Positions 1 through 64,000 of a stretch of DNA of 64,000 nucleotides are shown here, piece by piece; within the stretch, counting starts at the first letter, position 1; each line of letters begins with the position of its first letter. The notes beneath the pieces were generated by a model. The model did no database searches. It was given only the letters and a program-made list of their open reading frames with translations, and had not been told where the DNA came from. The stretch is from Desulfocurvus sp. (GTDB lineage: Bacteria > Desulfobacterota > Desulfovibrionia > Desulfovibrionales > Desulfovibrionaceae). The stretch covers positions 62,001-126,000 of the forward strand of contig JAIMKR010000007.1 in NCBI GenBank assembly GCA_020692325.1. The letters are read 5' to 3'. A program made the position numbers and the translations under genes.

Positions 1-25
1 AATGATTCCGTCAAGTTCATTTCGC

Positions 26-43
26 GCGGCACAGGCCTTGCTT
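26..43 (+). promoter_or_regulatory. sigma-54 (-24/-12) type promoter
   Basis: The stretch CGGCACAGGCCTTGCTT at 27-43 matches the sigma-54 consensus TGGCACR-N4-TTGCW except for its first base. The invariant GG (28-29) and GC (40-41) are exactly 12 bases apart. It lies about 110 bp upstream of the gene at 153, with no gene between. An RpoN activator would be needed; its binding site would lie before the window start. Inferred, not tested. Confidence 0.55.
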
Positions 44-152
44 AATGATTTCACGAAACGAGTGGATCATCCCGGCGGAGGTTGGACATCCCGGACGCCG
101 CCGGACGTGTGGTTGGGGTTTCATGTTCCGAACACGTTTCGAGGAGGGACCC

Positions 153-446
153 ATGAAAATTCGTCTCGCAAGGCTGTTCACATGGTGCTTGTTCCTTTGC
201 CTCGCGGTGCCCGAGCTGGCGCTGGCGGCGTCGAAGGAAATCGCCAACGTCGTCATCGTGGCCGACACGCGCAAGTTCACCGGCTGGGAGGCCTGGTGGA
301 CCAACCTGTACAACGAGAGCCACCTGTACTTCACGCTGCTGACCATCGTGCTCATTCCCACGGTCGGCGTCATCTTCGGCGTGATCGCCGACATGCTCAT
401 GGGCCTGATCGGCATCGACCTGAAGCACCGCGAGCTCGCGGACTAA
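153..446 (+). CDS. small exported membrane protein (DVU0150-like)
   Basis: This 97-aa protein has an N-terminal signal peptide (about residues 1-25, ending ALA-A), a short extracytoplasmic stretch rich in Trp and Tyr (about 40-55), and one hydrophobic segment (about 56-78). The start at 153 is supported by GAGGAGG at 141-147. It heads the operon whose next gene is a TauE/SafE permease, 30 bp downstream. From memory it resembles the DVU0150 family of Desulfovibrio, which accompanies such a permease; the function is not known. A role as a partner subunit of the permease is inference from the tight linkage. Confidence 0.7.
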   Translation: MKIRLARLFTWCLFLCLAVPELALAASKEIANVVIVADTRKFTGWEAWWTNLYNESHLYFTLLTIVLIPTVGVIFGVIADMLMGLIGIDLKHRELAD

Positions 447-476
447 ACAACCGGGCAAACCCACAGGAGAGACATC

Positions 477-1529
477 ATGGAATGGTTGTACATCCTCATG
501 CCCATCTCGGGCGTGAAAATCCTCTGGCCCGGCCTCATCATCCTCGGAATCGGCGTGGGCGTCATCGGCGGATTCTTCGGAATGGGCGGCGCCTGGATGG
601 TGACCCCCGGCCTGAACATCCTCGGCTTCCCCATGGCCTTCGCCATCGGAACCGACATCGCCCACATGGCCGGCAAGAGCCTCGTGTCCACCATGCGGCA
701 CGGCAAGTTCGGAAACGTGGATTACAAGCTCGGCCTGATCATGCTCATCGGCACGGTGGTCGGCATGGAAATCGGCGCGCAAATGATCATGTGGCTGGAA
801 CGACTAGGCAACGTCGAGAAGGTCGTGCGTTACCTGTACATCGTCCTGCTGCTGAGCATTGCCTGGATGGTCTTCCACGACATCAAGGTGAAGAAGCGCA
901 AGGAGCGTGAGATGCGCGCCGCCGGCAAGGACGCCAGCGAAGCCACCGGCGTGCAGTGGCACAAGACCTTCCAGGCCATCCGCATTCCGCCCATGGTCCA
1001 CTTCAACGTGGCGGGCATCTACTGCTCCATGTGGTTGCCTGTCTTCGTGAGCTTCCTCACCGGCTGGCTGGCCGGCATCCTGGGCATCGGCGGCGGGCTC
1101 ATCCGCATGCCCTCGCTCATCTACCTCGTCGGCTGCCCGACCCACGTGGCCGTCGGCACCGACCTCTTCGAGGTCATGATCTCCGGCCTGTACGGCGCCG
1201 GCACATTCACCTACAAGGGCCGCGTTGAGCTCGTGGCCGCCGTCATCATGCTCATCGGCGCCGCCATCGGCGCGCAGGTCGGCTCCGTGGCCACCAAGTA
1301 CATCAAGGGATACGTCATCCGCTACGTGTTCGGTATGGCGGTCATCGGCTGCGCGCTGTCCATCGTGCTCAAGCTCATGGCCAAGGGCATGAGCCTGCCC
1401 CTGTTCGACAATCTGTCCACCGTGGTGGTGCTCGTGACGGTTTCCGGTCTGGCCTTGTACATCATCGTCCGGTTCATCCAGGGCTGCCGCAGGGAACTGG
1501 CCATGAAGGCGGCCAAGCAGCAGGGCTAG
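477..1529 (+). CDS. TauE/SafE-family permease (sulfite/sulfonate-type anion exporter)
   Basis: This 350-aa polytopic inner-membrane protein has the internal duplication typical of TauE/SafE permeases. A GMGG...P...GTD block near residues 35-61 is repeated as GIGGG...P...GTD near 202-228, each ending in a loop with an invariant GTD. A basic cytoplasmic loop (about residues 138-160) separates the halves. The family moves sulfite, sulfoacetate, organosulfonates or related anions; the substrate cannot be read here. In a sulfate reducer, sulfite or another sulfur anion is a reasonable guess. The gene follows the small membrane protein and precedes a DUF4881-type lipoprotein in the same putative sigma-54 operon. 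Confidence 0.85.
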   Translation: MEWLYILMPISGVKILWPGLIILGIGVGVIGGFFGMGGAWMVTPGLNILGFPMAFAIGTDIAHMAGKSLVSTMRHGKFGNVDYKLGLIMLIGTVVGMEIGAQMIMWLERLGNVEKVVRYLYIVLLLSIAWMVFHDIKVKKRKEREMRAAGKDASEATGVQWHKTFQAIRIPPMVHFNVAGIYCSMWLPVFVSFLTGWLAGILGIGGGLIRMPSLIYLVGCPTHVAVGTDLFEVMISGLYGAGTFTYKGRVELVAAVIMLIGAAIGAQVGSVATKYIKGYVIRYVFGMAVIGCALSIVLKLMAKGMSLPLFDNLSTVVVLVTVSGLALYIIVRFIQGCRRELAMKAAKQQG

Positions 1530-1564
1530 TCCCACAACGCAAAGCGAAACGAAGGAGACGCATC

Positions 1565-2176
1565 ATGATCCGCAAAAATCTGTGGCGCACCGTTCTCGTG
1601 GGTCTCGCCGCGACGCTGCTCCTCGGTTGCTCCGAGCATGGCAAGGTCGACCAGGGACGCGTCATCAAGTACGACGCGGCGACCAGAACCGTCACCATGA
1701 TCCGCGACAAGGCCGCCGACACGCAGAACCCCGACTACTCCGTTCTGCCGCCCGTGACCTACTCCCTGCCGACCAAGCCCGAGGAAACGGGCCCCGAGCC
1801 CAAGGCCGGCGGCCGCATGAAGATCGACAACAAGAAGAATCAGATCACCATCTTTGATCCCGAGACGCAAAGCTTCAAGACCATCGATTTCGTCATGATC
1901 GATTTCAAGGAGAACATCGACAAGAACCATCCGCTCGTTTACGACAAGGACGCGGACAAGCCCAAGAAGTTCCCCGTTGTGGACAAGCAGAAGAAGACCG
2001 TGACCATCTACTCCGGCCGGCAGAAGACCCTGTCCGTCATCCAGCTGCCCGAGGAATACTTCGCCATGCCGGACAGCACCTGGGACGCCGGGGACGAGGT
2101 CCGGGTGTACTACAAGGAAGAGGGCAAGGCCCAACGGTTCATGAACGTCAGCAAGACCAACATCTTCAAGAAGTAA
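1565..2176 (+). CDS. DUF4881-like lipoprotein
   Basis: This 203-aa protein has a signal peptide with lipobox LLGC, so Cys22 would be acylated and the mature protein anchored in an envelope membrane. The rest is charged, beta-rich and rich in Lys and Asp, with an alternating strand/turn pattern; no catalytic motif is evident. It starts after GAAGGAGAC at about 1551-1559. I recall this type as the Desulfovibrio-restricted DUF4881 family encoded beside the TauE-like permease. Function unknown; a periplasmic accessory of the permease is inference. Confidence 0.75.
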   Translation: MIRKNLWRTVLVGLAATLLLGCSEHGKVDQGRVIKYDAATRTVTMIRDKAADTQNPDYSVLPPVTYSLPTKPEETGPEPKAGGRMKIDNKKNQITIFDPETQSFKTIDFVMIDFKENIDKNHPLVYDKDADKPKKFPVVDKQKKTVTIYSGRQKTLSVIQLPEEYFAMPDSTWDAGDEVRVYYKEEGKAQRFMNVSKTNIFKK

Positions 2177-2186
2177 TGCGATGACA

Positions 2187-2210
2187 CGGGGCGGGCCGCG
2201 GCCCGCCCCG
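2187..2210. other. perfect 24-bp GC palindrome between operon genes
   Basis: The 24 bases are their own reverse complement (12-bp arms 2187-2198 and 2199-2210, all G/C). They lie 10 bp after the lipoprotein stop. There is no U-tract on either side, so this is not a classic terminator. A stem that stabilises the upstream mRNA or attenuates the two downstream genes is plausible. Confidence 0.6.
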
Positions 2211-2241
2211 CAACAGGACAGCATCCGACAAGGAGGCGACC

Positions 2242-2490
2242 ATGTTTTTCAACTCCGAGAACGACGCCCCAGCCAGATCCCCCATGAACGGCAGGCAAAA
2301 GCTGCTCGTCATCGCCACCGACGTGTGCATCGTGGTCGAGCTGTGCGTGGCCATGGCCCAAGCCGCCACAGTCCCTCCCGAGGTCTTCACCCCCACCTTC
2401 ATGAAGACCTTCTTCACCCTGTTCCTGCCCACCCTGCTCCTCGGTTTTCTTGGGGTGCGCAGACTGCGCGACCGTCCCGGAGACGCCTGA
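2242..2490 (+). CDS. small two-helix membrane protein
   Basis: This 82-aa hypothetical protein has a charged, cytoplasmic-looking N-terminus and hydrophobic segments near residues 23-44 and 56-75, followed by a short basic tail. The start is preceded by AAGGAGGCGACC. Its stop overlaps the next ATG by one base (TGATG at 2488-2492), so the two are probably translationally coupled. No family recognised. It belongs to the permease-lipoprotein operon, though a GC palindrome separates it from the first three genes. Confidence 0.6.
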   Translation: MFFNSENDAPARSPMNGRQKLLVIATDVCIVVELCVAMAQAATVPPEVFTPTFMKTFFTLFLPTLLLGFLGVRRLRDRPGDA

Positions 2491-3317
2491 TGGGGTACGA
2501 GAGTCTGGCCCTGCGGCGTAAAATCGCCGGGCGCGTCGGCGCGGTCATCCTCTGCCTGAGCTTGGCGCTGGCCATAGACGGCATGATCGCCGGCGGTCGC
2601 CAGGATCCCCGCGCCGTCGACTCCCTGCCCGGTCAAAGTCTGCCCTTGGACGACGTGATGCCGCGCGGCGCGGAAAAACTCACGGACCTGCGCATCGCCG
2701 CCAGCGATCCGCGCGTTGCCCCGCGGTTGAACGGCACGGACTCCGGTTTCTGGCTCGGCGGAGTCCTGTGGCGCGCCCGTCTTGAGATCCCTGCCGACAC
2801 GCCCCCCGGTCTGTACACGTTCGAAATGCTGCACGCCAACGGCACTCGGACATCGCCCCGTCAGTTGTTCCGCATCGCCGTATATGGCAACGAATCCGAA
2901 CTGCGCGCCGCCTCGCTTTCCCTGAGCACACGGCTGCTCGGTCTGCCCGCGTATGGTCTGGCCGCCGCGCTGCTGCCGCTCGCGCTGCTGCCCATGGCGG
3001 CCAGCTACCTGCTCTCGCGGCGCATCGCCCTGGCCCTGCGCGAACGTGGCTTGGCCGAGATATTCCGCGCAATGGCCTCGCCCGAGGGCCAACGCGTGTT
3101 CTTCGCCCTGCCGCCGGGGGCGCAGCCGCCCCAGGACACGCTCATCACCGTGCGCGACGAAGAGGACACCCGCGATCTGGGCCAAGCCCGGATCGTCACC
3201 TGCGCCCGCGGCGACGCCGAGGCGGTCATGCTCGACGGGGCGAACGTCCGCCCGGGGACCCTGGCCGATTTCGGACCGGTTTTGCGAGACGTGGCCGAGG
3301 GAATTCCGGCCGAATGA
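2490..3317 (+). CDS. hypothetical membrane protein
   Basis: This 275-aa protein has an N-terminal transmembrane segment (about residues 15-33), an extracytoplasmic domain of roughly 120 residues, a second segment near 152-172, and a cytoplasmic domain of about 100 residues. That topology resembles a sensor or scaffold, but there is no HAMP, kinase or other known output domain. It is the last gene of the operon; a terminator hairpin follows at 3404. Function not recognised. Linkage with the permease and lipoprotein suggests a shared role. Confidence 0.6.
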   Translation: MGYESLALRRKIAGRVGAVILCLSLALAIDGMIAGGRQDPRAVDSLPGQSLPLDDVMPRGAEKLTDLRIAASDPRVAPRLNGTDSGFWLGGVLWRARLEIPADTPPGLYTFEMLHANGTRTSPRQLFRIAVYGNESELRAASLSLSTRLLGLPAYGLAAALLPLALLPMAASYLLSRRIALALRERGLAEIFRAMASPEGQRVFFALPPGAQPPQDTLITVRDEEDTRDLGQARIVTCARGDAEAVMLDGANVRPGTLADFGPVLRDVAEGIPAE

Positions 3318-3403
3318 TCGACTGACGCAAAGTCTGACACCAGCGGATAATTTACCCGTCGATTTCGAACAACCCATTTCCCGCCCAGAACAATTTCCGC
3401 ACG

Positions 3404-3429
3404 AAAAATGTCGGCAAAGCGACATTTTT
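3404..3429 (+). terminator. rho-independent terminator after the permease operon
   Basis: Perfect 10-bp inverted repeat AAAAATGTCG / CGACATTTTT (3404-3413 and 3420-3429) with a 6-base loop. The right arm supplies the U-run; the left A-run could serve the other strand. Confidence 0.75.
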
Positions 3430-3499
3430 CTCCATTGGCCTTCTGTCTTACTCCCGCCTAAACTTCTGTCGAAAACCAACTCTTGCGATGTAGTTTTTT

Positions 3500-3535
3500 T
3501 TGACACAACCCTCTTTCCTTGGGTGACGTTTTGCG
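3500..3535 (+). promoter_or_regulatory. possible ech promoter elements
   Basis: Two readings compete. A perfect -35 hexamer TTGACA lies at 3500-3505 but has no good -10 at 17 bp. A weak sigma-54-like pair, TGG at 3520-3522 and TTGC at 3531-3534, has the right 12-base GG-GC spacing but lacks the CAC core. One of them may drive echA, which starts at 3589. Confidence 0.25.
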
Positions 3536-3588
3536 CTAAGGTCCTGCACCAAGGTAAGTTCACCAAGTTCTTGAGGGGGTTTCACATT

Positions 3589-5469
3589 ATGCTGGATGCG
3601 TACATTGGGGTTCTGGTCTTATGGCCCCTGGTCGCCGGCTTGCTTTGCCTGGTGCTGAGAAGCCCAGGCGCACGCAAAGCGCTGGTGCTGCTCACGAGCG
3701 CGGCTCTGGCCGTTTGCGCCGTCGGGCTGGCCTCACAAACGCCGTTCACGGCCAATCCTAACTTTCTGGCGTCGGAAGGGACGCTCAAGGTAGCGGAAGC
3801 GCTGGCCATCGTCTTCCCGGCGTACTTCCTGCTGCGCGGCCTCATGGAAAAGCACGCGCTCGTCATCATCTTCTCCTGCCTGCAGCTGGCGCTGGCCATC
3901 TGGGGCATGATGAACATGAACGAGCCGCAGACCGTGCAGAACGCCGTGGTCTGCGACGGGCTCTCCGTGACCTTGGCGCTGGTCGTGGCCATCATCGGCT
4001 CGCTCATCGCCATCTTCGCCATTCCGTACATGCAACATCATGAGGACCACCTGAAGCTGGCCAAGAGCAAGCAGCCGGCCTTCTTCCTCGTGCTGCTGGC
4101 CTTCCTCGGATTCATGAACGGCATGGCCCTTTCCAACGACCTGCGCGTGTTCGAGGCCTGCTTCGAGGCCACCACGCTGTGCTCGTTCCTGTTGATCGGG
4201 CACGACAACACGCCCGTCGCCCGCCAGAGCGCCTTCCGCGCCTTGTGGATGAACGCCCTGGGCGGCGTGTTCCTGCACTCCGGCGTGTTGCTGGTGCAAA
4301 AGCAGTTCGGCGTCGTGGACATCCACGCCGTCGTCAATCCGGCTCTGTGGACCGGCGCTTCGATGCTTCCGGTGGCGCTCATCGTGGCCGCCGGCTGCGT
4401 CAAGGCCGCGCAGATGCCCTTCCAGAAGTGGCTGCTCGGCGCCATGGTCGCGCCCACCCCGGTCTCCGCGCTGCTGCACTCCAGCACCATGGTCAAGGCC
4501 GGCGTGTTCCTGTGCCTGCGCTTCAGCCCCGTGCTGACGAACACCACCATCGGCGCCATCCTGGCGCTGAGCGGGGCGTTCACGTTCTTCGCCGGCTCGG
4601 CCATGTCGCTTGGCCAAAGCAACGCCAAGAAGGTGCTGGCATACTCCACCATCGCCAACCTGGGCCTCATCATCGTGTGCGCCGGCATCGGCACGCCCGT
4701 GGCCGTGGCCGCAGGCATTGTGCTGCTGGCCGTGCACGCCGCCACCAAGGGCCTGCTGTTCCTTTGCGTGGGCGACATGGAGCAGACCATCGGCAGCCGC
4801 GATCTCGAAGACCTGCGCGGCATGGTCGGCAAGAGCCCGGTGACGGCGCTGGCCGCCTGCGCCGGGGCCCTGGGCATGGTTCTGCCGCCCATGGGCATGC
4901 TGGTTGGCAAGTGGGCCACCATTGAGGCCGCCAAGTCCAATCCCGTCGTCATGGCGCTCATTCTGCTCGGCAGCGCGCTGGCCGTGGTCTGCTGGGTGCG
5001 CTTCGCCGGCACGCTGATGAGCGGCAAGCCGCTTCCCACTCCCGAGAAGGCGCACCATTCCTCGCCGCTGACCAACATGCCGCTCATGACCATGCTGGCC
5101 TGCGCCATCGGCCTGGGCATGGCCGCCCCGTGGATCGACGCCCTGATGCTTCCCAACGCCGACGCAGCCAGCGTGTTCACGACCGGGTGGGGCCTCATGC
5201 CGCCGCTGTTCATCGTGTGCCTGCTGGCCTGGATGGTCGGGATGAAGGTCCTCGGCCGCCAGACCGCCGTGCCACAGGCCTCGCCCTACATGGGCGGCCT
5301 GCCTTCCGCCGAGCCCGGCACCTTCGTGGGCGCCCTTGGCAAGAACTGGGCCCTCACCGAGGGCAACGAGTACGCCACCGAGATCTTCGGTGAGAGCGGT
5401 TGGACCAAGTTCGCCGGCACGCTTGCCGGACTGCTTCTGCTGGCCATGGTTGGAGGTGCCTTCATATGA
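3589..5469 (+). CDS. echA: Ech hydrogenase subunit EchA (NuoL-like antiporter subunit)
   Basis: This 626-aa integral membrane protein is homologous to NuoL/MrpA-type proton-translocating subunits. It carries the antiporter core with many helices, including the conserved GHDN, K-AQ-P-KWLLGAM and HSSTMVKAGVF stretches (about residues 205-310) that contain channel Lys and His residues. It would translocate protons or sodium ions as ferredoxin is oxidised by proton reduction, or the reverse. ATG at 3589 follows TTGAGGGGG. It is the first gene of echABCDEF and its stop overlaps echB by 4 bp (ATGA). Confidence 0.92.
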   Translation: MLDAYIGVLVLWPLVAGLLCLVLRSPGARKALVLLTSAALAVCAVGLASQTPFTANPNFLASEGTLKVAEALAIVFPAYFLLRGLMEKHALVIIFSCLQLALAIWGMMNMNEPQTVQNAVVCDGLSVTLALVVAIIGSLIAIFAIPYMQHHEDHLKLAKSKQPAFFLVLLAFLGFMNGMALSNDLRVFEACFEATTLCSFLLIGHDNTPVARQSAFRALWMNALGGVFLHSGVLLVQKQFGVVDIHAVVNPALWTGASMLPVALIVAAGCVKAAQMPFQKWLLGAMVAPTPVSALLHSSTMVKAGVFLCLRFSPVLTNTTIGAILALSGAFTFFAGSAMSLGQSNAKKVLAYSTIANLGLIIVCAGIGTPVAVAAGIVLLAVHAATKGLLFLCVGDMEQTIGSRDLEDLRGMVGKSPVTALAACAGALGMVLPPMGMLVGKWATIEAAKSNPVVMALILLGSALAVVCWVRFAGTLMSGKPLPTPEKAHHSSPLTNMPLMTMLACAIGLGMAAPWIDALMLPNADAASVFTTGWGLMPPLFIVCLLAWMVGMKVLGRQTAVPQASPYMGGLPSAEPGTFVGALGKNWALTEGNEYATEIFGESGWTKFAGTLAGLLLLAMVGGAFI

Positions 5470-6323
5470 ATCTGACGACGTTCTATCTCGCGGTGGCCGG
5501 TCTGATCCTGGCCCCGCTCGTCGGAGGCTTGGTGTCCGGCGTGGACCGCGTGGTGACCGCGCGGCTGCAGTCCCGCCTGGGACCGCCGCTGTTGCAGCCC
5601 TTCTATGATGTCGGCAAGCTCATGAGCAAAATCATCGCCCCGGCCAGCCACTGGCAGGGCATGTTCGTCCGCTGGGCGCTCGTCGCGTCCCTCGCGGCCG
5701 ACGTGGTCCTGTTCGCCGGCGGCGACGTTCTGATGTGCTTCTTCATCCAGGCCGCCAGCGCGAGCTTCGTGGCCATGGGCGCGTTCTCCGGCTCCTCGCC
5801 CTACAGCAAGCTGGGCGCTCAGCGCGAGCTGTTCCAGATGCTCTGCTACGAGCCCATCTTCCTGGTGAGCGTGCTGTGCATGGCCAAGGCCGCCGGCGGA
5901 TTCGACGCCAACACAATCATGAACGCCGGCGCGCAGCCGCTGCTGTACAAAATGCCGTTCATCATCCCCGGGCTGGTGTTCGTTCTGCTGGTCAAAATGC
6001 GCAAGAGCCCGTTCGACCTCTCAGCGTGCCATCATGGGCACCAGGAGCTCGTGCGCGGCGTGTTCACCGACTTCGCGGGACGCGACTTCGCCCTGCTGGA
6101 GGTTGCCCACTGGGCCGACGTGGTGGTCATCCTGTGGATCTGCTCGTTCTTGTGGGCCACCGGTCCCCTGCAGATGGTCGTGGTGGCGCTCGTCGCCCTG
6201 TTCGTGATCATTCTCATCGACAACGTGAGCGCGCGCCTCACCTGGCGCCACATGGTCAAGGTGGCCGCCCCGCTGACCTTCGTGCTGGCCTTCGCCAACC
6301 TGATGTGGCTGTACCTGGAGTAG
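5466..6323 (+). CDS. echB: Ech hydrogenase subunit EchB (NuoH-like)
   Basis: This 285-aa membrane protein of the NuoH/HycD type anchors the hydrogenase module and forms the quinone-site-like cavity that links it to the ion channel. The family stretch RKSPFDLS...HHGHQELV is present at about residues 180-198, followed by the cytoplasmic loop and further helices. Its ATG overlaps the echA stop by 4 bp. Slightly unusual is DLSACHHG, where many family members have a Ser or Thr in place of Cys. Confidence 0.92.
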   Translation: MNLTTFYLAVAGLILAPLVGGLVSGVDRVVTARLQSRLGPPLLQPFYDVGKLMSKIIAPASHWQGMFVRWALVASLAADVVLFAGGDVLMCFFIQAASASFVAMGAFSGSSPYSKLGAQRELFQMLCYEPIFLVSVLCMAKAAGGFDANTIMNAGAQPLLYKMPFIIPGLVFVLLVKMRKSPFDLSACHHGHQELVRGVFTDFAGRDFALLEVAHWADVVVILWICSFLWATGPLQMVVVALVALFVIILIDNVSARLTWRHMVKVAAPLTFVLAFANLMWLYLE

Positions 6324-6327
6324 CACT

Positions 6328-6765
6328 ATGTCATTCCTGAAAAAATCGCAGATCAAGTCGCCCTGGCTGCTGCATTTCGACTGCGGCTCCTGCAATGGGT
6401 GCGACATCGAGACTCTGGCCTGCCTGACCCCGGTGTACGACATTGAGCGCTTCGGCATCGTCAACGTGGGCAACCCGCGCCACGCCGACGTGCTCATCGT
6501 CACCGGCACGGTGAATCCGCGCAACGCCGTGATTCTGAAGAACCTGTACGACCAAATGCCGACCCCCAAGCTGGTCATCGCCGTTGGCGCATGCGGCTGC
6601 ACGGGCGGCGTCTTCCGCGAGGCCCCGAACGTCCTTGGCGGCGTGGACAAGATCATCCCCGTCGATGTGTACGTGCCCGGCTGCCCGGCCAAGCCCGAGG
6701 CCATCATGGACGCCGTGGTCGCCGGCCTCGGCAAGCTCAAGGGCATTCTGGAGGGAAGCAAATGA
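6328..6765 (+). CDS. echC: Ech hydrogenase small subunit EchC
   Basis: This 145-aa [NiFe]-hydrogenase small subunit is related to NuoB. The proximal [4Fe-4S] ligands are visible: CGSCNGCD at about residues 19-26, a Cys in GACGCTGG near 88-95 and a Cys in the VPGCPAKPEA motif near 120. It has no Tat signal, as expected for the cytoplasm-facing Ech complex. It lies 4 bp after echB and overlaps echD by 4 bp. Confidence 0.93.
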   Translation: MSFLKKSQIKSPWLLHFDCGSCNGCDIETLACLTPVYDIERFGIVNVGNPRHADVLIVTGTVNPRNAVILKNLYDQMPTPKLVIAVGACGCTGGVFREAPNVLGGVDKIIPVDVYVPGCPAKPEAIMDAVVAGLGKLKGILEGSK

Positions 6766-7154
6766 GCGTTGAAGCCACCGTCATCACCGCCGACAAGCTC
6801 GTGGCCGAGGTCACCCGGCTGCACAACGAGGGCTGGCGGCTCGTCACCATGTCCAGCGTCGAGATCGACGCCGAGAACATGGAGATTCTCTACCACTTCG
6901 ACAAGGATCTCAAACTGACCAACCTGCGCCTCTCCCTGCCCAAGGGCGGCACCATCCCGAGCATCTCGGGCGTGCTCTTCGGCGCGTTCCTCATCGAGAA
7001 CGAAATCCGCGACCAGTTCGGCGTCACCTTCGACGGTCTCGTCATCGACTACCAGGGCCGGCTGATGAACGAGTGCACCGCCACCACGAGCAACTCGCCC
7101 TTCTGCAGGCTGCTGGTGAAGCACGGCATGACCGTCACCAAGGAGGTCAAGTAA
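6762..7154 (+). CDS. echD: Ech hydrogenase subunit EchD (NuoC-like)
   Basis: This 130-aa soluble subunit corresponds to NuoC/HycE-N. It has the mixed alpha/beta pattern and a conserved segment near residues 65-90 (FGAFLIENEIRDQFGV, ending in FDG). It packs between the catalytic module and the membrane arm and has no cofactor. Start ATG 6762 overlaps the echC stop; its stop TAA overlaps the echE start by one base. Confidence 0.88.
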   Translation: MSVEATVITADKLVAEVTRLHNEGWRLVTMSSVEIDAENMEILYHFDKDLKLTNLRLSLPKGGTIPSISGVLFGAFLIENEIRDQFGVTFDGLVIDYQGRLMNECTATTSNSPFCRLLVKHGMTVTKEVK

Positions 7155-8230
7155 TGGCCCGCACAGTCATTCCCTTCGGGCCGCAGCACCCGGTGCTGCC
7201 CGAGCCCATCCACCTCTCCCTCGTGGTCGAGGACGAGAAGGTCGTCGAGGCGCTGCCCACCCTCGGCTACGTGCATCGCGGCCTGGAGATGCTGGCCGTC
7301 AAACGCGACTTCAACCAGATGATCCAGATCGTCGAGCGCGTCTGCGGCATCTGCTCCATGATCCACTCCCTGTGCTACTGCCAGGGCATCGAGGAGATGA
7401 TGGGCATCGAGGTGCCCCGCCGCGCGCGCTTTTTGCGCACGGTGTGGAGCGAGCTGCACCGCATGCACTCCCACCTGCTCTGGCTCGGCCTCTTCGCCGA
7501 CAGCTTCGGCTTCGAGGCCCTGTTCATGCAGCTGTGGAAGATCCGCGAGAAGGTCATGGACCTGAACGAGGGCACCACCGGCAACCGCGTCATCGTCTCG
7601 GTGAACGTCATCGGCGGCGTGCGCGTCGATCTGGACGAGAGCCAGATCCGCTGGATCAAGGACACGCTGGTGGACGTTGAGGCGGGCATCCGCAAGCTGC
7701 AGTCCACCATCATGAACGATGGCACCGTGTGCCGCCGCACCAAGGGCGTGGGCATCCTGACCAAGCAGGCCGCCTACGACCTGGGCGCCGCCGGTCCCAC
7801 CCTGCGCGGCAGCGGCGTGGCGCAGGACATGCGCCAGCTCAAGTACGCCGGCTTCGACGAGATTCCCTTCGAGCCCGTGGTCGAGACCGCCGGCGACTCC
7901 TGGGCGCGCGGCAACGTGCGTTTCCGCGAGTGCCTGCAATCCATCGACCTCGTTCGTCAGGCGCTGGACAAGCTGGAGCCGGGCGAGTTGGCCGCCAAGG
8001 TCAAGGGCAAGCCCGATGGCGAGGTGGTGACCCGCGTGGAGCAGCCGCGCGGCGAGTGCCTGTACTACCTCAAGGGCAATGGCGACAAGTTCATGCAGCG
8101 CGTGCGCATCCGCACCCCGACATTCGCCAACATCCCGCCGCTGGCGGCCATGCTGCCCGGTCTGGACTTCGCGGACGTGCCTGTCGTCGTCCTTTCCATC
8201 GACCCCTGCATCAGCTGCACGGAGAGGTAG
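7154..8230 (+). CDS. echE: Ech hydrogenase large subunit EchE, [NiFe] catalytic
   Basis: This 358-aa catalytic subunit is homologous to NuoD but keeps both [NiFe] ligand motifs: RVCGICS near residues 62-68 and DPCISC at the C-terminus. It is therefore a real hydrogenase rather than a complex I-like derivative. The C-terminus TER directly after CISC suggests it matures with little or no removed tail, in contrast to many [NiFe] enzymes. It catalyses reversible proton reduction with ferredoxin electrons delivered through EchF and EchC. AAGGAGG at 7140-7146 precedes the start. Confidence 0.94.
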   Translation: MARTVIPFGPQHPVLPEPIHLSLVVEDEKVVEALPTLGYVHRGLEMLAVKRDFNQMIQIVERVCGICSMIHSLCYCQGIEEMMGIEVPRRARFLRTVWSELHRMHSHLLWLGLFADSFGFEALFMQLWKIREKVMDLNEGTTGNRVIVSVNVIGGVRVDLDESQIRWIKDTLVDVEAGIRKLQSTIMNDGTVCRRTKGVGILTKQAAYDLGAAGPTLRGSGVAQDMRQLKYAGFDEIPFEPVVETAGDSWARGNVRFRECLQSIDLVRQALDKLEPGELAAKVKGKPDGEVVTRVEQPRGECLYYLKGNGDKFMQRVRIRTPTFANIPPLAAMLPGLDFADVPVVVLSIDPCISCTER

Positions 8231-8235
8231 CCGCC

Positions 8236-8637
8236 ATGAAAATGCTCCCGACCGTTCTCGCGAATCTGTTCTCCAAACCCGTCACGCGGAACTACCCGAC
8301 CTTCGTGCGCGATCCGTTCCCCAACGCGCGCGGCGAGCTCGTCAACGACATCGACCGCTGCATCTTCTGCGGCACCTGCTCGCGCAAGTGCCCCTCGCAG
8401 TGCATCACCGTGAACAAGGAAGGCGGCCAGGGCATCTGGAGCCTCGAAGCCTATGCCTGCGTCTCCTGCGGCATCTGCGTCATGTCCTGCCCGGTCAACA
8501 GTCTGTCGCAGAAAAAGACCTACCGGCCCGTGGGCACCGGCCGCGTCACCGTGACGCTGACCGGCAAGCTGCCCGAAAAGCCGGCCAAGAAGACCGAAAA
8601 GCCCGCCGGCGCGAAGCCAGCCCAGCCAGCCCAGTAG
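8236..8637 (+). CDS. echF: Ech hydrogenase ferredoxin subunit EchF
   Basis: This 133-aa subunit has two [4Fe-4S] motifs, CIFCGTCSRKCP (about residues 36-47) and CVSCGICVMSCP (about 75-86). It is the NuoI-like polyferredoxin that takes electrons from soluble ferredoxin. The C-terminal 25 residues are a Lys/Pro/Ala-rich tail, a lineage feature of no known function. It ends the ech operon; a hairpin follows. Confidence 0.92.
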   Translation: MKMLPTVLANLFSKPVTRNYPTFVRDPFPNARGELVNDIDRCIFCGTCSRKCPSQCITVNKEGGQGIWSLEAYACVSCGICVMSCPVNSLSQKKTYRPVGTGRVTVTLTGKLPEKPAKKTEKPAGAKPAQPAQ

Positions 8638-8660
8638 GCCACAGATCAAACAAAGCCTTC

Positions 8661-8693
8661 AAGCGCCCGTCCGGTTCGTCCTGGCGGGCGCTT
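8661..8693 (+). terminator. hairpin terminator after ech operon
   Basis: Inverted repeat AAGCGCCCG / CGGGCGCTT (8661-8669 and 8685-8693) starting 24 bp after the echF stop, followed by a short, imperfect T-rich stretch. The weak U-run lowers confidence. Confidence 0.55.
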
Positions 8694-8773
8694 TGCGTTG
8701 GCCCGGCCTTGACGGGGCCTTGCGCCCCCCCTACAAGGAATGCGTCGCGGAACCCCAGCCAAGGGAGGTTTGT

Positions 8774-9028
8774 ATGCTCCGTCGAACCATTCTCGCCACG
8801 CTGTTCATCGCGTTGTTCTGCGCCGCGCCCGTTTTCGCAAACGACTTCTACGCCCGTCCCGCGCTGCCGACCTCCAACGATCAGGTCGCCGCCGGCAACG
8901 TCCATCAAACGCGTCCCCAGTCCAACGCGCAGCTGCCCGCCAGCTGGCAAAACGCCAAGATACCCGGCAAGATCGTCAAGAGCACCCGGCCCGATGGCAA
9001 ACGCCCGGCCCCGGCCTCCATCCAGTAG
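8774..9028 (+). CDS. small secreted hypothetical protein
   Basis: This 84-aa protein has a clear signal peptide (about residues 1-22, VFA-ND cleavage). The mature part is about 60 residues, polar, rich in Pro, Asn and Gln, and without cysteines or repeats. ATG 8774 follows AGGGAGG at 8762-8768. No family recognised. Its stop is 15 bp before the YhcH-like gene, so they are probably cotranscribed. Confidence 0.6.
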   Translation: MLRRTILATLFIALFCAAPVFANDFYARPALPTSNDQVAAGNVHQTRPQSNAQLPASWQNAKIPGKIVKSTRPDGKRPAPASIQ

Positions 9029-9043
9029 CCAGGAGGCAACGTC

Positions 9044-9514
9044 ATGATACTCGACACCCTGGACAATTGGCGGCTTTATGGCGCGCAGTCGGCCTGGGCC
9101 CGCGCCTTCGGCTTCCTCGTCAGTCTGGACCCCACGGTGGAGCCCGGTGAGTATGCGATCGAGGGCCGCGACATCTACGCCACGGTCTTCGATTGCACCA
9201 CGAAAGCCCTGCTCGACACCACGCTGGAAGCCCACCGCATCTACGCGGACATTCACGCGCCCATCTCCGGTCCCGAGGTCCACGCGCGCTTCCTGTCCGC
9301 GGGGCTGCAGGAGCGCGAGCCCTACGAGGCCGGCCGCGATGTCGTCCTCTACCATCACCCGGACCGCTTCACCGCGCTGTTCACCCTGGCCCCCGGCAGC
9401 TTCACGCTCTACCTGCCGCACGAGGCGCACCTCTCCCAGGGCAAGGTGGATCCCCGGCCTCAGCCCCTGCGCAAGGTCGTGGTCAAAATCCGCGCGGAGC
9501 TGCTGCGTTCATGA
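9044..9514 (+). CDS. YhcH/YjgK/YiaL (DUF386, TabA-like) family protein
   Basis: This 156-aa cupin-like protein fits the YhcH/YjgK/YiaL family: full length, with an N-terminal helix, the YADIHAPISGPE segment (about residues 66-77, normally H-D-x-x-x-x-G-x-E) and the late FPHEAH-like motif, here YLPHEAHL (about 125-132). The family includes biofilm modulator TabA and sugar-acid accessory proteins; a metal-bound sugar isomerase-like role has been proposed. AGGAGG precedes the start. The stop overlaps the chrA-like start by 4 bp. Confidence 0.8.
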   Translation: MILDTLDNWRLYGAQSAWARAFGFLVSLDPTVEPGEYAIEGRDIYATVFDCTTKALLDTTLEAHRIYADIHAPISGPEVHARFLSAGLQEREPYEAGRDVVLYHHPDRFTALFTLAPGSFTLYLPHEAHLSQGKVDPRPQPLRKVVVKIRAELLRS

Positions 9515-10731
9515 TTTCGGCCGGCCCCGACGCCCCGGCTGGGGACGCGGTCGGCGGAAACACGGCCGCGCCTCTGGCCGACGCGGCGTCCATGGCCCCC
9601 CACGGCCTGCTGGACATCTTCCGCTGCTTTTTCCGCGTAGGGCTGACGGCCTACGGCGGCCCGGCCATGATGCCACTGCTGCGCGAACACGTTTTGCGGC
9701 GCGGCTGGCTCACCCCCGAGGGCTTCCGGCTCGGCCTTTCCGTGTGCCAGGCCGTGCCCGGGGCCACGCTGATGCAGCTCTCGGCCTACACTGGCCTGCG
9801 TCTTCGCGGACTGCCAGGCGCGCTGGCGGGCTTTCTGGGCTTCGGTTTGCCCGCGTGGCTGCTCATCACCCTGCTTTCGGTGGCGTACCACGCCTTCGCC
9901 GGGCTGAAACTCGCCGCCGCGGCCATGCAGGGGCTCTCAGTGGTGGTCATGGGCATCATCGCCCTGGCCGTGTACGATTTCTGGCGCAAGTACGCACGAG
10001 GAGTCCGGCGCATCGGGCTCACGCTGCTGGCCTGTGCGCTGTTCCTTTATGGCCTGGGCCCGGCCTGGATCATCCTGGGCGCGGCTGTGGCGGGGCCGTT
10101 CGTGTTCCTCGACGCGCACATGACCGGCGGCGGCCTGTGCGAGACCCCGGTGTCCAAGAAGGGACTGCTTTTCCTCGGCGCGCTGGCGATCGGCTGGCTC
10201 GCGTTCTCCTGGCGCGTCGCGCCCACGCTCTTCGACCTCTCGGTTTCCATGGGCAAGAGCGATCTCATCGCCTTCGGCGGCTACGGGGTGTTCCCGGCGC
10301 TGTACCACGAGTGCGTGGAGCTGCACCGCTGGATGCCGGCCTCGACCTTCATGGACGGCATGGCCCTGGCGCAGGTGACGCCCGGACCGTTCATGCTCGG
10401 CGCGTGCTTCGTGGGCTACCACATCGCCGGACTGCTCGGCGCGCTCACCGCCGGCATCTGGATCTTCACGCCGTCGTTCTTCATCCTCATGTTCGCCGCA
10501 CCCTGCGCCAACCGGCTGCTGGTGTGGCAGCCCTTCCGGCGCGCGCTGCTCGGCGTGCTGTCCACCCTCGGCGGGCTCATCCTGGCGGTGGGCATCCAGC
10601 TCGGCCGGGGAATGGCCTGGACGCCCCTCAAGGCCGCGCTCTGCCTCGCGGCGGGGTTCGCCCTGTGGCGCAGGGTCGATCCCATCTGGGTGGTGCTGTG
10701 CGGCGTGGGACTGGGGCTTCTGCTGTTCTGA
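9511..10731 (+). CDS. chrA: chromate-transporter (CHR) family protein, two-domain
   Basis: This 406-aa long-chain CHR protein has two homologous halves. The first carries GLTAYGGPA and the QAVPGAT block (about residues 45-95). The second has FGGYGVFPALYHE and the AQVTPGPF block (about 253-298). The family exports chromate or sulfate-like oxyanions by antiport; in a sulfate reducer a broader oxyanion role is possible. The first ~27 residues are a polar Ala/Gly-rich extension, so Met28 is an alternative start, but ATG 9511 is coupled to the previous stop. Confidence 0.85.
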   Translation: MISAGPDAPAGDAVGGNTAAPLADAASMAPHGLLDIFRCFFRVGLTAYGGPAMMPLLREHVLRRGWLTPEGFRLGLSVCQAVPGATLMQLSAYTGLRLRGLPGALAGFLGFGLPAWLLITLLSVAYHAFAGLKLAAAAMQGLSVVVMGIIALAVYDFWRKYARGVRRIGLTLLACALFLYGLGPAWIILGAAVAGPFVFLDAHMTGGGLCETPVSKKGLLFLGALAIGWLAFSWRVAPTLFDLSVSMGKSDLIAFGGYGVFPALYHECVELHRWMPASTFMDGMALAQVTPGPFMLGACFVGYHIAGLLGALTAGIWIFTPSFFILMFAAPCANRLLVWQPFRRALLGVLSTLGGLILAVGIQLGRGMAWTPLKAALCLAAGFALWRRVDPIWVVLCGVGLGLLLF

Positions 10732-10808
10732 CCCCCTTGCGCCAAAGTTCCGGCGGGCATACATGGCGGATAGGGACCACCCCATCACGACAAGCCCGGG
10801 AGGACGCC

Positions 10809-10997
10809 ATGACCGAGACCAAGTGGATCTGCCCCAAGTGCACGGCCGAGAACACCCCCGACTTCACCCATTGCCGCATGTGCGGCGCGCCCAATCCGGC
10901 CGTCCCGCACGACGAGCACACCTGTCCCAACTGCGGATTCAAGACGGAGAAGGCCTGCTGCCCCAAGTGCAACAGCCCCATGTTTTTGAATCTGTAG
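10809..10997 (+). CDS. 62-aa double zinc-ribbon protein
   Basis: The protein has four Cys pairs: CPKC and CRMC, then CPNC and CPKC. The first half, W-x-C-x2-C with an Asn before the second pair C-x2-C, resembles a RanBP2-type zinc finger; the second half is a rubredoxin-like zinc ribbon. It therefore likely binds two zinc ions. No enzymatic domain. It starts after GGGAGGACGCC. It could bind RNA or a protein partner; no direct evidence. Confidence 0.75.
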   Translation: MTETKWICPKCTAENTPDFTHCRMCGAPNPAVPHDEHTCPNCGFKTEKACCPKCNSPMFLNL

Positions 10998-11169
10998 GAA
11001 AAAAAGCGGAGCGGAAAGAAAAACGTTCCGCCGGGAGACGTGTCCACCCCTTGCCTGGGAAGACTGGCGAGAGGGGGGCTTTGTCCGCTCGTGGAGCCCC
11101 GCCTCAGGGAAGCGGCGCGCGGCGAAAAGCGATCCGTGGCGTCAAGAAAAGGCGCGGTTCCGCCCGCCC

Positions 11170-12693
11170 CTATTCCGAGAGTCCGGCCATGAGCGCGCCG
11201 ATGCGCTCCACACGCGCCGCGTCGCCCGTGGGGAACTGCCCCATAATGCGACCCCGGAACATGACGGCCACCCGGTCGGCCAGTTGCAGGGCTTCGGTGA
11301 GGTCGCCGGTGACGAGAAGCACGCCCATGTCCGCGCGGGCGGTCAGCAACCGCCGCCACACGGCCTCCGTGGCGGAGATATCAAGGCCCTGGGTGGGCTG
11401 CTCGGCCACCAGCAGACGGGGACGGCGCAACAGTTCGCGGCCGAGGACGAATTTTTGCAGATTACCGCCGGAAAGCTGCCAGGCGGGAAGATCGATGCGC
11501 CCCGGCTGCACGTTATGCGTACGCACGATTTCGCGCGCGACCTCGCGGGCGCGGGCCCGGCGCAGCCACATGCCCTTGCTGAACCCCTGCCGCGTCGTCA
11601 ACAGCAGGTTGTCCGTCAGGTCCAGCGAGCCGCAGGTGGCGAGCCCGGTCCGGTCCTCCGGCACCCAGGCCAGCGCGCCCTGCCAATCGCGGCAGTGAAA
11701 AAAGTCGTCCCAACTCCGGCCAAGCAGCTCCACCTCGCCCGTCCGCGGCCGGGAAAGGCCGCACACGGTCTCCACCAGCTGCTGCTGGCCGTTGCCGGCC
11801 ACGCCCACCATGGCCAGGATCTCACCCCGCCGCAGGCTCAGGGAAACATCGTCCAGCCCCGGACCGCCGAGGTGGCGCACGTCGAGCACAACCTCGCCCG
11901 TCTCCATGGGCTCGCGCCCAATCTCTAGCACCACGTCCCGGCCGACCATGCGCCGGGCCAGATCGGCCGGGCTTTGCACGTCGGCGGCGAGGAACTCGCC
12001 CTCGATGCGCCCGCGCCGCAGGATGGCGATCTCGTCCGCCAGGGCGAGCACCTCCTCCAGCTTGTGCGAGATGAACACGATGGCCTTGCCCTGGGCGCTC
12101 ATGGCCCGCAGGGCGGCGAACAGCGCCTCGGCCTCCACGGGGGTCAGCACGGCGGTGGGCTCGTCGAAAATGAGCACACGGCTTTGCCGGTGCAGAAGTT
12201 TCAAAATCTCCACCCGCTGGCGCTCGCCCATGGACAGGTCGCCCACGCGCGCGCCGGGGTCGATGGGCAGGGCGAAGCGCTCGGACAGCTCGGTCACGGC
12301 CGCATGCATGGCGGCGGGGTCGAGCAGGAAACCGCCCTCCTGGCCGAGGAGCACATTCTCGGCCACGGTCATGTTCTCCACGAGCATGAAGTGCTGGTAG
12401 ACCATGCCAATGCCTGCGGCGATGGCCTCGCGCGGGGAGGCGAAGTCCACGCGCCGCCCCTCCACCTCGATGTGCCCGCTGTCCGGTTTGAAGCATCCGG
12501 CCAGCATGGCCATGAGGGTGCTCTTGCCCGCGCCGTTCTCGCCCAGCAGGGCCATGATACGACCGGGCATGATGGAAAGACTGATGGAATCGTTGGCCAG
12601 AACCGCGCCGAAGCGTTTGGTCACGCCGACAAGGCGTACCTCAGGCAGAACGTCCGCGGCCCCGATGTCCGTGCGGCTCTCTCGCCCGGCCAT
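11170..12693 (-). CDS. ABC importer ATPase, nucleoside/simple-sugar type (two NBDs)
   Basis: This 507-aa protein has two fused nucleotide-binding domains. The first is complete (Walker A GENGAGKST near residue 50, signature LSMGERQ, Walker B LIFDEPTA). The second is the usual degenerate half, with GVAGNGQQQ in place of Walker A but LSGGNLQK and VAEQPTQGLD kept. That architecture is typical of RbsA/YufO importers. It ends the operon bmp-permease-permease-ATPase and energises uptake through the two permeases upstream. Purine nucleoside is the favoured substrate because a guanine/xanthine salvage enzyme is adjacent; simple sugar is the alternative. Confidence 0.88.
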   Translation of the reverse strand: MAGRESRTDIGAADVLPEVRLVGVTKRFGAVLANDSISLSIMPGRIMALLGENGAGKSTLMAMLAGCFKPDSGHIEVEGRRVDFASPREAIAAGIGMVYQHFMLVENMTVAENVLLGQEGGFLLDPAAMHAAVTELSERFALPIDPGARVGDLSMGERQRVEILKLLHRQSRVLIFDEPTAVLTPVEAEALFAALRAMSAQGKAIVFISHKLEEVLALADEIAILRRGRIEGEFLAADVQSPADLARRMVGRDVVLEIGREPMETGEVVLDVRHLGGPGLDDVSLSLRRGEILAMVGVAGNGQQQLVETVCGLSRPRTGEVELLGRSWDDFFHCRDWQGALAWVPEDRTGLATCGSLDLTDNLLLTTRQGFSKGMWLRRARAREVAREIVRTHNVQPGRIDLPAWQLSGGNLQKFVLGRELLRRPRLLVAEQPTQGLDISATEAVWRRLLTARADMGVLLVTGDLTEALQLADRVAVMFRGRIMGQFPTGDAARVERIGALMAGLSE

Positions 12694-12697
12694 GCCC

Positions 12698-13633
12698 TCA
12701 GCCCTCCGGCTCGATGTTGACGCCGAGCGCGGCCGGGGCGGCCGCCGCGTTCCTGCCGGCGCGGTGCGCCCGCGCGGCCGAGAAGACCAGCGCCAGGATG
12801 GTCAGCAGATAGGGCAGCATGAGCAGCAGCGACGAGGGAATGTTGGTGCCCTCCGCCTGCAACCGCAGCTGAAAGGCCATGACGCCGCCGAAAAGCAGCG
12901 CGCCCACCACCGCCCGGAAGGGCCGCCAGAAGGCGAAGATGACCAACGCCACGGCCACCCAGCCGCGCCCGCCCGAAAGGCCGATGGTCCACATGTGCGT
13001 GTACGCGAGGGAAAGATACGCCCCGCCCAGCCCGCACAGGAAACCGCCGGCCATGACGCCGAAGGCGCGCAGGCGCTGCGGGTTCAGTCCGGCCGCGGCG
13101 GCGGCGGCGGGCATTTCGCCCGTGGCGCGCAGCCCCAGGCCCAGGCTGGTGCGGTTCAGCAGAAACCACACGGCCACGGGAGCGAGATAGCCCAGGTAGA
13201 CCATGGCGTCCTGCTGAAAAAGGATCGGTCCCAGCCAGGGGATCTGCGCCAGCAGCGGCACAGAGGCCTGCCGGAAGCCCACAGTGCCCGCGCCGACGTA
13301 TGGCGTGCCAAGATAGTTGGACAGCCCCACGCCGAAGATGGTCAGCGCCAGGCCGGAAACCACCTGATTGCCCAGAAACACCTGGCAGACCAGGCTGTGC
13401 AGTCCGCACATGAGCGATCCGGCCAAGCCGCCGGCCAAAAGCCCCAGCGTGGCCGAGCCCGTCTGAAGGCAGACGAAGAAGGCGGCGAAGGCCGAAATGG
13501 CCATGACGCCCTCCACGCCGAGGTTGAGCACCCCGGCCTTTTCCGAAAGGATTTCGCCCAGGGTGGCGAAAAGGATGGGCGCGGCCCCCTGCACGGCGGC
13601 GGCCAGCAGCGCCACGATCAGATCGGGACTCAC
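12698..13633 (-). CDS. ABC importer permease (YufQ-like)
   Basis: This 311-aa BPD_transp_2-type permease has about eight to ten helices and the family coupling stretch GEMPAAAAAAGLNPQRLR (about residues 160-177, the EAA-like loop). GTG start at 13633 overlaps the previous gene's TGA (GTGA) and is preceded by AAGGAGG. It pairs with the permease encoded at 13630-14772. Confidence 0.85.
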   Translation of the reverse strand: MSPDLIVALLAAAVQGAAPILFATLGEILSEKAGVLNLGVEGVMAISAFAAFFVCLQTGSATLGLLAGGLAGSLMCGLHSLVCQVFLGNQVVSGLALTIFGVGLSNYLGTPYVGAGTVGFRQASVPLLAQIPWLGPILFQQDAMVYLGYLAPVAVWFLLNRTSLGLGLRATGEMPAAAAAAGLNPQRLRAFGVMAGGFLCGLGGAYLSLAYTHMWTIGLSGGRGWVAVALVIFAFWRPFRAVVGALLFGGVMAFQLRLQAEGTNIPSSLLLMLPYLLTILALVFSAARAHRAGRNAAAAPAALGVNIEPEG

Positions 13634-14772
13634 GCGGCCTCCTTGACGCCGGGCGCGCAAGACGCGCCAGACGCGACGGGCGCGACGGGCGCTTCCGGCC
13701 GGCGCAGGCTCACCGTGTAGTCGAGGAAGAACTGCCCGGCGATGACGCACAGGAGTATCCCGCCCTCCATGATCTGCCCGAAGGCCGCGGGAATCTGAAG
13801 TTTCAACTCCAGCACCTCCACGCCCACGCGCAGGCTGGCCAGCAAAAAAGAGGTGAAGGCGATGGGCCAGGGCTTGAGCCGCGCCAACCAGGCCACCACG
13901 ATGGCCGTGTAGCCGTAGCCGACCATGACGGTGGGCTGAAGCCGGCCCAGCGTGGCCGAGCACTCGATGCTGCCGGCCAGCCCGGCCAGTGCTCCGCCCG
14001 CGCCCAGCACGAGCAGCACCAGAAAGCCGTAGGGCAGCTGGGCGTAGCGCGCCACGCGCTCACCCTCGCCGCAGGCCGCCAGTTCGAAACCTAGCCGCGT
14101 GCGCGAGAGGAACACGCCATAGGCCACGCCGGCGAGAGGGCAGGCCAGCAAACCCCAGTGCAGCTTGCCCAGGTTCAGGCCCAGCGTGGGGCCCATGCGG
14201 GCGATCTGCCCGCCGGGGCCGAACTCGGCCGTCATGGGGAAACCGAAGCTCGCCGGGTCCTTCCACACGCCGAAGACGAGGTAGTCCAGCACCAGGATGC
14301 CCACGTAATTGAGCATGAGCGAGGAGATGATCTCGTTGACGCCGAGCCGCAGACGCAGCGCGGCGGGGATCAGGCCCCACAGGCCGCCGGCGAGCATGGC
14401 CGCCAGGAACATCAGCGGCAGCAGGACCGGCCAGGGCAGGCCCGGCAGCGAAAGGGCGACGAAGGTCGCGCCCACCGCGCCCAGGGCGAACTGTCCCTCG
14501 GCGCCGATGTTCCAGATCTGCATGCGGAACGAGAGCGCCACGCCAAGGGAGCACAGGAAAATCGGGATGGCCTTGACCAGATCGTCCAGCAGCGAATAGC
14601 TCTGGCCGAAGGCCCCCTGGAACAGGATGGCCAGGCCGCCGAGGCCAGGCCGTCCCGAAAGCCGCAGCAACACGCCGCAAATAAAAAGGGCCAGGGCCAG
14701 GGCGCAAAGGTACACGACCAATGCGCCCCAGCCCAGGGACTTCGCACGTTTGCGGACGACGAGGCGGATCAC
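13630..14772 (-). CDS. ABC importer permease (YufP-like)
   Basis: This 380-aa member of the BPD_transp_2 family is longer than its partner. It has the NIGAEGQFALGAVGA motif (about residues 88-102) and the GLNEI-like stretch, here RLGVNEIISSLMLNY (about 141-155), both typical of nucleoside/sugar permease subunits. The C-terminal ~20 residues are an Ala/Pro-rich tail. It begins 7 bp after the lipoprotein gene. Confidence 0.85.
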   Translation of the reverse strand: MIRLVVRKRAKSLGWGALVVYLCALALALFICGVLLRLSGRPGLGGLAILFQGAFGQSYSLLDDLVKAIPIFLCSLGVALSFRMQIWNIGAEGQFALGAVGATFVALSLPGLPWPVLLPLMFLAAMLAGGLWGLIPAALRLRLGVNEIISSLMLNYVGILVLDYLVFGVWKDPASFGFPMTAEFGPGGQIARMGPTLGLNLGKLHWGLLACPLAGVAYGVFLSRTRLGFELAACGEGERVARYAQLPYGFLVLLVLGAGGALAGLAGSIECSATLGRLQPTVMVGYGYTAIVVAWLARLKPWPIAFTSFLLASLRVGVEVLELKLQIPAAFGQIMEGGILLCVIAGQFFLDYTVSLRRPEAPVAPVASGASCAPGVKEAA

Positions 14773-14779
14773 GCGCGGC

Positions 14780-15880
14780 CTACTGGATGCTGCCCACCAC
14801 GCCTTCGACGAACCAGGTCATGCCGAGCAGGTCCTTGTCCTCGGCCTTGACGCCGTCGGGAATCTTGACCTGACCGGCCTGGTCCTTGATGGGACCGACG
14901 AAGACCTTGTCCTCGCCCTTCTGGAACAGCGCCTTCTGGGCGTTGACCTTGTCCTGCACGGCCTTGGGCACCATGGGACCAAAGGGCGCGATGTCGACCA
15001 CGCCCTTGTCCATGCCCCACCACAGGGCGCGACCGCCCTTCCAGGAGCCGGCGCGCACCTCCTTCACGATGGCCTCGTACATGGGAGCCCAGTTCCACAC
15101 CGCGGCGGTGAGGTGGGACTTGGGCGCGTACTTGCTCATGTCGGAGTTGTAGCCGATGCAGTACTTGCCGCGCTGCGCGGCGGCCTCCATGGGGCCGGCG
15201 GAGTCCTGATGCTGGGTGATGACGTCGGCACCCACGTCGAGCAGGCTGATGGCGGCGTCCTTCTCGAGGGCGGGGTCGAACCAGGTCTTGGTCCAGACCA
15301 CGCGCACCTGGGCCTTGGGGTTCACGCTGCGCGCGCCCAGGGTGAAGGCGTTGACGCCGCGGATGACCTCCGGGATGGGGAAGGCGGCCACGTAGCCGAT
15401 GATGTTGCTCTTGGTCATAAGTCCGGCCACCATGCCGGTGAGGTACCGGGCCTGGTACATGCGGCCAAAGTAGTTGTCCACGTTCTCGGCGCTCTTGAAG
15501 CCCGAACAGTGCATGAACTTCACGTTCGGGTAGTCCTTGGCCACCTTGATGGTGGGATCCATGAACCCGAAGCTGGTGGCGAAAATCAGCTGGTCGCCGG
15601 AGCGGGCCATGTTCTCGATGACGCGCTCGGCGTCGGCGCCCTCCTTCACGGACTCGACGAACTCGGTCTTCACGCCGGGCAGCTTCTCGATGGCCTTGCG
15701 GCCCTGATCCTGCGCCCAGGAGTATCCGGCGTCGCCCACGGGCGAGGTGTACACGAAGCCGACCTTGAGTTCACCGTTTTTGGCGTCATCGGCCTTCTTC
15801 TCCGGCGCCTTCTGGCAACCGGTCAGCAAGAGGCCCGCGGCGAGGGCCGCAAGGCCAATGGTGCGCAGCCAATGTTTCAT
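14780..15880 (-). CDS. BMP-family (PnrA/Med-like) substrate-binding lipoprotein
   Basis: This 366-aa lipoprotein has lipobox LLTGC (Cys22). The BMP fold starts with VGFVYTSPVGDAGYSW (about residues 39-54) and has the family stretches IIGYVAAFPIPEVIRGVNAF and QHQDSAGPM, which line the ligand pocket in nucleoside-binding members. The start is supported by AAGGGAGGACG. It is the periplasmic receptor of the importer encoded directly downstream. Members bind purine nucleosides or, less often, other ligands. Confidence 0.88.
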   Translation of the reverse strand: MKHWLRTIGLAALAAGLLLTGCQKAPEKKADDAKNGELKVGFVYTSPVGDAGYSWAQDQGRKAIEKLPGVKTEFVESVKEGADAERVIENMARSGDQLIFATSFGFMDPTIKVAKDYPNVKFMHCSGFKSAENVDNYFGRMYQARYLTGMVAGLMTKSNIIGYVAAFPIPEVIRGVNAFTLGARSVNPKAQVRVVWTKTWFDPALEKDAAISLLDVGADVITQHQDSAGPMEAAAQRGKYCIGYNSDMSKYAPKSHLTAAVWNWAPMYEAIVKEVRAGSWKGGRALWWGMDKGVVDIAPFGPMVPKAVQDKVNAQKALFQKGEDKVFVGPIKDQAGQVKIPDGVKAEDKDLLGMTWFVEGVVGSIQ

Positions 15881-15969
15881 GGAACGTCCTCCCTTCCCGA
15901 TGCCGTCCGCCGAGCCCACCCTGGCGGATTTGAACGAAACAAGCCGCCCCCGGGTCCATCCCGACGGCG

Positions 15970-16003
15970 AAAAAAATCCGCCCCGCGCGCCGCGCCGGGG
16001 GGG
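15970..16003 (-). terminator. possible terminator after gpt
   Basis: Read on the minus strand, a G/C-only imperfect hairpin (15981-16003) is followed by a run of seven T (plus-strand A run at 15970-15976). If active it would separate gpt from the bmp importer genes, or attenuate between them. Confidence 0.45.
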
Positions 16004-16013
16004 AAGCGCGAAG

Positions 16014-16496
16014 CTACTCCCTGGTTTTGGCGATGGGCGGCACGAACTGCGTGGCCGAATCCCAGGGGAAAAGAATCCAGGTGTCCTGGCCCACCTCGGA
16101 GACGAAGGTGTCCACCAAAGGCCGGCCGGCCGGCTTGGCGTAGACCGTGGCGAAGTGCGCGCCCGGCAGCATCTCGCGCACGAACTTGGCCGTGCGCCCG
16201 GTATCCACCAGATCGTCCACGAGCAGCCAGCCCGCGCCGTCGCCCTGCGGACGTTTGAGCAGCGTCTCCCGGCCCTGGCTCTGCCAGTCGTAGGTTTCCA
16301 CGCAAACGGTGTCGATGAGATGGATATCCAGCTCGCGGGCGATGATGGCCGCCGGCACGAGCCCGCCGCGGGTGATGGCGTAGATTCCCGTCCAGGGACC
16401 GAGCTCGGCCAGCCGCAGCGAAAGCGTCCGGCAATCGCGTTGCAGCTGCTCCCAGGTGACGGGATGGACCTTTTCGTAGGGGTGCTTTTTTTCCAC
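16014..16496 (-). CDS. gpt: xanthine-guanine phosphoribosyltransferase
   Basis: This 160-aa protein matches E. coli Gpt in length and pattern: TRGGLVPAAIIARELDI (about residues 37-53), then the PRPP-binding LLVDDLVDTGRTA (about 85-97) and a late DTWILFPWD motif. It converts guanine or xanthine plus PRPP to GMP or XMP. GTG at 16496 is chosen because it gives the family length and has GAGG upstream; upstream in-frame codons would add a non-homologous leader. It lies between glk and the nucleoside importer, consistent with purine salvage. Confidence 0.85.
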   Translation of the reverse strand: MEKKHPYEKVHPVTWEQLQRDCRTLSLRLAELGPWTGIYAITRGGLVPAAIIARELDIHLIDTVCVETYDWQSQGRETLLKRPQGDGAGWLLVDDLVDTGRTAKFVREMLPGAHFATVYAKPAGRPLVDTFVSEVGQDTWILFPWDSATQFVPPIAKTRE

Positions 16497-16590
16497 GGAG
16501 GCCTCGCTAAGGAGCTGGTGAACATAGACCAGAGCGGCTCCGCTGGCAAGCGTGGAGTGCGCCGGGCACGCCACGCCCAACCCTTGGAAA

Positions 16591-17637
16591 TCAGGACCGA
16601 AACGAGTTCCGCAGCGTCCGCGCCCCATAGAGCGCCGCGCCGAAAAGCCCCAGGTTCTCATCCCTGTTCAGGCGCACGGCCATGCCGGAAAGCACGTCGC
16701 CGTAGGCCCGGCTGTTGCGGAACTCGGCCAGAAACGCCGGGTGCCGCACCAATTCCGGCGAACGCGCCGCCACACCGCCCGTCACCATGACGCCGGAGAG
16801 CGACAGCACGGCCAGGGCGTAGTTGCGCGCCGCCCGGCCGTAAAACCGCGCGAAGGTCTCCACCGTGCGAGGCGACTCCGCGAGTCGGGCCGGGACGTCC
16901 CTCGGGGCCACCTCCTCACCCGTGACATAGGAATACAACGACGCCAGCCCCGCGCCGGAAACCACGGCCTCCGCATGGCAGAAGGGAAGGTTCAGCGTAC
17001 GCCGCAGATGCTCGCCGAAGGCGTTCTCATCCCCGCCCACGAAGGGGAATCCGGCGTGGCCGGCCTCGGAGGGTGCGGCGATCCAGCCCCCCAGGCCGTC
17101 GGGCACCAGCGCGCAGTGCCCCAGGCCCGTACCCGCGCCGATGACCGCCGCCACGCCCTCCGGCAGATCCGCCCGGCGGGGCTGGAGCGTCAAAGCGTTA
17201 TCGGCCGCGGGGCTCTTGCTTCCGTAGGCCTGCGCCGCGAAGTCGTTCACCAGCGCCGCGTGGACGAAGCCGAAAGCCACGGCGTCACGCACGTCCACGC
17301 TCCAGGCGATATTGGGCGGCCGGCAGAAGCCCCCGCGCACCGCGCCGGCCACGGCGAACACGCCCAGCCGGCAGCGCTCCGGGACGAACTCCGGCGCGGC
17401 GGCGAAAGCGTGAGCGAGCAGATCGGGAAAGCCGGAGGCCGCCGCCGTGGGCAGGGACAGCGTGCGCAAAACACGCGGCGCGGGCGCGGAGCCAGGCGGT
17501 GTGGCCGATGGGATCGTGGGATGGCCCGGCGGGGAGGATGACGCGGGGGGAGTCGCCGGGGGGGCGGCGTCGAGGGTGAAGAAACCGATGCGGCTGGTGG
17601 TGCCGCCGATGTCCGCCGCGAAAAGATAGCGTTCCAT
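16591..17637 (-). CDS. glk: glucokinase (Glk/ROK-like sugar kinase)
   Basis: This 348-aa protein begins with ADIGGTTSRIGF, the phosphate-1 motif. It then has VNDFAAQAYG (catalytic Asp near residue 130), AVIGAGTGLG (about 165-174) and EAGH...FVGGDE, as in bacterial glucokinases. It phosphorylates glucose with ATP. Residues about 26-55 are a Pro/Ser/Ala-rich insert that normal Glk lacks; it lies in the loop after the second strand and probably does not disturb the core. Downstream lie gpt and the BMP importer on the same strand. Confidence 0.82.
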   Translation of the reverse strand: MERYLFAADIGGTTSRIGFFTLDAAPPATPPASSSPPGHPTIPSATPPGSAPAPRVLRTLSLPTAAASGFPDLLAHAFAAAPEFVPERCRLGVFAVAGAVRGGFCRPPNIAWSVDVRDAVAFGFVHAALVNDFAAQAYGSKSPAADNALTLQPRRADLPEGVAAVIGAGTGLGHCALVPDGLGGWIAAPSEAGHAGFPFVGGDENAFGEHLRRTLNLPFCHAEAVVSGAGLASLYSYVTGEEVAPRDVPARLAESPRTVETFARFYGRAARNYALAVLSLSGVMVTGGVAARSPELVRHPAFLAEFRNSRAYGDVLSGMAVRLNRDENLGLFGAALYGARTLRNSFRS

Positions 17638-17859
17638 GAGGCCCTCCCCGCCCCATCGCATAGCAGCGCGCGCGGCCGGCGGTCAACTCGCGACGTCGAG
17701 AACCGGACGCGTCGGGAGAGTGGAGGAAGCGACGCGGGACGCCGGCAAACGCCGCCCCCCGTCGCATGACGTTCCGACCGCCCATCGCTTGGCCTGGAGG
17801 AAGGGGGACCGGCCGGGAAGAACCGCCCGATTGGCCAACGCCCCCGTCCAGCTGGGACG

Positions 17860-17887
17860 AAAAAGCCAGCGAGTCGCCCCGCTGGCT
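17860..17887 (-). terminator. terminator after motAB-like operon
   Basis: On the minus strand, AGCCAGCG (17887-17880) and its complement (17871-17864) form a stem followed by TTTTT (plus-strand A run 17860-17864). It lies about 100 bp past the motA-like stop. The rest of 17638-17987 holds no gene I can support and presumably includes the glk promoter. Confidence 0.65.
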
Positions 17888-17987
17888 CAATGAAGACGTT
17901 TTTCATCGACTTCGACTGGCGTCATCCGACAAACCGCCAATCGACCGAAGGGGACAGGTCGTGGGCAGCGTCCCGCGCCCCAGACCG

Positions 17988-19124
17988 TTAGCCCATATGG
18001 GCCGCAACCAGCGGAGCCAGCCGCAGGCCCTGGCCGCCCGGCACCTCGCGCGGGGGGGGCATGGGCACGGCGTCGTTGAAGGCCACGGCGGCCGGCGGGG
18101 CGACGAGGGTGGGCGCGGCCTTCCTCCCGGGCCTAGCGGAACCGTTCGTCCGCTCTGGCCGGATACTCCGGGTGGAATCGGTCCGGGCGGTCCCGGTCCG
18201 GGCGGGGCTGACTGCCCCGGTATTGGCGGCGGGCGAGTCGGCGGTCCCGGTCCGGGCGACCGGCGTGGTCAGTTCGATCGGCTCGGCCTGCTCGGGACCG
18301 GCGGCGGCCTCACGGGCGCGGCGCTGGCGGGTGATGTACTTCTTGGTGATGGCGCGCAAAAGCTCGGCCTTGCCGGCGCGCTCGGCCGGGGAGAGGAAGC
18401 TGGTGAGCTTCTTTTCCAGCCGGTGGGAATTCTGCTCCTTGGAGATGGCGATGACTCCCTCCATGATGAGCTTCTGATTGAGCATCTGCGCGCAGGTGTT
18501 GAAGTTGATGCTCTCGGCGATGGGCGCGAGGATCATGTTGGAGAGGACCACGCCGTACAGGGTGGAGACGAAGGCCACGGGAATGCTGGAGACCAGCGCC
18601 TGGGTGTTGTCGATGCCGGAAAGCAGGCCGATGAGCCCGATGACGCTGCCGGCCACGCCGAACGCGGGCGCGGCCTTGGCCAGGGTCTGGAACACGCGCT
18701 CGCTCTGCTGGCGGCGGTCGCGGAAGAAAGCCATCTCGGTGTTCAGGAACTCGCGGATGTCGCGCTCCTTGTAATTGTCCACCAAAAAGGCCACGGCGTT
18801 GCGCAGGAAGGGATCGGCGATTTTTTGACGCACGTTTTCCAGCGAGAGCATCCCCTCCACGCGCGACTTGACGGAGAGTTCGAGCAGAATGCGCACGATG
18901 TCGTCCGGGGTGCGGCGGCGCTCCGTGTACACGCTACGCGCCACGATAAAGGCGGTGCGGATGCGCTCGTACGGATAGCTCATGAACAGGGCGGTGAACA
19001 GCCCGGCCGTGACGATGAGGAAGGCGCCCAGGTTCCAATAGACCTGAACCCCGCCGCTGAGGCAGAAGCCTCCGACGAAGATGGCGGCGCATATGAGCAC
19101 GCCCAGCATGTTCTTCTTGCTCAT
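17988..19124 (-). CDS. MotA-like stator subunit with long C-terminal extension
   Basis: This 378-aa MotA/PomA-type protein has two N-terminal helices, a cytoplasmic loop, and helices 3-4 (about residues 150-215) with APAFGVAGSVIGLIG and VAFVSTLYGVVLSN, including the conserved prolines. The core ends near residue 265. A further ~110 residues of Ala/Pro/Thr/Arg-rich, low-complexity sequence with a repeated ARTGTA motif is unusual for MotA. It pairs with the MotB-like protein encoded 11 bp upstream, forming a proton-driven stator for flagella or another rotary complex. Confidence 0.82.
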   Translation of the reverse strand: MSKKNMLGVLICAAIFVGGFCLSGGVQVYWNLGAFLIVTAGLFTALFMSYPYERIRTAFIVARSVYTERRRTPDDIVRILLELSVKSRVEGMLSLENVRQKIADPFLRNAVAFLVDNYKERDIREFLNTEMAFFRDRRQQSERVFQTLAKAAPAFGVAGSVIGLIGLLSGIDNTQALVSSIPVAFVSTLYGVVLSNMILAPIAESINFNTCAQMLNQKLIMEGVIAISKEQNSHRLEKKLTSFLSPAERAGKAELLRAITKKYITRQRRAREAAAGPEQAEPIELTTPVARTGTADSPAANTGAVSPARTGTARTDSTRSIRPERTNGSARPGRKAAPTLVAPPAAVAFNDAVPMPPPREVPGGQGLRLAPLVAAHMG

Positions 19125-19135
19125 GTCGTTTCCCC

Positions 19136-19879
19136 CTAGATGTCAGTCAGGACGAGCACTTCGACCCGGCGGTTACGCTTGTCCGCGTCGGCGGACGCGC
19201 CCGGGACCTCCGGCTGGAAGCTGCCGCGCCCGGTGACCATGAACCGCCTTGGGTCCAAGTGCGCGGTCTTGATGAAATATTCGGCCACGCTGGCCGCGCG
19301 CGCGGCTGAGAGCGCCAGCCCCTGCTCGGGCGTCGAGGTCTCGTCGGCGGCGCAGTGGCCCACCACCAGCACCGCGCCGGTGCTCACGCGCAGAATCTCG
19401 GCGATGCGTCCCAGGTAGCGGTCGCTGCCGGAAAGCAGATGATCGCCGCCGGCGTTGAAGAACAGGCCGCCGCGCAGAAACACGCGCACCTGCCGGTCGG
19501 TCTCGCGCATGATGGAGATGCCCAGATTGTCGGAGCGGTAATAGGTCTCCCGAACGGGCGCACCCTTGGCGGCGGGATCGTTCCTCGCGGCCCCGTTCAC
19601 GGGATCGTTCAGCTGGCCCATGAAGGCCTGACCGGGATCCGGCGGAGCCTTGGTCGCGGCCTCGCGCACCACGGGGGGCTGGGCCTTGACGGGGACGGGC
19701 ACGCGCTTCTCGTGGCCGTTCGTGTAGATGAACAGCAGCGCGAACACGATGAACATGATCATCATCAGGTCCGACCACGGCACCGACCACTCGGCGAAAT
19801 TGCCGCCGCCGGATGCGCGCCGCGTGAAGTCCTCGCCGAGGAAGCCGTCGTCCCTGCCGTATCGATCGCCATTGCCCAT
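19136..19879 (-). CDS. MotB/OmpA-like stator subunit
   Basis: This 247-aa protein has a single helix (about residues 35-55) that begins with PWSDLMMIMF; the Asp is the conserved proton-carrying residue. A Pro-rich linker follows, then an OmpA peptidoglycan-binding domain (about 135-245) with GHCAADET and LSAARAASVAEYF. ATG 19879 has GGAG upstream. It is the first gene of the stator pair. No flagellar genes are visible nearby. Confidence 0.85.
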   Translation of the reverse strand: MGNGDRYGRDDGFLGEDFTRRASGGGNFAEWSVPWSDLMMIMFIVFALLFIYTNGHEKRVPVPVKAQPPVVREAATKAPPDPGQAFMGQLNDPVNGAARNDPAAKGAPVRETYYRSDNLGISIMRETDRQVRVFLRGGLFFNAGGDHLLSGSDRYLGRIAEILRVSTGAVLVVGHCAADETSTPEQGLALSAARAASVAEYFIKTAHLDPRRFMVTGRGSFQPEVPGASADADKRNRRVEVLVLTDI

Positions 19880-20097
19880 GGAACATCTCCGCTGCGTCTG
19901 CCGGACCGGGGTGTTCCGGACCGTGCCCCCTTCCCTAAGCAAATACCCTGCCAAGGCCGGCATCGCCTGGGATGACGCGGGCCGGTTACAGGCAAAAAGC
20001 TCCAGCCCGACGACCGCCGGCGGAAACCCGACGCACCGCGCCCGGCACTTTTGGCCGCCGCATTGACTCCACCGACGATTGACGGCACAAACCGGCC

Positions 20098-20754
20098 ATG
20101 ACCAACGCATTCCTGCCGCCGGCCGGGCCCGGCGCCTACGAGACACTTTCCGCCCTGGTGCTCGCCAGCGGTTCGCCCCGGCGGGGCGAGCTGCTCCGCG
20201 CCCTGGGGCTAAGCTTCGAAACCTGCCCCAGCACCACCCCCGAACCGCCCCCCGGCGCGGCCGAATCCCCGGAGGCCTACGCCCGGCGCATGGCCCGGCA
20301 GAAGACTCTGGACGTGGCCGCGCTGTACCCCACGGCCGCAGTGCTCGGCGCGGACACCATCGTGGCCCTGCCGGACGGCGACGGCGCGGGCTTCGTGCTG
20401 GGCAAACCGGTCGACGAGGCCGACGCGGTGCGGATGCTCTCGCTGCTCTCCGGCCGCACGCACCAGGTGGTGACGGGCTGCTGTCTGACACTGCCGAACC
20501 TCGCCGAACCGGCCTGCTTCTCCGTGATCACCGAGGTGGAAATGCGCGCGAGCACGACGGACGAGTTGTCCGCCTACGCCGCCACGGGCGAATGCATGGA
20601 CAAGGCGGGTGCCTACGCCATCCAGGGCATGGGCGCGTTCCTGGTGGAACGCATCCACGGCTCGTACACCAACGTGGTGGGACTGCCGGTGACGCAGTGC
20701 CTGGACATGCTGCGGGCGAGCGGGATCATCGCGCCGCGCGGAATCGGGAGGTAG
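20098..20754 (+). CDS. maf: Maf-family nucleoside triphosphate pyrophosphatase
   Basis: This 218-aa protein has the Maf signature LASGSPRRGELL (about residues 22-33), the later GADTIVAL (about 83-90) and GKPVDEADAVRML. Maf proteins hydrolyse dTTP, UTP or modified nucleotides to monophosphates. The first ~18 residues are an extra Pro/Gly-rich leader before the first strand; no better start is evident. The methyltransferase gene starts 2 bp after its stop. Confidence 0.9.
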   Translation: MTNAFLPPAGPGAYETLSALVLASGSPRRGELLRALGLSFETCPSTTPEPPPGAAESPEAYARRMARQKTLDVAALYPTAAVLGADTIVALPDGDGAGFVLGKPVDEADAVRMLSLLSGRTHQVVTGCCLTLPNLAEPACFSVITEVEMRASTTDELSAYAATGECMDKAGAYAIQGMGAFLVERIHGSYTNVVGLPVTQCLDMLRASGIIAPRGIGR

Positions 20755-20756
20755 CG

Positions 20757-21377
20757 ATGGGCGACTATTTCGCAAAGGCCGCGGCCACGTGGGATGAAAA
20801 CCCCGTGCGCGCGACCATGAGCCAGGCCTTTTACGAGCGGGTGCTCGCCGAGCTGCCGGACATCGCGGGCAAGACCGTGCTGGAGTTCGGTTGCGGCACG
20901 GGCTCGCTGGGCCTCAGGCTCGGCCTGGACCACGGCGCGCGCATGATCTTCCTCGACGCCTCCCCGGCCATGTTCGCGGTGCTGCGCCAGCGCATAAGCG
21001 AATCGGGCATCCGGGACGCGCGGACGTTCCTGGGCGACCTCTCCGCCCTGCCCAAGCCGACCCCGGCGGTGGACGCCATCGTCTCGGGCATGGCCATGCA
21101 TCACGTGGCCGACGTGCCGGGCGTCTTTCGCGGCTTCCGCCGCCTGCTGCCCCCCGGCGGCCGCATCGTGCTTTCGGACCTCGTCACCGAGGACGGCAGC
21201 TTCCACGGCGACGCCCCGGCCGAGCACAACGGCTTCGACCCCGACGCGCTGGCGGCCGACCTGACCGCGAGCGGCTTCGACGCGGCCGCGCCGCGCGTGT
21301 TCCATGTGCTGCGCAGGTCCGTGGCCGGCGGCGAGCGCGACTTCCCAATCTTCCTCCTCGCCGGTCGGGCGATCTGA
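20757..21377 (+). CDS. SAM-dependent methyltransferase, class I
   Basis: This 206-aa Rossmann methyltransferase has motif I VLEFGCGTGSLG (about residues 40-51), acidic motif II LDASPAM and the post-motif block GGRIVLSDLV. It is of the Methyltransf_11/25 type; substrate unknown. Start ATG 20757 lies 2 bp after the maf stop with GGGAGG upstream, so the pair is likely coupled. Confidence 0.85.
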   Translation: MGDYFAKAAATWDENPVRATMSQAFYERVLAELPDIAGKTVLEFGCGTGSLGLRLGLDHGARMIFLDASPAMFAVLRQRISESGIRDARTFLGDLSALPKPTPAVDAIVSGMAMHHVADVPGVFRGFRRLLPPGGRIVLSDLVTEDGSFHGDAPAEHNGFDPDALAADLTASGFDAAAPRVFHVLRRSVAGGERDFPIFLLAGRAI

Positions 21378-21415
21378 CCACCCCGGCGCGAACGGTCCCG
21401 GCCGAACCCGCGAAC

Positions 21416-22036
21416 ATGCCCTCCCTGTCGAACAAAACCACCGCGACAAGCCTGAAGAGCGCGCCCGACACGCTGAACGCGCAAGACTCGACGAGCACGC
21501 CCGACACGGCGGCGCGGGAAGTCCACAACGCGCTCCTCGCCCTGGCCGAGCGCTCCGGCGCGCCCTTCTCCGTGCTGAAACACACGCCCGCGCGCACCAT
21601 CGACGACGCGCGCGCCAGCCTGGACATCGACGTGACGCGCATCGTCAAGACCATCGCCTTCGCCGCGCGCCCAGCGCGAACGGTCCCGACCACGGATGAC
21701 GACCGGCTGGTGCTGGCGGCCCTGCGCGGCACGCGTCGCGTGGACTACGCCAAGCTCGCGGGACTTCTCGGCATGAGCCGACGCGACCTGCGGCCCCTTG
21801 CGCCCGGGGAGGTGCTGGACCGTCTGGGAGTGGCCCCGGGCGGAGTCTCGCCCCTGTTGCCCGCCGCCATGGAATTGACGGGCGCGCTGGTCCTCATGGA
21901 CGAGGACGCGCTGACCATCACGCCGGCCACATACAGCGGTCTGGCCCGGCCGGACCGCACGCTCGTCATGGCGGCGACCGACCTGACGCGGCTTTCCGGC
22001 GCGCGCGTGGGCGCGTTCTCCAAGTCATCGGCGTGA
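21416..22036 (+). CDS. YbaK/EbsC-family aminoacyl-tRNA deacylase
   Basis: This 206-aa protein has a YbaK domain from about residue 35: KHTPARTIDDA, VTRIVKTIAF (with the conserved lysine), RVDYAKLAGLLGMSR and GGVSPLLP. Family members hydrolyse mischarged tRNAs in trans, mainly Cys-tRNA(Pro) or Ala-tRNA(Pro). The ~35-residue N-terminal Ser/Thr/Ala-rich leader and weak ribosome site make the start uncertain. Confidence 0.75.
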   Translation: MPSLSNKTTATSLKSAPDTLNAQDSTSTPDTAAREVHNALLALAERSGAPFSVLKHTPARTIDDARASLDIDVTRIVKTIAFAARPARTVPTTDDDRLVLAALRGTRRVDYAKLAGLLGMSRRDLRPLAPGEVLDRLGVAPGGVSPLLPAAMELTGALVLMDEDALTITPATYSGLARPDRTLVMAATDLTRLSGARVGAFSKSSA

Positions 22037-22160
22037 GGGAAAGAATCGCCCGGACTGGACGAATTGGCCGAGCTGGACGGATAGGCCAGCTTGAACGAAT
22101 CGGATGGCCGGGACGGACCGGACGATTCGCGGATGTCATCCCCGGCCGACAGCCCCGGCG

Positions 22161-22637
22161 TTATTTGTCCGGGGCGGAGCCGCGCTCGGGCAGCTCGCGG
22201 CGCACGGCCACGTCCAGACCCTTCCGCCGCAGTCGCTCCGCCACGCGGCCGGCCCGCGTGAGCGTGGGCAGCGTGGCCAGCACGAGCAGCGCCCGGCCGC
22301 TGGCGTCCCACACCCAGACATTTTCCGAAAGCAGCACCCCGGCCCCGCGCACGGTTTCGAGCAGGGCCTCGCGGGCGGCCTCGCGCGCGGCGAAATCATC
22401 GGGATCAAGCGCGGCGCCCACGGCCAGCACCCACCAGCCAAGCCCCGACGCATCGACGCCGTTCGCCGCGTCCAACCCGGACGCGAGAGCCACGGCCTCC
22501 TCCGGGCTCAGCCCGCGGACCGTCGCCTCGGCCAGCGTGTGGGCGCGCTCGGCCAGCGCCTCGACACGCCGGGCCAGCTCACTCCCGGAGGGCGGCCCCT
22601 CGGCAGGCGGCTCGGGGTGTCCAGGACCGTCGCTCAC
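22161..22637 (-). CDS. hypothetical protein coupled to znuB
   Basis: This 158-aa soluble Ala/Arg-rich protein has predicted long helices in the first half and an alternating beta-like second half (about residues 105-150); no cysteines and no motif I recognise. GTG start overlaps the znuB stop (GTGA at 22634-22637), so it is probably translated with the metal importer. Its role is unknown; an accessory of the transporter is inference. Confidence 0.55.
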   Translation of the reverse strand: MSDGPGHPEPPAEGPPSGSELARRVEALAERAHTLAEATVRGLSPEEAVALASGLDAANGVDASGLGWWVLAVGAALDPDDFAAREAAREALLETVRGAGVLLSENVWVWDASGRALLVLATLPTLTRAGRVAERLRRKGLDVAVRRELPERGSAPDK

Positions 22638-23506
22638 GCGACGCCGTCCTCCACGGACTGATGTCCGGCGCGGGCCGGACCGTCCGTTCCTCCTGGGGGC
22701 TCGGGCACGCGCCGCCGGGGCACGGCCAGCGCGGTGACGAAGCCGACGCAGGCCACGGCGATGATCGTCGCGCCGCAACTCAGGTCCAGCGTGTAGGACA
22801 GGTACAGGCCGACGGTGCAGAAGACGGCGCTCAGCACCGCCGCCATCAACATCATGCCCGGCAGCGAATGCGCCCGGCGCTCGGCGATGAACGGCGGGAT
22901 GGTCAGCAGCGCGATGACCAGGATCAACCCCACCACGCGGATGACCATGACCACGCACAGGGCGATCATGCCCATGAGCAGGAAGTGCAGAAAACGCACC
23001 GGCACCCCGCGCGAACGCGCGAAGTCGGCGTCGAAGCTCATGGCCAGCAGCCCGCGCGAGAACAGCGCCACAAGCAGCAACACCGCCGCGCACAGCACGG
23101 CCATGAGCCACAGGTCCGAGTCCGGCACGGCCAGGATGCTGCCAAACAGGTAACTCATGAGGTCGGCGTTGTAGCCCGGCGTCATGTCGATGAGGATGAT
23201 ACCCAGCGCCATGCCCGCAGCCCAGAGCACGCCGATGACCGTGTCCGCGCGCTCGCGGCTGGTCAGCGTCACGGCGGCCATGGCCATGGCCGAAAGGGTG
23301 GAGAAGCCGGCCGTCACCGGCAGCACGGGCAGACCGAAGTAAAAGGCCAGCCCGACCCCGCCGTAAGAGGCGTGGGCGATGCCACCGGCCAGGAAGACCA
23401 CGCGGTTCACCACCACCAGCGAGCCGATGACGCCGCAGATGAGGCTGGCCAGCAAACCCGCGTAAAGCGCGTTGCGGAAGAAATCGAACGTCAGGGCCTC
23501 AAGCAT
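22634..23506 (-). CDS. znuB: ZnuB/MntB-type metal ABC permease
   Basis: This 290-aa ABC-3 family permease has about eight helices and the family block GIAHASYGGVGL near residues 42-53. It also has IGVLWAAGMALGI and the DADFARSRG cytoplasmic loop (about 159-167). It imports Zn2+ or Mn2+ with the ATPase encoded upstream, overlapping by 8 bp. The C-terminus (about 265-290) is a polar tail. Confidence 0.87.
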   Translation of the reverse strand: MLEALTFDFFRNALYAGLLASLICGVIGSLVVVNRVVFLAGGIAHASYGGVGLAFYFGLPVLPVTAGFSTLSAMAMAAVTLTSRERADTVIGVLWAAGMALGIILIDMTPGYNADLMSYLFGSILAVPDSDLWLMAVLCAAVLLLVALFSRGLLAMSFDADFARSRGVPVRFLHFLLMGMIALCVVMVIRVVGLILVIALLTIPPFIAERRAHSLPGMMLMAAVLSAVFCTVGLYLSYTLDLSCGATIIAVACVGFVTALAVPRRRVPEPPGGTDGPARAGHQSVEDGVA

Positions 23507-24365
23507 GGCCGTCCTCCCCCTCGCCCGCGCCGTCGTCGCGCGCCGCGTCTTGTGAATGCCGGCCGCCGCAGCAGTCGGGATCGCCGTGGTCCAGCACCAC
23601 GCGATGCGGCACGGTCCCGTGGGCCAGCAGCTCCACCGGACAGCCAGCCATGAGGTCCGCCCCCGTGGCCTGGGCGAAGATGAGCGGGGTGAGCCGGCTG
23701 TCCATATGGTGGTGCAGGGTGCGGTTCACGCAGGCGATGGACTTCACGCAGCCATCCACCGTGGACATGTCGTGGCTGACCATGACGATGGTCATGTCGT
23801 GGTTGATGTCGGAGAGCAGCTGCATGAGTTCCTGCCGGCTGCGGCCGTCCACGCTGGCCGTGGGCTCGTCCAGCAGGAGCAGCTCCGGCCGGGAGACGAG
23901 GGCCCGGGCGATGAACACGCGCTGCCGCTGCCCGCCGGAAAGATCGGAGAGCCTGCGCTCGGCGTGGCCGGCCAGCCCCACGCGGGAGAGCGCGTCGAGG
24001 GCCAGCTCACGCTCGCGGCGGCGCTTGGCCGGGCTGCGCAGGCAGGACAACCCGGGCTCCACCAGGCCTGTCTGCACGGCCCCGAGCACCGTGATGGGGA
24101 AATTCGCGGAGACCTCCGTGAACTGCGGCAGGAAGCCGATGCGCCCGCCCGCCTGTCCCGGCGGCAGGCCCAGCACGCGGATGACGCCGCCGCCGGGTTT
24201 GAGCAGGCCGAGCAACAGCCGCAGCAGCGTGGACTTGCCACCGCCGTTGGGGCCCAGCACGGCCAGGAAGTCGCCGGCGGGCAGTGTCAGATTCACCTGA
24301 TCCAGCACGCGCGCGCCGTCGTAGGCAAACCACATGTCGGAAATTTCTATGGCCGGAGTATCCAA
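23499..24365 (-). CDS. znuC: ZnuC/MntA-type metal ABC ATPase
   Basis: This 288-aa ATPase has Walker A GPNGGGKST (about residues 36-44), signature LSGGQRQR, Walker B LLLLDEPTA and an H-loop VSHD. TTG at 24365 is chosen because GGGAGG lies 6 bp upstream and translation begins right at the family start; an in-frame ATG at 24413 would add 16 residues without a good ribosome site. The C-terminal ~55 residues carry several His, Cys and Asp (DPDCCGGRH), suggesting metal sensing or binding. No substrate-binding protein is encoded here. Confidence 0.85.
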   Translation of the reverse strand: MDTPAIEISDMWFAYDGARVLDQVNLTLPAGDFLAVLGPNGGGKSTLLRLLLGLLKPGGGVIRVLGLPPGQAGGRIGFLPQFTEVSANFPITVLGAVQTGLVEPGLSCLRSPAKRRRERELALDALSRVGLAGHAERRLSDLSGGQRQRVFIARALVSRPELLLLDEPTASVDGRSRQELMQLLSDINHDMTIVMVSHDMSTVDGCVKSIACVNRTLHHHMDSRLTPLIFAQATGADLMAGCPVELLAHGTVPHRVVLDHGDPDCCGGRHSQDAARDDGAGEGEDGHA

Positions 24366-24483
24366 AAAACGCCTCCCGGAAATTCGCTCGCGCAAGGCCG
24401 ACCGGATCCCCAAAAAGCCGGGGGAGCCGAAAAGGCCGAAGGCCCCCGCGCGTCCACGCGCTGTGTACAGCCCGCGCGGGCAG

Positions 24484-24502
24484 GATGCAACTGTTTTGCA
24501 TC
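24484..24502. promoter_or_regulatory. Zur-like operator palindrome
   Basis: GATGCAA-N5-TTGCATC, a perfect 7-bp inverted repeat in the 214-bp region between the metal importer (minus) and the SemiSWEET gene (plus). It sits about 120 bp before the znuC start. Size and symmetry fit a Fur/Zur-family site; assigning it to Zur is inference from the zinc-type importer. Confidence 0.5.
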
Positions 24503-24579
24503 GCCGACGTCCGGCGCGCCGATAAGCCGTTGCCCCCCATGGAGCCCTGGGCTATCATCCCCGCATACCCGGAGTCGTC

Positions 24580-24927
24580 ATGGAACTGAATCCCGCCGAA
24601 TACGTCGGCCTGGCCGCGGGCCTGCTGACCACCGCAGCATACGTGCCGCAAGTGTACAAGACCTGGCGCAGCAAGTCGGCGGGCGACGTTTCGCTCGCCA
24701 TGTTCCTGGCCATGGCGCTAGGCCTGTTCCTGTGGCTGGTGTACGGCGTGCTGCTGCGCGCGCCCTCGGTCATCATCGCCAACGGCGTGAGCCTGGCGCT
24801 CGTCGTGTGGATGCTGCGGATGAAAATCCGCCACGTCATGGCCCAGCGGGCCGACCGCGTGGTGGAACGCGCCAGACGCGCCGCCGGACGCCACGCCTCC
24901 GGCCCGGACCCGTCCCCCAAGCCCTAG
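24580..24927 (+). CDS. SemiSWEET (MtN3/PQ-loop) sugar transporter
   Basis: This 115-aa protein has three hydrophobic helices in about the first 88 residues and a PQ-loop signature: YVPQVYKTWRSKSAGDVS spans about residues 22-39. Bacterial SemiSWEETs are three-helix half transporters that dimerise and carry sugars. The last ~30 residues form a basic tail. Its TAG stop and the convergent cobyrinate synthase stop share the same CTAG at 24924-24927. Confidence 0.85.
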   Translation: MELNPAEYVGLAAGLLTTAAYVPQVYKTWRSKSAGDVSLAMFLAMALGLFLWLVYGVLLRAPSVIIANGVSLALVVWMLRMKIRHVMAQRADRVVERARRAAGRHASGPDPSPKP

Positions 24928-26321
24928 CGCGCAGCCCGGCAGGAGGCGACGAGAGCCGCCGCCACATCCGGGTTCGACGACAGGTGCGCGTGGAAGTAGC
25001 CGGCCACAATGTTGCCTCGCGCCTGCCCGTCGCGCTCCACGCGTCCATCCGACGCCGTGAGCGCGAACGCGGGGAAGTCCGGCGCGGCTCCGTCATACGC
25101 CGAATAATGAAATTCATGCCCGCGCAGCGGCGTTCCCGCCGGCCCCAGCGGTCCCGGCGCGAGAGTGCGCGCCTCGCGGTAGCCCAGCCGGCCGATGCGC
25201 CCGCCCATGGCCGCCCGTCCAGGCAGCGCGCCGCACATGGGCCACACGCGCCCCTCCGCGTCCGTCAGCTCCTCCAGCAGATACATGTACCCGCCGCATT
25301 CGGCCCACACGGGCCGGCCCGAGGCGCAGAACGCCCGCACAGACGCGCGCATGGCCGCGTTGGCCGCCAGCTCCGCCGCCGTCAGCTCGGGGTAGCCGCC
25401 GGGCAGGTACAGGCCGTCGAGTTCCGGCGGAAGACCGGCGTCGGCCAAGGGCGAAAAGGGAACGATGTCCGCGCCGGCCAACGTCAACAGACGCAGATTC
25501 TCGGCGTAGCGAAAGCAGAAGGCCCGGTCCTCGGCCACGCCGAGGCGCACGCGCGGGGCGTCAATGGGCGTGGACGGTCCCCCGTCCGCCAACTCCGGCG
25601 AATCGATGCGCGGCAGCGCGTCGAGCAAGGCGTCCAGATCCACGCCCTGCTCCACCCAGTCGGCCAGGGCGGTGAGCCGCGCGTCCCAATCGCCCGCCCC
25701 GGCGGCGTCGGCGGCGGTGACGAGCCCCAGATGGCGCGACGCCAGCCCGAGGTTCTCGCGGCGCGGCAGACAGCCGAGCAGCGGCGGAATCATCTGACGG
25801 GAGGATGAGGCGGCGAAGGCCTCGCGCAGAATGGCCGCATGACGCGGGCTGCCCACGCGATTGGCCACAAAGCCGAGGAGGCGCAGATCGGGATCGAAAT
25901 GATGAAAGCCCAGGGCCAGGGCCGCTGCGCTGCGCGCCTGCGCGGCGGCGTTGAACACGAGCAGCGCCGGCAGGCCGAGCAGCTTGGCCAACTGCGCGGT
26001 GGAGCCGGTCTCGTCCGCGCCGCCCCGTCCGTCGAAAATTCCCATGGCCCCCTCGACGACGGCGATGTCGGCGTCGAGGCAGGCGCGGGCGAAGATGCCC
26101 CGCAAAGCCGGCCAGGGCTGCATCCAGGTGTCCAGATTGTGGCTGACGCGGCCGGCGGCGCATTCGTGCAGACCGGGATCGATGAAATCCGGCCCGGCCT
26201 TGAACGGCTGCACGACGAACCCGCGCCGACGAAGAGCGCGCAACAGTCCAAGGGTCAGCGAGGTCTTGCCGCAGCCACTGCCCGCCCCGCCGATGACGAC
26301 CGCGCACGGCCCCGGACTCAC
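24924..26321 (-). CDS. cbiA: cobyrinate a,c-diamide synthase
   Basis: This 465-aa protein has an N-terminal P-loop (GAGSGCGKTS, about residues 10-19), the DFIDPG and VEGAMGIFDG (about 90-99) blocks, and a C-terminal class I glutamine amidotransferase-like domain with YLPGGYPEL and catalytic Cys in AECGGYMY near 340. It amidates the a and c side chains of cobyrinate, or hydrogenobyrinate, with glutamine and ATP. GTG start overlaps the TPR gene stop (GTGA). The window also encodes a B12-dependent MetH, a user of the product. Confidence 0.9.
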   Translation of the reverse strand: MSPGPCAVVIGGAGSGCGKTSLTLGLLRALRRRGFVVQPFKAGPDFIDPGLHECAAGRVSHNLDTWMQPWPALRGIFARACLDADIAVVEGAMGIFDGRGGADETGSTAQLAKLLGLPALLVFNAAAQARSAAALALGFHHFDPDLRLLGFVANRVGSPRHAAILREAFAASSSRQMIPPLLGCLPRRENLGLASRHLGLVTAADAAGAGDWDARLTALADWVEQGVDLDALLDALPRIDSPELADGGPSTPIDAPRVRLGVAEDRAFCFRYAENLRLLTLAGADIVPFSPLADAGLPPELDGLYLPGGYPELTAAELAANAAMRASVRAFCASGRPVWAECGGYMYLLEELTDAEGRVWPMCGALPGRAAMGGRIGRLGYREARTLAPGPLGPAGTPLRGHEFHYSAYDGAAPDFPAFALTASDGRVERDGQARGNIVAGYFHAHLSSNPDVAAALVASCRAAR

Positions 26322-27073
26322 TCCGGCGGCTCCACGGCGATCCGACGTTCGAGGAAGGCCTTGAACTGCAAGGCCTCGGGATGACGGGGATTGAGGCGCA
26401 GGCACTCGGCCAAGTACCTGACGGCGTCTTCCCCCTCGCCCTTGCCATAGGCGGCGCGAGCCATGTTGTAGTGCAGGTTCTCGTCGTCCGGGGCCAGCTC
26501 CAACGCGCGGGAGTAATAGGCCAGCGCCTCGTCGTACATGCCGGCCATGCGCAGACAGATGCCGAACTCGTTGAAAAGGTGCTTGTGCTGTGGGCTGAAG
26601 GCCGCCTCCAGCTTGACGAGACGGTCGAACACGGCGCGCGCCTTATCGTTCTCCTCGCGGGCGATGTAGCACAGGCCGATGCCGAAATTGGCGCGGACGT
26701 TCTCCTCCTCCAGCGCGAGGGCCTTGTTGTATTCGAACTCGGCGGAGTAGTGCGCGCCCTGCTTGAGGAACTTGTCGCCGCGCGCCACGGCCACGCGCAC
26801 GGTGTCGGCGCTGCTTTTGGCGAAATCCAGCGAGCGCTGCGGGTCGGGCAGGAAGTTCTCCAGCAGCTCCTCACGGGTGATGGTCTTCTTCTCGCCGAAG
26901 AGCTCGTTGGCCGGGCTGAGGCACTGGGTCTCGATCTCCCCGCCGTCGCGCTCGCGAACGAAGAAATACGCCAGGGACTCGGTTTTGCGCGCGGTGGTTC
27001 CCGTGCCGATACTCGACACTATCTTCTGGGAAAACACACCAGTTATGGGCGGGGCTGGGTATTCCGTTTCCAT
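26318..27073 (-). CDS. TPR protein with conserved GVFSxK N-terminal domain (copy 2)
   Basis: This 251-aa protein has an N-terminal ~85-residue domain that opens with ITGVFSQK, then IGTGTTARKTE, and three to four TPR units from about residue 90 to 240. It is paralogous to the gene 120 bp upstream, with the same order of segments throughout. TPR units mediate protein contacts; the N-terminal domain is not one I can name. Its stop overlaps the cobyrinate synthase start. Confidence 0.75.
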   Translation of the reverse strand: METEYPAPPITGVFSQKIVSSIGTGTTARKTESLAYFFVRERDGGEIETQCLSPANELFGEKKTITREELLENFLPDPQRSLDFAKSSADTVRVAVARGDKFLKQGAHYSAEFEYNKALALEEENVRANFGIGLCYIAREENDKARAVFDRLVKLEAAFSPQHKHLFNEFGICLRMAGMYDEALAYYSRALELAPDDENLHYNMARAAYGKGEGEDAVRYLAECLRLNPRHPEALQFKAFLERRIAVEPPE

Positions 27074-27156
27074 AGTCCAAACCGACTCCGAGACGGATTA
27101 ACTTCAATTAATTTGATGGTAACAAAAGAAATCACGGTAGGAAAGAAGCAGGAGCA

Positions 27157-27168
27157 GATTACGTAATC
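27157..27168. repeat. 12-bp palindrome between the TPR paralogues
   Basis: GATTACGTAATC is a perfect palindrome within an AT-rich 120-bp gap (27074-27193), which stands out from the GC-rich surroundings. It may be an operator for the downstream (minus-strand) TPR gene or chance. No other support. Confidence 0.3.
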
Positions 27169-27193
27169 AGCACACAGCATATAGCTTACGGGA

Positions 27194-27970
27194 TCACGCC
27201 CCGGCAAGGTTCTTGTGCCGTAGATACTCAACGAAGCGGCGCGCCTCCTCGTGGTCGGGGTTGAGCTTGAGGCAGGCGGCGAGTTCCCGGGCGGCGAGCT
27301 TGGGATCGCCCTTGTCCAGGGCGGCGCGGGCTATGTTGTAGTGCAGGTTCTCGTCGTTCGGCGAAAGCTCAAGAGCGCGGTGATAGTAGTCCATGGCCTC
27401 GTCGTTCATGCCCGCCTTGCGCAGGCTGATGCCGAACTCGTTGAACAGGTGCTTGTGCTCGTCCTCGAAGGCGGCGTCGAGCTTGACCAGCCGCTCGAAG
27501 ACCTCGGTGGCCTTCTCGCGCTCGCCACGATCGATGTAGCACAGGCCGATGCCGAAGTTGGCCCGCACGTTGCCCATGTCCATATCCAGGGCCTTCGTGT
27601 ACTCGAATTCGGCGGTGAAGCTCTCGCCGCACTTGCGGAACTTGTCTCCGCGGGCCACGGCCTTCTGAATCTCGCGCTCCTGGGGCGTCAACGCCGCCAC
27701 GGCGCGCTCCAGGGTCTTCTGCGGCTCCGGCAGGTATTCCTCCAGCAACTGCTCGCGGGAGACCTCCGTCTTGGGGCCGAAGGGAACGTCGTTGGCGGCC
27801 AGGGCCTGCACGATGATGACGCCATCCTCGCGCTCCGTGACCTGGAAATAGGTGGTGATCTCGGTTCTACGGGCGGTGGTGCCCGCGCCGATTTTGGAAA
27901 TTTTCTTCTTGGAGAACACGCCCGTGATGCGGTCGCTCCCCTGGTTCTGCTGCGATGCGGCGCTGGTCAT
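27194..27970 (-). CDS. TPR protein with conserved GVFSxK N-terminal domain (copy 1)
   Basis: This 258-aa protein has the same layout as the gene downstream: RITGVFSKK and IGAGTTARRTE near residues 14-37, then TPR units with NVRANFGIGLCYIDRG, HLFNEFGISLRKAG and NDENLHYNIARAALDKG. The shared blocks NVRANFGIGLCYI and NDENLHYN-like (D/N) show a tandem duplication. Upstream, 44 bp away, is the GGDEF-EAL gene on the same strand. Function unknown. Confidence 0.75.
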   Translation of the reverse strand: MTSAASQQNQGSDRITGVFSKKKISKIGAGTTARRTEITTYFQVTEREDGVIIVQALAANDVPFGPKTEVSREQLLEEYLPEPQKTLERAVAALTPQEREIQKAVARGDKFRKCGESFTAEFEYTKALDMDMGNVRANFGIGLCYIDRGEREKATEVFERLVKLDAAFEDEHKHLFNEFGISLRKAGMNDEAMDYYHRALELSPNDENLHYNIARAALDKGDPKLAARELAACLKLNPDHEEARRFVEYLRHKNLAGA

Positions 27971-28014
27971 GCGTCATGGCCTCCCTTTTCGGAGCTCGTG
28001 GCGGAAGAGATAAT

Positions 28015-31000
28015 CTATCGCATTCCGTCCCGGGAGGAAAGAGGCGACCCGGCGGGCGTCTCCGTCGCCCCGGCATGTAATGGGCCCGCGCCTGGAAAAT
28101 CCGGCCAGGCGCGCTGCGCGCCGGCGGCAACGAGGTCCAGGGCGGCGTCCTCGGTGAGTGGCCGGGCGAAGAGGAATCCCTGGGCGTAGCGGCAGCCCAG
28201 CTGGGTGAGGAAGTCGAGCTGCTCGCGGGTCTCCACGCCCTCGGCCACCACCTTGAGCCCCAGACCGGCGGCCAGGGTGACGATGGTGCGCACGATGGCC
28301 TCGCTGCCGGGATCGCCGCCCCGCTCCGTCAAACCGGCCACGAAGCCCTTGTCGATTTTGATGGCGTCGACGCTGAAGCGCTGGATGTAGGACAACGAGG
28401 AGTAGCCGGTGCCGAAGTCGTCGATGCACAACCCCAGGCCAAGTTCGCGCAGCTTGGCGGCGATCTCACGGGCGCTCTGCACGTTGTCGAAAAGCACGCT
28501 CTCGGTGATTTCCAGCGCCAGGGACGAGGGGGGCACGCCGCACTCGCGCATGATCTGGTCCAGCTGGGACACGAGCAACGGCGTGCGGAAGTGCTTGGCC
28601 GACATGTTGATGTTGACCACCAGCTCCTGCCCCGGCGCGGACGCGATCTCGGCGAAGCGCCCGGCGGCGGAACAGGCCCGGGCGAAGACCCACTGGTCCA
28701 GCGGGTAGATGAGCCCGGTCTCCTCGGCCAACGGGATGAACTCCACGGGCGCCATGTCGCGGCCGTTGTCGCGCCGCCAGCGCACCAGCGCCTCGAAGCC
28801 GGTCAGACGCCGCTCGGCCAGGTCCACGATGGGCTGATAGGCCAGGGTGAGGCCGCCGCGGCTCACTGCCCCGCGCAGCTCCATCTCCAACTCCATGAGC
28901 TCCTGGGCCTGGTGGTGCATGCGCTTGTTGAAAACCTTGAAGCGCCCCTTGCCCAGCTCCTTGGCGTGGTACATGGCGGTATCGGCGTCGCGCAGCAGCG
29001 CCTCGGGCCGGTCGTAGGCGGAGGTGTGCAGCACAATGCCCACGCTGCCCGAGGTGGCGACCTCGCGCCCGGCCAGCGCCATGGGCTTGCCGATCTCGTC
29101 GAGCACGCGCCGGGAGAAACGGATGGCGTCGCGCGGGGCGGTGAGGTCCTCCAGCAGGATGGCGAACTCGTCGCCGCCGAAACGGGCCACGGTGTCCGTG
29201 CTGCGCGCGCAGGCCACGAGCGCGTCGCTCACGTGGCGCAGCAGCCTGTCGCCCACGTCGTGCCCCAGGCTGTCGTTGATGATCTTGAAGCGGTCCAGGT
29301 CGAGGTAGAGCACGGCGAAGCGGAAGTCCGCCTGACGGCGCGAACGCTCCATGGCCATGCGCAGGTGGTCGAGAAAGAGCAGCCTGTTGGGCAGGCCGGT
29401 CAGGGGATCGTGGAAGGCCTGATGCACCAGTCGGCTCTCCGCCTCCTTGCGCAGGGTGATGTCCTCCACGAAGCCCTCGAAGTGCAGGGTCTTGCCGGAG
29501 GAGTCCACGACCTTGCGGGCGTTCTCGCAAATCCAGATGACCCGGCCGCTCTTGCGTTTGGCCTGCGACTCGAAACCACGCACCTGCCCCTGGGTCTCCA
29601 TGAGTTCCAGGAAGGCGGCGCGCCTCTCGGGGTCCAGGTACGGGAGCTGTTCGGAAAAAGCCTGCACCAGATCGTCGGGCGAGTCGTAGCCGAAAATGGC
29701 CGCCATGGCCGGGTTGGCCGAGAGGTAGCGGCCATCGGGCGAGAACTGGAAAATGCCCTCCACCGCGTTCTCGAAGATGCCCCGGAACTTGGCCTCGGCG
29801 CGGCGCAGGGCGTCGCCCACCACCTTGCGCTCGGCGACCTCGATCTTGAGCTGCGTGTTCGCGCGCGAGAGTTCGCGGGTGCGCTCGGCCACCATGTGCT
29901 CCAGCAACGCGCGCGACTGCTCGCGCTCCTGCTCCAGCTGCTTGGCCACGGTGATGTCGCGCAGAATGCACACGCTGGCCTCACCGCCGGTGAGCGGCAC
30001 CGAGGCCACGGTGATCTCCACGGGGAAGCCCTGCCCATCGGCCCTTTGGGCCTGCGCCTCGACCAGCCTCGGCCGGCCGCCCCCGGCGGGCGAGGACGTG
30101 GCCCCGCACACGGCGTCGCCCAGGAGCGCCGCGCAAGAGTCACCGGTGTGGTCGGCGTCCGGCAGGCCGAACATGCGCAGCAAGGCCGGGTTGTGCTGGA
30201 GGATGACGCCCCCGCGCACCACGAGCAGTCCATCGGCGATGTTGCCGATGATGGCCGAGAGCGACCCCAGGGCGTCCTTGAGTTCCCCCGTGGCCTCGGC
30301 CACGGAGCGCTCCAGGTGCCCCACGTGGCCGGCGATGTCGCCCGCCATGCTGCGCATGGAGCCCGCGAGCACGCCGATCTCGTCCTCCCCGCCCACCTCA
30401 CAGGTGGCGGAAAAGTCGTGGGCGGCCACGCGCCGGGCGTACAGGGCCAGCGCGTCCAGCCGGCCGGTGACGCCGCGAATGAACCAAAACGCCAATCCCA
30501 CGCACAGGACGAACACGCCCATGGTGAGGCCGACCTGCCGCCATATGGCCATGGTCATGGCCCGATGGATGGGCGCGGTGTCCATGCCGATGTGCACGTA
30601 GCCGCCACGCCCGTTGAGCACCGGCTGCACCACGTGGATGACCTCGCGTCCCTCCCCCAGGCTCAGCGTGCGGATGTCCGCCCGGTTGGACGGCCGTTTG
30701 TCCGCGAGCAGCTCGCGCACGGGCTCCGGGACCTGGGGCACGAAGGTGTGCGCCACGATGCTTCCGCCGGAATCCACCACGAGGATGTAGGAAATGTCGC
30801 CCATCTCCTGGTGCTGGTCGATAGCGGCCTGAATGCTCGCGGCGTCGCGTTCGAGCAGGAGTTCGGAGTTGCCGTCGGCGATGCTGCGGGCGATGGCCAG
30901 CGCCCGGGCCTTGTATTCCTCGCCGAGCATGCCCTTGAGTTCGCGCGCGGCCATGTACCCCGTGGCCGCGGCCATGACGCCGAAGGCCCCCACCAGGAAC

Positions 31001-31032
31001 AGCAGCAGCCGGACCCACAGACGCGACTTCAC
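28015..31032 (-). CDS. PAS-GGDEF-EAL cyclic di-GMP protein with periplasmic sensor
   Basis: This 1005-aa membrane protein runs in order: helix 1 (about 8-27), a periplasmic domain (about 28-165), helix 2 (167-187), HAMP (187-240), PAS (about 265-370), a second PAS (about 415-530), GGDEF (about 545-705) and EAL (about 725-970). The GGDEF motif RFGGDEF (near 617) and the EAL motif FEALVRW (near 746), with EITES and DDFGTGYSSL, are intact, so both cyclase and phosphodiesterase could work. Its ATG overlaps the solute-binding protein stop by 4 bp. Confidence 0.92.
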   Translation of the reverse strand: MKSRLWVRLLLFLVGAFGVMAAATGYMAARELKGMLGEEYKARALAIARSIADGNSELLLERDAASIQAAIDQHQEMGDISYILVVDSGGSIVAHTFVPQVPEPVRELLADKRPSNRADIRTLSLGEGREVIHVVQPVLNGRGGYVHIGMDTAPIHRAMTMAIWRQVGLTMGVFVLCVGLAFWFIRGVTGRLDALALYARRVAAHDFSATCEVGGEDEIGVLAGSMRSMAGDIAGHVGHLERSVAEATGELKDALGSLSAIIGNIADGLLVVRGGVILQHNPALLRMFGLPDADHTGDSCAALLGDAVCGATSSPAGGGRPRLVEAQAQRADGQGFPVEITVASVPLTGGEASVCILRDITVAKQLEQEREQSRALLEHMVAERTRELSRANTQLKIEVAERKVVGDALRRAEAKFRGIFENAVEGIFQFSPDGRYLSANPAMAAIFGYDSPDDLVQAFSEQLPYLDPERRAAFLELMETQGQVRGFESQAKRKSGRVIWICENARKVVDSSGKTLHFEGFVEDITLRKEAESRLVHQAFHDPLTGLPNRLLFLDHLRMAMERSRRQADFRFAVLYLDLDRFKIINDSLGHDVGDRLLRHVSDALVACARSTDTVARFGGDEFAILLEDLTAPRDAIRFSRRVLDEIGKPMALAGREVATSGSVGIVLHTSAYDRPEALLRDADTAMYHAKELGKGRFKVFNKRMHHQAQELMELEMELRGAVSRGGLTLAYQPIVDLAERRLTGFEALVRWRRDNGRDMAPVEFIPLAEETGLIYPLDQWVFARACSAAGRFAEIASAPGQELVVNINMSAKHFRTPLLVSQLDQIMRECGVPPSSLALEITESVLFDNVQSAREIAAKLRELGLGLCIDDFGTGYSSLSYIQRFSVDAIKIDKGFVAGLTERGGDPGSEAIVRTIVTLAAGLGLKVVAEGVETREQLDFLTQLGCRYAQGFLFARPLTEDAALDLVAAGAQRAWPDFPGAGPLHAGATETPAGSPLSSRDGMR

Positions 31033-32333
31033 CGGTGCACCGCCTTCAGACCGTCCACGCCGATGAAGCGCCCGCCGCGATAGATGGCGAGATACGTGCG
31101 CGCGTGGCCCAGCCGCCCGTCGGGGTGCAGGTTCACCGGACGCCCCAGGCCGAGGTTCACGCTGGTCATGGAGGAGAGGACCCGGCGCAACAGGGCGCGG
31201 TCCGCGTCGCCGTGCAGGCGTTTGACCGCCTCGCCGAGCGCCATGCCGGCCAGAAAACCCTCGAAGCCCACGAAGCTCAGGTGATGCGGCTCGTAAGCGT
31301 CCGGGGAGAGCTGCGGCGGCGGCGGGGGCGAGAAATGCGCCATGGCCCGGCGGTACAGCCGCGCGGCGGGCAGCCGCTCGTCATCGTAGCTGGGTACCAC
31401 TTGCGAGAACACCAGCCGCGAGGTGTAGTCGTGGCCGTTCACGCGCGTCTGCGCGCACAGATAGCGCACCAGATTGTCGGCGTCGGCGAAGGAGAGCGCG
31501 GCCGCCTCACCCCGGAATCCAAGATCCGTGAGGTCGCGCACGAAGGCGGCGCTGGCGGGGGCCGTGCCCACCATCACCACGGCGTCGGGCTTGCCGGCCA
31601 GGATGATGCCGGCCTCCCGAAGAAAACTCTGCGCGAAGCGCGCCCCGCGGCGGTAGGTGGCCTCGGACACGATGGGCAATCCGTGATCGGCCAGGGTGTG
31701 GCGCACGCCGTCCCAGCCATCGCGGCCATACACGTCGGCCTGGTAGAACACGGCCACGCGCCTCCGACCGCTGTCCAGCAAGGCCCGCACCAGGGTGGAG
31801 GCCTCGTCCTGGTAGGACCCGCGCAGGGTGAACACGCGGTCGTCGTAGGCGCGGTCGCGCAGCAGGCCGGACCCCGTGAGCGGGAACAGCAGCGTCACGT
31901 CCTGGTCGTCGTAATGTTTGAGCAGGGGCAGCATGCGCGCCGTGGTGGGCGTGCCCACGTAGCCGAGCAGTGCGAACACGTGGTCGCGCTCCACGAACTC
32001 GATGGTGTTGCCGAGGGTGGCGGCCGGCCCATAGCCGTCGTCGCGCGGGACGAGGGCCAGCCGGAGCCCGCCCGCCCCGCCCTGGGCGTTGATGTGCGAA
32101 AACGCGGCCAGGATGCCGCGCTCGTACTCCACGCCCAGCCCGCGCGCCGGGCCGCTGAAGGCGGCGGACATTCCGAAGACGAGGGTGCGGCCGGCACGGC
32201 TTTTGGCCGCGGAAGCGGACGAAACGGACAGGGCCAGCAGCGTGAGGAGCGCCGTCAGCAGCAGGCGGACGAACCCGACCGCCGGGCGAGAGGGCTCCGG
32301 ACGGCGAAAATTCCGCTGGCGTGCTTCAGGCAT
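31029..32333 (-). CDS. periplasmic solute-binding protein (Leu/Ile/Val-type, Peripla_BP_6)
   Basis: This 434-aa type I periplasmic-binding protein has a signal peptide ending ASA-AKS (about residues 27-42). Fold blocks include LVFGMSAAFSGPA, GLRLALVPRDDGYGP, the hinge strand FALLGYVGTPT and VAVFYQADVYGRDG. ATG 32333 is preferred because GGGGGAG is correctly spaced; an ATG 18 bp upstream is possible. No ABC permease or ATPase accompanies it. Instead it is translationally coupled to the GGDEF-EAL gene, so it probably presents a ligand to that sensor rather than to a transporter. Confidence 0.85.
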   Translation of the reverse strand: MPEARQRNFRRPEPSRPAVGFVRLLLTALLTLLALSVSSASAAKSRAGRTLVFGMSAAFSGPARGLGVEYERGILAAFSHINAQGGAGGLRLALVPRDDGYGPAATLGNTIEFVERDHVFALLGYVGTPTTARMLPLLKHYDDQDVTLLFPLTGSGLLRDRAYDDRVFTLRGSYQDEASTLVRALLDSGRRRVAVFYQADVYGRDGWDGVRHTLADHGLPIVSEATYRRGARFAQSFLREAGIILAGKPDAVVMVGTAPASAAFVRDLTDLGFRGEAAALSFADADNLVRYLCAQTRVNGHDYTSRLVFSQVVPSYDDERLPAARLYRRAMAHFSPPPPPQLSPDAYEPHHLSFVGFEGFLAGMALGEAVKRLHGDADRALLRRVLSSMTSVNLGLGRPVNLHPDGRLGHARTYLAIYRGGRFIGVDGLKAVHR

Positions 32334-32416
32334 GTCGCTCCCCCTGACCACACACGGGCGGGAAATCCGCCCTTTGGTCAGGCATTGCCTCCACCATGCC
32401 CGCTTTCAGGGAAAAA

Positions 32417-33172
32417 TCAACGGTCTTTCGAAGCCTTCGCCGCGCGCGCGGCCACGCCGCGCACCTGTCGGCAGATCCCCATGAGCAGGTTGTACTCATT
32501 CTTACGTAGGCGGAATCGCGAGAAAAATCTTCGTACCGGCATCATCCAGTACTCCACGTTCTGATCCTTCAGAAAATCTATGTCGGAAAGAGCTTTCTCC
32601 ATGTTCGAGAAAAGCGCCTGCCGCTCCTCAAAGGACACGTCACGCTCCGTGGGCGGGCCTTTGGGCTCGAAGGGCTTGGTCAGCGAGTGCTGGTAGCATT
32701 CGTAAAGCAGAATGAGCACCGCCTGCGAAAGGTTCAGGCTGGTGCAGGCCGGATGGGCGGGGATGGTGACCAGCTGATCGCACAGGCTGGTCTCCGCGTT
32801 GGTCAGGCCCCGGTCCTCGGGACCGAAGACGAGGGCCACCTCGCCGCCGTCGTGGATGCGCTCAAGGATCTCCGGCGCGGCCTTGGCCGGGGTGGAGAGT
32901 CCCTTGCGCCAGCCGCCCGTGCGCGCCGTGGTGCCGATGGCCAGCGAGACGCCGGACAACGCCTCGGCCAGGGTGCCTACGATCCGCGCGGACTCAAGCA
33001 GGTGCCGGGCGTGGCTGGTGGCCAGCGGGGCCGCGCGCTCGATATCGTAATCACGCGGATCGACGAGGATGAGGGTGCTGGCCCCCATGTTCAACATGGC
33101 CCGCGCCACCGAGCCGACGTTCTCCGCATACTTGGGCCGAAACAAAACGACCCGCAAACTCGAACTGGGCAC
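32417..33172 (-). CDS. trmJ: TrmJ-family tRNA/rRNA 2'-O-methyltransferase (SpoU)
   Basis: This 251-aa SPOUT protein has motif 1 PKYAENVGSVARAMLNMG (about residues 13-30), motif 2 VALVFGPEDRGLTN (about 112-125) and motif 3 CTSLNLSQAVLILLYE (about 143-158). TrmJ methylates the 2'-O of tRNA position 32. The C-terminal ~80 residues are the helical extension seen in TrmJ. Standalone gene. Confidence 0.85.
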   Translation of the reverse strand: MPSSSLRVVLFRPKYAENVGSVARAMLNMGASTLILVDPRDYDIERAAPLATSHARHLLESARIVGTLAEALSGVSLAIGTTARTGGWRKGLSTPAKAAPEILERIHDGGEVALVFGPEDRGLTNAETSLCDQLVTIPAHPACTSLNLSQAVLILLYECYQHSLTKPFEPKGPPTERDVSFEERQALFSNMEKALSDIDFLKDQNVEYWMMPVRRFFSRFRLRKNEYNLLMGICRQVRGVAARAAKASKDR

Positions 33173-33302
33173 TTCCGCCTCCGTAGCTCTTCCGCCGCGA
33201 ACGGCCGCGCCACTTGACGCGCCATGGGCGGCAATCTAGATTCGCTCTCCACGCCGACGTCGACGCAACCCCTGACAAACTTTCAACTTGGGAGATTCCG
33301 CC

Positions 33303-34619
<1,317 letters not shown>

Positions 34620-34643
34620 GAGGACGCGCCCCCGCGTTTCACG

Positions 34644-34669
34644 GGCCCGGAGGCGACTCCGGGCCTTTT
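34644..34669 (+). terminator. terminator after malic enzyme gene
   Basis: Perfect 9-bp stem GGCCCGGAG / CTCCGGGCC (34644-34652 and 34657-34665), loop GCGA, followed by TTTT. Confidence 0.85.
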
Positions 34670-34684
34670 CCATTACAGGCAGGT

Positions 34685-35185
34685 ATGCGGCACATGCCCT
34701 ATGACATTCTTCCGGCCGTTCCGGCCGACGCCCCGGCCATTCTGGCCCTGCAGCGGCTGGCCTACCAGGCCGAGGCCCTGCGCTACAACGACTGGAGCCT
34801 GCCCCCGCTGACCCAGCCGCTGGAGGCGCTGCTGGCCGAGTTCAAGCGTCTCGTCGTGCTCAAGGCCATTCCGGCGGACGAGGCCGGGCCGGGCGCGCCC
34901 ATCGTCGGCTCCGTGCGCGCGGGGGTGAGTCACGGCGTCTGCCAGATAGGCCGGCTCATCGTGCACCCGGAGCACCAGCGCCAGGGGCTGGGCACCGCGC
35001 TGCTCGCCGCCATCGAGGCGCGCTTTCCCAAGGCCGAGAAGTACGCGCTGTTCACCGGCGCGCGCAGCGAGGGCAACATCAAGCTGTACGAGCGCCACGG
35101 CTACCGCGTGGAACGCCGGCAGGAAATCTCGCCCGACCTTACCCTGGTGTTCCTGGACAAGCCCGGTCCCGGCGCGGCGGCATAG
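34685..35185 (+). CDS. GNAT-family N-acetyltransferase
   Basis: This 166-aa acetyltransferase has the GNAT core: strand then IGRLIVHPEHQRQGLGTALL (about residues 88-107, acetyl-CoA binding R/Q-x2-G-x-G/A) and a late NIKLYERHGYRV (about 131-142). The substrate is not predictable. Met4 is an alternative start. Confidence 0.85.
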   Translation: MRHMPYDILPAVPADAPAILALQRLAYQAEALRYNDWSLPPLTQPLEALLAEFKRLVVLKAIPADEAGPGAPIVGSVRAGVSHGVCQIGRLIVHPEHQRQGLGTALLAAIEARFPKAEKYALFTGARSEGNIKLYERHGYRVERRQEISPDLTLVFLDKPGPGAAA

Positions 35186-35347
35186 CGCAAGTTCCCGCAC
35201 AAAACGCCCGGCGCGCGCAGATTTTGCGCAAAAAACCGCACGTTTTCCCAACGGCCCCATCACGGCCGCGCCCGGCGGGCGGCGTCAATGCTCGCTCGTC
35301 ACATCTGGCTAGGATATTGCATATATTTTGATTCGGGGCGGAGCGGC

Positions 35348-35375
35348 TTGACGAGCGCGCTCGAAGGCGTATTTT
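35348..35375 (+). promoter_or_regulatory. possible sigma-70 type promoter for the glycine-zipper lipoprotein
   Basis: TTGACG (35348-35353) and TATTTT (35370-35375) are separated by 16 bp, about 85 bp before the lipoprotein start, in a 273-bp gap that holds no other gene I can support. Confidence 0.4.
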
Positions 35376-35458
35376 CCGATATGGATTTGGTCCGTCCCGA
35401 AATAGTGACGCATTTTCGTAAAACATATGCGGGCGCGCCCGCGCAAGGAGGAGTTTTC

Positions 35459-35902
35459 ATGAAACGCATCATCGCTTCGCTCGTGCTCGGCGCATTCCTG
35501 CTCAGCGCCGTGGGCTGCGCGGACAAGGCGCAGAGCGGCGCTGGCCTCGGCGCGCTGACCGGCGCCGCCGTCGGCGCGCTGACCTCCAAGAACAAGGTCA
35601 GCGGAGCGGCCATCGGCGCCGGACTTGGCGCGCTGCTCGGCTACGCCATCGGCAACGAGATGGACAAGTACGACCGCGAGCAGATCAGCAACACCCTGGA
35701 GCACCAGCCCTCCGGCAAGCCCATGAGCTGGCAGAACCCCGACAACGGCACCAAGTACGAGGCCACCCCGAGCCCGGCTTATGTGCAGAACGACAAGATC
35801 TACCGCGACATCTACATCAAGGCCAACGTGGACGGTCAGGAGAAGGACGTGAAGGCCAAGGCCTACCGCGGGGCCGACGGTCAGTGGGTGCTGGTGCAGT
35901 AA
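35459..35902 (+). CDS. glycine-zipper lipoprotein (17-kDa surface-antigen-like)
   Basis: This 147-aa lipoprotein has lipobox AVGC (Cys20). Residues about 27-67 form an uninterrupted glycine-zipper hydrophobic pair (GAGLGALTGAAVGAL and GAAIGAGLGALLGYAIG). A C-terminal domain of about 70 residues has a repeating charged/aromatic pattern and ends DGQWVLVQ. This matches outer-membrane lipoproteins of the 17-kDa antigen type. AAGGAGGAG precedes the start. Confidence 0.8.
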   Translation: MKRIIASLVLGAFLLSAVGCADKAQSGAGLGALTGAAVGALTSKNKVSGAAIGAGLGALLGYAIGNEMDKYDREQISNTLEHQPSGKPMSWQNPDNGTKYEATPSPAYVQNDKIYRDIYIKANVDGQEKDVKAKAYRGADGQWVLVQ

Positions 35903-35918
35903 CCCATCCGCTTTCCCC

Positions 35919-35961
35919 AAAAAACGAGGCCCGGCCGTCCGCAAGGACGCCGGGCCTTTTT
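35919..35961. terminator. bidirectional terminator between lipoprotein and metH
   Basis: Bulged stem: AGGCCCGG (35927-35934) pairs with CCGGGCCT (35950-35957), then CGTCC with GGACG, and a GCAA tetraloop. T5 follows on plus; A6 (35919-35924) serves as the U-run on minus for metH. Confidence 0.85.
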
Positions 35962-35978
35962 CGTCGCCATCGGCCGTG

Positions 35979-38393
35979 TTAATGCACGGTCCGACCAGAA
36001 AGCTCGCCAGCCAGCCGCACAGCGGCCACCGCGTCGCGCGAGAAGCCGTCCGCGCCGATGGACGCGGCGAAGGCCTCCGTGACCACGGCCCCGCCCACCA
36101 TGACGCGGATGTTCAGCCCGCGCTCGCGGATGAGCTTCACCGTGTCCTCCATGCGCACCATGGTGGTGGTCATGAGCGCGGAAAGCCCCACGACCTTGGC
36201 GCCCACGCGCTCGGCCTCGTCCACGATCCGCGAGGCGGGCACGTCCTTGCCCAGATCGAAGACCTCGAAACCGTGATTTTTGAGCATCAGACAGACGATG
36301 TTCTTACCGATGTCGTGGATGTCGCCCTCCACTGTGGCCATGACCACGGGCGTCTTCTTCTCCGCCCGGCCGCTGGCGAGCAGCAGCGGCTCCAACCGGG
36401 CGAAGCCGGCCTGCATGGCCTCCGCGCTGCGCAAGAGCTGCGGCAGGAAATATTCCTTGCGCTCGTACCTTTCGCCCACCTCCAGAATGCCGGGGATGAG
36501 CTGACCATCCACCAGGATGAAGGGATCGGTCCCCTTGTCCAGCTCGGCCTCGATCATGGAGAGCAGCGCGGCCTTGTCGCCCAGAATGACCGCCTGGGAC
36601 GGAGTCTCGGCCTTGGCCGCCCCGCCCGCGGCCACGCTGGAGCCGCCGCCGGTTCCGGGCGTCCATCCGGCGTAGCCGCCGATGTACCGGCCGGCCTGAT
36701 CGTCGCGGCCGAGGAGCACCTCGCCTGCGGCCTGGGCCTCGCGCAGGCGCGCGCTCGCCGGGTTGGCGATGCACGAGGACAGCCCGCTGGCCATGCTCAT
36801 GGACAGGAAGGTGGAGTTGAGCAGCTCGCGCGCGGGCAGGCCGAAGCTCACGTTGGAGAGCCCCATGGTGGTGGGCAGGCCAAGCGTTTCGCGGCAGTGG
36901 CGGATGGTCTCCAGACAGTGCCGGGCGGCGAGAGGCTTGCTCGACACCGTGAGCACCAGCGCGTCCACCATGATGAGCCGGCGCGGAATGCCCATCTCGT
37001 CGGCCTGGGCCAGCAAATGCTCGATGACCCCGATGCGCTCGGCCGCGGTGACGGGCAACTTGCGCCCCACCAGCGGCAAAAGGATGAACGGCGCGCCAAG
37101 CTTCTTGCACACGGGGCCCAGGCGCTCCATGCGCCCCGGTTCGCCGCTGATGGAATTGACGAGCGGGGAGCCGGGCTGGGTCCACAGCGCGTTCTCCAGG
37201 GCCTCGGCGTCCGGGCTGTCCAGGCAGAGCGGAATCTCGAAGCGGCCGGAAAGCGCCAGCGCCAGCGCGGGCAGCACGACCTTCTCGTCCACCATGGGCG
37301 CGCCCACGTTCACGTCGAGCACGGCCGCGCCACGGACCGACTGGTCCGTGGCCAGCCGCAAGGCCTCCGTGTGGACGTTGCGCGCCAGCTCCTCGGCGAG
37401 GACCTTCTTGCCCGTGGGATTGATGCGCTCGCCGATGACGCGCAGGGGATTCTCCGCCCCGAAGGGCACGGAGGCCGAGCGGCAGGTGAGCACCAGCGGC
37501 GAGGGATCCGGCGGAACCGGACGCTTCCAGCCCATGCCGGCGACCTCGGCGCGCAGGGCGCGGATGTGCGCCGGCGTGGTGCCACAGCAGCCACCGATGA
37601 GCTTGGCGCCCAGCTCGGCGAAGACGCGGCACTGCCGGGCGAAATCCTCCGGTCCCAGGGGGAAGCGCGTACGGCCCTCGGCGTCCAGCTCCGGCAGGCC
37701 GGCGTTGGGCTGCACCACCAGTGGGGTGGAGAGCCGGGGCAGCATGGCGCGCACGATGGCCGCGATCTGCTCCGGTCCGGCGGAGCAGTTGGTGCCCAGC
37801 ACCTCCACCCCCATGTTCTGCATGGCGTCCACGAAGGTCAGCGGCGGCGTGCCGGTGAGGGACTGCGCCCCATCGAAGGTCATGGAGACGCACACGGGCA
37901 AATCGCAGGTCTCGCGCGCGGCGATGACCGCGGCCCGGGCCTCGGCGAGGTCGAACTGAGTCTCGATCTGGATGAAGTCCGCGCCGCCCTCGGCCAGCCC
38001 GGCGATCTGCTCGCGGAAGGCCGCCACCAGCTCGCGCATGGAGAGCGGGCCCAACGGCTCGACGAACTGACCCGTGGGGCCCACGCTGCCGGCCACGAAG
38101 ACGTTTTCGCCCACGGCGCGCCGGGCGATCCGGGCCATCTCGCGATTCAGGCCGCGCACGTCCGCGCCGGGATCGAGCTTGAAACGCGTGCCACCGAAGG
38201 TGTTGGTGGTGACGATCTGCGCCCCGGCCGCCGCGTATTCGGCGTGGATGGCCGAGACGGCCTCCGGGTGCGCCAGACCGTACAGCTCCGGCGAGACGCC
38301 GGGCGGCAGCCCGCGCGACTGGAGCAGCGCGCCGAAGCCGCCGTCGAAGAAATGGATGGAGTCGTCGGCCAGAAGGGAGCGGAAGTCGGGCAT
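35979..38393 (-). CDS. metH: cobalamin-dependent methionine synthase, no reactivation domain
   Basis: This 804-aa protein has three modules. The homocysteine S-methyltransferase domain (1 to about 300) holds zinc ligands in GTNC (about 201) and GGCC (about 268). The pterin-binding domain (about 315-570) starts with GERINPTGKK. The B12 cap and binding domain (about 590-804) has DIHDIGKN near 693, His being the cobalt ligand. It moves the methyl group from methyl-tetrahydrofolate to homocysteine. The SAM-binding reactivation domain of E. coli MetH is absent, so reactivation must come from another protein. Divergent from rpoH. Confidence 0.92.
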   Translation of the reverse strand: MPDFRSLLADDSIHFFDGGFGALLQSRGLPPGVSPELYGLAHPEAVSAIHAEYAAAGAQIVTTNTFGGTRFKLDPGADVRGLNREMARIARRAVGENVFVAGSVGPTGQFVEPLGPLSMRELVAAFREQIAGLAEGGADFIQIETQFDLAEARAAVIAARETCDLPVCVSMTFDGAQSLTGTPPLTFVDAMQNMGVEVLGTNCSAGPEQIAAIVRAMLPRLSTPLVVQPNAGLPELDAEGRTRFPLGPEDFARQCRVFAELGAKLIGGCCGTTPAHIRALRAEVAGMGWKRPVPPDPSPLVLTCRSASVPFGAENPLRVIGERINPTGKKVLAEELARNVHTEALRLATDQSVRGAAVLDVNVGAPMVDEKVVLPALALALSGRFEIPLCLDSPDAEALENALWTQPGSPLVNSISGEPGRMERLGPVCKKLGAPFILLPLVGRKLPVTAAERIGVIEHLLAQADEMGIPRRLIMVDALVLTVSSKPLAARHCLETIRHCRETLGLPTTMGLSNVSFGLPARELLNSTFLSMSMASGLSSCIANPASARLREAQAAGEVLLGRDDQAGRYIGGYAGWTPGTGGGSSVAAGGAAKAETPSQAVILGDKAALLSMIEAELDKGTDPFILVDGQLIPGILEVGERYERKEYFLPQLLRSAEAMQAGFARLEPLLLASGRAEKKTPVVMATVEGDIHDIGKNIVCLMLKNHGFEVFDLGKDVPASRIVDEAERVGAKVVGLSALMTTTMVRMEDTVKLIRERGLNIRVMVGGAVVTEAFAASIGADGFSRDAVAAVRLAGELSGRTVH

Positions 38394-38645
38394 GAGGAAT
38401 CTCTCCGTGGGCTGGGCCCGGGGGCGGCCGCGGCGGATGGCTCCGCGGACCGCTCCCGGCGGGGGTCTTGTGCGCCGGGGCATGCGCCGGCCGGGCCTGA
38501 GCCGGGCCGGGCCGGAAACCCCCCTCTACTGAAAATCGTTGAAAAGGACAAACAAAAACTATACGCTCCCGTTTTGCGCAACCCACGACCCGGTCCCCAG
38601 GGGCCAGCCCCACCGGGCCGAACCGCTAGGTCGGCCAAACTCGGA

Positions 38646-39623
38646 ATGAAATCGGACACCAATCACGACGCAGTAGCTGAAGTCCGGCCAGCCTCACCGC
38701 CAGCCCTGACGGCCGGGAAAAAGTTCCTGCTTCCCGCTCCCGTGCCCCGTCGGCGCGGCGAGGTCTCCACGCGCGACTCCCTGACGCACTACCTGCGCGA
38801 GATCGCCCGCTTCCCTTTGCTCGCCCCAGAGGAAGAGTTCGAGCTGGCCAAGCGCGTGCGCGAGGGCGGCGACCAGGAGGCCGCCTTCCGCCTCGTGTCC
38901 TCGCACCTGCGGCTGGTGGTCAAAATCGCCATGGACTTCCAGCGCCGTTGGATGCAGAACGTGCAGGACCTCATTCAGGAGGGCAACGTCGGCCTCATGA
39001 AGGCCGTGCGCAAGTTCGACCCGGACAAGGGAATCAAATTCAGTTATTACGCGGCGTTTTGGATCAAGGCCTATATTCTCAAGTTCATCATGGACAACTG
39101 GCGCATGGTCAAGATCGGCACCACGCAGACCCAGCGCAAGCTGTTCTACAACCTGAACAAGGAACGCCAGCGTCTCACCAACATGGGCTTCGACCCCACG
39201 ACCAGCGCCCTGTCCGAGAGCCTGGGCGTGTCCGAGGCCGAGATCGAGCAGATGGACCAGCGCCTCTCCCGCCAGGACATGAGCCTGGACATCACCGTGG
39301 GCGAGGACTCCGAGAACACCCGGCTGGACTTTTTGCCGGCGCTCGGCCCGGGCGTCGAGGAAGTGCTGAGTTCCGACCAGATCTCGAACCTGCTCCTGGA
39401 AAATCTGAAGACCATCGCGCCCACCCTGTCCGACAAGGAGCAGGCCATCCTGAACGAACGCCTGCTTTCCGACAGCCCGGTGACCCTGCGCGAGATCGGC
39501 GACCGCTTCGGCGTCACGCGCGAACGCGTGCGACAGATCGAGGCGCGCCTTCTGGAAAAGCTCAAGAATCACCTGTCGGCCACGGTCAAGGACTTTTCGC
39601 CCGACTGGATCGATGGCGACTAG
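38646..39623 (+). CDS. rpoH: RNA polymerase sigma factor, RpoH-like
   Basis: This 325-aa sigma-70 family protein has region 1.2/2 with [16 protein letters not shown] (about 45-60), [19 protein letters not shown] (about 110-128), and the RpoH-box-like segment QRKLFYNL near 162. The C-terminal helix-turn-helix is [21 protein letters not shown] (about 280-300). The QRKLFF-type box marks heat-shock sigma-32 proteins. A 40-residue polar leader precedes region 1.2. ATG 38646 has only a weak site (CGGA). A candidate promoter, TTGAAA (38539-38544) and TATACG (38560-38565), has a short 15-bp spacer. Confidence 0.85.
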
Positions 39624-39635
39624 GACGGGGGGCTC

Positions 39636-40400
39636 ATGGACCAGCGCATCATCGAGTTGAAACACCGCGCCAGGAAACTGGCCGCGACGCGCCAGCACAG
39701 CGCCTTCGCGCAGGACTGCGCCGAGGAGCTGGGACACGCCAACGCGCTGTTTTTCGAGCATCCGCTGATGCAACGCCTGCAGGACGACGCCCTGCCCTAC
39801 CTCAACGAGCAAAGCGCCATAGGGGTGGAACACAGCAAGCGCGTGGCCATCGAAGCCGCGGCGCTCGCCCTGGCCGAGCCCTCCGGGCTGGACGGCGAGG
39901 AGCGCCGGCGCGTGGCCGTTCTGGCGGAAATCGCCGGACTGCTGCACGACGCCTCGCGCTTTGAGGAGGACCACGCGGCCCAGGGCGCGGAGCTGGCCCT
40001 GCGCCTGCTGGCCAAGTACCCTCTCGGCGACGAGGAGCGCATGCACATAGCCCAGGCCGTGGCCCTGCACGAAACCGCCCTGCCCCTGGCCGACGACGGC
40101 CCGGAGGCCGCGCGGCTGCTGGCCGCCGTGGTGCACGACGCCGACTGCTTCCGCTTCGGCCCGGAGATTCTGCCGACCACGCTGTGGGAGTTGTGTGACA
40201 TGGAGGAATGGAGCCTGGAGAGGATCGCCGATGTCTTCCCCGAGGGCCCCAGGCGCGCCGCGACGCTGCGCGACGCCTTCCGCACCGAGCAGGGCCGCCG
40301 CTATGGGCCGGAGCTGCTCGACGAGGGCGCGCGCATGGCCCCGGAATACGCACGGATCATAGAACAGCTGCTTGCCGAAACCGACCCGGCCAACACGTGA
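39636..40400 (+). CDS. HD-domain phosphohydrolase
   Basis: This 254-aa protein carries the HD signature in order: an upstream His in VEHSKRVA (about residue 65), LLHD (about 103-106), a distal His in DHAAQG, and VVHDADC (about 170). It is a metal-dependent phosphohydrolase of unknown substrate. It starts 12 bp after rpoH, so the two are probably cotranscribed. Confidence 0.82.
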   Translation: MDQRIIELKHRARKLAATRQHSAFAQDCAEELGHANALFFEHPLMQRLQDDALPYLNEQSAIGVEHSKRVAIEAAALALAEPSGLDGEERRRVAVLAEIAGLLHDASRFEEDHAAQGAELALRLLAKYPLGDEERMHIAQAVALHETALPLADDGPEAARLLAAVVHDADCFRFGPEILPTTLWELCDMEEWSLERIADVFPEGPRRAATLRDAFRTEQGRRYGPELLDEGARMAPEYARIIEQLLAETDPANT

Positions 40401-40408
40401 GGAACGCC

Positions 40409-42214
40409 ATGCTCCGCAATTTCCCGTCCGGCGGAGGCCTGCGCGCCGCCGCCCTGGCTTCTGGTATGGCCGCGCTGCTCTGCGCCTGCGCGCCGGTCAC
40501 CGCGCAGCCGACCCCCCGGCAGCAGCCCGACGAGCCCGTGGCCCTGTCGGCCAACGCCGGCACGACCTATGACTATCTGCAATATCAAGAACTGCTGGCG
40601 CGCTTGACGCGCATGGCCGGGCTCGCGCGCGTCTCGCCCGAGGCCTTCGCCCGCACGCTGGAGTACCAAAAGCTCGCCGCCGAGGCGCTGGACCGCGTGA
40701 TGGCGAAGGAAAGCGCGGCCTCCCTGTTCATGGACAAAGCCTTCCTCTACTGGAACCGCGAGCAGATCGGCGAGGCCAGGGGCATCCTCCAGACTGGTCT
40801 GGCCCAATACCCGGACGACTACGACCTGACCGCCGCCCTTGCCAACGCCTACAATCTGGAAAGCGACCCGCGCAGCGCAGCGCGCGTGCTGGCGGGCTAT
40901 CTCTCCCACAAGGACAACGCCACGCTGCGCGAACGCCTCGGGCAGATCTACGTGGACACCGACCAGCCCGCCAAGGCGCTGGAGGTGCTCAAAAAAATTC
41001 CCGCCAAGGACCGCTCGCCCGAGGCCCTGTTCCAAACCGCCCGCGCCCAGGCCCGCCTGGGACGCCGCGCCGAGTCCATCAAGGCCCTGCGACAGATCGT
41101 GCAGGACGATCCCGACCGGCTGGAGGCCTGGGTGGAGCTGGCTTATCAGCAGGAGCTGGAGAAGGACTACACCGGCGCGGTGGACACCTACACGCAGATC
41201 CTCGACCTCGGCCGCGACAACGAGGACATCCGCCAGCGCATCGAGAACGGTGGCGGCGAGGGGCGCGAGGACATCCGCCTGCGGGTGGTGGGCCTGTGGC
41301 TCAAGCTGAACAACCCGGACAAGGCCCTCGAAGCGGCGCTGGGCAGCACCGGCAACAAGAATTTCGTCCTGGCCGCCTCGCTGCTGTTCCTCAACGAGAA
41401 CTATTCAGCCCAGGCGAGCACGCTGCTCGACGTGCTTACATCCAAGCCGCCGGTGCCAGGCGAGTACTTCTTCTACAAGGCCGTCATCGCCCAGGACGGC
41501 GAGGGCAATCCGCAAAAGGCCCTGCAATATCTCGATCTTGTGCCCCAGAGCGATCCGCACTACAGCCAGGCGCTGCAATTCCGCATCCAGCTGCTCTACA
41601 CCATGGGCCGCGAGCACGAGGCCCTGGAGTTCATGGACCAGGGCGAGAAGCTCTTTCCGGGGCAGACGCGTTTCCCGCTGCTGCGGGCCGGCTACCTCAT
41701 GGAAAAGAAACGCCTGCCCGAGGCGCGGGACGTGCTGCAGAAAGCCCTCAAGATCAATCCCAACGATGAGGACCTGCTCTACCAGTACGGCGCGCTCATG
41801 GACCGCACCGGCGACCGCAAGGGAGCGCTGGAGATCATGCGCCACATCGTGGCCCGGAACCCCGTCAACGCCGACGCCCTCAACTACATCGGCTACACGC
41901 TGGTTGAGGAGAACCGCGACCTCGAACACGCGCTCTCCCTCATCAAAAAGGCCGACAAGCTCAAGCCCGGCAACGGGTACATCGTGGATTCGCTGGCCTG
42001 GGCCTACTTCCGCCTGGGCAGGAGCGAGGAGGCCTGGCGCGAGATCCAGCGCGCCCTCGAGCTCTCCAGCGACGACCCCACCATGTGGGAGCATTACGGC
42101 GACATCGCCGCCAAGCTGGGCCTGCGGACCAAGGCGAAAAAGGCTTACACCAACGCGCTCAAATTCAAGCATGAGGACCCGGAGCGCATAAACAGGAAGC
42201 TCGGCCGCAAATGA
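40409..42214 (+). CDS. TPR-repeat lipoprotein (PA4667-like)
   Basis: This 601-aa protein has lipobox LLCAC (Cys27) and TPR units across nearly the whole length (about 90-595), e.g. KALEVLKKIP, YTGAVDTYTQILDLG and WAYFRLGRSEEAWREIQRAL. It is probably a periplasmic or outer-membrane scaffold. The same pairing, TPR lipoprotein then LolB, is found in Pseudomonas; here the next gene (overlapping by 4 bp) is LolB-like. Role in envelope assembly is inference. Confidence 0.8.
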   Translation: MLRNFPSGGGLRAAALASGMAALLCACAPVTAQPTPRQQPDEPVALSANAGTTYDYLQYQELLARLTRMAGLARVSPEAFARTLEYQKLAAEALDRVMAKESAASLFMDKAFLYWNREQIGEARGILQTGLAQYPDDYDLTAALANAYNLESDPRSAARVLAGYLSHKDNATLRERLGQIYVDTDQPAKALEVLKKIPAKDRSPEALFQTARAQARLGRRAESIKALRQIVQDDPDRLEAWVELAYQQELEKDYTGAVDTYTQILDLGRDNEDIRQRIENGGGEGREDIRLRVVGLWLKLNNPDKALEAALGSTGNKNFVLAASLLFLNENYSAQASTLLDVLTSKPPVPGEYFFYKAVIAQDGEGNPQKALQYLDLVPQSDPHYSQALQFRIQLLYTMGREHEALEFMDQGEKLFPGQTRFPLLRAGYLMEKKRLPEARDVLQKALKINPNDEDLLYQYGALMDRTGDRKGALEIMRHIVARNPVNADALNYIGYTLVEENRDLEHALSLIKKADKLKPGNGYIVDSLAWAYFRLGRSEEAWREIQRALELSSDDPTMWEHYGDIAAKLGLRTKAKKAYTNALKFKHEDPERINRKLGRK

Positions 42215-43155
42215 TCCGCGCACCGCATCCGCAGCGTTTCCTCGCACCGCTGGTCGTGGCGACGCTCGTTCTGCTGGCCGCCTGCGCGCCGCGGAACGAT
42301 CTGCCACGCTTCGATCAGCCGCGCGCGGACATCGCCGCCTTCCACACCCGTTTCATGAATCCGGCCCTGCCCGGCTCAGGGCTGCTGCTGCGCGCGAGCC
42401 TGCTGTACGCCACGCCCACCCGCGCCAACCGCACCGATCTGCAGCTCTACGGCGAATACACCCGCCCCCTGCGCATGGACGTGCGGGCGGGCATCGGGGC
42501 CATGCTGGCCATGATGCGCGAGGACTCCGCGGGGCTGCTCGCCTTCTACCCGGACAAATCGCAGGCCTACGCCCATGGCGACCCGGTGGTGGGCGCGCAG
42601 CTGCTCGGCCTGCCCTTTCCCTTCTCCCTGTGCGATCTGGCCATGGTCGTCAGCGGCCACTTCGAATCCCTGCTGCCCGAGGAGCCGGACGGCGTGGCCC
42701 CGCTGCCCGGCGGCGGCTTCGCCCTGCACTACGCCACGGGCCCGGTGCGCCAGCTGGTTTTGGACCAGTATGGCCGGCCCGAGCGCATGAGCGGCGCGCT
42801 CTCCCCCTCCTTCCGCACACAGGCGGAACGCGAGGCTGGCGTCGCCGTCGGCCCGCGCGAATGGACGCTCCGGTTCGAGGCCTATCCCGAGGACGACGGC
42901 GACCCGGTCGGCCCGGCCCAGCGGCTTGTCTTGCTGCTGCCCAAGGGCGACAGCGCCACCCTGCGCGTGCGCGAACTCACCTCCAGGCAAACGCCCTGGC
43001 CGGAAAAGTCCCTCGCGCTGGTTCTGCCGCCCGGCACGCGTTTCATGTCCCTGGAAAGCCGCCCCGCGCCAGCGGCGGCGGGCGATGTCATCACCGGCGG
43101 AGGAGACAATGCCCAATCCGAATCCGACGCGGCCCCAAGCGGACCCGCGCTCTGA
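42211..43155 (+). CDS. LolB-like outer-membrane lipoprotein
   Basis: This 314-aa protein has lipobox LLAAC (Cys25). The N-terminal ~170 residues look like a LolB/DUF4292 half-barrel, with alternating strands such as DLQLYGEYTRPLRMDV and AYAHGDPV. LolB receives lipoproteins in the outer membrane. Beyond about residue 250 the C-terminus is a low-complexity tail. The last 47 bp overlap the next gene, a large overlap supported by a good ribosome site there. Confidence 0.6.
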   Translation: MIRAPHPQRFLAPLVVATLVLLAACAPRNDLPRFDQPRADIAAFHTRFMNPALPGSGLLLRASLLYATPTRANRTDLQLYGEYTRPLRMDVRAGIGAMLAMMREDSAGLLAFYPDKSQAYAHGDPVVGAQLLGLPFPFSLCDLAMVVSGHFESLLPEEPDGVAPLPGGGFALHYATGPVRQLVLDQYGRPERMSGALSPSFRTQAEREAGVAVGPREWTLRFEAYPEDDGDPVGPAQRLVLLLPKGDSATLRVRELTSRQTPWPEKSLALVLPPGTRFMSLESRPAPAAAGDVITGGGDNAQSESDAAPSGPAL

Positions 43156-43474
43156 CATTCCCGACCCGGTCGACGACCGGAGCGCGTTCCCCGATTCCCA
43201 GGACAAGCCGGGCTTTTTCGGCACCTTCATCCTGGGCGTGCGCGTGTGGACGCGGGAGATGGGCCGGCTCGTCACCCGGCAGGCCAAACTGCACGAGGCG
43301 CGTCAGCTGGAATCCCGTCTGCGCGACGAGGCGGCCCTGCTGGCCAAGATTGGCGACACGCCCGGCTCCGATCGCGACCTGTGCCTGCGGCAGATCGAGA
43401 TGCTCAAGGCCGAAATGGCGCACTTGGCGCGTGAACGCGCGAACGAGCAAGCCCGGCCCGGCGCGCGGCGCTAG
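43109..43474 (+). CDS. small hypothetical helical protein
   Basis: This 121-aa protein has an N-terminal Pro/Asp-rich disordered half (1 to about 35), then a short hydrophobic turn (GFFGTFILG) and a charged helix pair (about 55-115) with heptad-like Leu/Ala. GGAGGAG precedes ATG 43109. It overlaps the LolB-like gene by 47 bp and precedes rpiB by 18 bp. No family recognised. Confidence 0.55.
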   Translation: MPNPNPTRPQADPRSDIPDPVDDRSAFPDSQDKPGFFGTFILGVRVWTREMGRLVTRQAKLHEARQLESRLRDEAALLAKIGDTPGSDRDLCLRQIEMLKAEMAHLARERANEQARPGARR

Positions 43475-43492
43475 GGCCAAGGAGGAGACACC

Positions 43493-43957
43493 ATGCCCAA
43501 AACCGTGCTCATCGCTTCCGATCACGGAGGCTTCGCGCTCAAGGGCGCGCTCGTCCAGAACCTGCGCGACACGCTCCACCTGGAGGACCTCGGTCCCGAG
43601 AGCGCCGGCTTCTGCGATTACCCCATCTTCGCCGACAAGCTCTGCCGCCGCCTGCTGGATATGGGCGAGGCCGCGCAGAACGGCGAGGTCCTCGGCATTC
43701 TGGTGTGCGGCACAGGCCTGGGCATGAGCATGGCCGCCAACCGCTTCGCCGGCGTCCGCGCGGCGGTGTGCACCTGCGAGTTCATGGCCCGCATGGCGCG
43801 CGCCCACAACAACGCCAACGTGCTCTGCATGGGCGAGCGCGTCATCGGCCAGGGAGTGGCGCTGGACATCGCCCACGCCTTCCTGTCCACGGAGTTCGAA
43901 GGCGGCCGGCACCTGCGGCGCATCGAGCTCTTCAACGCCCAATCCTGCAAATCCTGA
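43493..43957 (+). CDS. rpiB: ribose-5-phosphate isomerase B
   Basis: This 154-aa RpiB has SDHGGFALK (about residues 9-17) and the catalytic Cys in VCGTGLGMSMAANR (about 73-86). HNNANVLCMGERVIG (about 105-119) and the Arg near the C-terminus complete the phosphate site. It interconverts ribose-5- and ribulose-5-phosphate. It is followed 48 bp later by tkt, consistent with the non-oxidative pentose phosphate pathway. Confidence 0.92.
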   Translation: MPKTVLIASDHGGFALKGALVQNLRDTLHLEDLGPESAGFCDYPIFADKLCRRLLDMGEAAQNGEVLGILVCGTGLGMSMAANRFAGVRAAVCTCEFMARMARAHNNANVLCMGERVIGQGVALDIAHAFLSTEFEGGRHLRRIELFNAQSCKS

Positions 43958-44005
43958 CGGACGCCCTCCCCGACGCCCGCGAAATTCCATAAGGACTGAA
44001 GACAC

Positions 44006-46006
44006 ATGGCACAGCAAATCGCTCCCGATCAACTCGTCGTGAACACCCTGCGCGGCCTCATCATGGACGCCTCGCGCGCGGCCAACTCCGGGCACCCCGG
44101 CGGCGCCATGAGCTCCGCCGACTTCGCCGCGGTGCTCTACTCCGAGTTCCTCAACTACGACCCCGACCGCGCCAACTGGTTCAACCGCGACCGCTTCGTG
44201 CTCTCCGCCGGGCACGAGTCCGCGCTGCTCTATGGGCTGCTGCATCTGGCCGGGTTCATCAGCCGGGACGATCTGACCGAATTCCGCCAGCTGGACAGCA
44301 TCACCCCCGGGCACCCCGAAGTGGGCATGACCCCGGGCGTGGAGGCCACCACCGGTCCGCTGGGCCAGGGCTTCGCCATGGCGGTCGGCATGGCCGTGGC
44401 CGAGACCTTCCTGCGCGCCAAGCTGGGCCGCGGCGTTTGCGAGCACTTCACCTACGCCCTCGCCGGCGACGGCGACCTGCAGGAACCCATCGTGCTCAGC
44501 GCGGCGAACCTCGCCGGTCTGTGGGGCCTGGGCAAGCTCATCGTCTACTACGACTCCAACAAGATGCAGCTGGCCGGGCCGGTGTCCCGCACGGACAAGG
44601 CCGACTACGCCAAAATCTTCGCCGCCCTGGGCTGGCACGTGCAGCAGGTGGACGGGCACGACCGCGACCAGATCCGCACCGCCATCAAACGCGCCCAGGG
44701 GCAAAAGAAAAAGCCCAGCCTCATCATCGGCCACACGGTGATGGCCAAGGGTTCGGCCACGCGCGAGGGCGACTTCGGCACCCACGGCGAGCCCCTCTCC
44801 CCCGAGGAGATCGGCGCCAGCAAAATCCGCATGGGCCTGAACCAGAGCGTCGCCTTCGAGGTGCCGGAACTGGCCCGCGTCACCTTTCAGGCGCGGTTCC
44901 CCGAACTCAAGAAGCGCGCCCGCGCCTGGCAGGACGCGCTTGGTCGCAAAATCAAGAACGCCGACGCCGAATTCCTCGCCTTCTGGAAGGCCATGAACAC
45001 CGGCCGCGGCGAACTCGACCTGCCCATGCCGAGCTTCGAGCCCGGCAAGAAGGTGGCCACCCGGCAAGCCTGGGGCGCGTGCCTGAACCTGTTCAAGGAC
45101 GCCCTGCCCACCCTCGTCGGCGGCAGCGCCGACCTCGACCCCAGCAACCAGACCGCCAAATTCCGCGACGCCGTGGGCATCTTCGGCGCGGAGAACCCCA
45201 CCGGCCGCAATCTGTCCTTCGGCGTGCGCGAGTTCCCCATGGCCGCCATTCTCAACGGCTTGGCCCTGCACGGTGGCGTCATTCCCTTCGGCGCGACATT
45301 CCTCACCTTCTCCGACTACTGCCGCAACGCCATCCGCATGTCGGCCCTGCAGAAGCTGCCCGTGCTCTATGTCTTCACACACGACTCCTTCCACGTGGGC
45401 GAGGACGGCCCCACCCATCAGCCCATTGAGCACGTGGCCTCGCTGCGGCTCATTCCGGGTTTGCTGGACTTCCGCCCCGCCGACGCCAACGAGACCGCCC
45501 TGTGCCTGGGCATCGCGCTGCGGCAGACCTGCACGCCCTCCTGCCTCATGCTCACGCGGCAGGGCCTGCCCGTGCTCGACCCCGCCAAGTACCCGGGCAT
45601 GGCCGAGGGCGTGGCCAAGGGCGGCTACGTGCTGAAGGACTGTGACGGGACCCCGGACGCCATCCTCATCTCCACCGGTTCCGAGGTGTCCCTCGTGCTG
45701 GAGGCCGCAGCCATCCTCGAGGCCGAGGGCCACAAGTTCCGCGTGGTCAGCATGCCCTCGGTGGCGCTCTTCGAGCGGCAGAAGCAGGAATACAAGGACG
45801 CCGTGCTGCCGCCCGCCGTGCGCGCCCGCGTGGCCGTGGAGGCCGGCAGGCCCGAGGGCTGGTACAGGTACGTCGGCCTGGACGGCATGGTCCTGGGTCT
45901 GGATCACTTTGGCGAGAGCGCGCCGGCCGCGCGTTTGGCCGAGAAGTACGGCTTCACCGCGCCCACCGTGGCGCGTAAGATCCGCGAGCGCTACTTCGCG
46001 AAGTAG
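44006..46006 (+). CDS. tkt: transketolase
   Basis: This 666-aa thiamine diphosphate enzyme has the metal/ThDP motif beginning GDGDLQEP (about 153-160) and [10 protein letters not shown] (about 184-193), a central Pyr domain with [12 protein letters not shown] and the [14 protein letters not shown] block (about 461-474), and a C-terminal domain ending with a normal length. It transfers two-carbon units between ketose and aldose phosphates. GDGDLQEP replaces the usual GDG...EG; Pro for Gly is a minor oddity. Confidence 0.93.
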
Positions 46007-46098
46007 GCTGGCGGCGCGGCCCGCCGTCGGCGTTTTCCGCGCACAGTCGCCCCGGCGGGCCCGTCCGCCGGGGCGTCAACCCCAAGGAGGTGTTCCCC

Positions 46099-46743
46099 AT
46101 GGTGACTGCGAAGAAGACCACGGCGGCCAAGGCCCCGGCGAAAATGGCCGGAACCGCCAAAAGCGGCTCGAAAAAACTGCTCTTTCTCGTCGGCGACTAC
46201 GTGGAGGACTACGAGGTCATGGTGCCCTTCCAGGCGCTGATGATGCTCGGCTACCAGGTGGAAGCCGCCTGCCCGGACAAAAAGGCCGGCGAAATGGTGC
46301 GCACGGCCATCCATGACTTCGAGGGCGACCAGACATACTCCGAGAAACGCGGCCACAACTTCGCCCTCAACAAGGATTTCGACACGATCGACACCGCCGA
46401 CTACGCGGGCCTCGTGATTCCCGGCGGCCGCGCGCCCGAGTACATCCGTCTGAACAAGCGCGTCCTTGAGATCGTGCGCGAATTCGACAAGGCGAAAAAG
46501 CCCATCGCCGCCATCTGCCACGGACCTCTCGTGCTCGTCGCAGCCGGCGTGCTCAAGGGACGGACCGCCTCGGCCTACCCGGCCTGCGGCCCTGATGTTG
46601 GCTGCGCGGGCGGCAAATACGCCGAGATTCCCATCGACAAGGCCGTGGTGGACGGCAATCTCGTCACCGCGCCGGCCTGGCCGGCGCATCCCGATTGGAT
46701 CGCCAAGTTCGCTGCGGCGCTCGGCGCCAAAATCAGCATTTAG
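46099..46743 (+). CDS. DJ-1/PfpI-family protein
   Basis: This 214-aa class I glutamine amidotransferase-like protein has [14 protein letters not shown] (about residues 30-43), [11 protein letters not shown] (about 105-115) and the nucleophile elbow AICHGPLVL (about 138-146). Family members act as glyoxalase/deglycase or protease-like proteins; the exact activity is unknown. A ~28-residue Lys/Ala-rich leader precedes the fold. AAGGAGG lies 8 bp before ATG 46099. Confidence 0.85.
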
Positions 46744-46756
46744 CGCGGCAAACCAC

Positions 46757-46787
46757 AGGCGGTCCCGCGCGGGGCCGCCTTTTTTTG
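46757..46787 (+). terminator. strong rho-independent terminator
   Basis: Stem AGGCGGTCCC / GGGGCCGCCT (46757-46766 and 46771-46780, one wobble), loop GCGC, then a run of T at 46780-46786. Confidence 0.9.
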
Positions 46788-46926
46788 CGTCCGCTGCGGC
46801 TGTTTTTTGGGGTGGGGCGTCACCATGGGGCTCTTGCGGATATGGCGCGTGCTCTGTTAGCATCACGCCACTTTAAACACGAAGACCAAAACACGCCCAA
46901 ATCGGCGTTTGTGAAGGAGAGCAGGC

Positions 46927-47910
46927 ATGGAAGCCCCGCAAAGAAATCTGGCCTTGGATCTGGTGCGCGTCACCGAGGCCGCCGCGCTGGCCAGCGCGCG
47001 CTGGCTCGGCAAGGGCGACAAAAACGCCGGCGACGGCGCGGCCGTGGAGGCGATGCGCCTGTCGTTCAACTCGCTGGCCATCAGTGGCACCGTCGTCATC
47101 GGCGAGGGGGAGAAGGACAACGCCCCCATGCTGAAAAACGGCGAGAAGGTCGGCGGCGGCGGTCCGCTGGCGGTCGACGTGGCCGTGGACCCCGTGGAGG
47201 GCACCAGCCTGCTGGCCTATGGCCGTCCCAACGCCATCAGCGTCGTGGGCGTGGCCCCGGCGGGCGCCATGTACGTGCCCGGCCCCAGCTTCTACATGCA
47301 GAAGCTCGTGGTCCCCGCGGCCGCCAAGGACGTGGTTGACATCGAGGCCCCTGTGCCGGTCAACCTCACCCGCATCGCCAAGGCCCTGGGCAAGGACGTG
47401 GACGATCTGGTCGTCTTCGTGCTGGACAAGCCCCGCCACAAGAAGCTCATCGCCGACATCCGCCAGGCCGGCGCGCGCATTCAGCTGCACACCGACGGCG
47501 ACGTGGCCGGCGCGCTCATGGCCATCGACCCCAGAAACGAGGTGGACGTGATGATGGGCACCGGCGGCACCCCCGAGGGCGTGCTGGCCGCCTGCGCCAT
47601 CCGCATCATGGGCGGCGAAATGTTCTGCAAGCTCGATCCGCAGAAGCAGGATGAGAAGAACGCCCTGGCCCAGTCCGGCGTTGACGTGCGCCGCGTGCTC
47701 ACCGTGGGCGACCTCATCAAGAGCGAGGACGTGTTCTTCGCCGCCACGGGCATTTCCGGCGGCACGTTCCTCAAGGGCGTGCGCTACCTGGGTTACGGCG
47801 CGGAGACCAGCTCGCTGGTCATGCGCGGCAAGACCGGCACCATCCGCTACATCGAGGCCATCCATTCCTGGGACAGCCTGATGAAGTTCAGCGCCGTCAA
47901 GTACGATTAG
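46927..47910 (+). CDS. glpX: fructose-1,6-bisphosphatase class II
   Basis: This 327-aa GlpX protein starts with RNLALDLVRVTEAAALASARW (about residues 6-26), then IGEGEKDNAPML, the DPVEGTS metal motif (about 88-94), and MMGTGGTPEGVLAACA (about 207-222). It makes fructose-6-phosphate for gluconeogenesis and pentose supply, together with tkt and rpiB nearby. Terminators flank it on both sides, so it is monocistronic. AAGGAGAGC precedes ATG 46927. Confidence 0.94.
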   Translation: MEAPQRNLALDLVRVTEAAALASARWLGKGDKNAGDGAAVEAMRLSFNSLAISGTVVIGEGEKDNAPMLKNGEKVGGGGPLAVDVAVDPVEGTSLLAYGRPNAISVVGVAPAGAMYVPGPSFYMQKLVVPAAAKDVVDIEAPVPVNLTRIAKALGKDVDDLVVFVLDKPRHKKLIADIRQAGARIQLHTDGDVAGALMAIDPRNEVDVMMGTGGTPEGVLAACAIRIMGGEMFCKLDPQKQDEKNALAQSGVDVRRVLTVGDLIKSEDVFFAATGISGGTFLKGVRYLGYGAETSSLVMRGKTGTIRYIEAIHSWDSLMKFSAVKYD

Positions 47911-47918
47911 AAACGGCG

Positions 47919-47953
47919 AAAGGCCGGGAAGGGCGCTCCCCCTCCCGGCCTTT
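47919..47953. terminator. terminator between glpX and a small convergent gene
   Basis: An 11-bp stem, AAAGGCCGGGA (47919-47929) / TCCCGGCCTTT (47943-47953), perfect, with an internal GGG/CCC extension. It may serve both the plus-strand glpX and the minus-strand gene ending at 47976. Confidence 0.75.
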
Positions 47954-47975
47954 CACATGGCGCGCCGCGCCGCCG

Positions 47976-48215
47976 CTACAAATCCGGATTGGTCAGCTTG
48001 GCGGCGATGATGGCCGCATCCTCCGGCCGGGCCTGAACGGCGAGACTCTTGGAGTCGCCATGGCAGGCGAAGGCCGAACCGTTGAAATGCACGTAACCGG
48101 CCGAAAGCACCTTGGTGTAGGGAATCTGCTCGCGCATCTCGCCAAAGTCGATGCGCTTGGGGAAAATGACAGGCACCGGCGCGCCGGAAAAATCCTCGAA
48201 CATGATGTACTTCAT
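47976..48215 (-). CDS. small hypothetical protein
   Basis: This 79-aa soluble protein has one Cys and a mix of strands and short helices: opens with MKYIMFEDF and ends AAIIAAKLTNPDL. The start is supported by GGAGG on the minus strand. It is short and compact, resembling uncharacterised phage- or envelope-type small domains; I do not recognise it. It shares a 93-bp divergent region with the glycosyltransferase gene. Confidence 0.6.
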   Translation of the reverse strand: MKYIMFEDFSGAPVPVIFPKRIDFGEMREQIPYTKVLSAGYVHFNGSAFACHGDSKSLAVQARPEDAAIIAAKLTNPDL

Positions 48216-48308
48216 GAGTTCCTCCAGGGCGTTGGCCCGATTCGCTTTCCTTTTTGTACCGCAGCCGGCGGGTGAGGGCAAGCAGCCTCACGCGGCGCGG
48301 AGACGCGT

Positions 48309-49370
48309 ATGACCACCCCGGCCGATCTCGACTTTCGCCGCATCGGCATCTGGCAAACCGCCTTTCTGGGCGATGCGGTGCTCACCCTGCCCTTCATCCA
48401 GGCCCTCAAAAAGAGCCGTCCCGGCGCGGAAATCCATCTTTTCGTCCGAGCGGGCGTGGAGGGACTCTTCCGTGCCCAGCGCGAACTGGCGAGCGTACGC
48501 CCCTTCGCCAAGCGCGGCGCGCAAAAGGGCTTTTTCGCGGCGCGCGACCTGGGCCGGCGGCTGGCCGCCGAGGCATTCGACCTCTGGATCTCGCCGCACA
48601 CCAGCCTGCGCAGCGCCTACGTGGCCCGCGCCGTGGGCGCGCCCGTGCGCATCGGCTACGACGCGCCGTGGTACAACTGGTTGGCGTACACGCATTTGGT
48701 TCCCCGGCGCTTCAACGAACTCGACGAGATCGAGCGCATCTTCCAGCTCGGCGCGCCGATCGGCCTTTTCGCCGACCGCGCGCACCCCGCCCCCATGCCC
48801 CGGCTGGACCTGTCGCCCGAGGCCGTGGCCCGCGCCGACGAGATCTGCGCCGGCCTGCCGCCGGGCAAACGCCTGGGCATCCACCCCGGCTCCACCTGGC
48901 CCACCAAGTGCTGGCCGGCGGAACACTTCGCCGAGGTGGCGCGTCGGGCGCTGGCCGCCGGAGCCGTGGTGCTGCTCTTCGCCGGGCCCGGCGAGGAACA
49001 ACTCGCCGCCCACATCGCCAAGATCGCCGACGACGGCTCGGGCCGTCTGTTCAACTTGGCGAACATGCTGACGATCCCGGCGCTGGCCGCCTGCATGGCC
49101 CGGGTCGATGCCTGCCTGACCAACGACTCCGGCCCCATGCATCTGGCCTGGGCGCAGGGTGTGCCGCTGGTCGCCTGCTTCGGCCCCACGGTACGCCGGC
49201 TCGGCTTTTTCCCGCGCGGGGAGAATTCCCGCGTGCTGGAGGCGGACCTCGCCTGCCGTCCCTGCGGCCTGCACGGGCACAAGGTCTGCCCCCTGGGCCA
49301 TCACAACTGTATGCGCGACATCTCCCCCGACCAGGCCTGGACCGTCCTGCGGCCCATGCTCGGCGTCTGA
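48309..49370 (+). CDS. glycosyltransferase family 9, heptosyltransferase II-like
   Basis: This 353-aa GT9 enzyme begins with IGIWQTAFLGDAVLTLPFI (about residues 12-30, the G-D-x-x-x-x-P acceptor loop). It has GIHPGSTWPTKCWP (about 189-202) and the donor motif LTNDSGPMHLA (about 271-281). It adds a heptose or similar sugar to lipopolysaccharide core. It is cotranscribed with the pseudo-calpain gene that starts 26 bp later. Confidence 0.87.
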   Translation: MTTPADLDFRRIGIWQTAFLGDAVLTLPFIQALKKSRPGAEIHLFVRAGVEGLFRAQRELASVRPFAKRGAQKGFFAARDLGRRLAAEAFDLWISPHTSLRSAYVARAVGAPVRIGYDAPWYNWLAYTHLVPRRFNELDEIERIFQLGAPIGLFADRAHPAPMPRLDLSPEAVARADEICAGLPPGKRLGIHPGSTWPTKCWPAEHFAEVARRALAAGAVVLLFAGPGEEQLAAHIAKIADDGSGRLFNLANMLTIPALAACMARVDACLTNDSGPMHLAWAQGVPLVACFGPTVRRLGFFPRGENSRVLEADLACRPCGLHGHKVCPLGHHNCMRDISPDQAWTVLRPMLGV

Positions 49371-49396
49371 ACCACCGCGCCGAAGCGAGGCGAATC

Positions 49397-50548
49397 ATGA
49401 CGAATCTGCTTCGGCCCCTGTTTCTCGCCGCCCTGCTCACCCTGGGTATGACCGCCGCGTCCTTTGGCCTGCCCGGTCCCGGCGACGACGACTCCGACGA
49501 GTCCGCGTGCGGACGCGACTCGCGCCACGTGGCCGACGAGGCCCCGCCCGAGGGTGCGCTTTCCTCCGCGCTGGCCCGCAACTGGGACACCTGGGCCGCG
49601 GGACGCCACGTGCTCGACGCCAAGGCCATTGCTTCGCTTTTCGCCGACGCATCCATCCATGGAGAGAACGCCGCGGCGCTGGCCACCCTGGACTTCGCCC
49701 TGCGCCGGTCTGACGCCTCCGGCGCGGATACGTCAGCCCTCACTCGCGCGGAAGCACTTGCCGCCCTCCGCGACGCCGACACGCTGCGTTTCTACGCCGA
49801 CCGCGTGCGCCTGTTGCGCAAGCTCCCCCGCGCGCTCTTCACCCCTGGCGCTCCATCCCCCAAATTCCTTCGCCTCGGTCCCGGCGGCGACGACGCCCTG
49901 TTCGCCGTCATGGACGGGCTGGCCGAGAGCCGCCCGAACGTCCTCAAACACGCGCTATGCGAACTGCCCGACGGCCGTTTCCGCGTGACGCTGCCCGGCG
50001 CCGAGCCCCTCACCATCGCCGCGCCGACGGACGCCGAGCTGGCTCGGAACGACGATGCGGTCACGCTTTCCGGCGGCCGCTGGGCCCCGGCTCTGGAAAA
50101 GGCCTGGGCCGCCCTGCTGGCGCGGCAGGCGCACGAGCTGCCGGTCGGCGAATCGCCCAAACAGCCGCAGCTCTCCGACGTGTTGCGCCTGTGGACCGGC
50201 AATCCGGTGCTGGGGCTGCGCCTGCCGGGATCGGGTCAGGCCACCGACGACGACGCCCTGCGCTCCGCCCTGGCCCGCATGACCGCCCGGCGCTCCCTGG
50301 CGCTGACGCGCACCGCCACGAAAACTCCATCCAGCCCTGCCGGTCTCGCCTACGCCGTGATCGACTACGACGCCATGACCGACATGCTCACCCTGCGCGA
50401 TCCACGCGGCGGCGATTTCCTCCCCGCAGGGACGGAAGAACCGCAATCCGGTCACGCCCGCAGGGACGGCGTGTTCCATCTGAGCCTCGCCGATTTCGAG
50501 CGCCTCTTCGACGCCATCGCCGTGGAGCAGAACGACCAGCCACGCTGA
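49397..50548 (+). CDS. exported protein, calpain-like fold without catalytic residues
   Basis: This 383-aa protein has a signal peptide (about residues 1-24). From about 160 to 383 it follows the calpain (C2 peptidase) order: a GDCW-like site reads GDDA (Asp166 in the Cys position), then LCELPDGRFRV and a WAPALEKAWA helix (about 226-235, calpain W-x-x-L-x-E-K-A). AYAVIDYD follows with Leu317 in the His position, then LRDPRG with Asp335 in the Asn position, and an FHLSLADFERLF end. Cys, His and Asn are all replaced at nearly calpain spacing (151 and 18 residues). It is thus likely a non-enzymatic pseudo-protease. Fold assignment is by eye. Confidence 0.6.
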   Translation: MTNLLRPLFLAALLTLGMTAASFGLPGPGDDDSDESACGRDSRHVADEAPPEGALSSALARNWDTWAAGRHVLDAKAIASLFADASIHGENAAALATLDFALRRSDASGADTSALTRAEALAALRDADTLRFYADRVRLLRKLPRALFTPGAPSPKFLRLGPGGDDALFAVMDGLAESRPNVLKHALCELPDGRFRVTLPGAEPLTIAAPTDAELARNDDAVTLSGGRWAPALEKAWAALLARQAHELPVGESPKQPQLSDVLRLWTGNPVLGLRLPGSGQATDDDALRSALARMTARRSLALTRTATKTPSSPAGLAYAVIDYDAMTDMLTLRDPRGGDFLPAGTEEPQSGHARRDGVFHLSLADFERLFDAIAVEQNDQPR

Positions 50549-50580
50549 ACGCACCCTCGGCGTGCCCCTCATATCCTGGT

Positions 50581-51030
50581 GGGAAATGCCAGCCACATTT
50601 GGGGTTCAAGCGCCCCCTCCCTGAAACCCGACGTAAAGGAAAGCAGTATTCCTTGTAAATGGGGTTCCAAGGGGTCGAAGGCTCCCGGCCTACGCCCACT
50701 CGACGCCATGACGATGTGGTTGGAAGGATGCCTCCGGCGGCCAGGGGACTTCGCGTCCCCTGGGACCCCGCGTGCATGAAAGATTTGATTCTTCAAAAAT
50801 GGGGTTCCAAGGGGCCGAAGGTCCCTTGGCCTGCGGAGCATACCCCCGCCACCACAGCTTGGACGGAGAGCGTGCAGCGTGGACGGAAGGTCTTGGCTAG
50901 GGGATGCCTCTGGCGGCCAGCCCCATTCGGGGTTCGAGCGCGCCCTCTGAGGCCCGACGTGAAGAATCGCAGTATTTCTTCCGTAAACGGGGTTCCAAGA
51001 GGCCGAAGATCCCTTGGCCTGAGAGCATGT
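50581..51030. repeat. cluster of hairpin-forming interspersed repeats
   Basis: The 614-bp gap 50549-51162 holds no gene I can support but is largely repeat. Direct copies of GGGGTTCCAAGGGGCCGAAG plus its self-complementary end lie at 50660-50690, 50800-50832 and 50989-51019. Each folds as CCAAGGG...CCCTTGG. An inverted relative is at 50728-50770. Two larger segments, about 50590-50692 and 50914-51022, match over roughly 100 bp, so a bigger unit has been duplicated with drift. Confidence 0.75.
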
Positions 51031-51162
51031 TCACAAGCCGCCGCATTATGACCGAAGAGCGTTCTCCTCGCCTCTTGGCAAGCCGGGCGGCTTTGGCTAG
51101 ATTGGCCCATGCTGAACACGGCCGCGCGGGTCGCGCCGCCGTCCAACGTCAAGGAGACCCTC

Positions 51163-52356
51163 ATGCAGTTGCTTTCCAACCAGGTCAAAAGCTACATGGA
51201 CTGCTCGTCTTGGATCCGCCGCATGTTCGAGGCGGGCATCGAGCTCAAGAAGAAATACGGCGAGGACGCGGTGTGCGACTTCAGCCTCGGCAATCCGGAC
51301 CTCCCGCCGCCGAGCGGCGTGTGCCAGGGCCTGCGCGAAATCGCCGAGGAAGCCGGTGCGCCCTTCGCCTTCGGCTACATGCCCAACTTCGGTTATCCCG
51401 CTGTGCGCGAGGCGCTGGCCAAACACGTGTCCGTGGAGCAGGGAGTGAGCGTGACGCCGGACTGTCTGGTCCTCACCTGCGGCGCGGCGGGCGCACTCAA
51501 CACCTTCCTGCGCGCGGTCATCGAACCGGGTGACGAGCTGCTTTGCCCGGCCCCGTACTTCGTGGAATACGGCTTCTACGTGGAGAACCACGGGGGCAAG
51601 CTCAAGAGCGTGCCGGCCAAGGCGGGCACGTTCGACCTTGACGTGGCGGCGCTTGAGGCGGCCATCACGGAGCATACGCGCGTGCTGCTCATCAACTCGC
51701 CGAACAATCCCACGGGCATCATTTACCCCGAATCGACCCTGCGCGAGCTGTCCGCGATGCTGACACGCAAGAACGAGGGACGCAGACGGCCGATCTTCCT
51801 GCTGGCCGACGAGCCCTACCGCTTCCTGGCCTTCGACGGCGCGGTGGTGCCCTCTGTGCTGCCGCTGTATCCGTACAGCGTGGTGGTGAGCTCGTTCTCC
51901 AAGAACCTTTCACTGCCGGGCGTGCGCATTGGCTACGCGCTGGTGAACCCGGCCATGCCGAACCGCGCTGAACTGGTCGGCGGCATCATTCTGGCGAACC
52001 GCATCCTTGGCTTTGTGAACGCCCCGGCGCTGGGGCAGAAGCTGCTTCTCAAGGTGATGGAGCAGCAGGTGGACGCCTCCATCTATGGCCGCCGGCGCGA
52101 GGCCATGGCCAAGGTGCTGGATGAGGCCGGGTACAAGTATCCCCGGCCTCGCGGCGCGTTCTACTTCTTCCCGGAGGCCCCGGGCGGCGACGACGTGGCT
52201 TTCGTGAACGCGCTGGTTGAGGAACGGGTTCTCGCGGTGCCGGGCAAAGGCTTCGGCTGCGAGGGGCACTTCCGGCTGGCCTTCTGCGTGGGCGAGGACG
52301 TCATCAAGCGCTCGGCCGACGGCTTCAAGCGCGCCAGGGACAAGTTCGGGAAGTAG
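51163..52356 (+). CDS. class I/II pyridoxal-phosphate aminotransferase
   Basis: This 397-aa fold-type I enzyme has NSPNNPTG (about residues 184-191) and the PLP lysine in VVSSFSKNLSLPGVRIGY (about 244-261), with Asp-x-Pro-Tyr (DEPYRFL, about 219-225) and a C-terminal Arg in GHFRLAF. Substrate is probably aspartate or an aromatic/branched amino acid; not assignable. ATG 51163 is used because AAGGAG lies at 51151; an upstream ATG at 51109 lacks a site. Standalone. Confidence 0.85.
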   Translation: MQLLSNQVKSYMDCSSWIRRMFEAGIELKKKYGEDAVCDFSLGNPDLPPPSGVCQGLREIAEEAGAPFAFGYMPNFGYPAVREALAKHVSVEQGVSVTPDCLVLTCGAAGALNTFLRAVIEPGDELLCPAPYFVEYGFYVENHGGKLKSVPAKAGTFDLDVAALEAAITEHTRVLLINSPNNPTGIIYPESTLRELSAMLTRKNEGRRRPIFLLADEPYRFLAFDGAVVPSVLPLYPYSVVVSSFSKNLSLPGVRIGYALVNPAMPNRAELVGGIILANRILGFVNAPALGQKLLLKVMEQQVDASIYGRRREAMAKVLDEAGYKYPRPRGAFYFFPEAPGGDDVAFVNALVEERVLAVPGKGFGCEGHFRLAFCVGEDVIKRSADGFKRARDKFGK

Positions 52357-52381
52357 CGGCCAGCATCCGCACGGCAAAGGA

Positions 52382-52415
52382 AAAGCCCCTGACCGCTCGC
52401 GCGGTCAGGGGCTTT
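52382..52415. terminator. strong bidirectional terminator
   Basis: Perfect 15-bp inverted repeat AAAGCCCCTGACCGC / GCGGTCAGGGGCTTT with loop TCGC, between the convergent aminotransferase and qmoD-like genes. The A3/T3 ends give short U-runs on both strands. Confidence 0.85.
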
Positions 52416-52440
52416 ATCATTTCGTCCGAGCCTTCGCGGC

Positions 52441-53109
52441 CTACCAGTTGGCGTCGGCGAAGAGGTTGGAGCCGAAGCCAAAGTCGGCCTCGGGCTCGCC
52501 GCCGGTGGCGGGAGCGCCAGTGGCGCCGGCATCGGCGGCGGGAGCGGCGGCATCACCAGCAGCGGCGCCGCCGGCCACACCGGCCACGACCACGCCCTGG
52601 GCCTTGACCTTGGCGACCTCGTCCATGAGCTGCTCGAGCTTCTTGATATGCTCGTCAATCTTGGAGTTGGCGACCTGGAGCTTCATGTCGCCGGAGGCGG
52701 CCTGCTCCTCAAGGGGCTTCAGTTTGGTCTTGAGTTCCTTGACCTCGTCGGTCTTGGTCTCGACTTCCTTGGTCAGCTTCTCCACCTGGGCGGAGAGGGT
52801 GGCGTTGGCGGCGCGCAGCTCGGCCATCTTGGCCATGATGGCCTGGGCCTGGGCCAGGGCGGCGTCGGGAAGGGGCTTCACGGCGACCTTGTCGCCCAGC
52901 GCGGCCACATCGCCGGCGGCGGCCTTGGTCAGCTTGGGCTCCTGCTCATAAATCCAGGCCTTGGACAGGGCGGCGGCGATGGGCGCGAATTCGGCGTCCA
53001 CGTCACCCTGCGTCATGAAGGACAGAAGGTCGATGGCAGGGCCATCGGCGGGCGCGCCCTTCAGGCAGGCCACGAACGTGCTCATGGGGAAAACTTTCGC
53101 TTCAGCCAT
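52441..53109 (-). CDS. qmoD: QmoD-like protein
   Basis: This 222-aa protein has no cofactor motif. Residues about 90-185 form a long Lys/Glu-rich coiled coil, and about 185-205 an Ala/Gly/Pro-rich linker; the C-terminus ends in an aromatic segment (ADFGFGSNLFADANW). It is the last gene of aprBA-qmoABCD. In D. vulgaris the gene directly after qmoC is a conserved hypothetical reported to affect sulfate growth; this one holds the same position and size. Its mechanism is not known. Confidence 0.75.
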   Translation of the reverse strand: MAEAKVFPMSTFVACLKGAPADGPAIDLLSFMTQGDVDAEFAPIAAALSKAWIYEQEPKLTKAAAGDVAALGDKVAVKPLPDAALAQAQAIMAKMAELRAANATLSAQVEKLTKEVETKTDEVKELKTKLKPLEEQAASGDMKLQVANSKIDEHIKKLEQLMDEVAKVKAQGVVVAGVAGGAAAGDAAAPAADAGATGAPATGGEPEADFGFGSNLFADANW

Positions 53110-53168
53110 TGGAGTTCCTCCTTAATGGTCGGGAAAACCTATCGTTCAGTTTACACCCTATCGCCGAC

Positions 53169-54434
53169 TTACTTCAGCTCGCCCATGGGCAGGCGGCCGA
53201 TCTTTCTGGCGTAGGCCAGGGCCACAGTACGGTAGACCAGATGCCCGAGCTTGGACCAGGGCAAGTAGGCGAGGAGCATGAACACGCAGATCAGGTGCAG
53301 GTAGTACACGGGGTAGGCGATCACGGGCTGGTTCATGAGGCGGAAGACCTCCGAACCGAGGCCGGTGAGGGCGATGCCCCAGATGACGGTGAGCAGGTAC
53401 CAGTCGTACCAGTTGCTGGTGCTCTTGGCGGCGTCCAGGCTGGTGCGACGGCTGGTCAGTTTCGTCAGGCCGTAAACGAGGGCCACGGCGCCGGCGTTGG
53501 CCAGCAGCTTCACGGGGCTCCACAGCGGCATGGGGGTGTGGCCGGCCCAGGCGATCAGCCCGGCGAAGCCGCCCTCGATGCCCATGACGCGCTCGAGGAA
53601 CCACGCGCCGAACCAGTGGCCGAAGGCCACGACGCCGGTGACGACCATCAGCGCGATGAAGGCGTAGAACAGGAACAGGTGGCCCGTGACGCGCTGCACG
53701 TCCTTCTCTTCCTCGCCGCAATTGCGGAAGCGGCTATGCTGGGCGACCTCGTTCTTCAGCGTGTCGATGAGGCAGGAGCCGAAGCTCGGCTCAGGCCCGC
53801 GGCCGACGATGAAGGTGCGGGGCATGCCCTCGAAGCTCTTGAGCAGCCGCGAGATGCCTCCGGCGAAGCAGAAGAGCATGAATAGGAACACCGCACCAAA
53901 GATCGGGTCGATGAAGAGGTCGCCGGGGAAGAGCCCGCCGAAGACGACGGAACCCTGCGGATCGACAGCCCACTCATGACCGTTGGCCACGAACAGCGGG
54001 AAGGCGCTGCCGAGCTTGGCGGCCTGGGCGGACCAGATGAAGGCGTAGAGGATCGCCGGGATGAGCACGAGAATGGGCAGGTACTTGGCGGAGCTCATCC
54101 AGGTGCCGATGCAGCTCGGCTTGGCCAGGTTGCGGTAGGCCATGTTGCGCAGGGCGGCCAGCAGGTCGCCCGGCTTGGCGCCGCGCGGGCACAAGTCGGA
54201 GCACGCGCCGCAGTTGTGGCACAGCCAGATGTCAACGTCGTTGAGCAGACGGTCTTTCAGGCCCCACTGGGCCCAGACCATCTCCTTGCGCGGATACGGG
54301 GCGTCCGCCGGGGAGAGCGGACAAGCCACGGAGCAGGTGGCGCACTGATAGCACTTTTTGAGCGACTCCCCGCCCACCTGCTGCAGTTCCTGAACAAATT
54401 TCAGGTCGGGTTGAACCCTGACGGTATTCGACAT
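53169..54434 (-). CDS. qmoC: QmoC, menaquinone-interacting subunit
   Basis: This 421-aa protein fuses an HdrC-like module with two [4Fe-4S] motifs, CYQCATCSVACP (about residues 28-39) and CHNCGACSDLCP (about 72-83), to an HdrE-like membrane domain of about six helices (from about 115). His residues in helices, e.g. HLFLFYA and YYLHLIC, can ligate heme b. It takes electrons from menaquinol for QmoB/A. GGAGG precedes ATG 54434. Confidence 0.92.
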   Translation of the reverse strand: MSNTVRVQPDLKFVQELQQVGGESLKKCYQCATCSVACPLSPADAPYPRKEMVWAQWGLKDRLLNDVDIWLCHNCGACSDLCPRGAKPGDLLAALRNMAYRNLAKPSCIGTWMSSAKYLPILVLIPAILYAFIWSAQAAKLGSAFPLFVANGHEWAVDPQGSVVFGGLFPGDLFIDPIFGAVFLFMLFCFAGGISRLLKSFEGMPRTFIVGRGPEPSFGSCLIDTLKNEVAQHSRFRNCGEEEKDVQRVTGHLFLFYAFIALMVVTGVVAFGHWFGAWFLERVMGIEGGFAGLIAWAGHTPMPLWSPVKLLANAGAVALVYGLTKLTSRRTSLDAAKSTSNWYDWYLLTVIWGIALTGLGSEVFRLMNQPVIAYPVYYLHLICVFMLLAYLPWSKLGHLVYRTVALAYARKIGRLPMGELK

Positions 54435-54447
54435 GGTTCCGAACCTC

Positions 54448-56721
54448 CTAGTAGCCCTTGAACGGGTTGGGACCAAACTTGGTGATGACTTCGCTCATGA
54501 AGCGATCGATGATCTCCGGCACCTTGTCGTATTCGTCGATGGAGACTTCGTACTGCTCCACGCGCTCGGCCTCGACCCCGAGACGGCCCAGCGACTCGGC
54601 GATGTTGACCTTGCGGCGGCTGCACAACTCCGAGCCCTTGACGAAGTGGCACTGGTAATCCAGGCCGTACTTGCAGCCCAGCAGGATCACGCCGTCCACG
54701 CCCTTGCTGATGGCGTCGGCCACCCAAATGGCGTTGACGGAACCGAGGCAGCGCACGGGAACGAAGCGGACGAACGGGCTCCACTTCTTGCCGCGGAAGG
54801 CGGCCATGTCGAGCGCGGGGTAGGCGTCGTTCTCGCAGCACAGCACGATGACGCGCGGTCCGCCCGCCACCATGTCGTCCGGCACGTAGACCTCTTTGAT
54901 GGTCGAGCCGATCTGGTCGACATTGTAGGTGTCGAAGCTGATGACGCGCTCGGGGCAGGCGCCCATGCAGGTGCCGCAGCGGCGGCAGCGCGTCGGATTC
55001 GGCTTCGGCGTGCCCTTCTCGTCGTCGTCCAGGGCGCCGAAGGGGCATTCCTCGGTGCAGCGCTTGCACTGGGTGCAGCGCTGGAAGTTGAACACCGGGT
55101 AGGAGAGGTCGCCGCTTCTGGGGTGCACGGCCACGCCACGGTTGGCGGAGCTGATGCACTGCACGGCCTTGAGCACGGCGCCGGCCGCATCCTCGCGGGC
55201 GGTGGCCATGGTCATGGGCTGACGCACGCAGCCAGCCGCGTACACGCCGGTGCGCCGCGTCTCGTAGGGGAAGCAGACGTAATTGGAGTCGGCGAAGCCG
55301 TCGAAGACCTCCAGGTCGGGGAAGCCCGGGCCCTGGCGGTATTCGAAGTTCATGGTCGGCTCGTGCGCGGTGGTGGGCACCACGGCGGTGGGCAGCACGA
55401 CCAAGTCGGCCTTGATCTCGACGTCGGGGCCGAGCAGCGTGTCCTTCGCGGAGATGATGACCCCGCCGTCGGCATCGGCCTTCACGCCCGTGATGGTGGC
55501 CTTGGAGAGCATGATGCCCGCCTCGTCCTGGGCGGCCTTGTAGTAGCGCTCGTTGATGCCGGGCACCATCATGTGGTCGTAGAGCACGTAGGCCAAGGCG
55601 TTCGGCAGCTTCTCGCGCACGTAGCCCGCGTGCTTCAGGGCAACCAGGCTGGTGATCTCGGAGCTGTAGGCCAAGTGCTTGGCGCTTTCCTTGTCGGGAT
55701 AGGGATTGACCTCGGCCTCGGCCGGGGCGGCCTCGGCGGCGGGAGCGGCGACGGCCTCGCCCTCGGCGCAGGCGGCCTCGGGGGCCTCCTCGACGGTCTT
55801 GGTGCACAGGCGCACGTCGGTCAGAATGGCCACGGAGGCCGGAGCCTTGCCGTCGCTCGGACGCTTGATCTCGCCCTGCTTGACCATAGCCTCGAACTCG
55901 GAGGCGGTGACCACGTTCTTGATGCTGCCGTAGCCCATGGGGGCCAGGAAGCTCTTGTCGCCGGGCACCCAGCCGGTGGCCAGAACCACCGCGCCGATCT
56001 CCAGCGGCTGATCGTTGACGGTGGCGGTGTAAAGGCCGGGCGCGCCGTGCAGGCTCTTGAGCTCGGCATTCAGCAGCACCTTGATCTTCGGGTTGGCGTT
56101 CACGGCCTCGATGAGGCCGGTGATGCCGGTGTCCTCGGCCTTGTTGAAGGGGGCCGAGAGCGGGAAGGACTTGTACATGGTCGCGGCCTTGCCGCCGAGG
56201 GCGCCGGAGCGCTCGACGATCACCACGTCGCGGCCGAGCTTGGCGGCCTCGAGCGCGGCGTTGAGGCCGGTGAAGCCGCCACCGAGCACCATGATGGTCT
56301 GGTGCGTCTCCGGCAGCTCGGGCGCGGGCACGCGGCTCTTGGAGAGCCTCATCATGCCCATGCGAACGTAGTCCTTCGCGATGAGCGGCAGCTGACCGGG
56401 CAGCTTCGGGTCATCCTCGAAGCTCCACACGCAGTGTTCGCGCAGGTTCACGCGCTCCACCTGGACGCCGCCGAACTGGAAGATGTCCCACTTGACACGC
56501 GGGGAGCAGGCGCACAGCACCACGCCATCCAGACCGCTGGCCGCGATGTCGGCCTCGATCTCGGCCTTGCCCTCGGGGCTGCAGAGAACGGGACACTTCT
56601 TCACCACCGGGGTGATGTTCGCGAGCTTGCTTTTTTTGGCGTAATCGACCAGCTCGTCCACATTGAGGGACTTGCCGATATCGCAGCCCTCACAGATATA
56701 AACTCCAAGCTTTTCGGCCAT
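54448..56721 (-). CDS. qmoB: QmoB, HdrA/MvhD-like flavoprotein
   Basis: This 757-aa protein has an N-terminal CEGCDIG motif, then an FAD/NAD-binding region with VLGGGFTGLNAALEAAKLG (about 146-164), and tandem ferredoxin motifs CTQCKRCTEECP and CRRCGTCMGACP near 550-590. The C-terminal ~140 residues resemble MvhD/HdrD. An Ala/Glu-rich insert of about 30 residues (near 310-340) is lineage specific. It transfers electrons between QmoC and AprBA. Confidence 0.9.
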   Translation of the reverse strand: MAEKLGVYICEGCDIGKSLNVDELVDYAKKSKLANITPVVKKCPVLCSPEGKAEIEADIAASGLDGVVLCACSPRVKWDIFQFGGVQVERVNLREHCVWSFEDDPKLPGQLPLIAKDYVRMGMMRLSKSRVPAPELPETHQTIMVLGGGFTGLNAALEAAKLGRDVVIVERSGALGGKAATMYKSFPLSAPFNKAEDTGITGLIEAVNANPKIKVLLNAELKSLHGAPGLYTATVNDQPLEIGAVVLATGWVPGDKSFLAPMGYGSIKNVVTASEFEAMVKQGEIKRPSDGKAPASVAILTDVRLCTKTVEEAPEAACAEGEAVAAPAAEAAPAEAEVNPYPDKESAKHLAYSSEITSLVALKHAGYVREKLPNALAYVLYDHMMVPGINERYYKAAQDEAGIMLSKATITGVKADADGGVIISAKDTLLGPDVEIKADLVVLPTAVVPTTAHEPTMNFEYRQGPGFPDLEVFDGFADSNYVCFPYETRRTGVYAAGCVRQPMTMATAREDAAGAVLKAVQCISSANRGVAVHPRSGDLSYPVFNFQRCTQCKRCTEECPFGALDDDEKGTPKPNPTRCRRCGTCMGACPERVISFDTYNVDQIGSTIKEVYVPDDMVAGGPRVIVLCCENDAYPALDMAAFRGKKWSPFVRFVPVRCLGSVNAIWVADAISKGVDGVILLGCKYGLDYQCHFVKGSELCSRRKVNIAESLGRLGVEAERVEQYEVSIDEYDKVPEIIDRFMSEVITKFGPNPFKGY

Positions 56722-56724
56722 GGG

Positions 56725-57972
56725 CTACCTCCCCACCACGGTTTGAATGGCTTTCAGGGCGGCGCCGGTGCCGGTCTGGGCGGTTTTCATCACGTCCAGA
56801 GGCATTTTGGCGCAGCCGGCCGCGATAACGCCCTTGGCGGCGTCGCCGGCGATGAAGCCGTCATCGTCCATGGAAACCGGAACGGGCAGCTTGGAGCCCG
56901 CGCAGCTGGGCTGCATGCCGGTGGCCAGGACGACGAGGTCGAACTTCTCCTCGCTCTTGATCCCGGTCACTGCGTTCTCCACGGTGACGATCGGGCTCTG
57001 GCACTCGCACTCCACGATCTTGGCGACCTTGCCCTTGACGAGCGAGAGCTTGTCGTCCGCGGCGACCTTCTGCATGAAGTTGTCGTAGCGGCCAGGGGTG
57101 CGCAGATCGATGTAGTAGATGGTGACGTGCGCGTCAGGGCACTGCTCGCGGATGTAGGTGACATGCTTGAGCGAGGCCATGCAGCAGATGTAGGAGCAGT
57201 AGTTCAGGTGGTTCTCATCGCGGCTGCCGGCGCACTGCACGAAGGCGATGCGCTTGGGCTCCTTGCCGTCGCTGGGACGCAGGATCTTGCCGCCGGTGGG
57301 GCCGTTCGGCGCGGCGAGGCGCTCGAACTGCATGTTGGAGACCACGTTTTTCAGCTTGCCGCCGCCCAGGTTGGTGAGCTTGGCCATATCGTAGGGTTTC
57401 CAGCCGGTGGCCACGACGATGGAGCCCACCTGCAGATCGACGGTCTTCTCCGCGTCGGCGGTGTTCACGGCGCCGTAAGGGCAGGCCGCGGCGATCTTGT
57501 CCAGCTCACCGGGCGCGCAGGCCTTGGCGTCCACAACATAGCGCTGCGGAAAGGCGAACAGGTGCGTGCGGTAGGCGACCTTGCGGTTGCCCACGCCGAA
57601 ATCGAATTCGCTGGGCACACTGGTGGTGGCGGCCTTTTCGCACTCGCCGCACATGGTGCAGTTTGCGTTGACGAAACGCGGACGGATCTTGATCTTCACG
57701 TCGTAGGCACCGGGGCCGCCGGAAACGGAGACCACCTCGGCCATGGTGAAGAACTTCACCTTGGGATTGTTCCTGATGCGCTGAAACTGAATTTCCAGGC
57801 CGCAGGAGGGCGGGCAGAGCTTCGGGAAATATTTGTTGAGCTGCGCCACCCGGCCGCCGAGATATGGGTTGGTCTCGACGATGTAGACCTCGTGGCCGAC
57901 TTCAGCGGCTTCGAGGGCGGCGGTGATTCCGGCAAAACCGCCGCCGACGACGAGAATACTGTTGTTCGACAT
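56725..57972 (-). CDS. qmoA: QmoA, HdrA-like flavoprotein
   Basis: This 415-aa protein starts with an FAD-binding Rossmann motif, VVGGGFAGITAALEAAEVG (about residues 8-26). It has a CPPSCGLE site near 53-60 and CTMCGECEKAA near 105-115, then family blocks with CSYICCMASLKH. It forms a complex with QmoB and QmoC that delivers quinol electrons to APS reductase. GAGGGAGGA precedes its ATG. It is 286 bp downstream of aprA. Confidence 0.9.
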   Translation of the reverse strand: MSNNSILVVGGGFAGITAALEAAEVGHEVYIVETNPYLGGRVAQLNKYFPKLCPPSCGLEIQFQRIRNNPKVKFFTMAEVVSVSGGPGAYDVKIKIRPRFVNANCTMCGECEKAATTSVPSEFDFGVGNRKVAYRTHLFAFPQRYVVDAKACAPGELDKIAAACPYGAVNTADAEKTVDLQVGSIVVATGWKPYDMAKLTNLGGGKLKNVVSNMQFERLAAPNGPTGGKILRPSDGKEPKRIAFVQCAGSRDENHLNYCSYICCMASLKHVTYIREQCPDAHVTIYYIDLRTPGRYDNFMQKVAADDKLSLVKGKVAKIVECECQSPIVTVENAVTGIKSEEKFDLVVLATGMQPSCAGSKLPVPVSMDDDGFIAGDAAKGVIAAGCAKMPLDVMKTAQTGTGAALKAIQTVVGR

Positions 57973-58211
57973 TCGCTGTCCTCCCTCTAAAGTGTGCCAG
58001 GCCGGCTTGCCTGCCCGTGCGGGCCGAAAGGCCCTCGCCCCGGCTTGGGATTCCCCGAGCCCTCACGCGATGGCCGACGCGGGCGGAAGACCCCCCTGAC
58101 CGCGCGCGCCGCGTTTGGGCGAAACGGCCCCAGCCGTGAAATGGCCCGAACCCGGACTACAACGATACCGTTTCAGCGCGGGTTCAGACCACTTCCCCGT
58201 CTGGGAAGTGT

Positions 58212-58241
58212 GGCGGCCGCGGACTTGCGTCCGCGGCCGCC
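58212..58241. other. 13-bp perfect hairpin between aprA and qmoA
   Basis: Stem GGCGGCCGCGGAC / GTCCGCGGCCGCC (58212-58224 and 58229-58241) with loop TTGC, 18 bp after the aprA stop. There is no T run after it on the minus strand, so it more likely protects or partly uncouples the aprBA and qmo parts of the transcript than ends it. The rest of the 57973-58258 gap holds no gene. Confidence 0.6.
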
Positions 58242-58258
58242 GTCGTCAACTCAATTCT

Positions 58259-60253
58259 CTACTCGGGGATGATCTGGAAGTAAGGCTTCTTGTAAATCTT
58301 CACTTCCTTGGCAGCCGGATCGTACTTCGAGTTCACGAAGCACTTCCACTTGCTGTCGTCCAGGCCCATGGCGTCGCCACGGTAGTAGAAGCCGGGGTAA
58401 CGGGTCTCGTCACGGAACTCGATGTGCTGCAGGTGCAGGCGCACGGTCCACAGACGGTGGAACTGCTCCCAGCAGCGCATAAGCTCGTGGAGATCGCGGG
58501 CGGCCAGCTTCTTGCTGTCCTCTTCCATCATGCCCATGAGCCAGAAGGCGGTCTTCAGCAGAGCGCCGGAGGTCATGTACAGGGTGGCGCAGCCTCCGCC
58601 GTACTCATCGGTGCACTTGATCAGGCGCATCATGAAGTTACGCGGGGTGATGTAGTTGGGGTTGATGTCGGGAGCGGTGGAAGCGCCCTTGAACTTCTCG
58701 TAGGTGTACATGGGCGCGTAGATCTCCTTGCAGAGATCGGCGGCAGCCTCTTTCAAAGCGGGCTTGAAGTCCTTGTGGTCAACGACCCAACGGACCATCT
58801 GCTTGCCGGCGATGCGACCCTCGGCATGGGAGCCGGAGGAGAACTTGTGGCCGGAAGCGCCAACGCCGTCAGCGCAGGTGAAGAGGCCCTCGACGGTGGT
58901 CATGCGGTTGTAAACCTTGCCGTTGGTGGCGCGGATTTTGTAATCCTCGGGAACCCAGGTCTCGTCCGGACCGGAAACCCAGATGCCGCAGCAACCGGAG
59001 TGCGAACCGAGCAGGTACGGCTCGGTGGGCATGATCTCGGAACCACGCTCCTCGGGAGCGCAGTTGGTGCAGGCCCACAGGTTGGCCATGCCGACGCACA
59101 TGTCGAGGAAGTCTTCCCAGGCCTCGCTCTCGAGGTGCTTCCACAGGGGGCTCTTCAGGTCGTTGTTGATGGTGGCCATCAAAGCGCCCTTGGTGTCCAT
59201 GAAGATCGGGCCGCGGCCTTCACGCATTTCACGGAGCATCATGTGGTTGCGCAGGCAGGTGGGCACCACGTGACCCTTGGCGTAGCCACGGTCCTCGTAG
59301 GGCTTCAGCATGGCGCGGTTGGTGGCGCAGTAGTCCTCGCCCTTGTAGTTGGTGGCCTTGGCCTTGAAGAGCAGGAACCAAGCGCCGACCGGGCCGTAAC
59401 CGTCCTTGAAGCGGGCGGGCACGAAGCGGTTTTCCATCATGGTCATCTCGGCGCCGACCTGAGCGCACATGGTGTAGGTGGAACCGGCGTTCCACACGGG
59501 GTACCAAGCGCGGCCCATGCCCTCACCGGTGGAGCGGGGACGGAACACGTTGACCGCGCCGCCGCAAGCCACGAGGCAAGCGTTGCAGGTGATGACGTAC
59601 ACCTTGTTCTCGCGGGTGCTGAAGCCCACGGCGCCGGCGATGCGGTTCGGGGTGTTGGCGTCCAGCAGCAGCTTCACGATGAAGACGCGCTCGATGTAGC
59701 GGTCGTCGCCCAGGGCCTTTTTCGCGGCCTCGGCCACGATGACCTTGTAGGACTCACCGTTGATCATGATCTGCCAACGGCCGGAACGCACCGGGGCGTC
59801 GCCGTTGCGCAGGGACAGGCCCTGGGCCTTGGCCTGGGCGCCGTCGAGGTTGTGACCGTCCTTCTTGATCCAGACGGGCAGGCCCCACTCTTCGAACAGA
59901 TGCACGGAGTCATCGACGTGGCGGCCGAGGTCGAAGATCAGGTCTTCGCGGACCAGGCCCATGAGGTCGGTGCGGACCATGCGGACGTAGTCGTCGGCCT
60001 TCTGCTCTTTGCCAATGTAGGTATTGATGGCGGAAAGGCCCTGGGCCACGGCGCCGGAACGCTCGAGGGCGGCCTTATCGAACAGCAGCACGGAAATGCC
60101 ACCGATCTGATCAGCCCAACGGCAGGCCTCGTAGGCCGCGCCGCAGCTGCCCATGCCGCCGCCGACGATCAGAATGTCGGCGTGCTTCTCGACAATGGTC
60201 GGCTCGGCCAGGGGGACGCCTTTGCAAACATCTTTCGCAGGAATCTGAGGCAT
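58259..60253 (-). CDS. aprA: adenylylsulfate reductase alpha subunit
   Basis: This 664-aa FAD flavoprotein has a Rossmann motif ILIVGGGMGSCGAAYEA (about residues 27-43), VFDGRH-like blocks in the family order and full family length. It reduces APS to sulfite and AMP with the AprB ferredoxin subunit, in the cytoplasm. ATG 60253 follows GGAGG. It is encoded after aprB with a 77-bp gap. Confidence 0.95.
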   Translation of the reverse strand: MPQIPAKDVCKGVPLAEPTIVEKHADILIVGGGMGSCGAAYEACRWADQIGGISVLLFDKAALERSGAVAQGLSAINTYIGKEQKADDYVRMVRTDLMGLVREDLIFDLGRHVDDSVHLFEEWGLPVWIKKDGHNLDGAQAKAQGLSLRNGDAPVRSGRWQIMINGESYKVIVAEAAKKALGDDRYIERVFIVKLLLDANTPNRIAGAVGFSTRENKVYVITCNACLVACGGAVNVFRPRSTGEGMGRAWYPVWNAGSTYTMCAQVGAEMTMMENRFVPARFKDGYGPVGAWFLLFKAKATNYKGEDYCATNRAMLKPYEDRGYAKGHVVPTCLRNHMMLREMREGRGPIFMDTKGALMATINNDLKSPLWKHLESEAWEDFLDMCVGMANLWACTNCAPEERGSEIMPTEPYLLGSHSGCCGIWVSGPDETWVPEDYKIRATNGKVYNRMTTVEGLFTCADGVGASGHKFSSGSHAEGRIAGKQMVRWVVDHKDFKPALKEAAADLCKEIYAPMYTYEKFKGASTAPDINPNYITPRNFMMRLIKCTDEYGGGCATLYMTSGALLKTAFWLMGMMEEDSKKLAARDLHELMRCWEQFHRLWTVRLHLQHIEFRDETRYPGFYYRGDAMGLDDSKWKCFVNSKYDPAAKEVKIYKKPYFQIIPE

Positions 60254-60330
60254 AGCTACCTCCGTATGCTCTCGTAGATTTAGTTTAATCTGGATAGCCC
60301 ATCAACGCAAAACGGCGTGGAAGCCGCGTG

Positions 60331-60819
60331 CTACTCGGGGTCCTTCCAGGTCTGGGACTTGTCGGCCTCGGCAACCTCGAACTTCTTCATCATCGCGTTC
60401 TCGGGGGTCGACAGCGCGCCGGCTTCCGTGAACAGCAACTCGTCGTCCAGGTTGGCGCCGGCGGGCTTGCCGCCGAAAGCGTCGATGGAGCCTTCAGGAG
60501 TGGTGCGGATGGGGAACTTGAAGCGTTTGACGGCGCCGCTGCGGAACTTAACGGTCCACATGATGTCCTCGGCCGAACGCATGGGGATGGACGTGCCACC
60601 CATCGGAGCGAAGTCGGCGTAGGGGCGGGCTTCAATGGCGCCCTGGGGGCAGATTTTCACGCAAGAGTAGCATTCCCAACAAGCGTCAGGCTCCTGGTTG
60701 TAGGCGCGCATGGCCTCGGGATCCAGAACCATCAGGTCGTTCGGGCAAATGTACATGCAGGCGGTCTTCTCGCCACCCTTGCAGCCGTCGCATTTTTCCG
60801 GATTGACAAAGGTCGGCAT
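60331..60819 (-). CDS. aprB: adenylylsulfate reductase beta subunit
   Basis: This 162-aa polyferredoxin has two [4Fe-4S] motifs, CDGCKGGEKTACMYICP (about residues 9-25) and CWECYSCVKICP (about 46-57), and a C-terminal extension that wraps AprA. It passes electrons from QmoABC to the FAD of AprA. ATG 60819 is preceded by AGGAGGAA; an upstream ATG (60876) has no site. Confidence 0.95.
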   Translation of the reverse strand: MPTFVNPEKCDGCKGGEKTACMYICPNDLMVLDPEAMRAYNQEPDACWECYSCVKICPQGAIEARPYADFAPMGGTSIPMRSAEDIMWTVKFRSGAVKRFKFPIRTTPEGSIDAFGGKPAGANLDDELLFTEAGALSTPENAMMKKFEVAEADKSQTWKDPE

Positions 60820-60903
60820 AACACTTCCTCCTAACAGGTTTAAATTAAAGCAGTTACCGACACGGTCCACAGCCAACTACGTGCATCTCAAGTAGGCACG
60901 GAC

Positions 60904-60945
60904 TTGTGAAAACCCACGATTACCCGCCCTCTCCGGGGGTGTCAA
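60904..60945 (-). promoter_or_regulatory. aprBA promoter region with Rex-like half-site
   Basis: On the minus strand, a perfect -35 TTGACA lies at 60945-60940. The TAATCG at 17 bp is a weak -10, and directly after it comes TTTCACAA (60911-60904), a complete Rex half-site (consensus TTGTGAA...TTCACAA). Only half the palindrome is present. Confidence 0.35.
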
Positions 60946-61255
60946 GGTGAAAGTGAATTTTTGAACAAGGGTCCTTGTCCGCCAACTCACGTTCCCCTAA
61001 ACCGGAACAGGAATTCGCCGGTTCGGCCGATTTTCCGGATGCCGCCGGATAAGGAGACCGAAACCGGATGCGTTCTTCGCGCGGTTTTTCCAAGCCGTCA
61101 TTTTTTGCCGTAGCGTCGCCTCCAATACTCTAGGTCGTCCAGTTTGCGCAAGCCCCATTTTTCATTTATAGTGGCGCTCAACCCCTCATTCTTCCAGCAT
61201 AACCCACTAATTTCCCCCTTGGCGCGAATCATTTCGGCCTTGGACGAAAATGCTC

Positions 61256-61285
61256 TTGACACAACTTTCACAATCGGCGCATAGT
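61256..61285 (+). promoter_or_regulatory. sat promoter overlapping a candidate Rex site
   Basis: TTGACA (61256-61261) and CATAGT (61280-61285, 18 bp) form a plausible sigma-70 promoter about 195 bp before sat. The 18-mer TTGACACAACTTTCACAA (61256-61273) matches the Rex consensus at 13 of 18 positions, with a perfect right half TTTCACAA. Rex binding there would block the -35. Rex is reported to repress sat in D. vulgaris. The 660-bp gap 60820-61479 holds nothing else I can support. Confidence 0.5.
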
Positions 61286-61479
61286 GGCTTCAGCTATTTC
61301 GACAAAGGCTGCGGCGAGCATATCGCCGCGTCTTTTTTTGCCCGTCGCGCGCCGCGCTGGCCGGGCATAGCGACCCCTAGAGCCCCGTGGGGCGTGCAAG
61401 TGTCGCGTTTCGCTGGGGTCATGGTTTTCGGCAGAGGCTGTAGCACACTTAAACCCGGTAATTTTTAGGAGAAACGGAG

Positions 61480-62748
61480 ATGGCATCGAAACTTGTTCCC
61501 CCTCATGGCGGTAAGGGCCTCGTCTGCTGTTTGCTCGAAGGCAAGGCGCTCGCCGATGAAATCAAGAAGGCCCAGGGCCTGAAGAAAATCGAGATCTCCT
61601 CCCAGGAAAAGGGCGACCTGATCATGATGGGCATTGGCGGCTTCAGCCCGCTGACCGGCTTCATGGGCAAGGCCGACTGGAAGAGCGTGTGCGAAAAGTT
61701 CACCCTGTCCGACGGCACCTTCTGGCCCATTCCCATCATGCTCGCCACCGACGACGCCTCCGTTAAGGCTGGCGACGAGGTCGCGCTGGTCCGCAACGGC
61801 ACCACCATGGCCACCATCAAGGTGAACGAGAAGTTCGAGCTCTCCGAAGCCGATAAGAAGTGGGAGTGCGAGAAGGTCTACAAGGGCGAGGGCGTCGACA
61901 GCCAGGGCGACTTCATGGCCACCGCCATCAAGGATCACCCGGGCGTGCAGAAGGTTCTTGAGCGCAAGAAGTTCTGCTTGGCCGGCCCCGTGAAAGTCCT
62001 CTCCGAGGGCGGCTTCCCCGAGAAGTTCCCCGGCATTTACAAGACCCCCAAGCAGCTCCGCACCGAGATGGACGAGCGTGGCTGGGCCAAGGTCGCCGCT
62101 CTGCAGCTGCGCAACCCCATGCACCGCTCCCACGAGTACCTGTGCAAGATCGGTGTTGAAGTGTGCGACGGCGTGGTCATCCACTCCCTGGTCGGCGCTC
62201 TGAAGCCCGGTGACATCCCGGCCGAAGTCCGCGTGAAGGCCATCGACGTCCTCGTCGAGCACTACTTCGTGAAGAAGAACGTCATCCAGGCCGGTTACCC
62301 CCTGGATATGCGTTACGCCGGTCCCCGCGAGGCCCTGCTTCACGCCGTGTTCCGTCAGAACTACGGCATCAATCGTCAGATCGTCGGCCGCGACCACGCC
62401 GGCGTCGGCGACTTCTACGGCATGTTCGAGGCGCAGGAGATCTTCGACAAGATCCCCCACTGCGGCGTTGCCGGCAAGGACCTGCTGACCCAGCCCCTGA
62501 AGATCGACTGGACCTTCTACTGCGTGAAGTGCGACGGCATGGCCTCCATGCGCACCTGCCCGCACAGCAAGGAAGACCGCGTCATCCTGTCCGGCACCAA
62601 GCTGCGCAAGATGCTCTCCGAGGGCGCCGAGGTTCCCGACCACTTCGGTCGTCCCGAGGTTCTCGCCCTGCTTCGCGAGTACTACTCCGGCCTCACCGAG
62701 AAGGTCGAGATCAAGATGCAGAAAGCCGCTTCCGGCACCGGCATGTAA
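61480..62748 (+). CDS. sat: ATP sulfurylase (sulfate adenylyltransferase)
   Basis: This 422-aa homo-oligomeric Sat has the ATP-binding [13 protein letters not shown] (about residues 209-221, HxxH), [12 protein letters not shown] (about 304-315) and a Cys/His cluster C-x2-C-x8-C-x-H (about 348-362) like the zinc/cobalt site known in Desulfovibrio Sat. It activates sulfate to APS, the substrate of AprBA encoded opposite. AGGAGA (61467-61472) precedes the start; a UUCG-loop terminator follows, so it is monocistronic. Confidence 0.96.
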
Positions 62749-62773
62749 TCGATCCGACCACGGTTTTGCATTC

Positions 62774-62800
62774 AAGGGGCGCCTTCGGGCGCCCCTTTTT
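62774..62800 (+). terminator. terminator after sat
   Basis: Stem GGGGCGCC / GGCGCCCC (62776-62783 and 62788-62795) closing a TTCG tetraloop, then TTTTT. Confidence 0.9.
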
Positions 62801-62857
62801 CGTCTCCTCCCCCCTGGCGCGCTTGCCGCCCGGGAAGCTTCCTGCTACCAAACACAA

Positions 62858-63853
62858 ATGGGTAAAATTCTCGTCACCGGTGGCGCCGGCTACATCGGCG
62901 CGCATACCGTCAAGCGGCTCGTCTCCCAGGGACGCGAGGTCGTCGTGCTGGACAACCTCAGCACCGGCCACCGCGACTTCGCCCGCTTCTGCGACTTCGT
63001 CCAGGGCGATGTGCGCGATCCCGTCCTGCTCGACAGCGTCTTCTCCTCCGAACCCATCGACGCCGTCATCCACTTCGCCGCAGCCAGCCAGGTGGGCGAG
63101 AGCGTTCGCAATCCCCTCTACTATTACAACAACAACGTCAGCGGAGCGATCTGCCTCGTTTCGGCCATGGCGCGCCACATGGTGGACACGTTGATATTCT
63201 CCTCCTCATGCGCCGTGTACGGGCCACCCTTCGACTGCCTGCTCACCGAGGTCCACCCCACCGCCCCACTTTCGCCATACGCAGCCACCAAGGCCATGAT
63301 CGAGCGCATCCTGGCCGACATGGCCCGGGTCACTCCATTCCAATACGTGGCCTTGCGCTACTTCAACGCCGCCGGGGCCGACCCCGACGCCGAGGTGGGC
63401 GAACGCCACCGGCCCGAGACGCATCTCATCCCGCTGGTGCTGCAAACAGCCCTGGGACAGCGCGACCACTTGGACATCTTCGGCGACGACTATCCCACCG
63501 AGGACGGCACGGCCATCCGTGACTACGTGCATGTGCTCGACCTGGCCGACGCGCACATCGCCGCCCTGGCCTACCTGCGCGGCGGCGGGGCCTCGCGCGC
63601 CATCAACCTCGGCAACGGGCAAGGCCACTCCGTACGTCAAGTCATCGACGCCGCGCGCAAAATCACCGGCCGCGACATTCCCGTGCGCACGGCCCCACGG
63701 CGCGAGGGCGACTCCACCCGGCTGGTGGGCGACGCCACACTCGCCCGCGAGCTGCTGGGCTGGCGGCCGCGCTACGCGGACATCGGGGAGATCATCGCCA
63801 CGGCCTGGGCCTGGCACAGCAAGGAGGCCGCGCGATCGGCCCCGGTGCTTTGA
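62858..63853 (+). CDS. galE: UDP-glucose 4-epimerase
   Basis: This 331-aa SDR-extended protein has the NAD motif VTGGAGYIGAHT (about residues 6-17), DNLSTGH, and catalytic SSS...YAATK (about 109-150, Tyr-x3-Lys). The C-terminus has the nucleotide-sugar blocks TEDGTAIRDYVHVLD and GNGQGHSVRQV. It interconverts UDP-glucose and UDP-galactose. No good ribosome site is visible upstream of ATG 62858. Confidence 0.9.
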   Translation: MGKILVTGGAGYIGAHTVKRLVSQGREVVVLDNLSTGHRDFARFCDFVQGDVRDPVLLDSVFSSEPIDAVIHFAAASQVGESVRNPLYYYNNNVSGAICLVSAMARHMVDTLIFSSSCAVYGPPFDCLLTEVHPTAPLSPYAATKAMIERILADMARVTPFQYVALRYFNAAGADPDAEVGERHRPETHLIPLVLQTALGQRDHLDIFGDDYPTEDGTAIRDYVHVLDLADAHIAALAYLRGGGASRAINLGNGQGHSVRQVIDAARKITGRDIPVRTAPRREGDSTRLVGDATLARELLGWRPRYADIGEIIATAWAWHSKEAARSAPVL

Positions 63854-63911
63854 CATTTCCGACCATGTTGGTATGTTCCACTGACGTCACGCTATCCTCT
63901 GGAGGCAACCT

Positions 63912-64000
63912 ATGCTCGTCCGCGATTGGATGACCAGAAACGTCATCACGCTGGGCCTCAAGACCACCATCGTCGACGCCGCGGAAATCATGCGCACCAA
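63912..64000 (+). CDS. CBS-domain protein, 5' part only
   Basis: A start ATG after GGAGG (63901-63905) opens MLVRDWMTRNVITLG, the beginning of a CBS domain; the remaining sequence lies beyond the window. Twenty-nine codons are visible. Confidence 0.7.
   Translation, partial: MLVRDWMTRNVITLGLKTTIVDAAEIMRT

Follow-up and report, generated by a model that had tools for sequence, protein, structure and literature searches.

P0001, the product of a plus-strand gene in the window (the whole 64,000-nucleotide stretch of DNA analysed here), is almost certainly a dead homologue of the calpains (peptidase family C2), and from the residues in its sequence it is very likely to be without proteolytic activity. 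Our preferred reading, towards which we lean slightly, is that it is probably exported, belongs to a bacterial lineage of calpains that is rare, no longer cuts proteins and would be retained as a binding or regulatory pseudoprotease of the envelope. The gene lies directly behind a heptosyltransferase gene, and the relevant features are:

48309–49370, plus strand: GT9 heptosyltransferase gene, upstream of P0001 with a 26 bp gap (PF01075, E = 2.9e-40).
49397–50548, plus strand: P0001, a calpain (C2) homologue of 383 aa without the four catalytic residues (pairwise match, and HMM test with shuffled copies).
49397–49465, plus strand: signal-peptide-like N-terminus, residues ~1–23 (by eye in the translation).
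49544–49816, plus strand: N-terminal helical domain, residues ~50–140, with an RNW..W motif and GENAAAL (invariant columns kept, and AF2 model).
49874–49894, plus strand: former oxyanion-Gln/Cys motif, QGP[VP]GDC in the homologues and LGPGGDD in P0001 (L160, D166; alignment A4).
50345–50359, plus strand: former His motif, HVYAI in the homologues and LAYAV in P0001 (L317; alignment A4).
50399–50410, plus strand: former Asn motif, NPWG in the homologues and DPRG in P0001 (D335, R337; alignment A4).

The active-site Gln, Cys, His and Asn are invariant in three full-length homologues, and the corresponding positions of P0001 are Leu160, Asp166, Leu317 and Asp335. The original prediction had Cys, His and Asn replaced by Asp166, Leu317 and Asp335, which is exact, and the oxyanion Gln is missing too; in addition, Arg337 stands in place of the Trp of NPW. 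A distant calpain from Calothrix, when added to the alignment, agrees with the homologues at Q, C and H and has a Ser in the Asn column. P0001 therefore contains neither the Gln oxyanion residue nor any member of the Cys/His/Asn triad of an active C2 peptidase. Cys38 and Cys188, its only cysteines, align away from the catalytic residues and are not common to the relatives, which leaves an alternative active site built from conserved Cys or His residues elsewhere unsupported. We know of no C2 chemistry that remains when Cys and His are both lost.

By itself, P0001 has no match in Pfam at E values up to 10 and none in NCBIfam, does not reach PF00648, and as a single query finds no relative in searches of genome contigs, viral contigs, phages and plasmids. 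The Pfam calpain model matches a single protein among 395 genomes of the phylum, a 379-residue protein of Trichlorobacter thiogenes (named from locus L056, a genome-contig match at 100%), and P0001 is 34% identical to this protein over 330 residues (E = 4e-56). Two further full-length relatives are present in a genome of the same genus as T. thiogenes (G973), in whose class 2 of 277 genomes matched, and in a MAG binned as Acidobacteria (L057), a 4.6-kb contig for which the binning may be wrong. All three relatives are above the Peptidase_C2 (PF00648) cut-off of 23.8 bits, at 38.4, 25.3 and 37.4 bits. A three-row profile matches 2 of the 395 phylum genomes, those of P0001 itself and of T. thiogenes. 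PF00648 has no match in 99 near genomes; it has none in 14 control genomes either, so this absence is weak.

A profile of the three relatives gives P0001 181.6 bits, compared with 4.0 for the best of 500 shuffled copies and 1.0 for the best unrelated ORF among the 283 stop-to-stop ORFs of the window (row '+1_48218_776' represents the frame of P0001 and is left out of the unrelated ORFs), and chance is excluded as the source of the match. A profile of calpains from Calothrix, Mycolicibacterium and Streptomyces recovers the three relatives at E values of 4.3e-11 or better and ranks P0001 at the top of the window with 8.6 bits (E = 0.022; best shuffle 7.0). Because this score is low and close to that of the best shuffle, direct resemblance to calpains is marginal without the intermediates, and the calpain ancestry of P0001 rests on them. 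The calpain resemblance originally claimed thus stands as C2 homology, by which P0001 belongs by descent among the PF00648 calpain homologues, and is marginal as a direct likeness. PDB sequence searches yielded nothing credible for P0001 or for profile A2, and these misses are uninformative on P0001 because the intact T. thiogenes protein also matched no calpain chain there. The latter protein has no phage or viral-contig relative and one distant match among plasmids, from Calothrix (E = 4e-3). PADLOC gives a chance-level match (E = 0.034) and PHROGs none.

The ATG of P0001 is preceded by a GAGG ribosome-site-like stretch, and the protein begins with a hydrophobic, signal-peptide-like leader; hydrophobic leaders also open all three homologues (all judged by eye). 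From this start P0001 is probably exported and periplasmic, in agreement with the original description of an exported protein. The Trichlorobacter homologue (L056) resembles P0001 in its leader, N-terminal helical domain, C2 core and length (~380 aa), but differs in keeping Q, C, H and N and in having an NlpC/P60 neighbour, itself with a leader. Such a leader-bearing NlpC/P60-type protein adjoins the calpain homologue in all three relatives (L056:6001–7997, L060:638–2595 and L057:739–2659), and the intact relatives thus reveal a calpain and NlpC/P60 gene pair in Trichlorobacter and in the contig binned as Acidobacteria. In the two Trichlorobacter-genus genomes the NlpC/P60 gene is on the same strand as the calpain gene, is assigned by Pfam, and encodes products 83% identical to each other; on the MAG contig it is convergent and is assigned from 63% identity to the T. 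thiogenes NlpC/P60 protein. The pair is possibly a functional unit. No such adjacent gene is present at P0001.

In the preferred reading, the P0001 gene would have been acquired by horizontal transfer, as suggested by its scattered occurrence. The two halves of the calpain core may still fold together, and the former cleft, with Asp where the Cys/His site was, would bind an envelope peptide or protein without cutting it, giving P0001 the role of a binding or regulatory pseudoprotease. We place the chance of a maintained binding role at somewhat over half. A more specific version, held tentatively and at a little below even chances, is that P0001 is an exported bacterial pseudocalpain with a maintained new function, in which the Asp-lined cleft would trap a peptide or envelope protein, or else something that partners or inhibits an active exported protease; it would be a bacterial counterpart of calpamodulin with an independent origin after horizontal transfer.

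A serious rival to a binding protein, albeit on the unlikely side in our judgement, is that an acquired calpain gene, lacking both the NlpC/P60 neighbour and the catalytic residues, is under relaxed selection and drifting towards a pseudogene with the frame still open. Its narrow distribution speaks for this rival: P0001 was found in 1 of 348 genomes of its order by single-sequence search, and a four-row profile (at a stricter default limit of E 0.001) likewise finds its own genome alone among 348 of the class. Four weak matches in the order (E 5.5e-4 to 6.2e-3) were dropped before this count; one, in G030, is antisense to a histidine-kinase-like ORF, two have a stop inside, and the fourth spans 67 residues. 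Relaxed selection is also favored by the lack of a relative of the T. thiogenes NlpC/P60 protein in P0001's genome (best E = 0.038, with a stop inside; the search covered relatives of this one protein), by variation among congeners in the stretch behind the GT9 gene, and by composition. Ala makes up 17% of residues, GC2 is 0.55 where called genes average 0.46, and GC3 (0.84) is below the 0.88–0.93 of five nearby genes.

Other properties of the gene argue against decay. The frame runs through 383 codons without a stop and stays in register with homologues that are only about one-third identical, the leader and ribosome-site-like stretch are present, and codon usage matches the region: the synonymous codon usage value is 0.186, whereas 43 heuristically called genes average 0.196 and 14 of them are lower. 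The heuristic behind this gene set is rough and passed over P0001, the longest ORF of which starts inside the GT9 gene, and the background composition includes P0001 and any missed genes.

The pattern of residue loss bears on both readings. P0001 keeps 93 of the 201 columns invariant in the three relatives, including 20 of 45 in the N-terminal domain and 71 of 146 in the core, where the other 75 are changed. Close to the three catalytic motifs P0001 keeps 7/16, 3/12 and 6/12, and blocks surviving away from the catalytic residues include DGRFRV, PTDAELA.ND and LEKA. At the core's rate of change all four catalytic residues would be lost by chance with a probability of ~0.07, so there is no sharp hot spot of loss at these positions, and for this reason relaxed selection stays in contention with roughly half of the invariant core gone. 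Invariant Gly (11/15), Arg (9/11) and Ala (16/22) are the best kept, which speaks for constraint, although high-GC drift also favours these residues; Ile (0/9), Lys (1/10), Val (2/14) and Ser (2/10) are the worst kept of the commoner ones, and drift of this kind could also produce this slant. The dead form is represented by one sequence.

It is very improbable that P0001 is still an enzyme acting through new residues, such as an Asp166/Asp335 pair or Cys188 with His185. The old site has neither a nucleophile nor a base, and Cys188 and His185 do not align with the catalytic residues, nor does either show conservation among the relatives. In favor of such an enzyme, Cys and Asn are both replaced by acidic residues, a calpain can stay functional when Asn alone is exchanged for Asp, as in PalB (PMC4631099), and according to a review a calpain with substitutions in the triad is not always inactive (PMC7912814).

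Equally doubtful is the proposal that P0001 and the heptosyltransferase encoded upstream act together in making the LPS core, since 13 of 14 congeners retain a GT9 orthologue (71–84% identity) and none of the 14 yielded P0001. The original prediction had linked P0001 to LPS sugar transfer, and this part of it is not supported; the genes share a strand and are 26 bp apart, which makes co-transcription likely, yet the association is local, because congeners carry GT9 without P0001, and does not amount to a conserved linkage or to membership of an LPS core cluster. The remaining congener (G011, 73% complete) has only a distant GT9 (30%), and P0001 is absent from all 19 fetched stretches behind GT9 genes. 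The neighbours of the homologues also differ as far as seen by eye, with no glycosyltransferase recognised beside the three by inspection (the family search there covered the NlpC/P60 neighbours). GT9 enzymes act in the cytoplasm, whereas P0001 is probably exported.

The stretch behind the GT9 gene has its own features. In the congener with the highest GT9 identity (G007, 84%) the downstream aminotransferase gene is also present, with other genes between; this interval contains an SBP_bac_6 solute-binding protein gene and further ORFs (L033:1180–2220), and no P0001. The solute-binding protein was not found in P0001's genome. These arrangements point to a variable spot among congeners. Behind P0001 are three copies of a 37-nt repeat (window 50657–50693, 50797–50833 and 50985–51021; core GGGGTTCCAAGGGGCCGAAGG), which occurs genome-wide at 11 places within 3 mismatches, the three window copies included, and at none with the reversed control. 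This dispersed repeat could mark an insertion-prone site.

Calpamodulin, androglobin and the trypanosomatid calpains without a full triad are intracellular, multi-domain proteins. They are eukaryotic, whereas P0001 is bacterial and probably exported. They are like P0001 in having catalytic residues replaced (PMC4631099 and PMC7912814, in the parts concerned), and the passages of the latter review describe inactive calpains in animals and discuss them in trypanosomatids. Bacterial calpain homologues are rare and patchy, with 66–67 counted by Rawlings in 2015 (PMC4631099); its passages on bacteria attribute signal peptides to three of them, one being Geobacter lovleyi B3E5A8, which is probably the G973 protein, and describe all as predicted peptidases with one exception from Frankia. 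This protein, from Frankia sp. EUN1f, is thus like P0001 in not being a predicted peptidase and is the sole bacterial exception in those passages of the survey; it is listed among sequences without Asn, and P0001 is without Q, C, H and N. The same source classes 337 of 3795 calpain homologues as non-peptidases, in passages that give no breakdown by organism, and it discusses only a chosen set of 267 homologues; further dead bacterial calpains may be among the 337. The relevant part of a cyanobacterial survey reports the triad in 13 of 13 proteins (PMC9380684). None of the matches listed from the open-licence literature reports a bacterial calpain that lacks both Cys and His.

Calpain-family pseudoenzymes have thus been described in eukaryotes, with one bacterial exception named in the 2015 survey and listed for its missing Asn (PMC4631099). 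If the preferred reading of P0001 as an envelope pseudoprotease is true, bacteria too have put the C2 fold to a non-catalytic use, with frame, leader and core motifs kept. P0001 would be a simple form, and at ~380 residues its purification should be easy.

Structure models of P0001 are too weak to carry a claim for or against the papain-like two-lobed PC1/PC2 fold. AF2 with one sequence gives a mean pLDDT of 35.5, and with three sequences a poor model with a mean pLDDT of 47.8 and pTM of 0.34, the best-predicted part being the N-terminal helical domain (ten-residue blocks with pLDDT 63–84). Foldseek searches with the weak model find nothing below E = 1.7, and VIA-align places calpain II (1mdw_B) at rank 36 with a Z of 3.3, unrelated rows scoring equal or higher. 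Residues 316–371 of the model overlay the calpain II core at 261–335 (rmsd 2.3, 44 aligned, 32% identity), which is where a match would be expected, and L317 in this overlay presumably lies at about the position of the calpain His, taken from the calpain residue number.

The modelled N-terminal helical domain (49544–49816, residues 50–140) is weakly like EF-hand pairs (Z up to 4.9). The calmodulin-like rows for residues 50–141 reach the same Z, which is in the range of common arrangements, and are not taken as evidence; no canonical calcium loop is seen in this domain. In the Calothrix calpain, the stretch ahead of the core aligns with the N-terminal helical domain of P0001. Elsewhere in the window, a minus-strand group of sulfate-reduction genes (53169–60253) contains qmoC, two HdrA-like genes, which are presumably qmoA and qmoB, and aprA. 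Because the window carries aprA and qmoC, the organism is a sulfate reducer, as originally stated.
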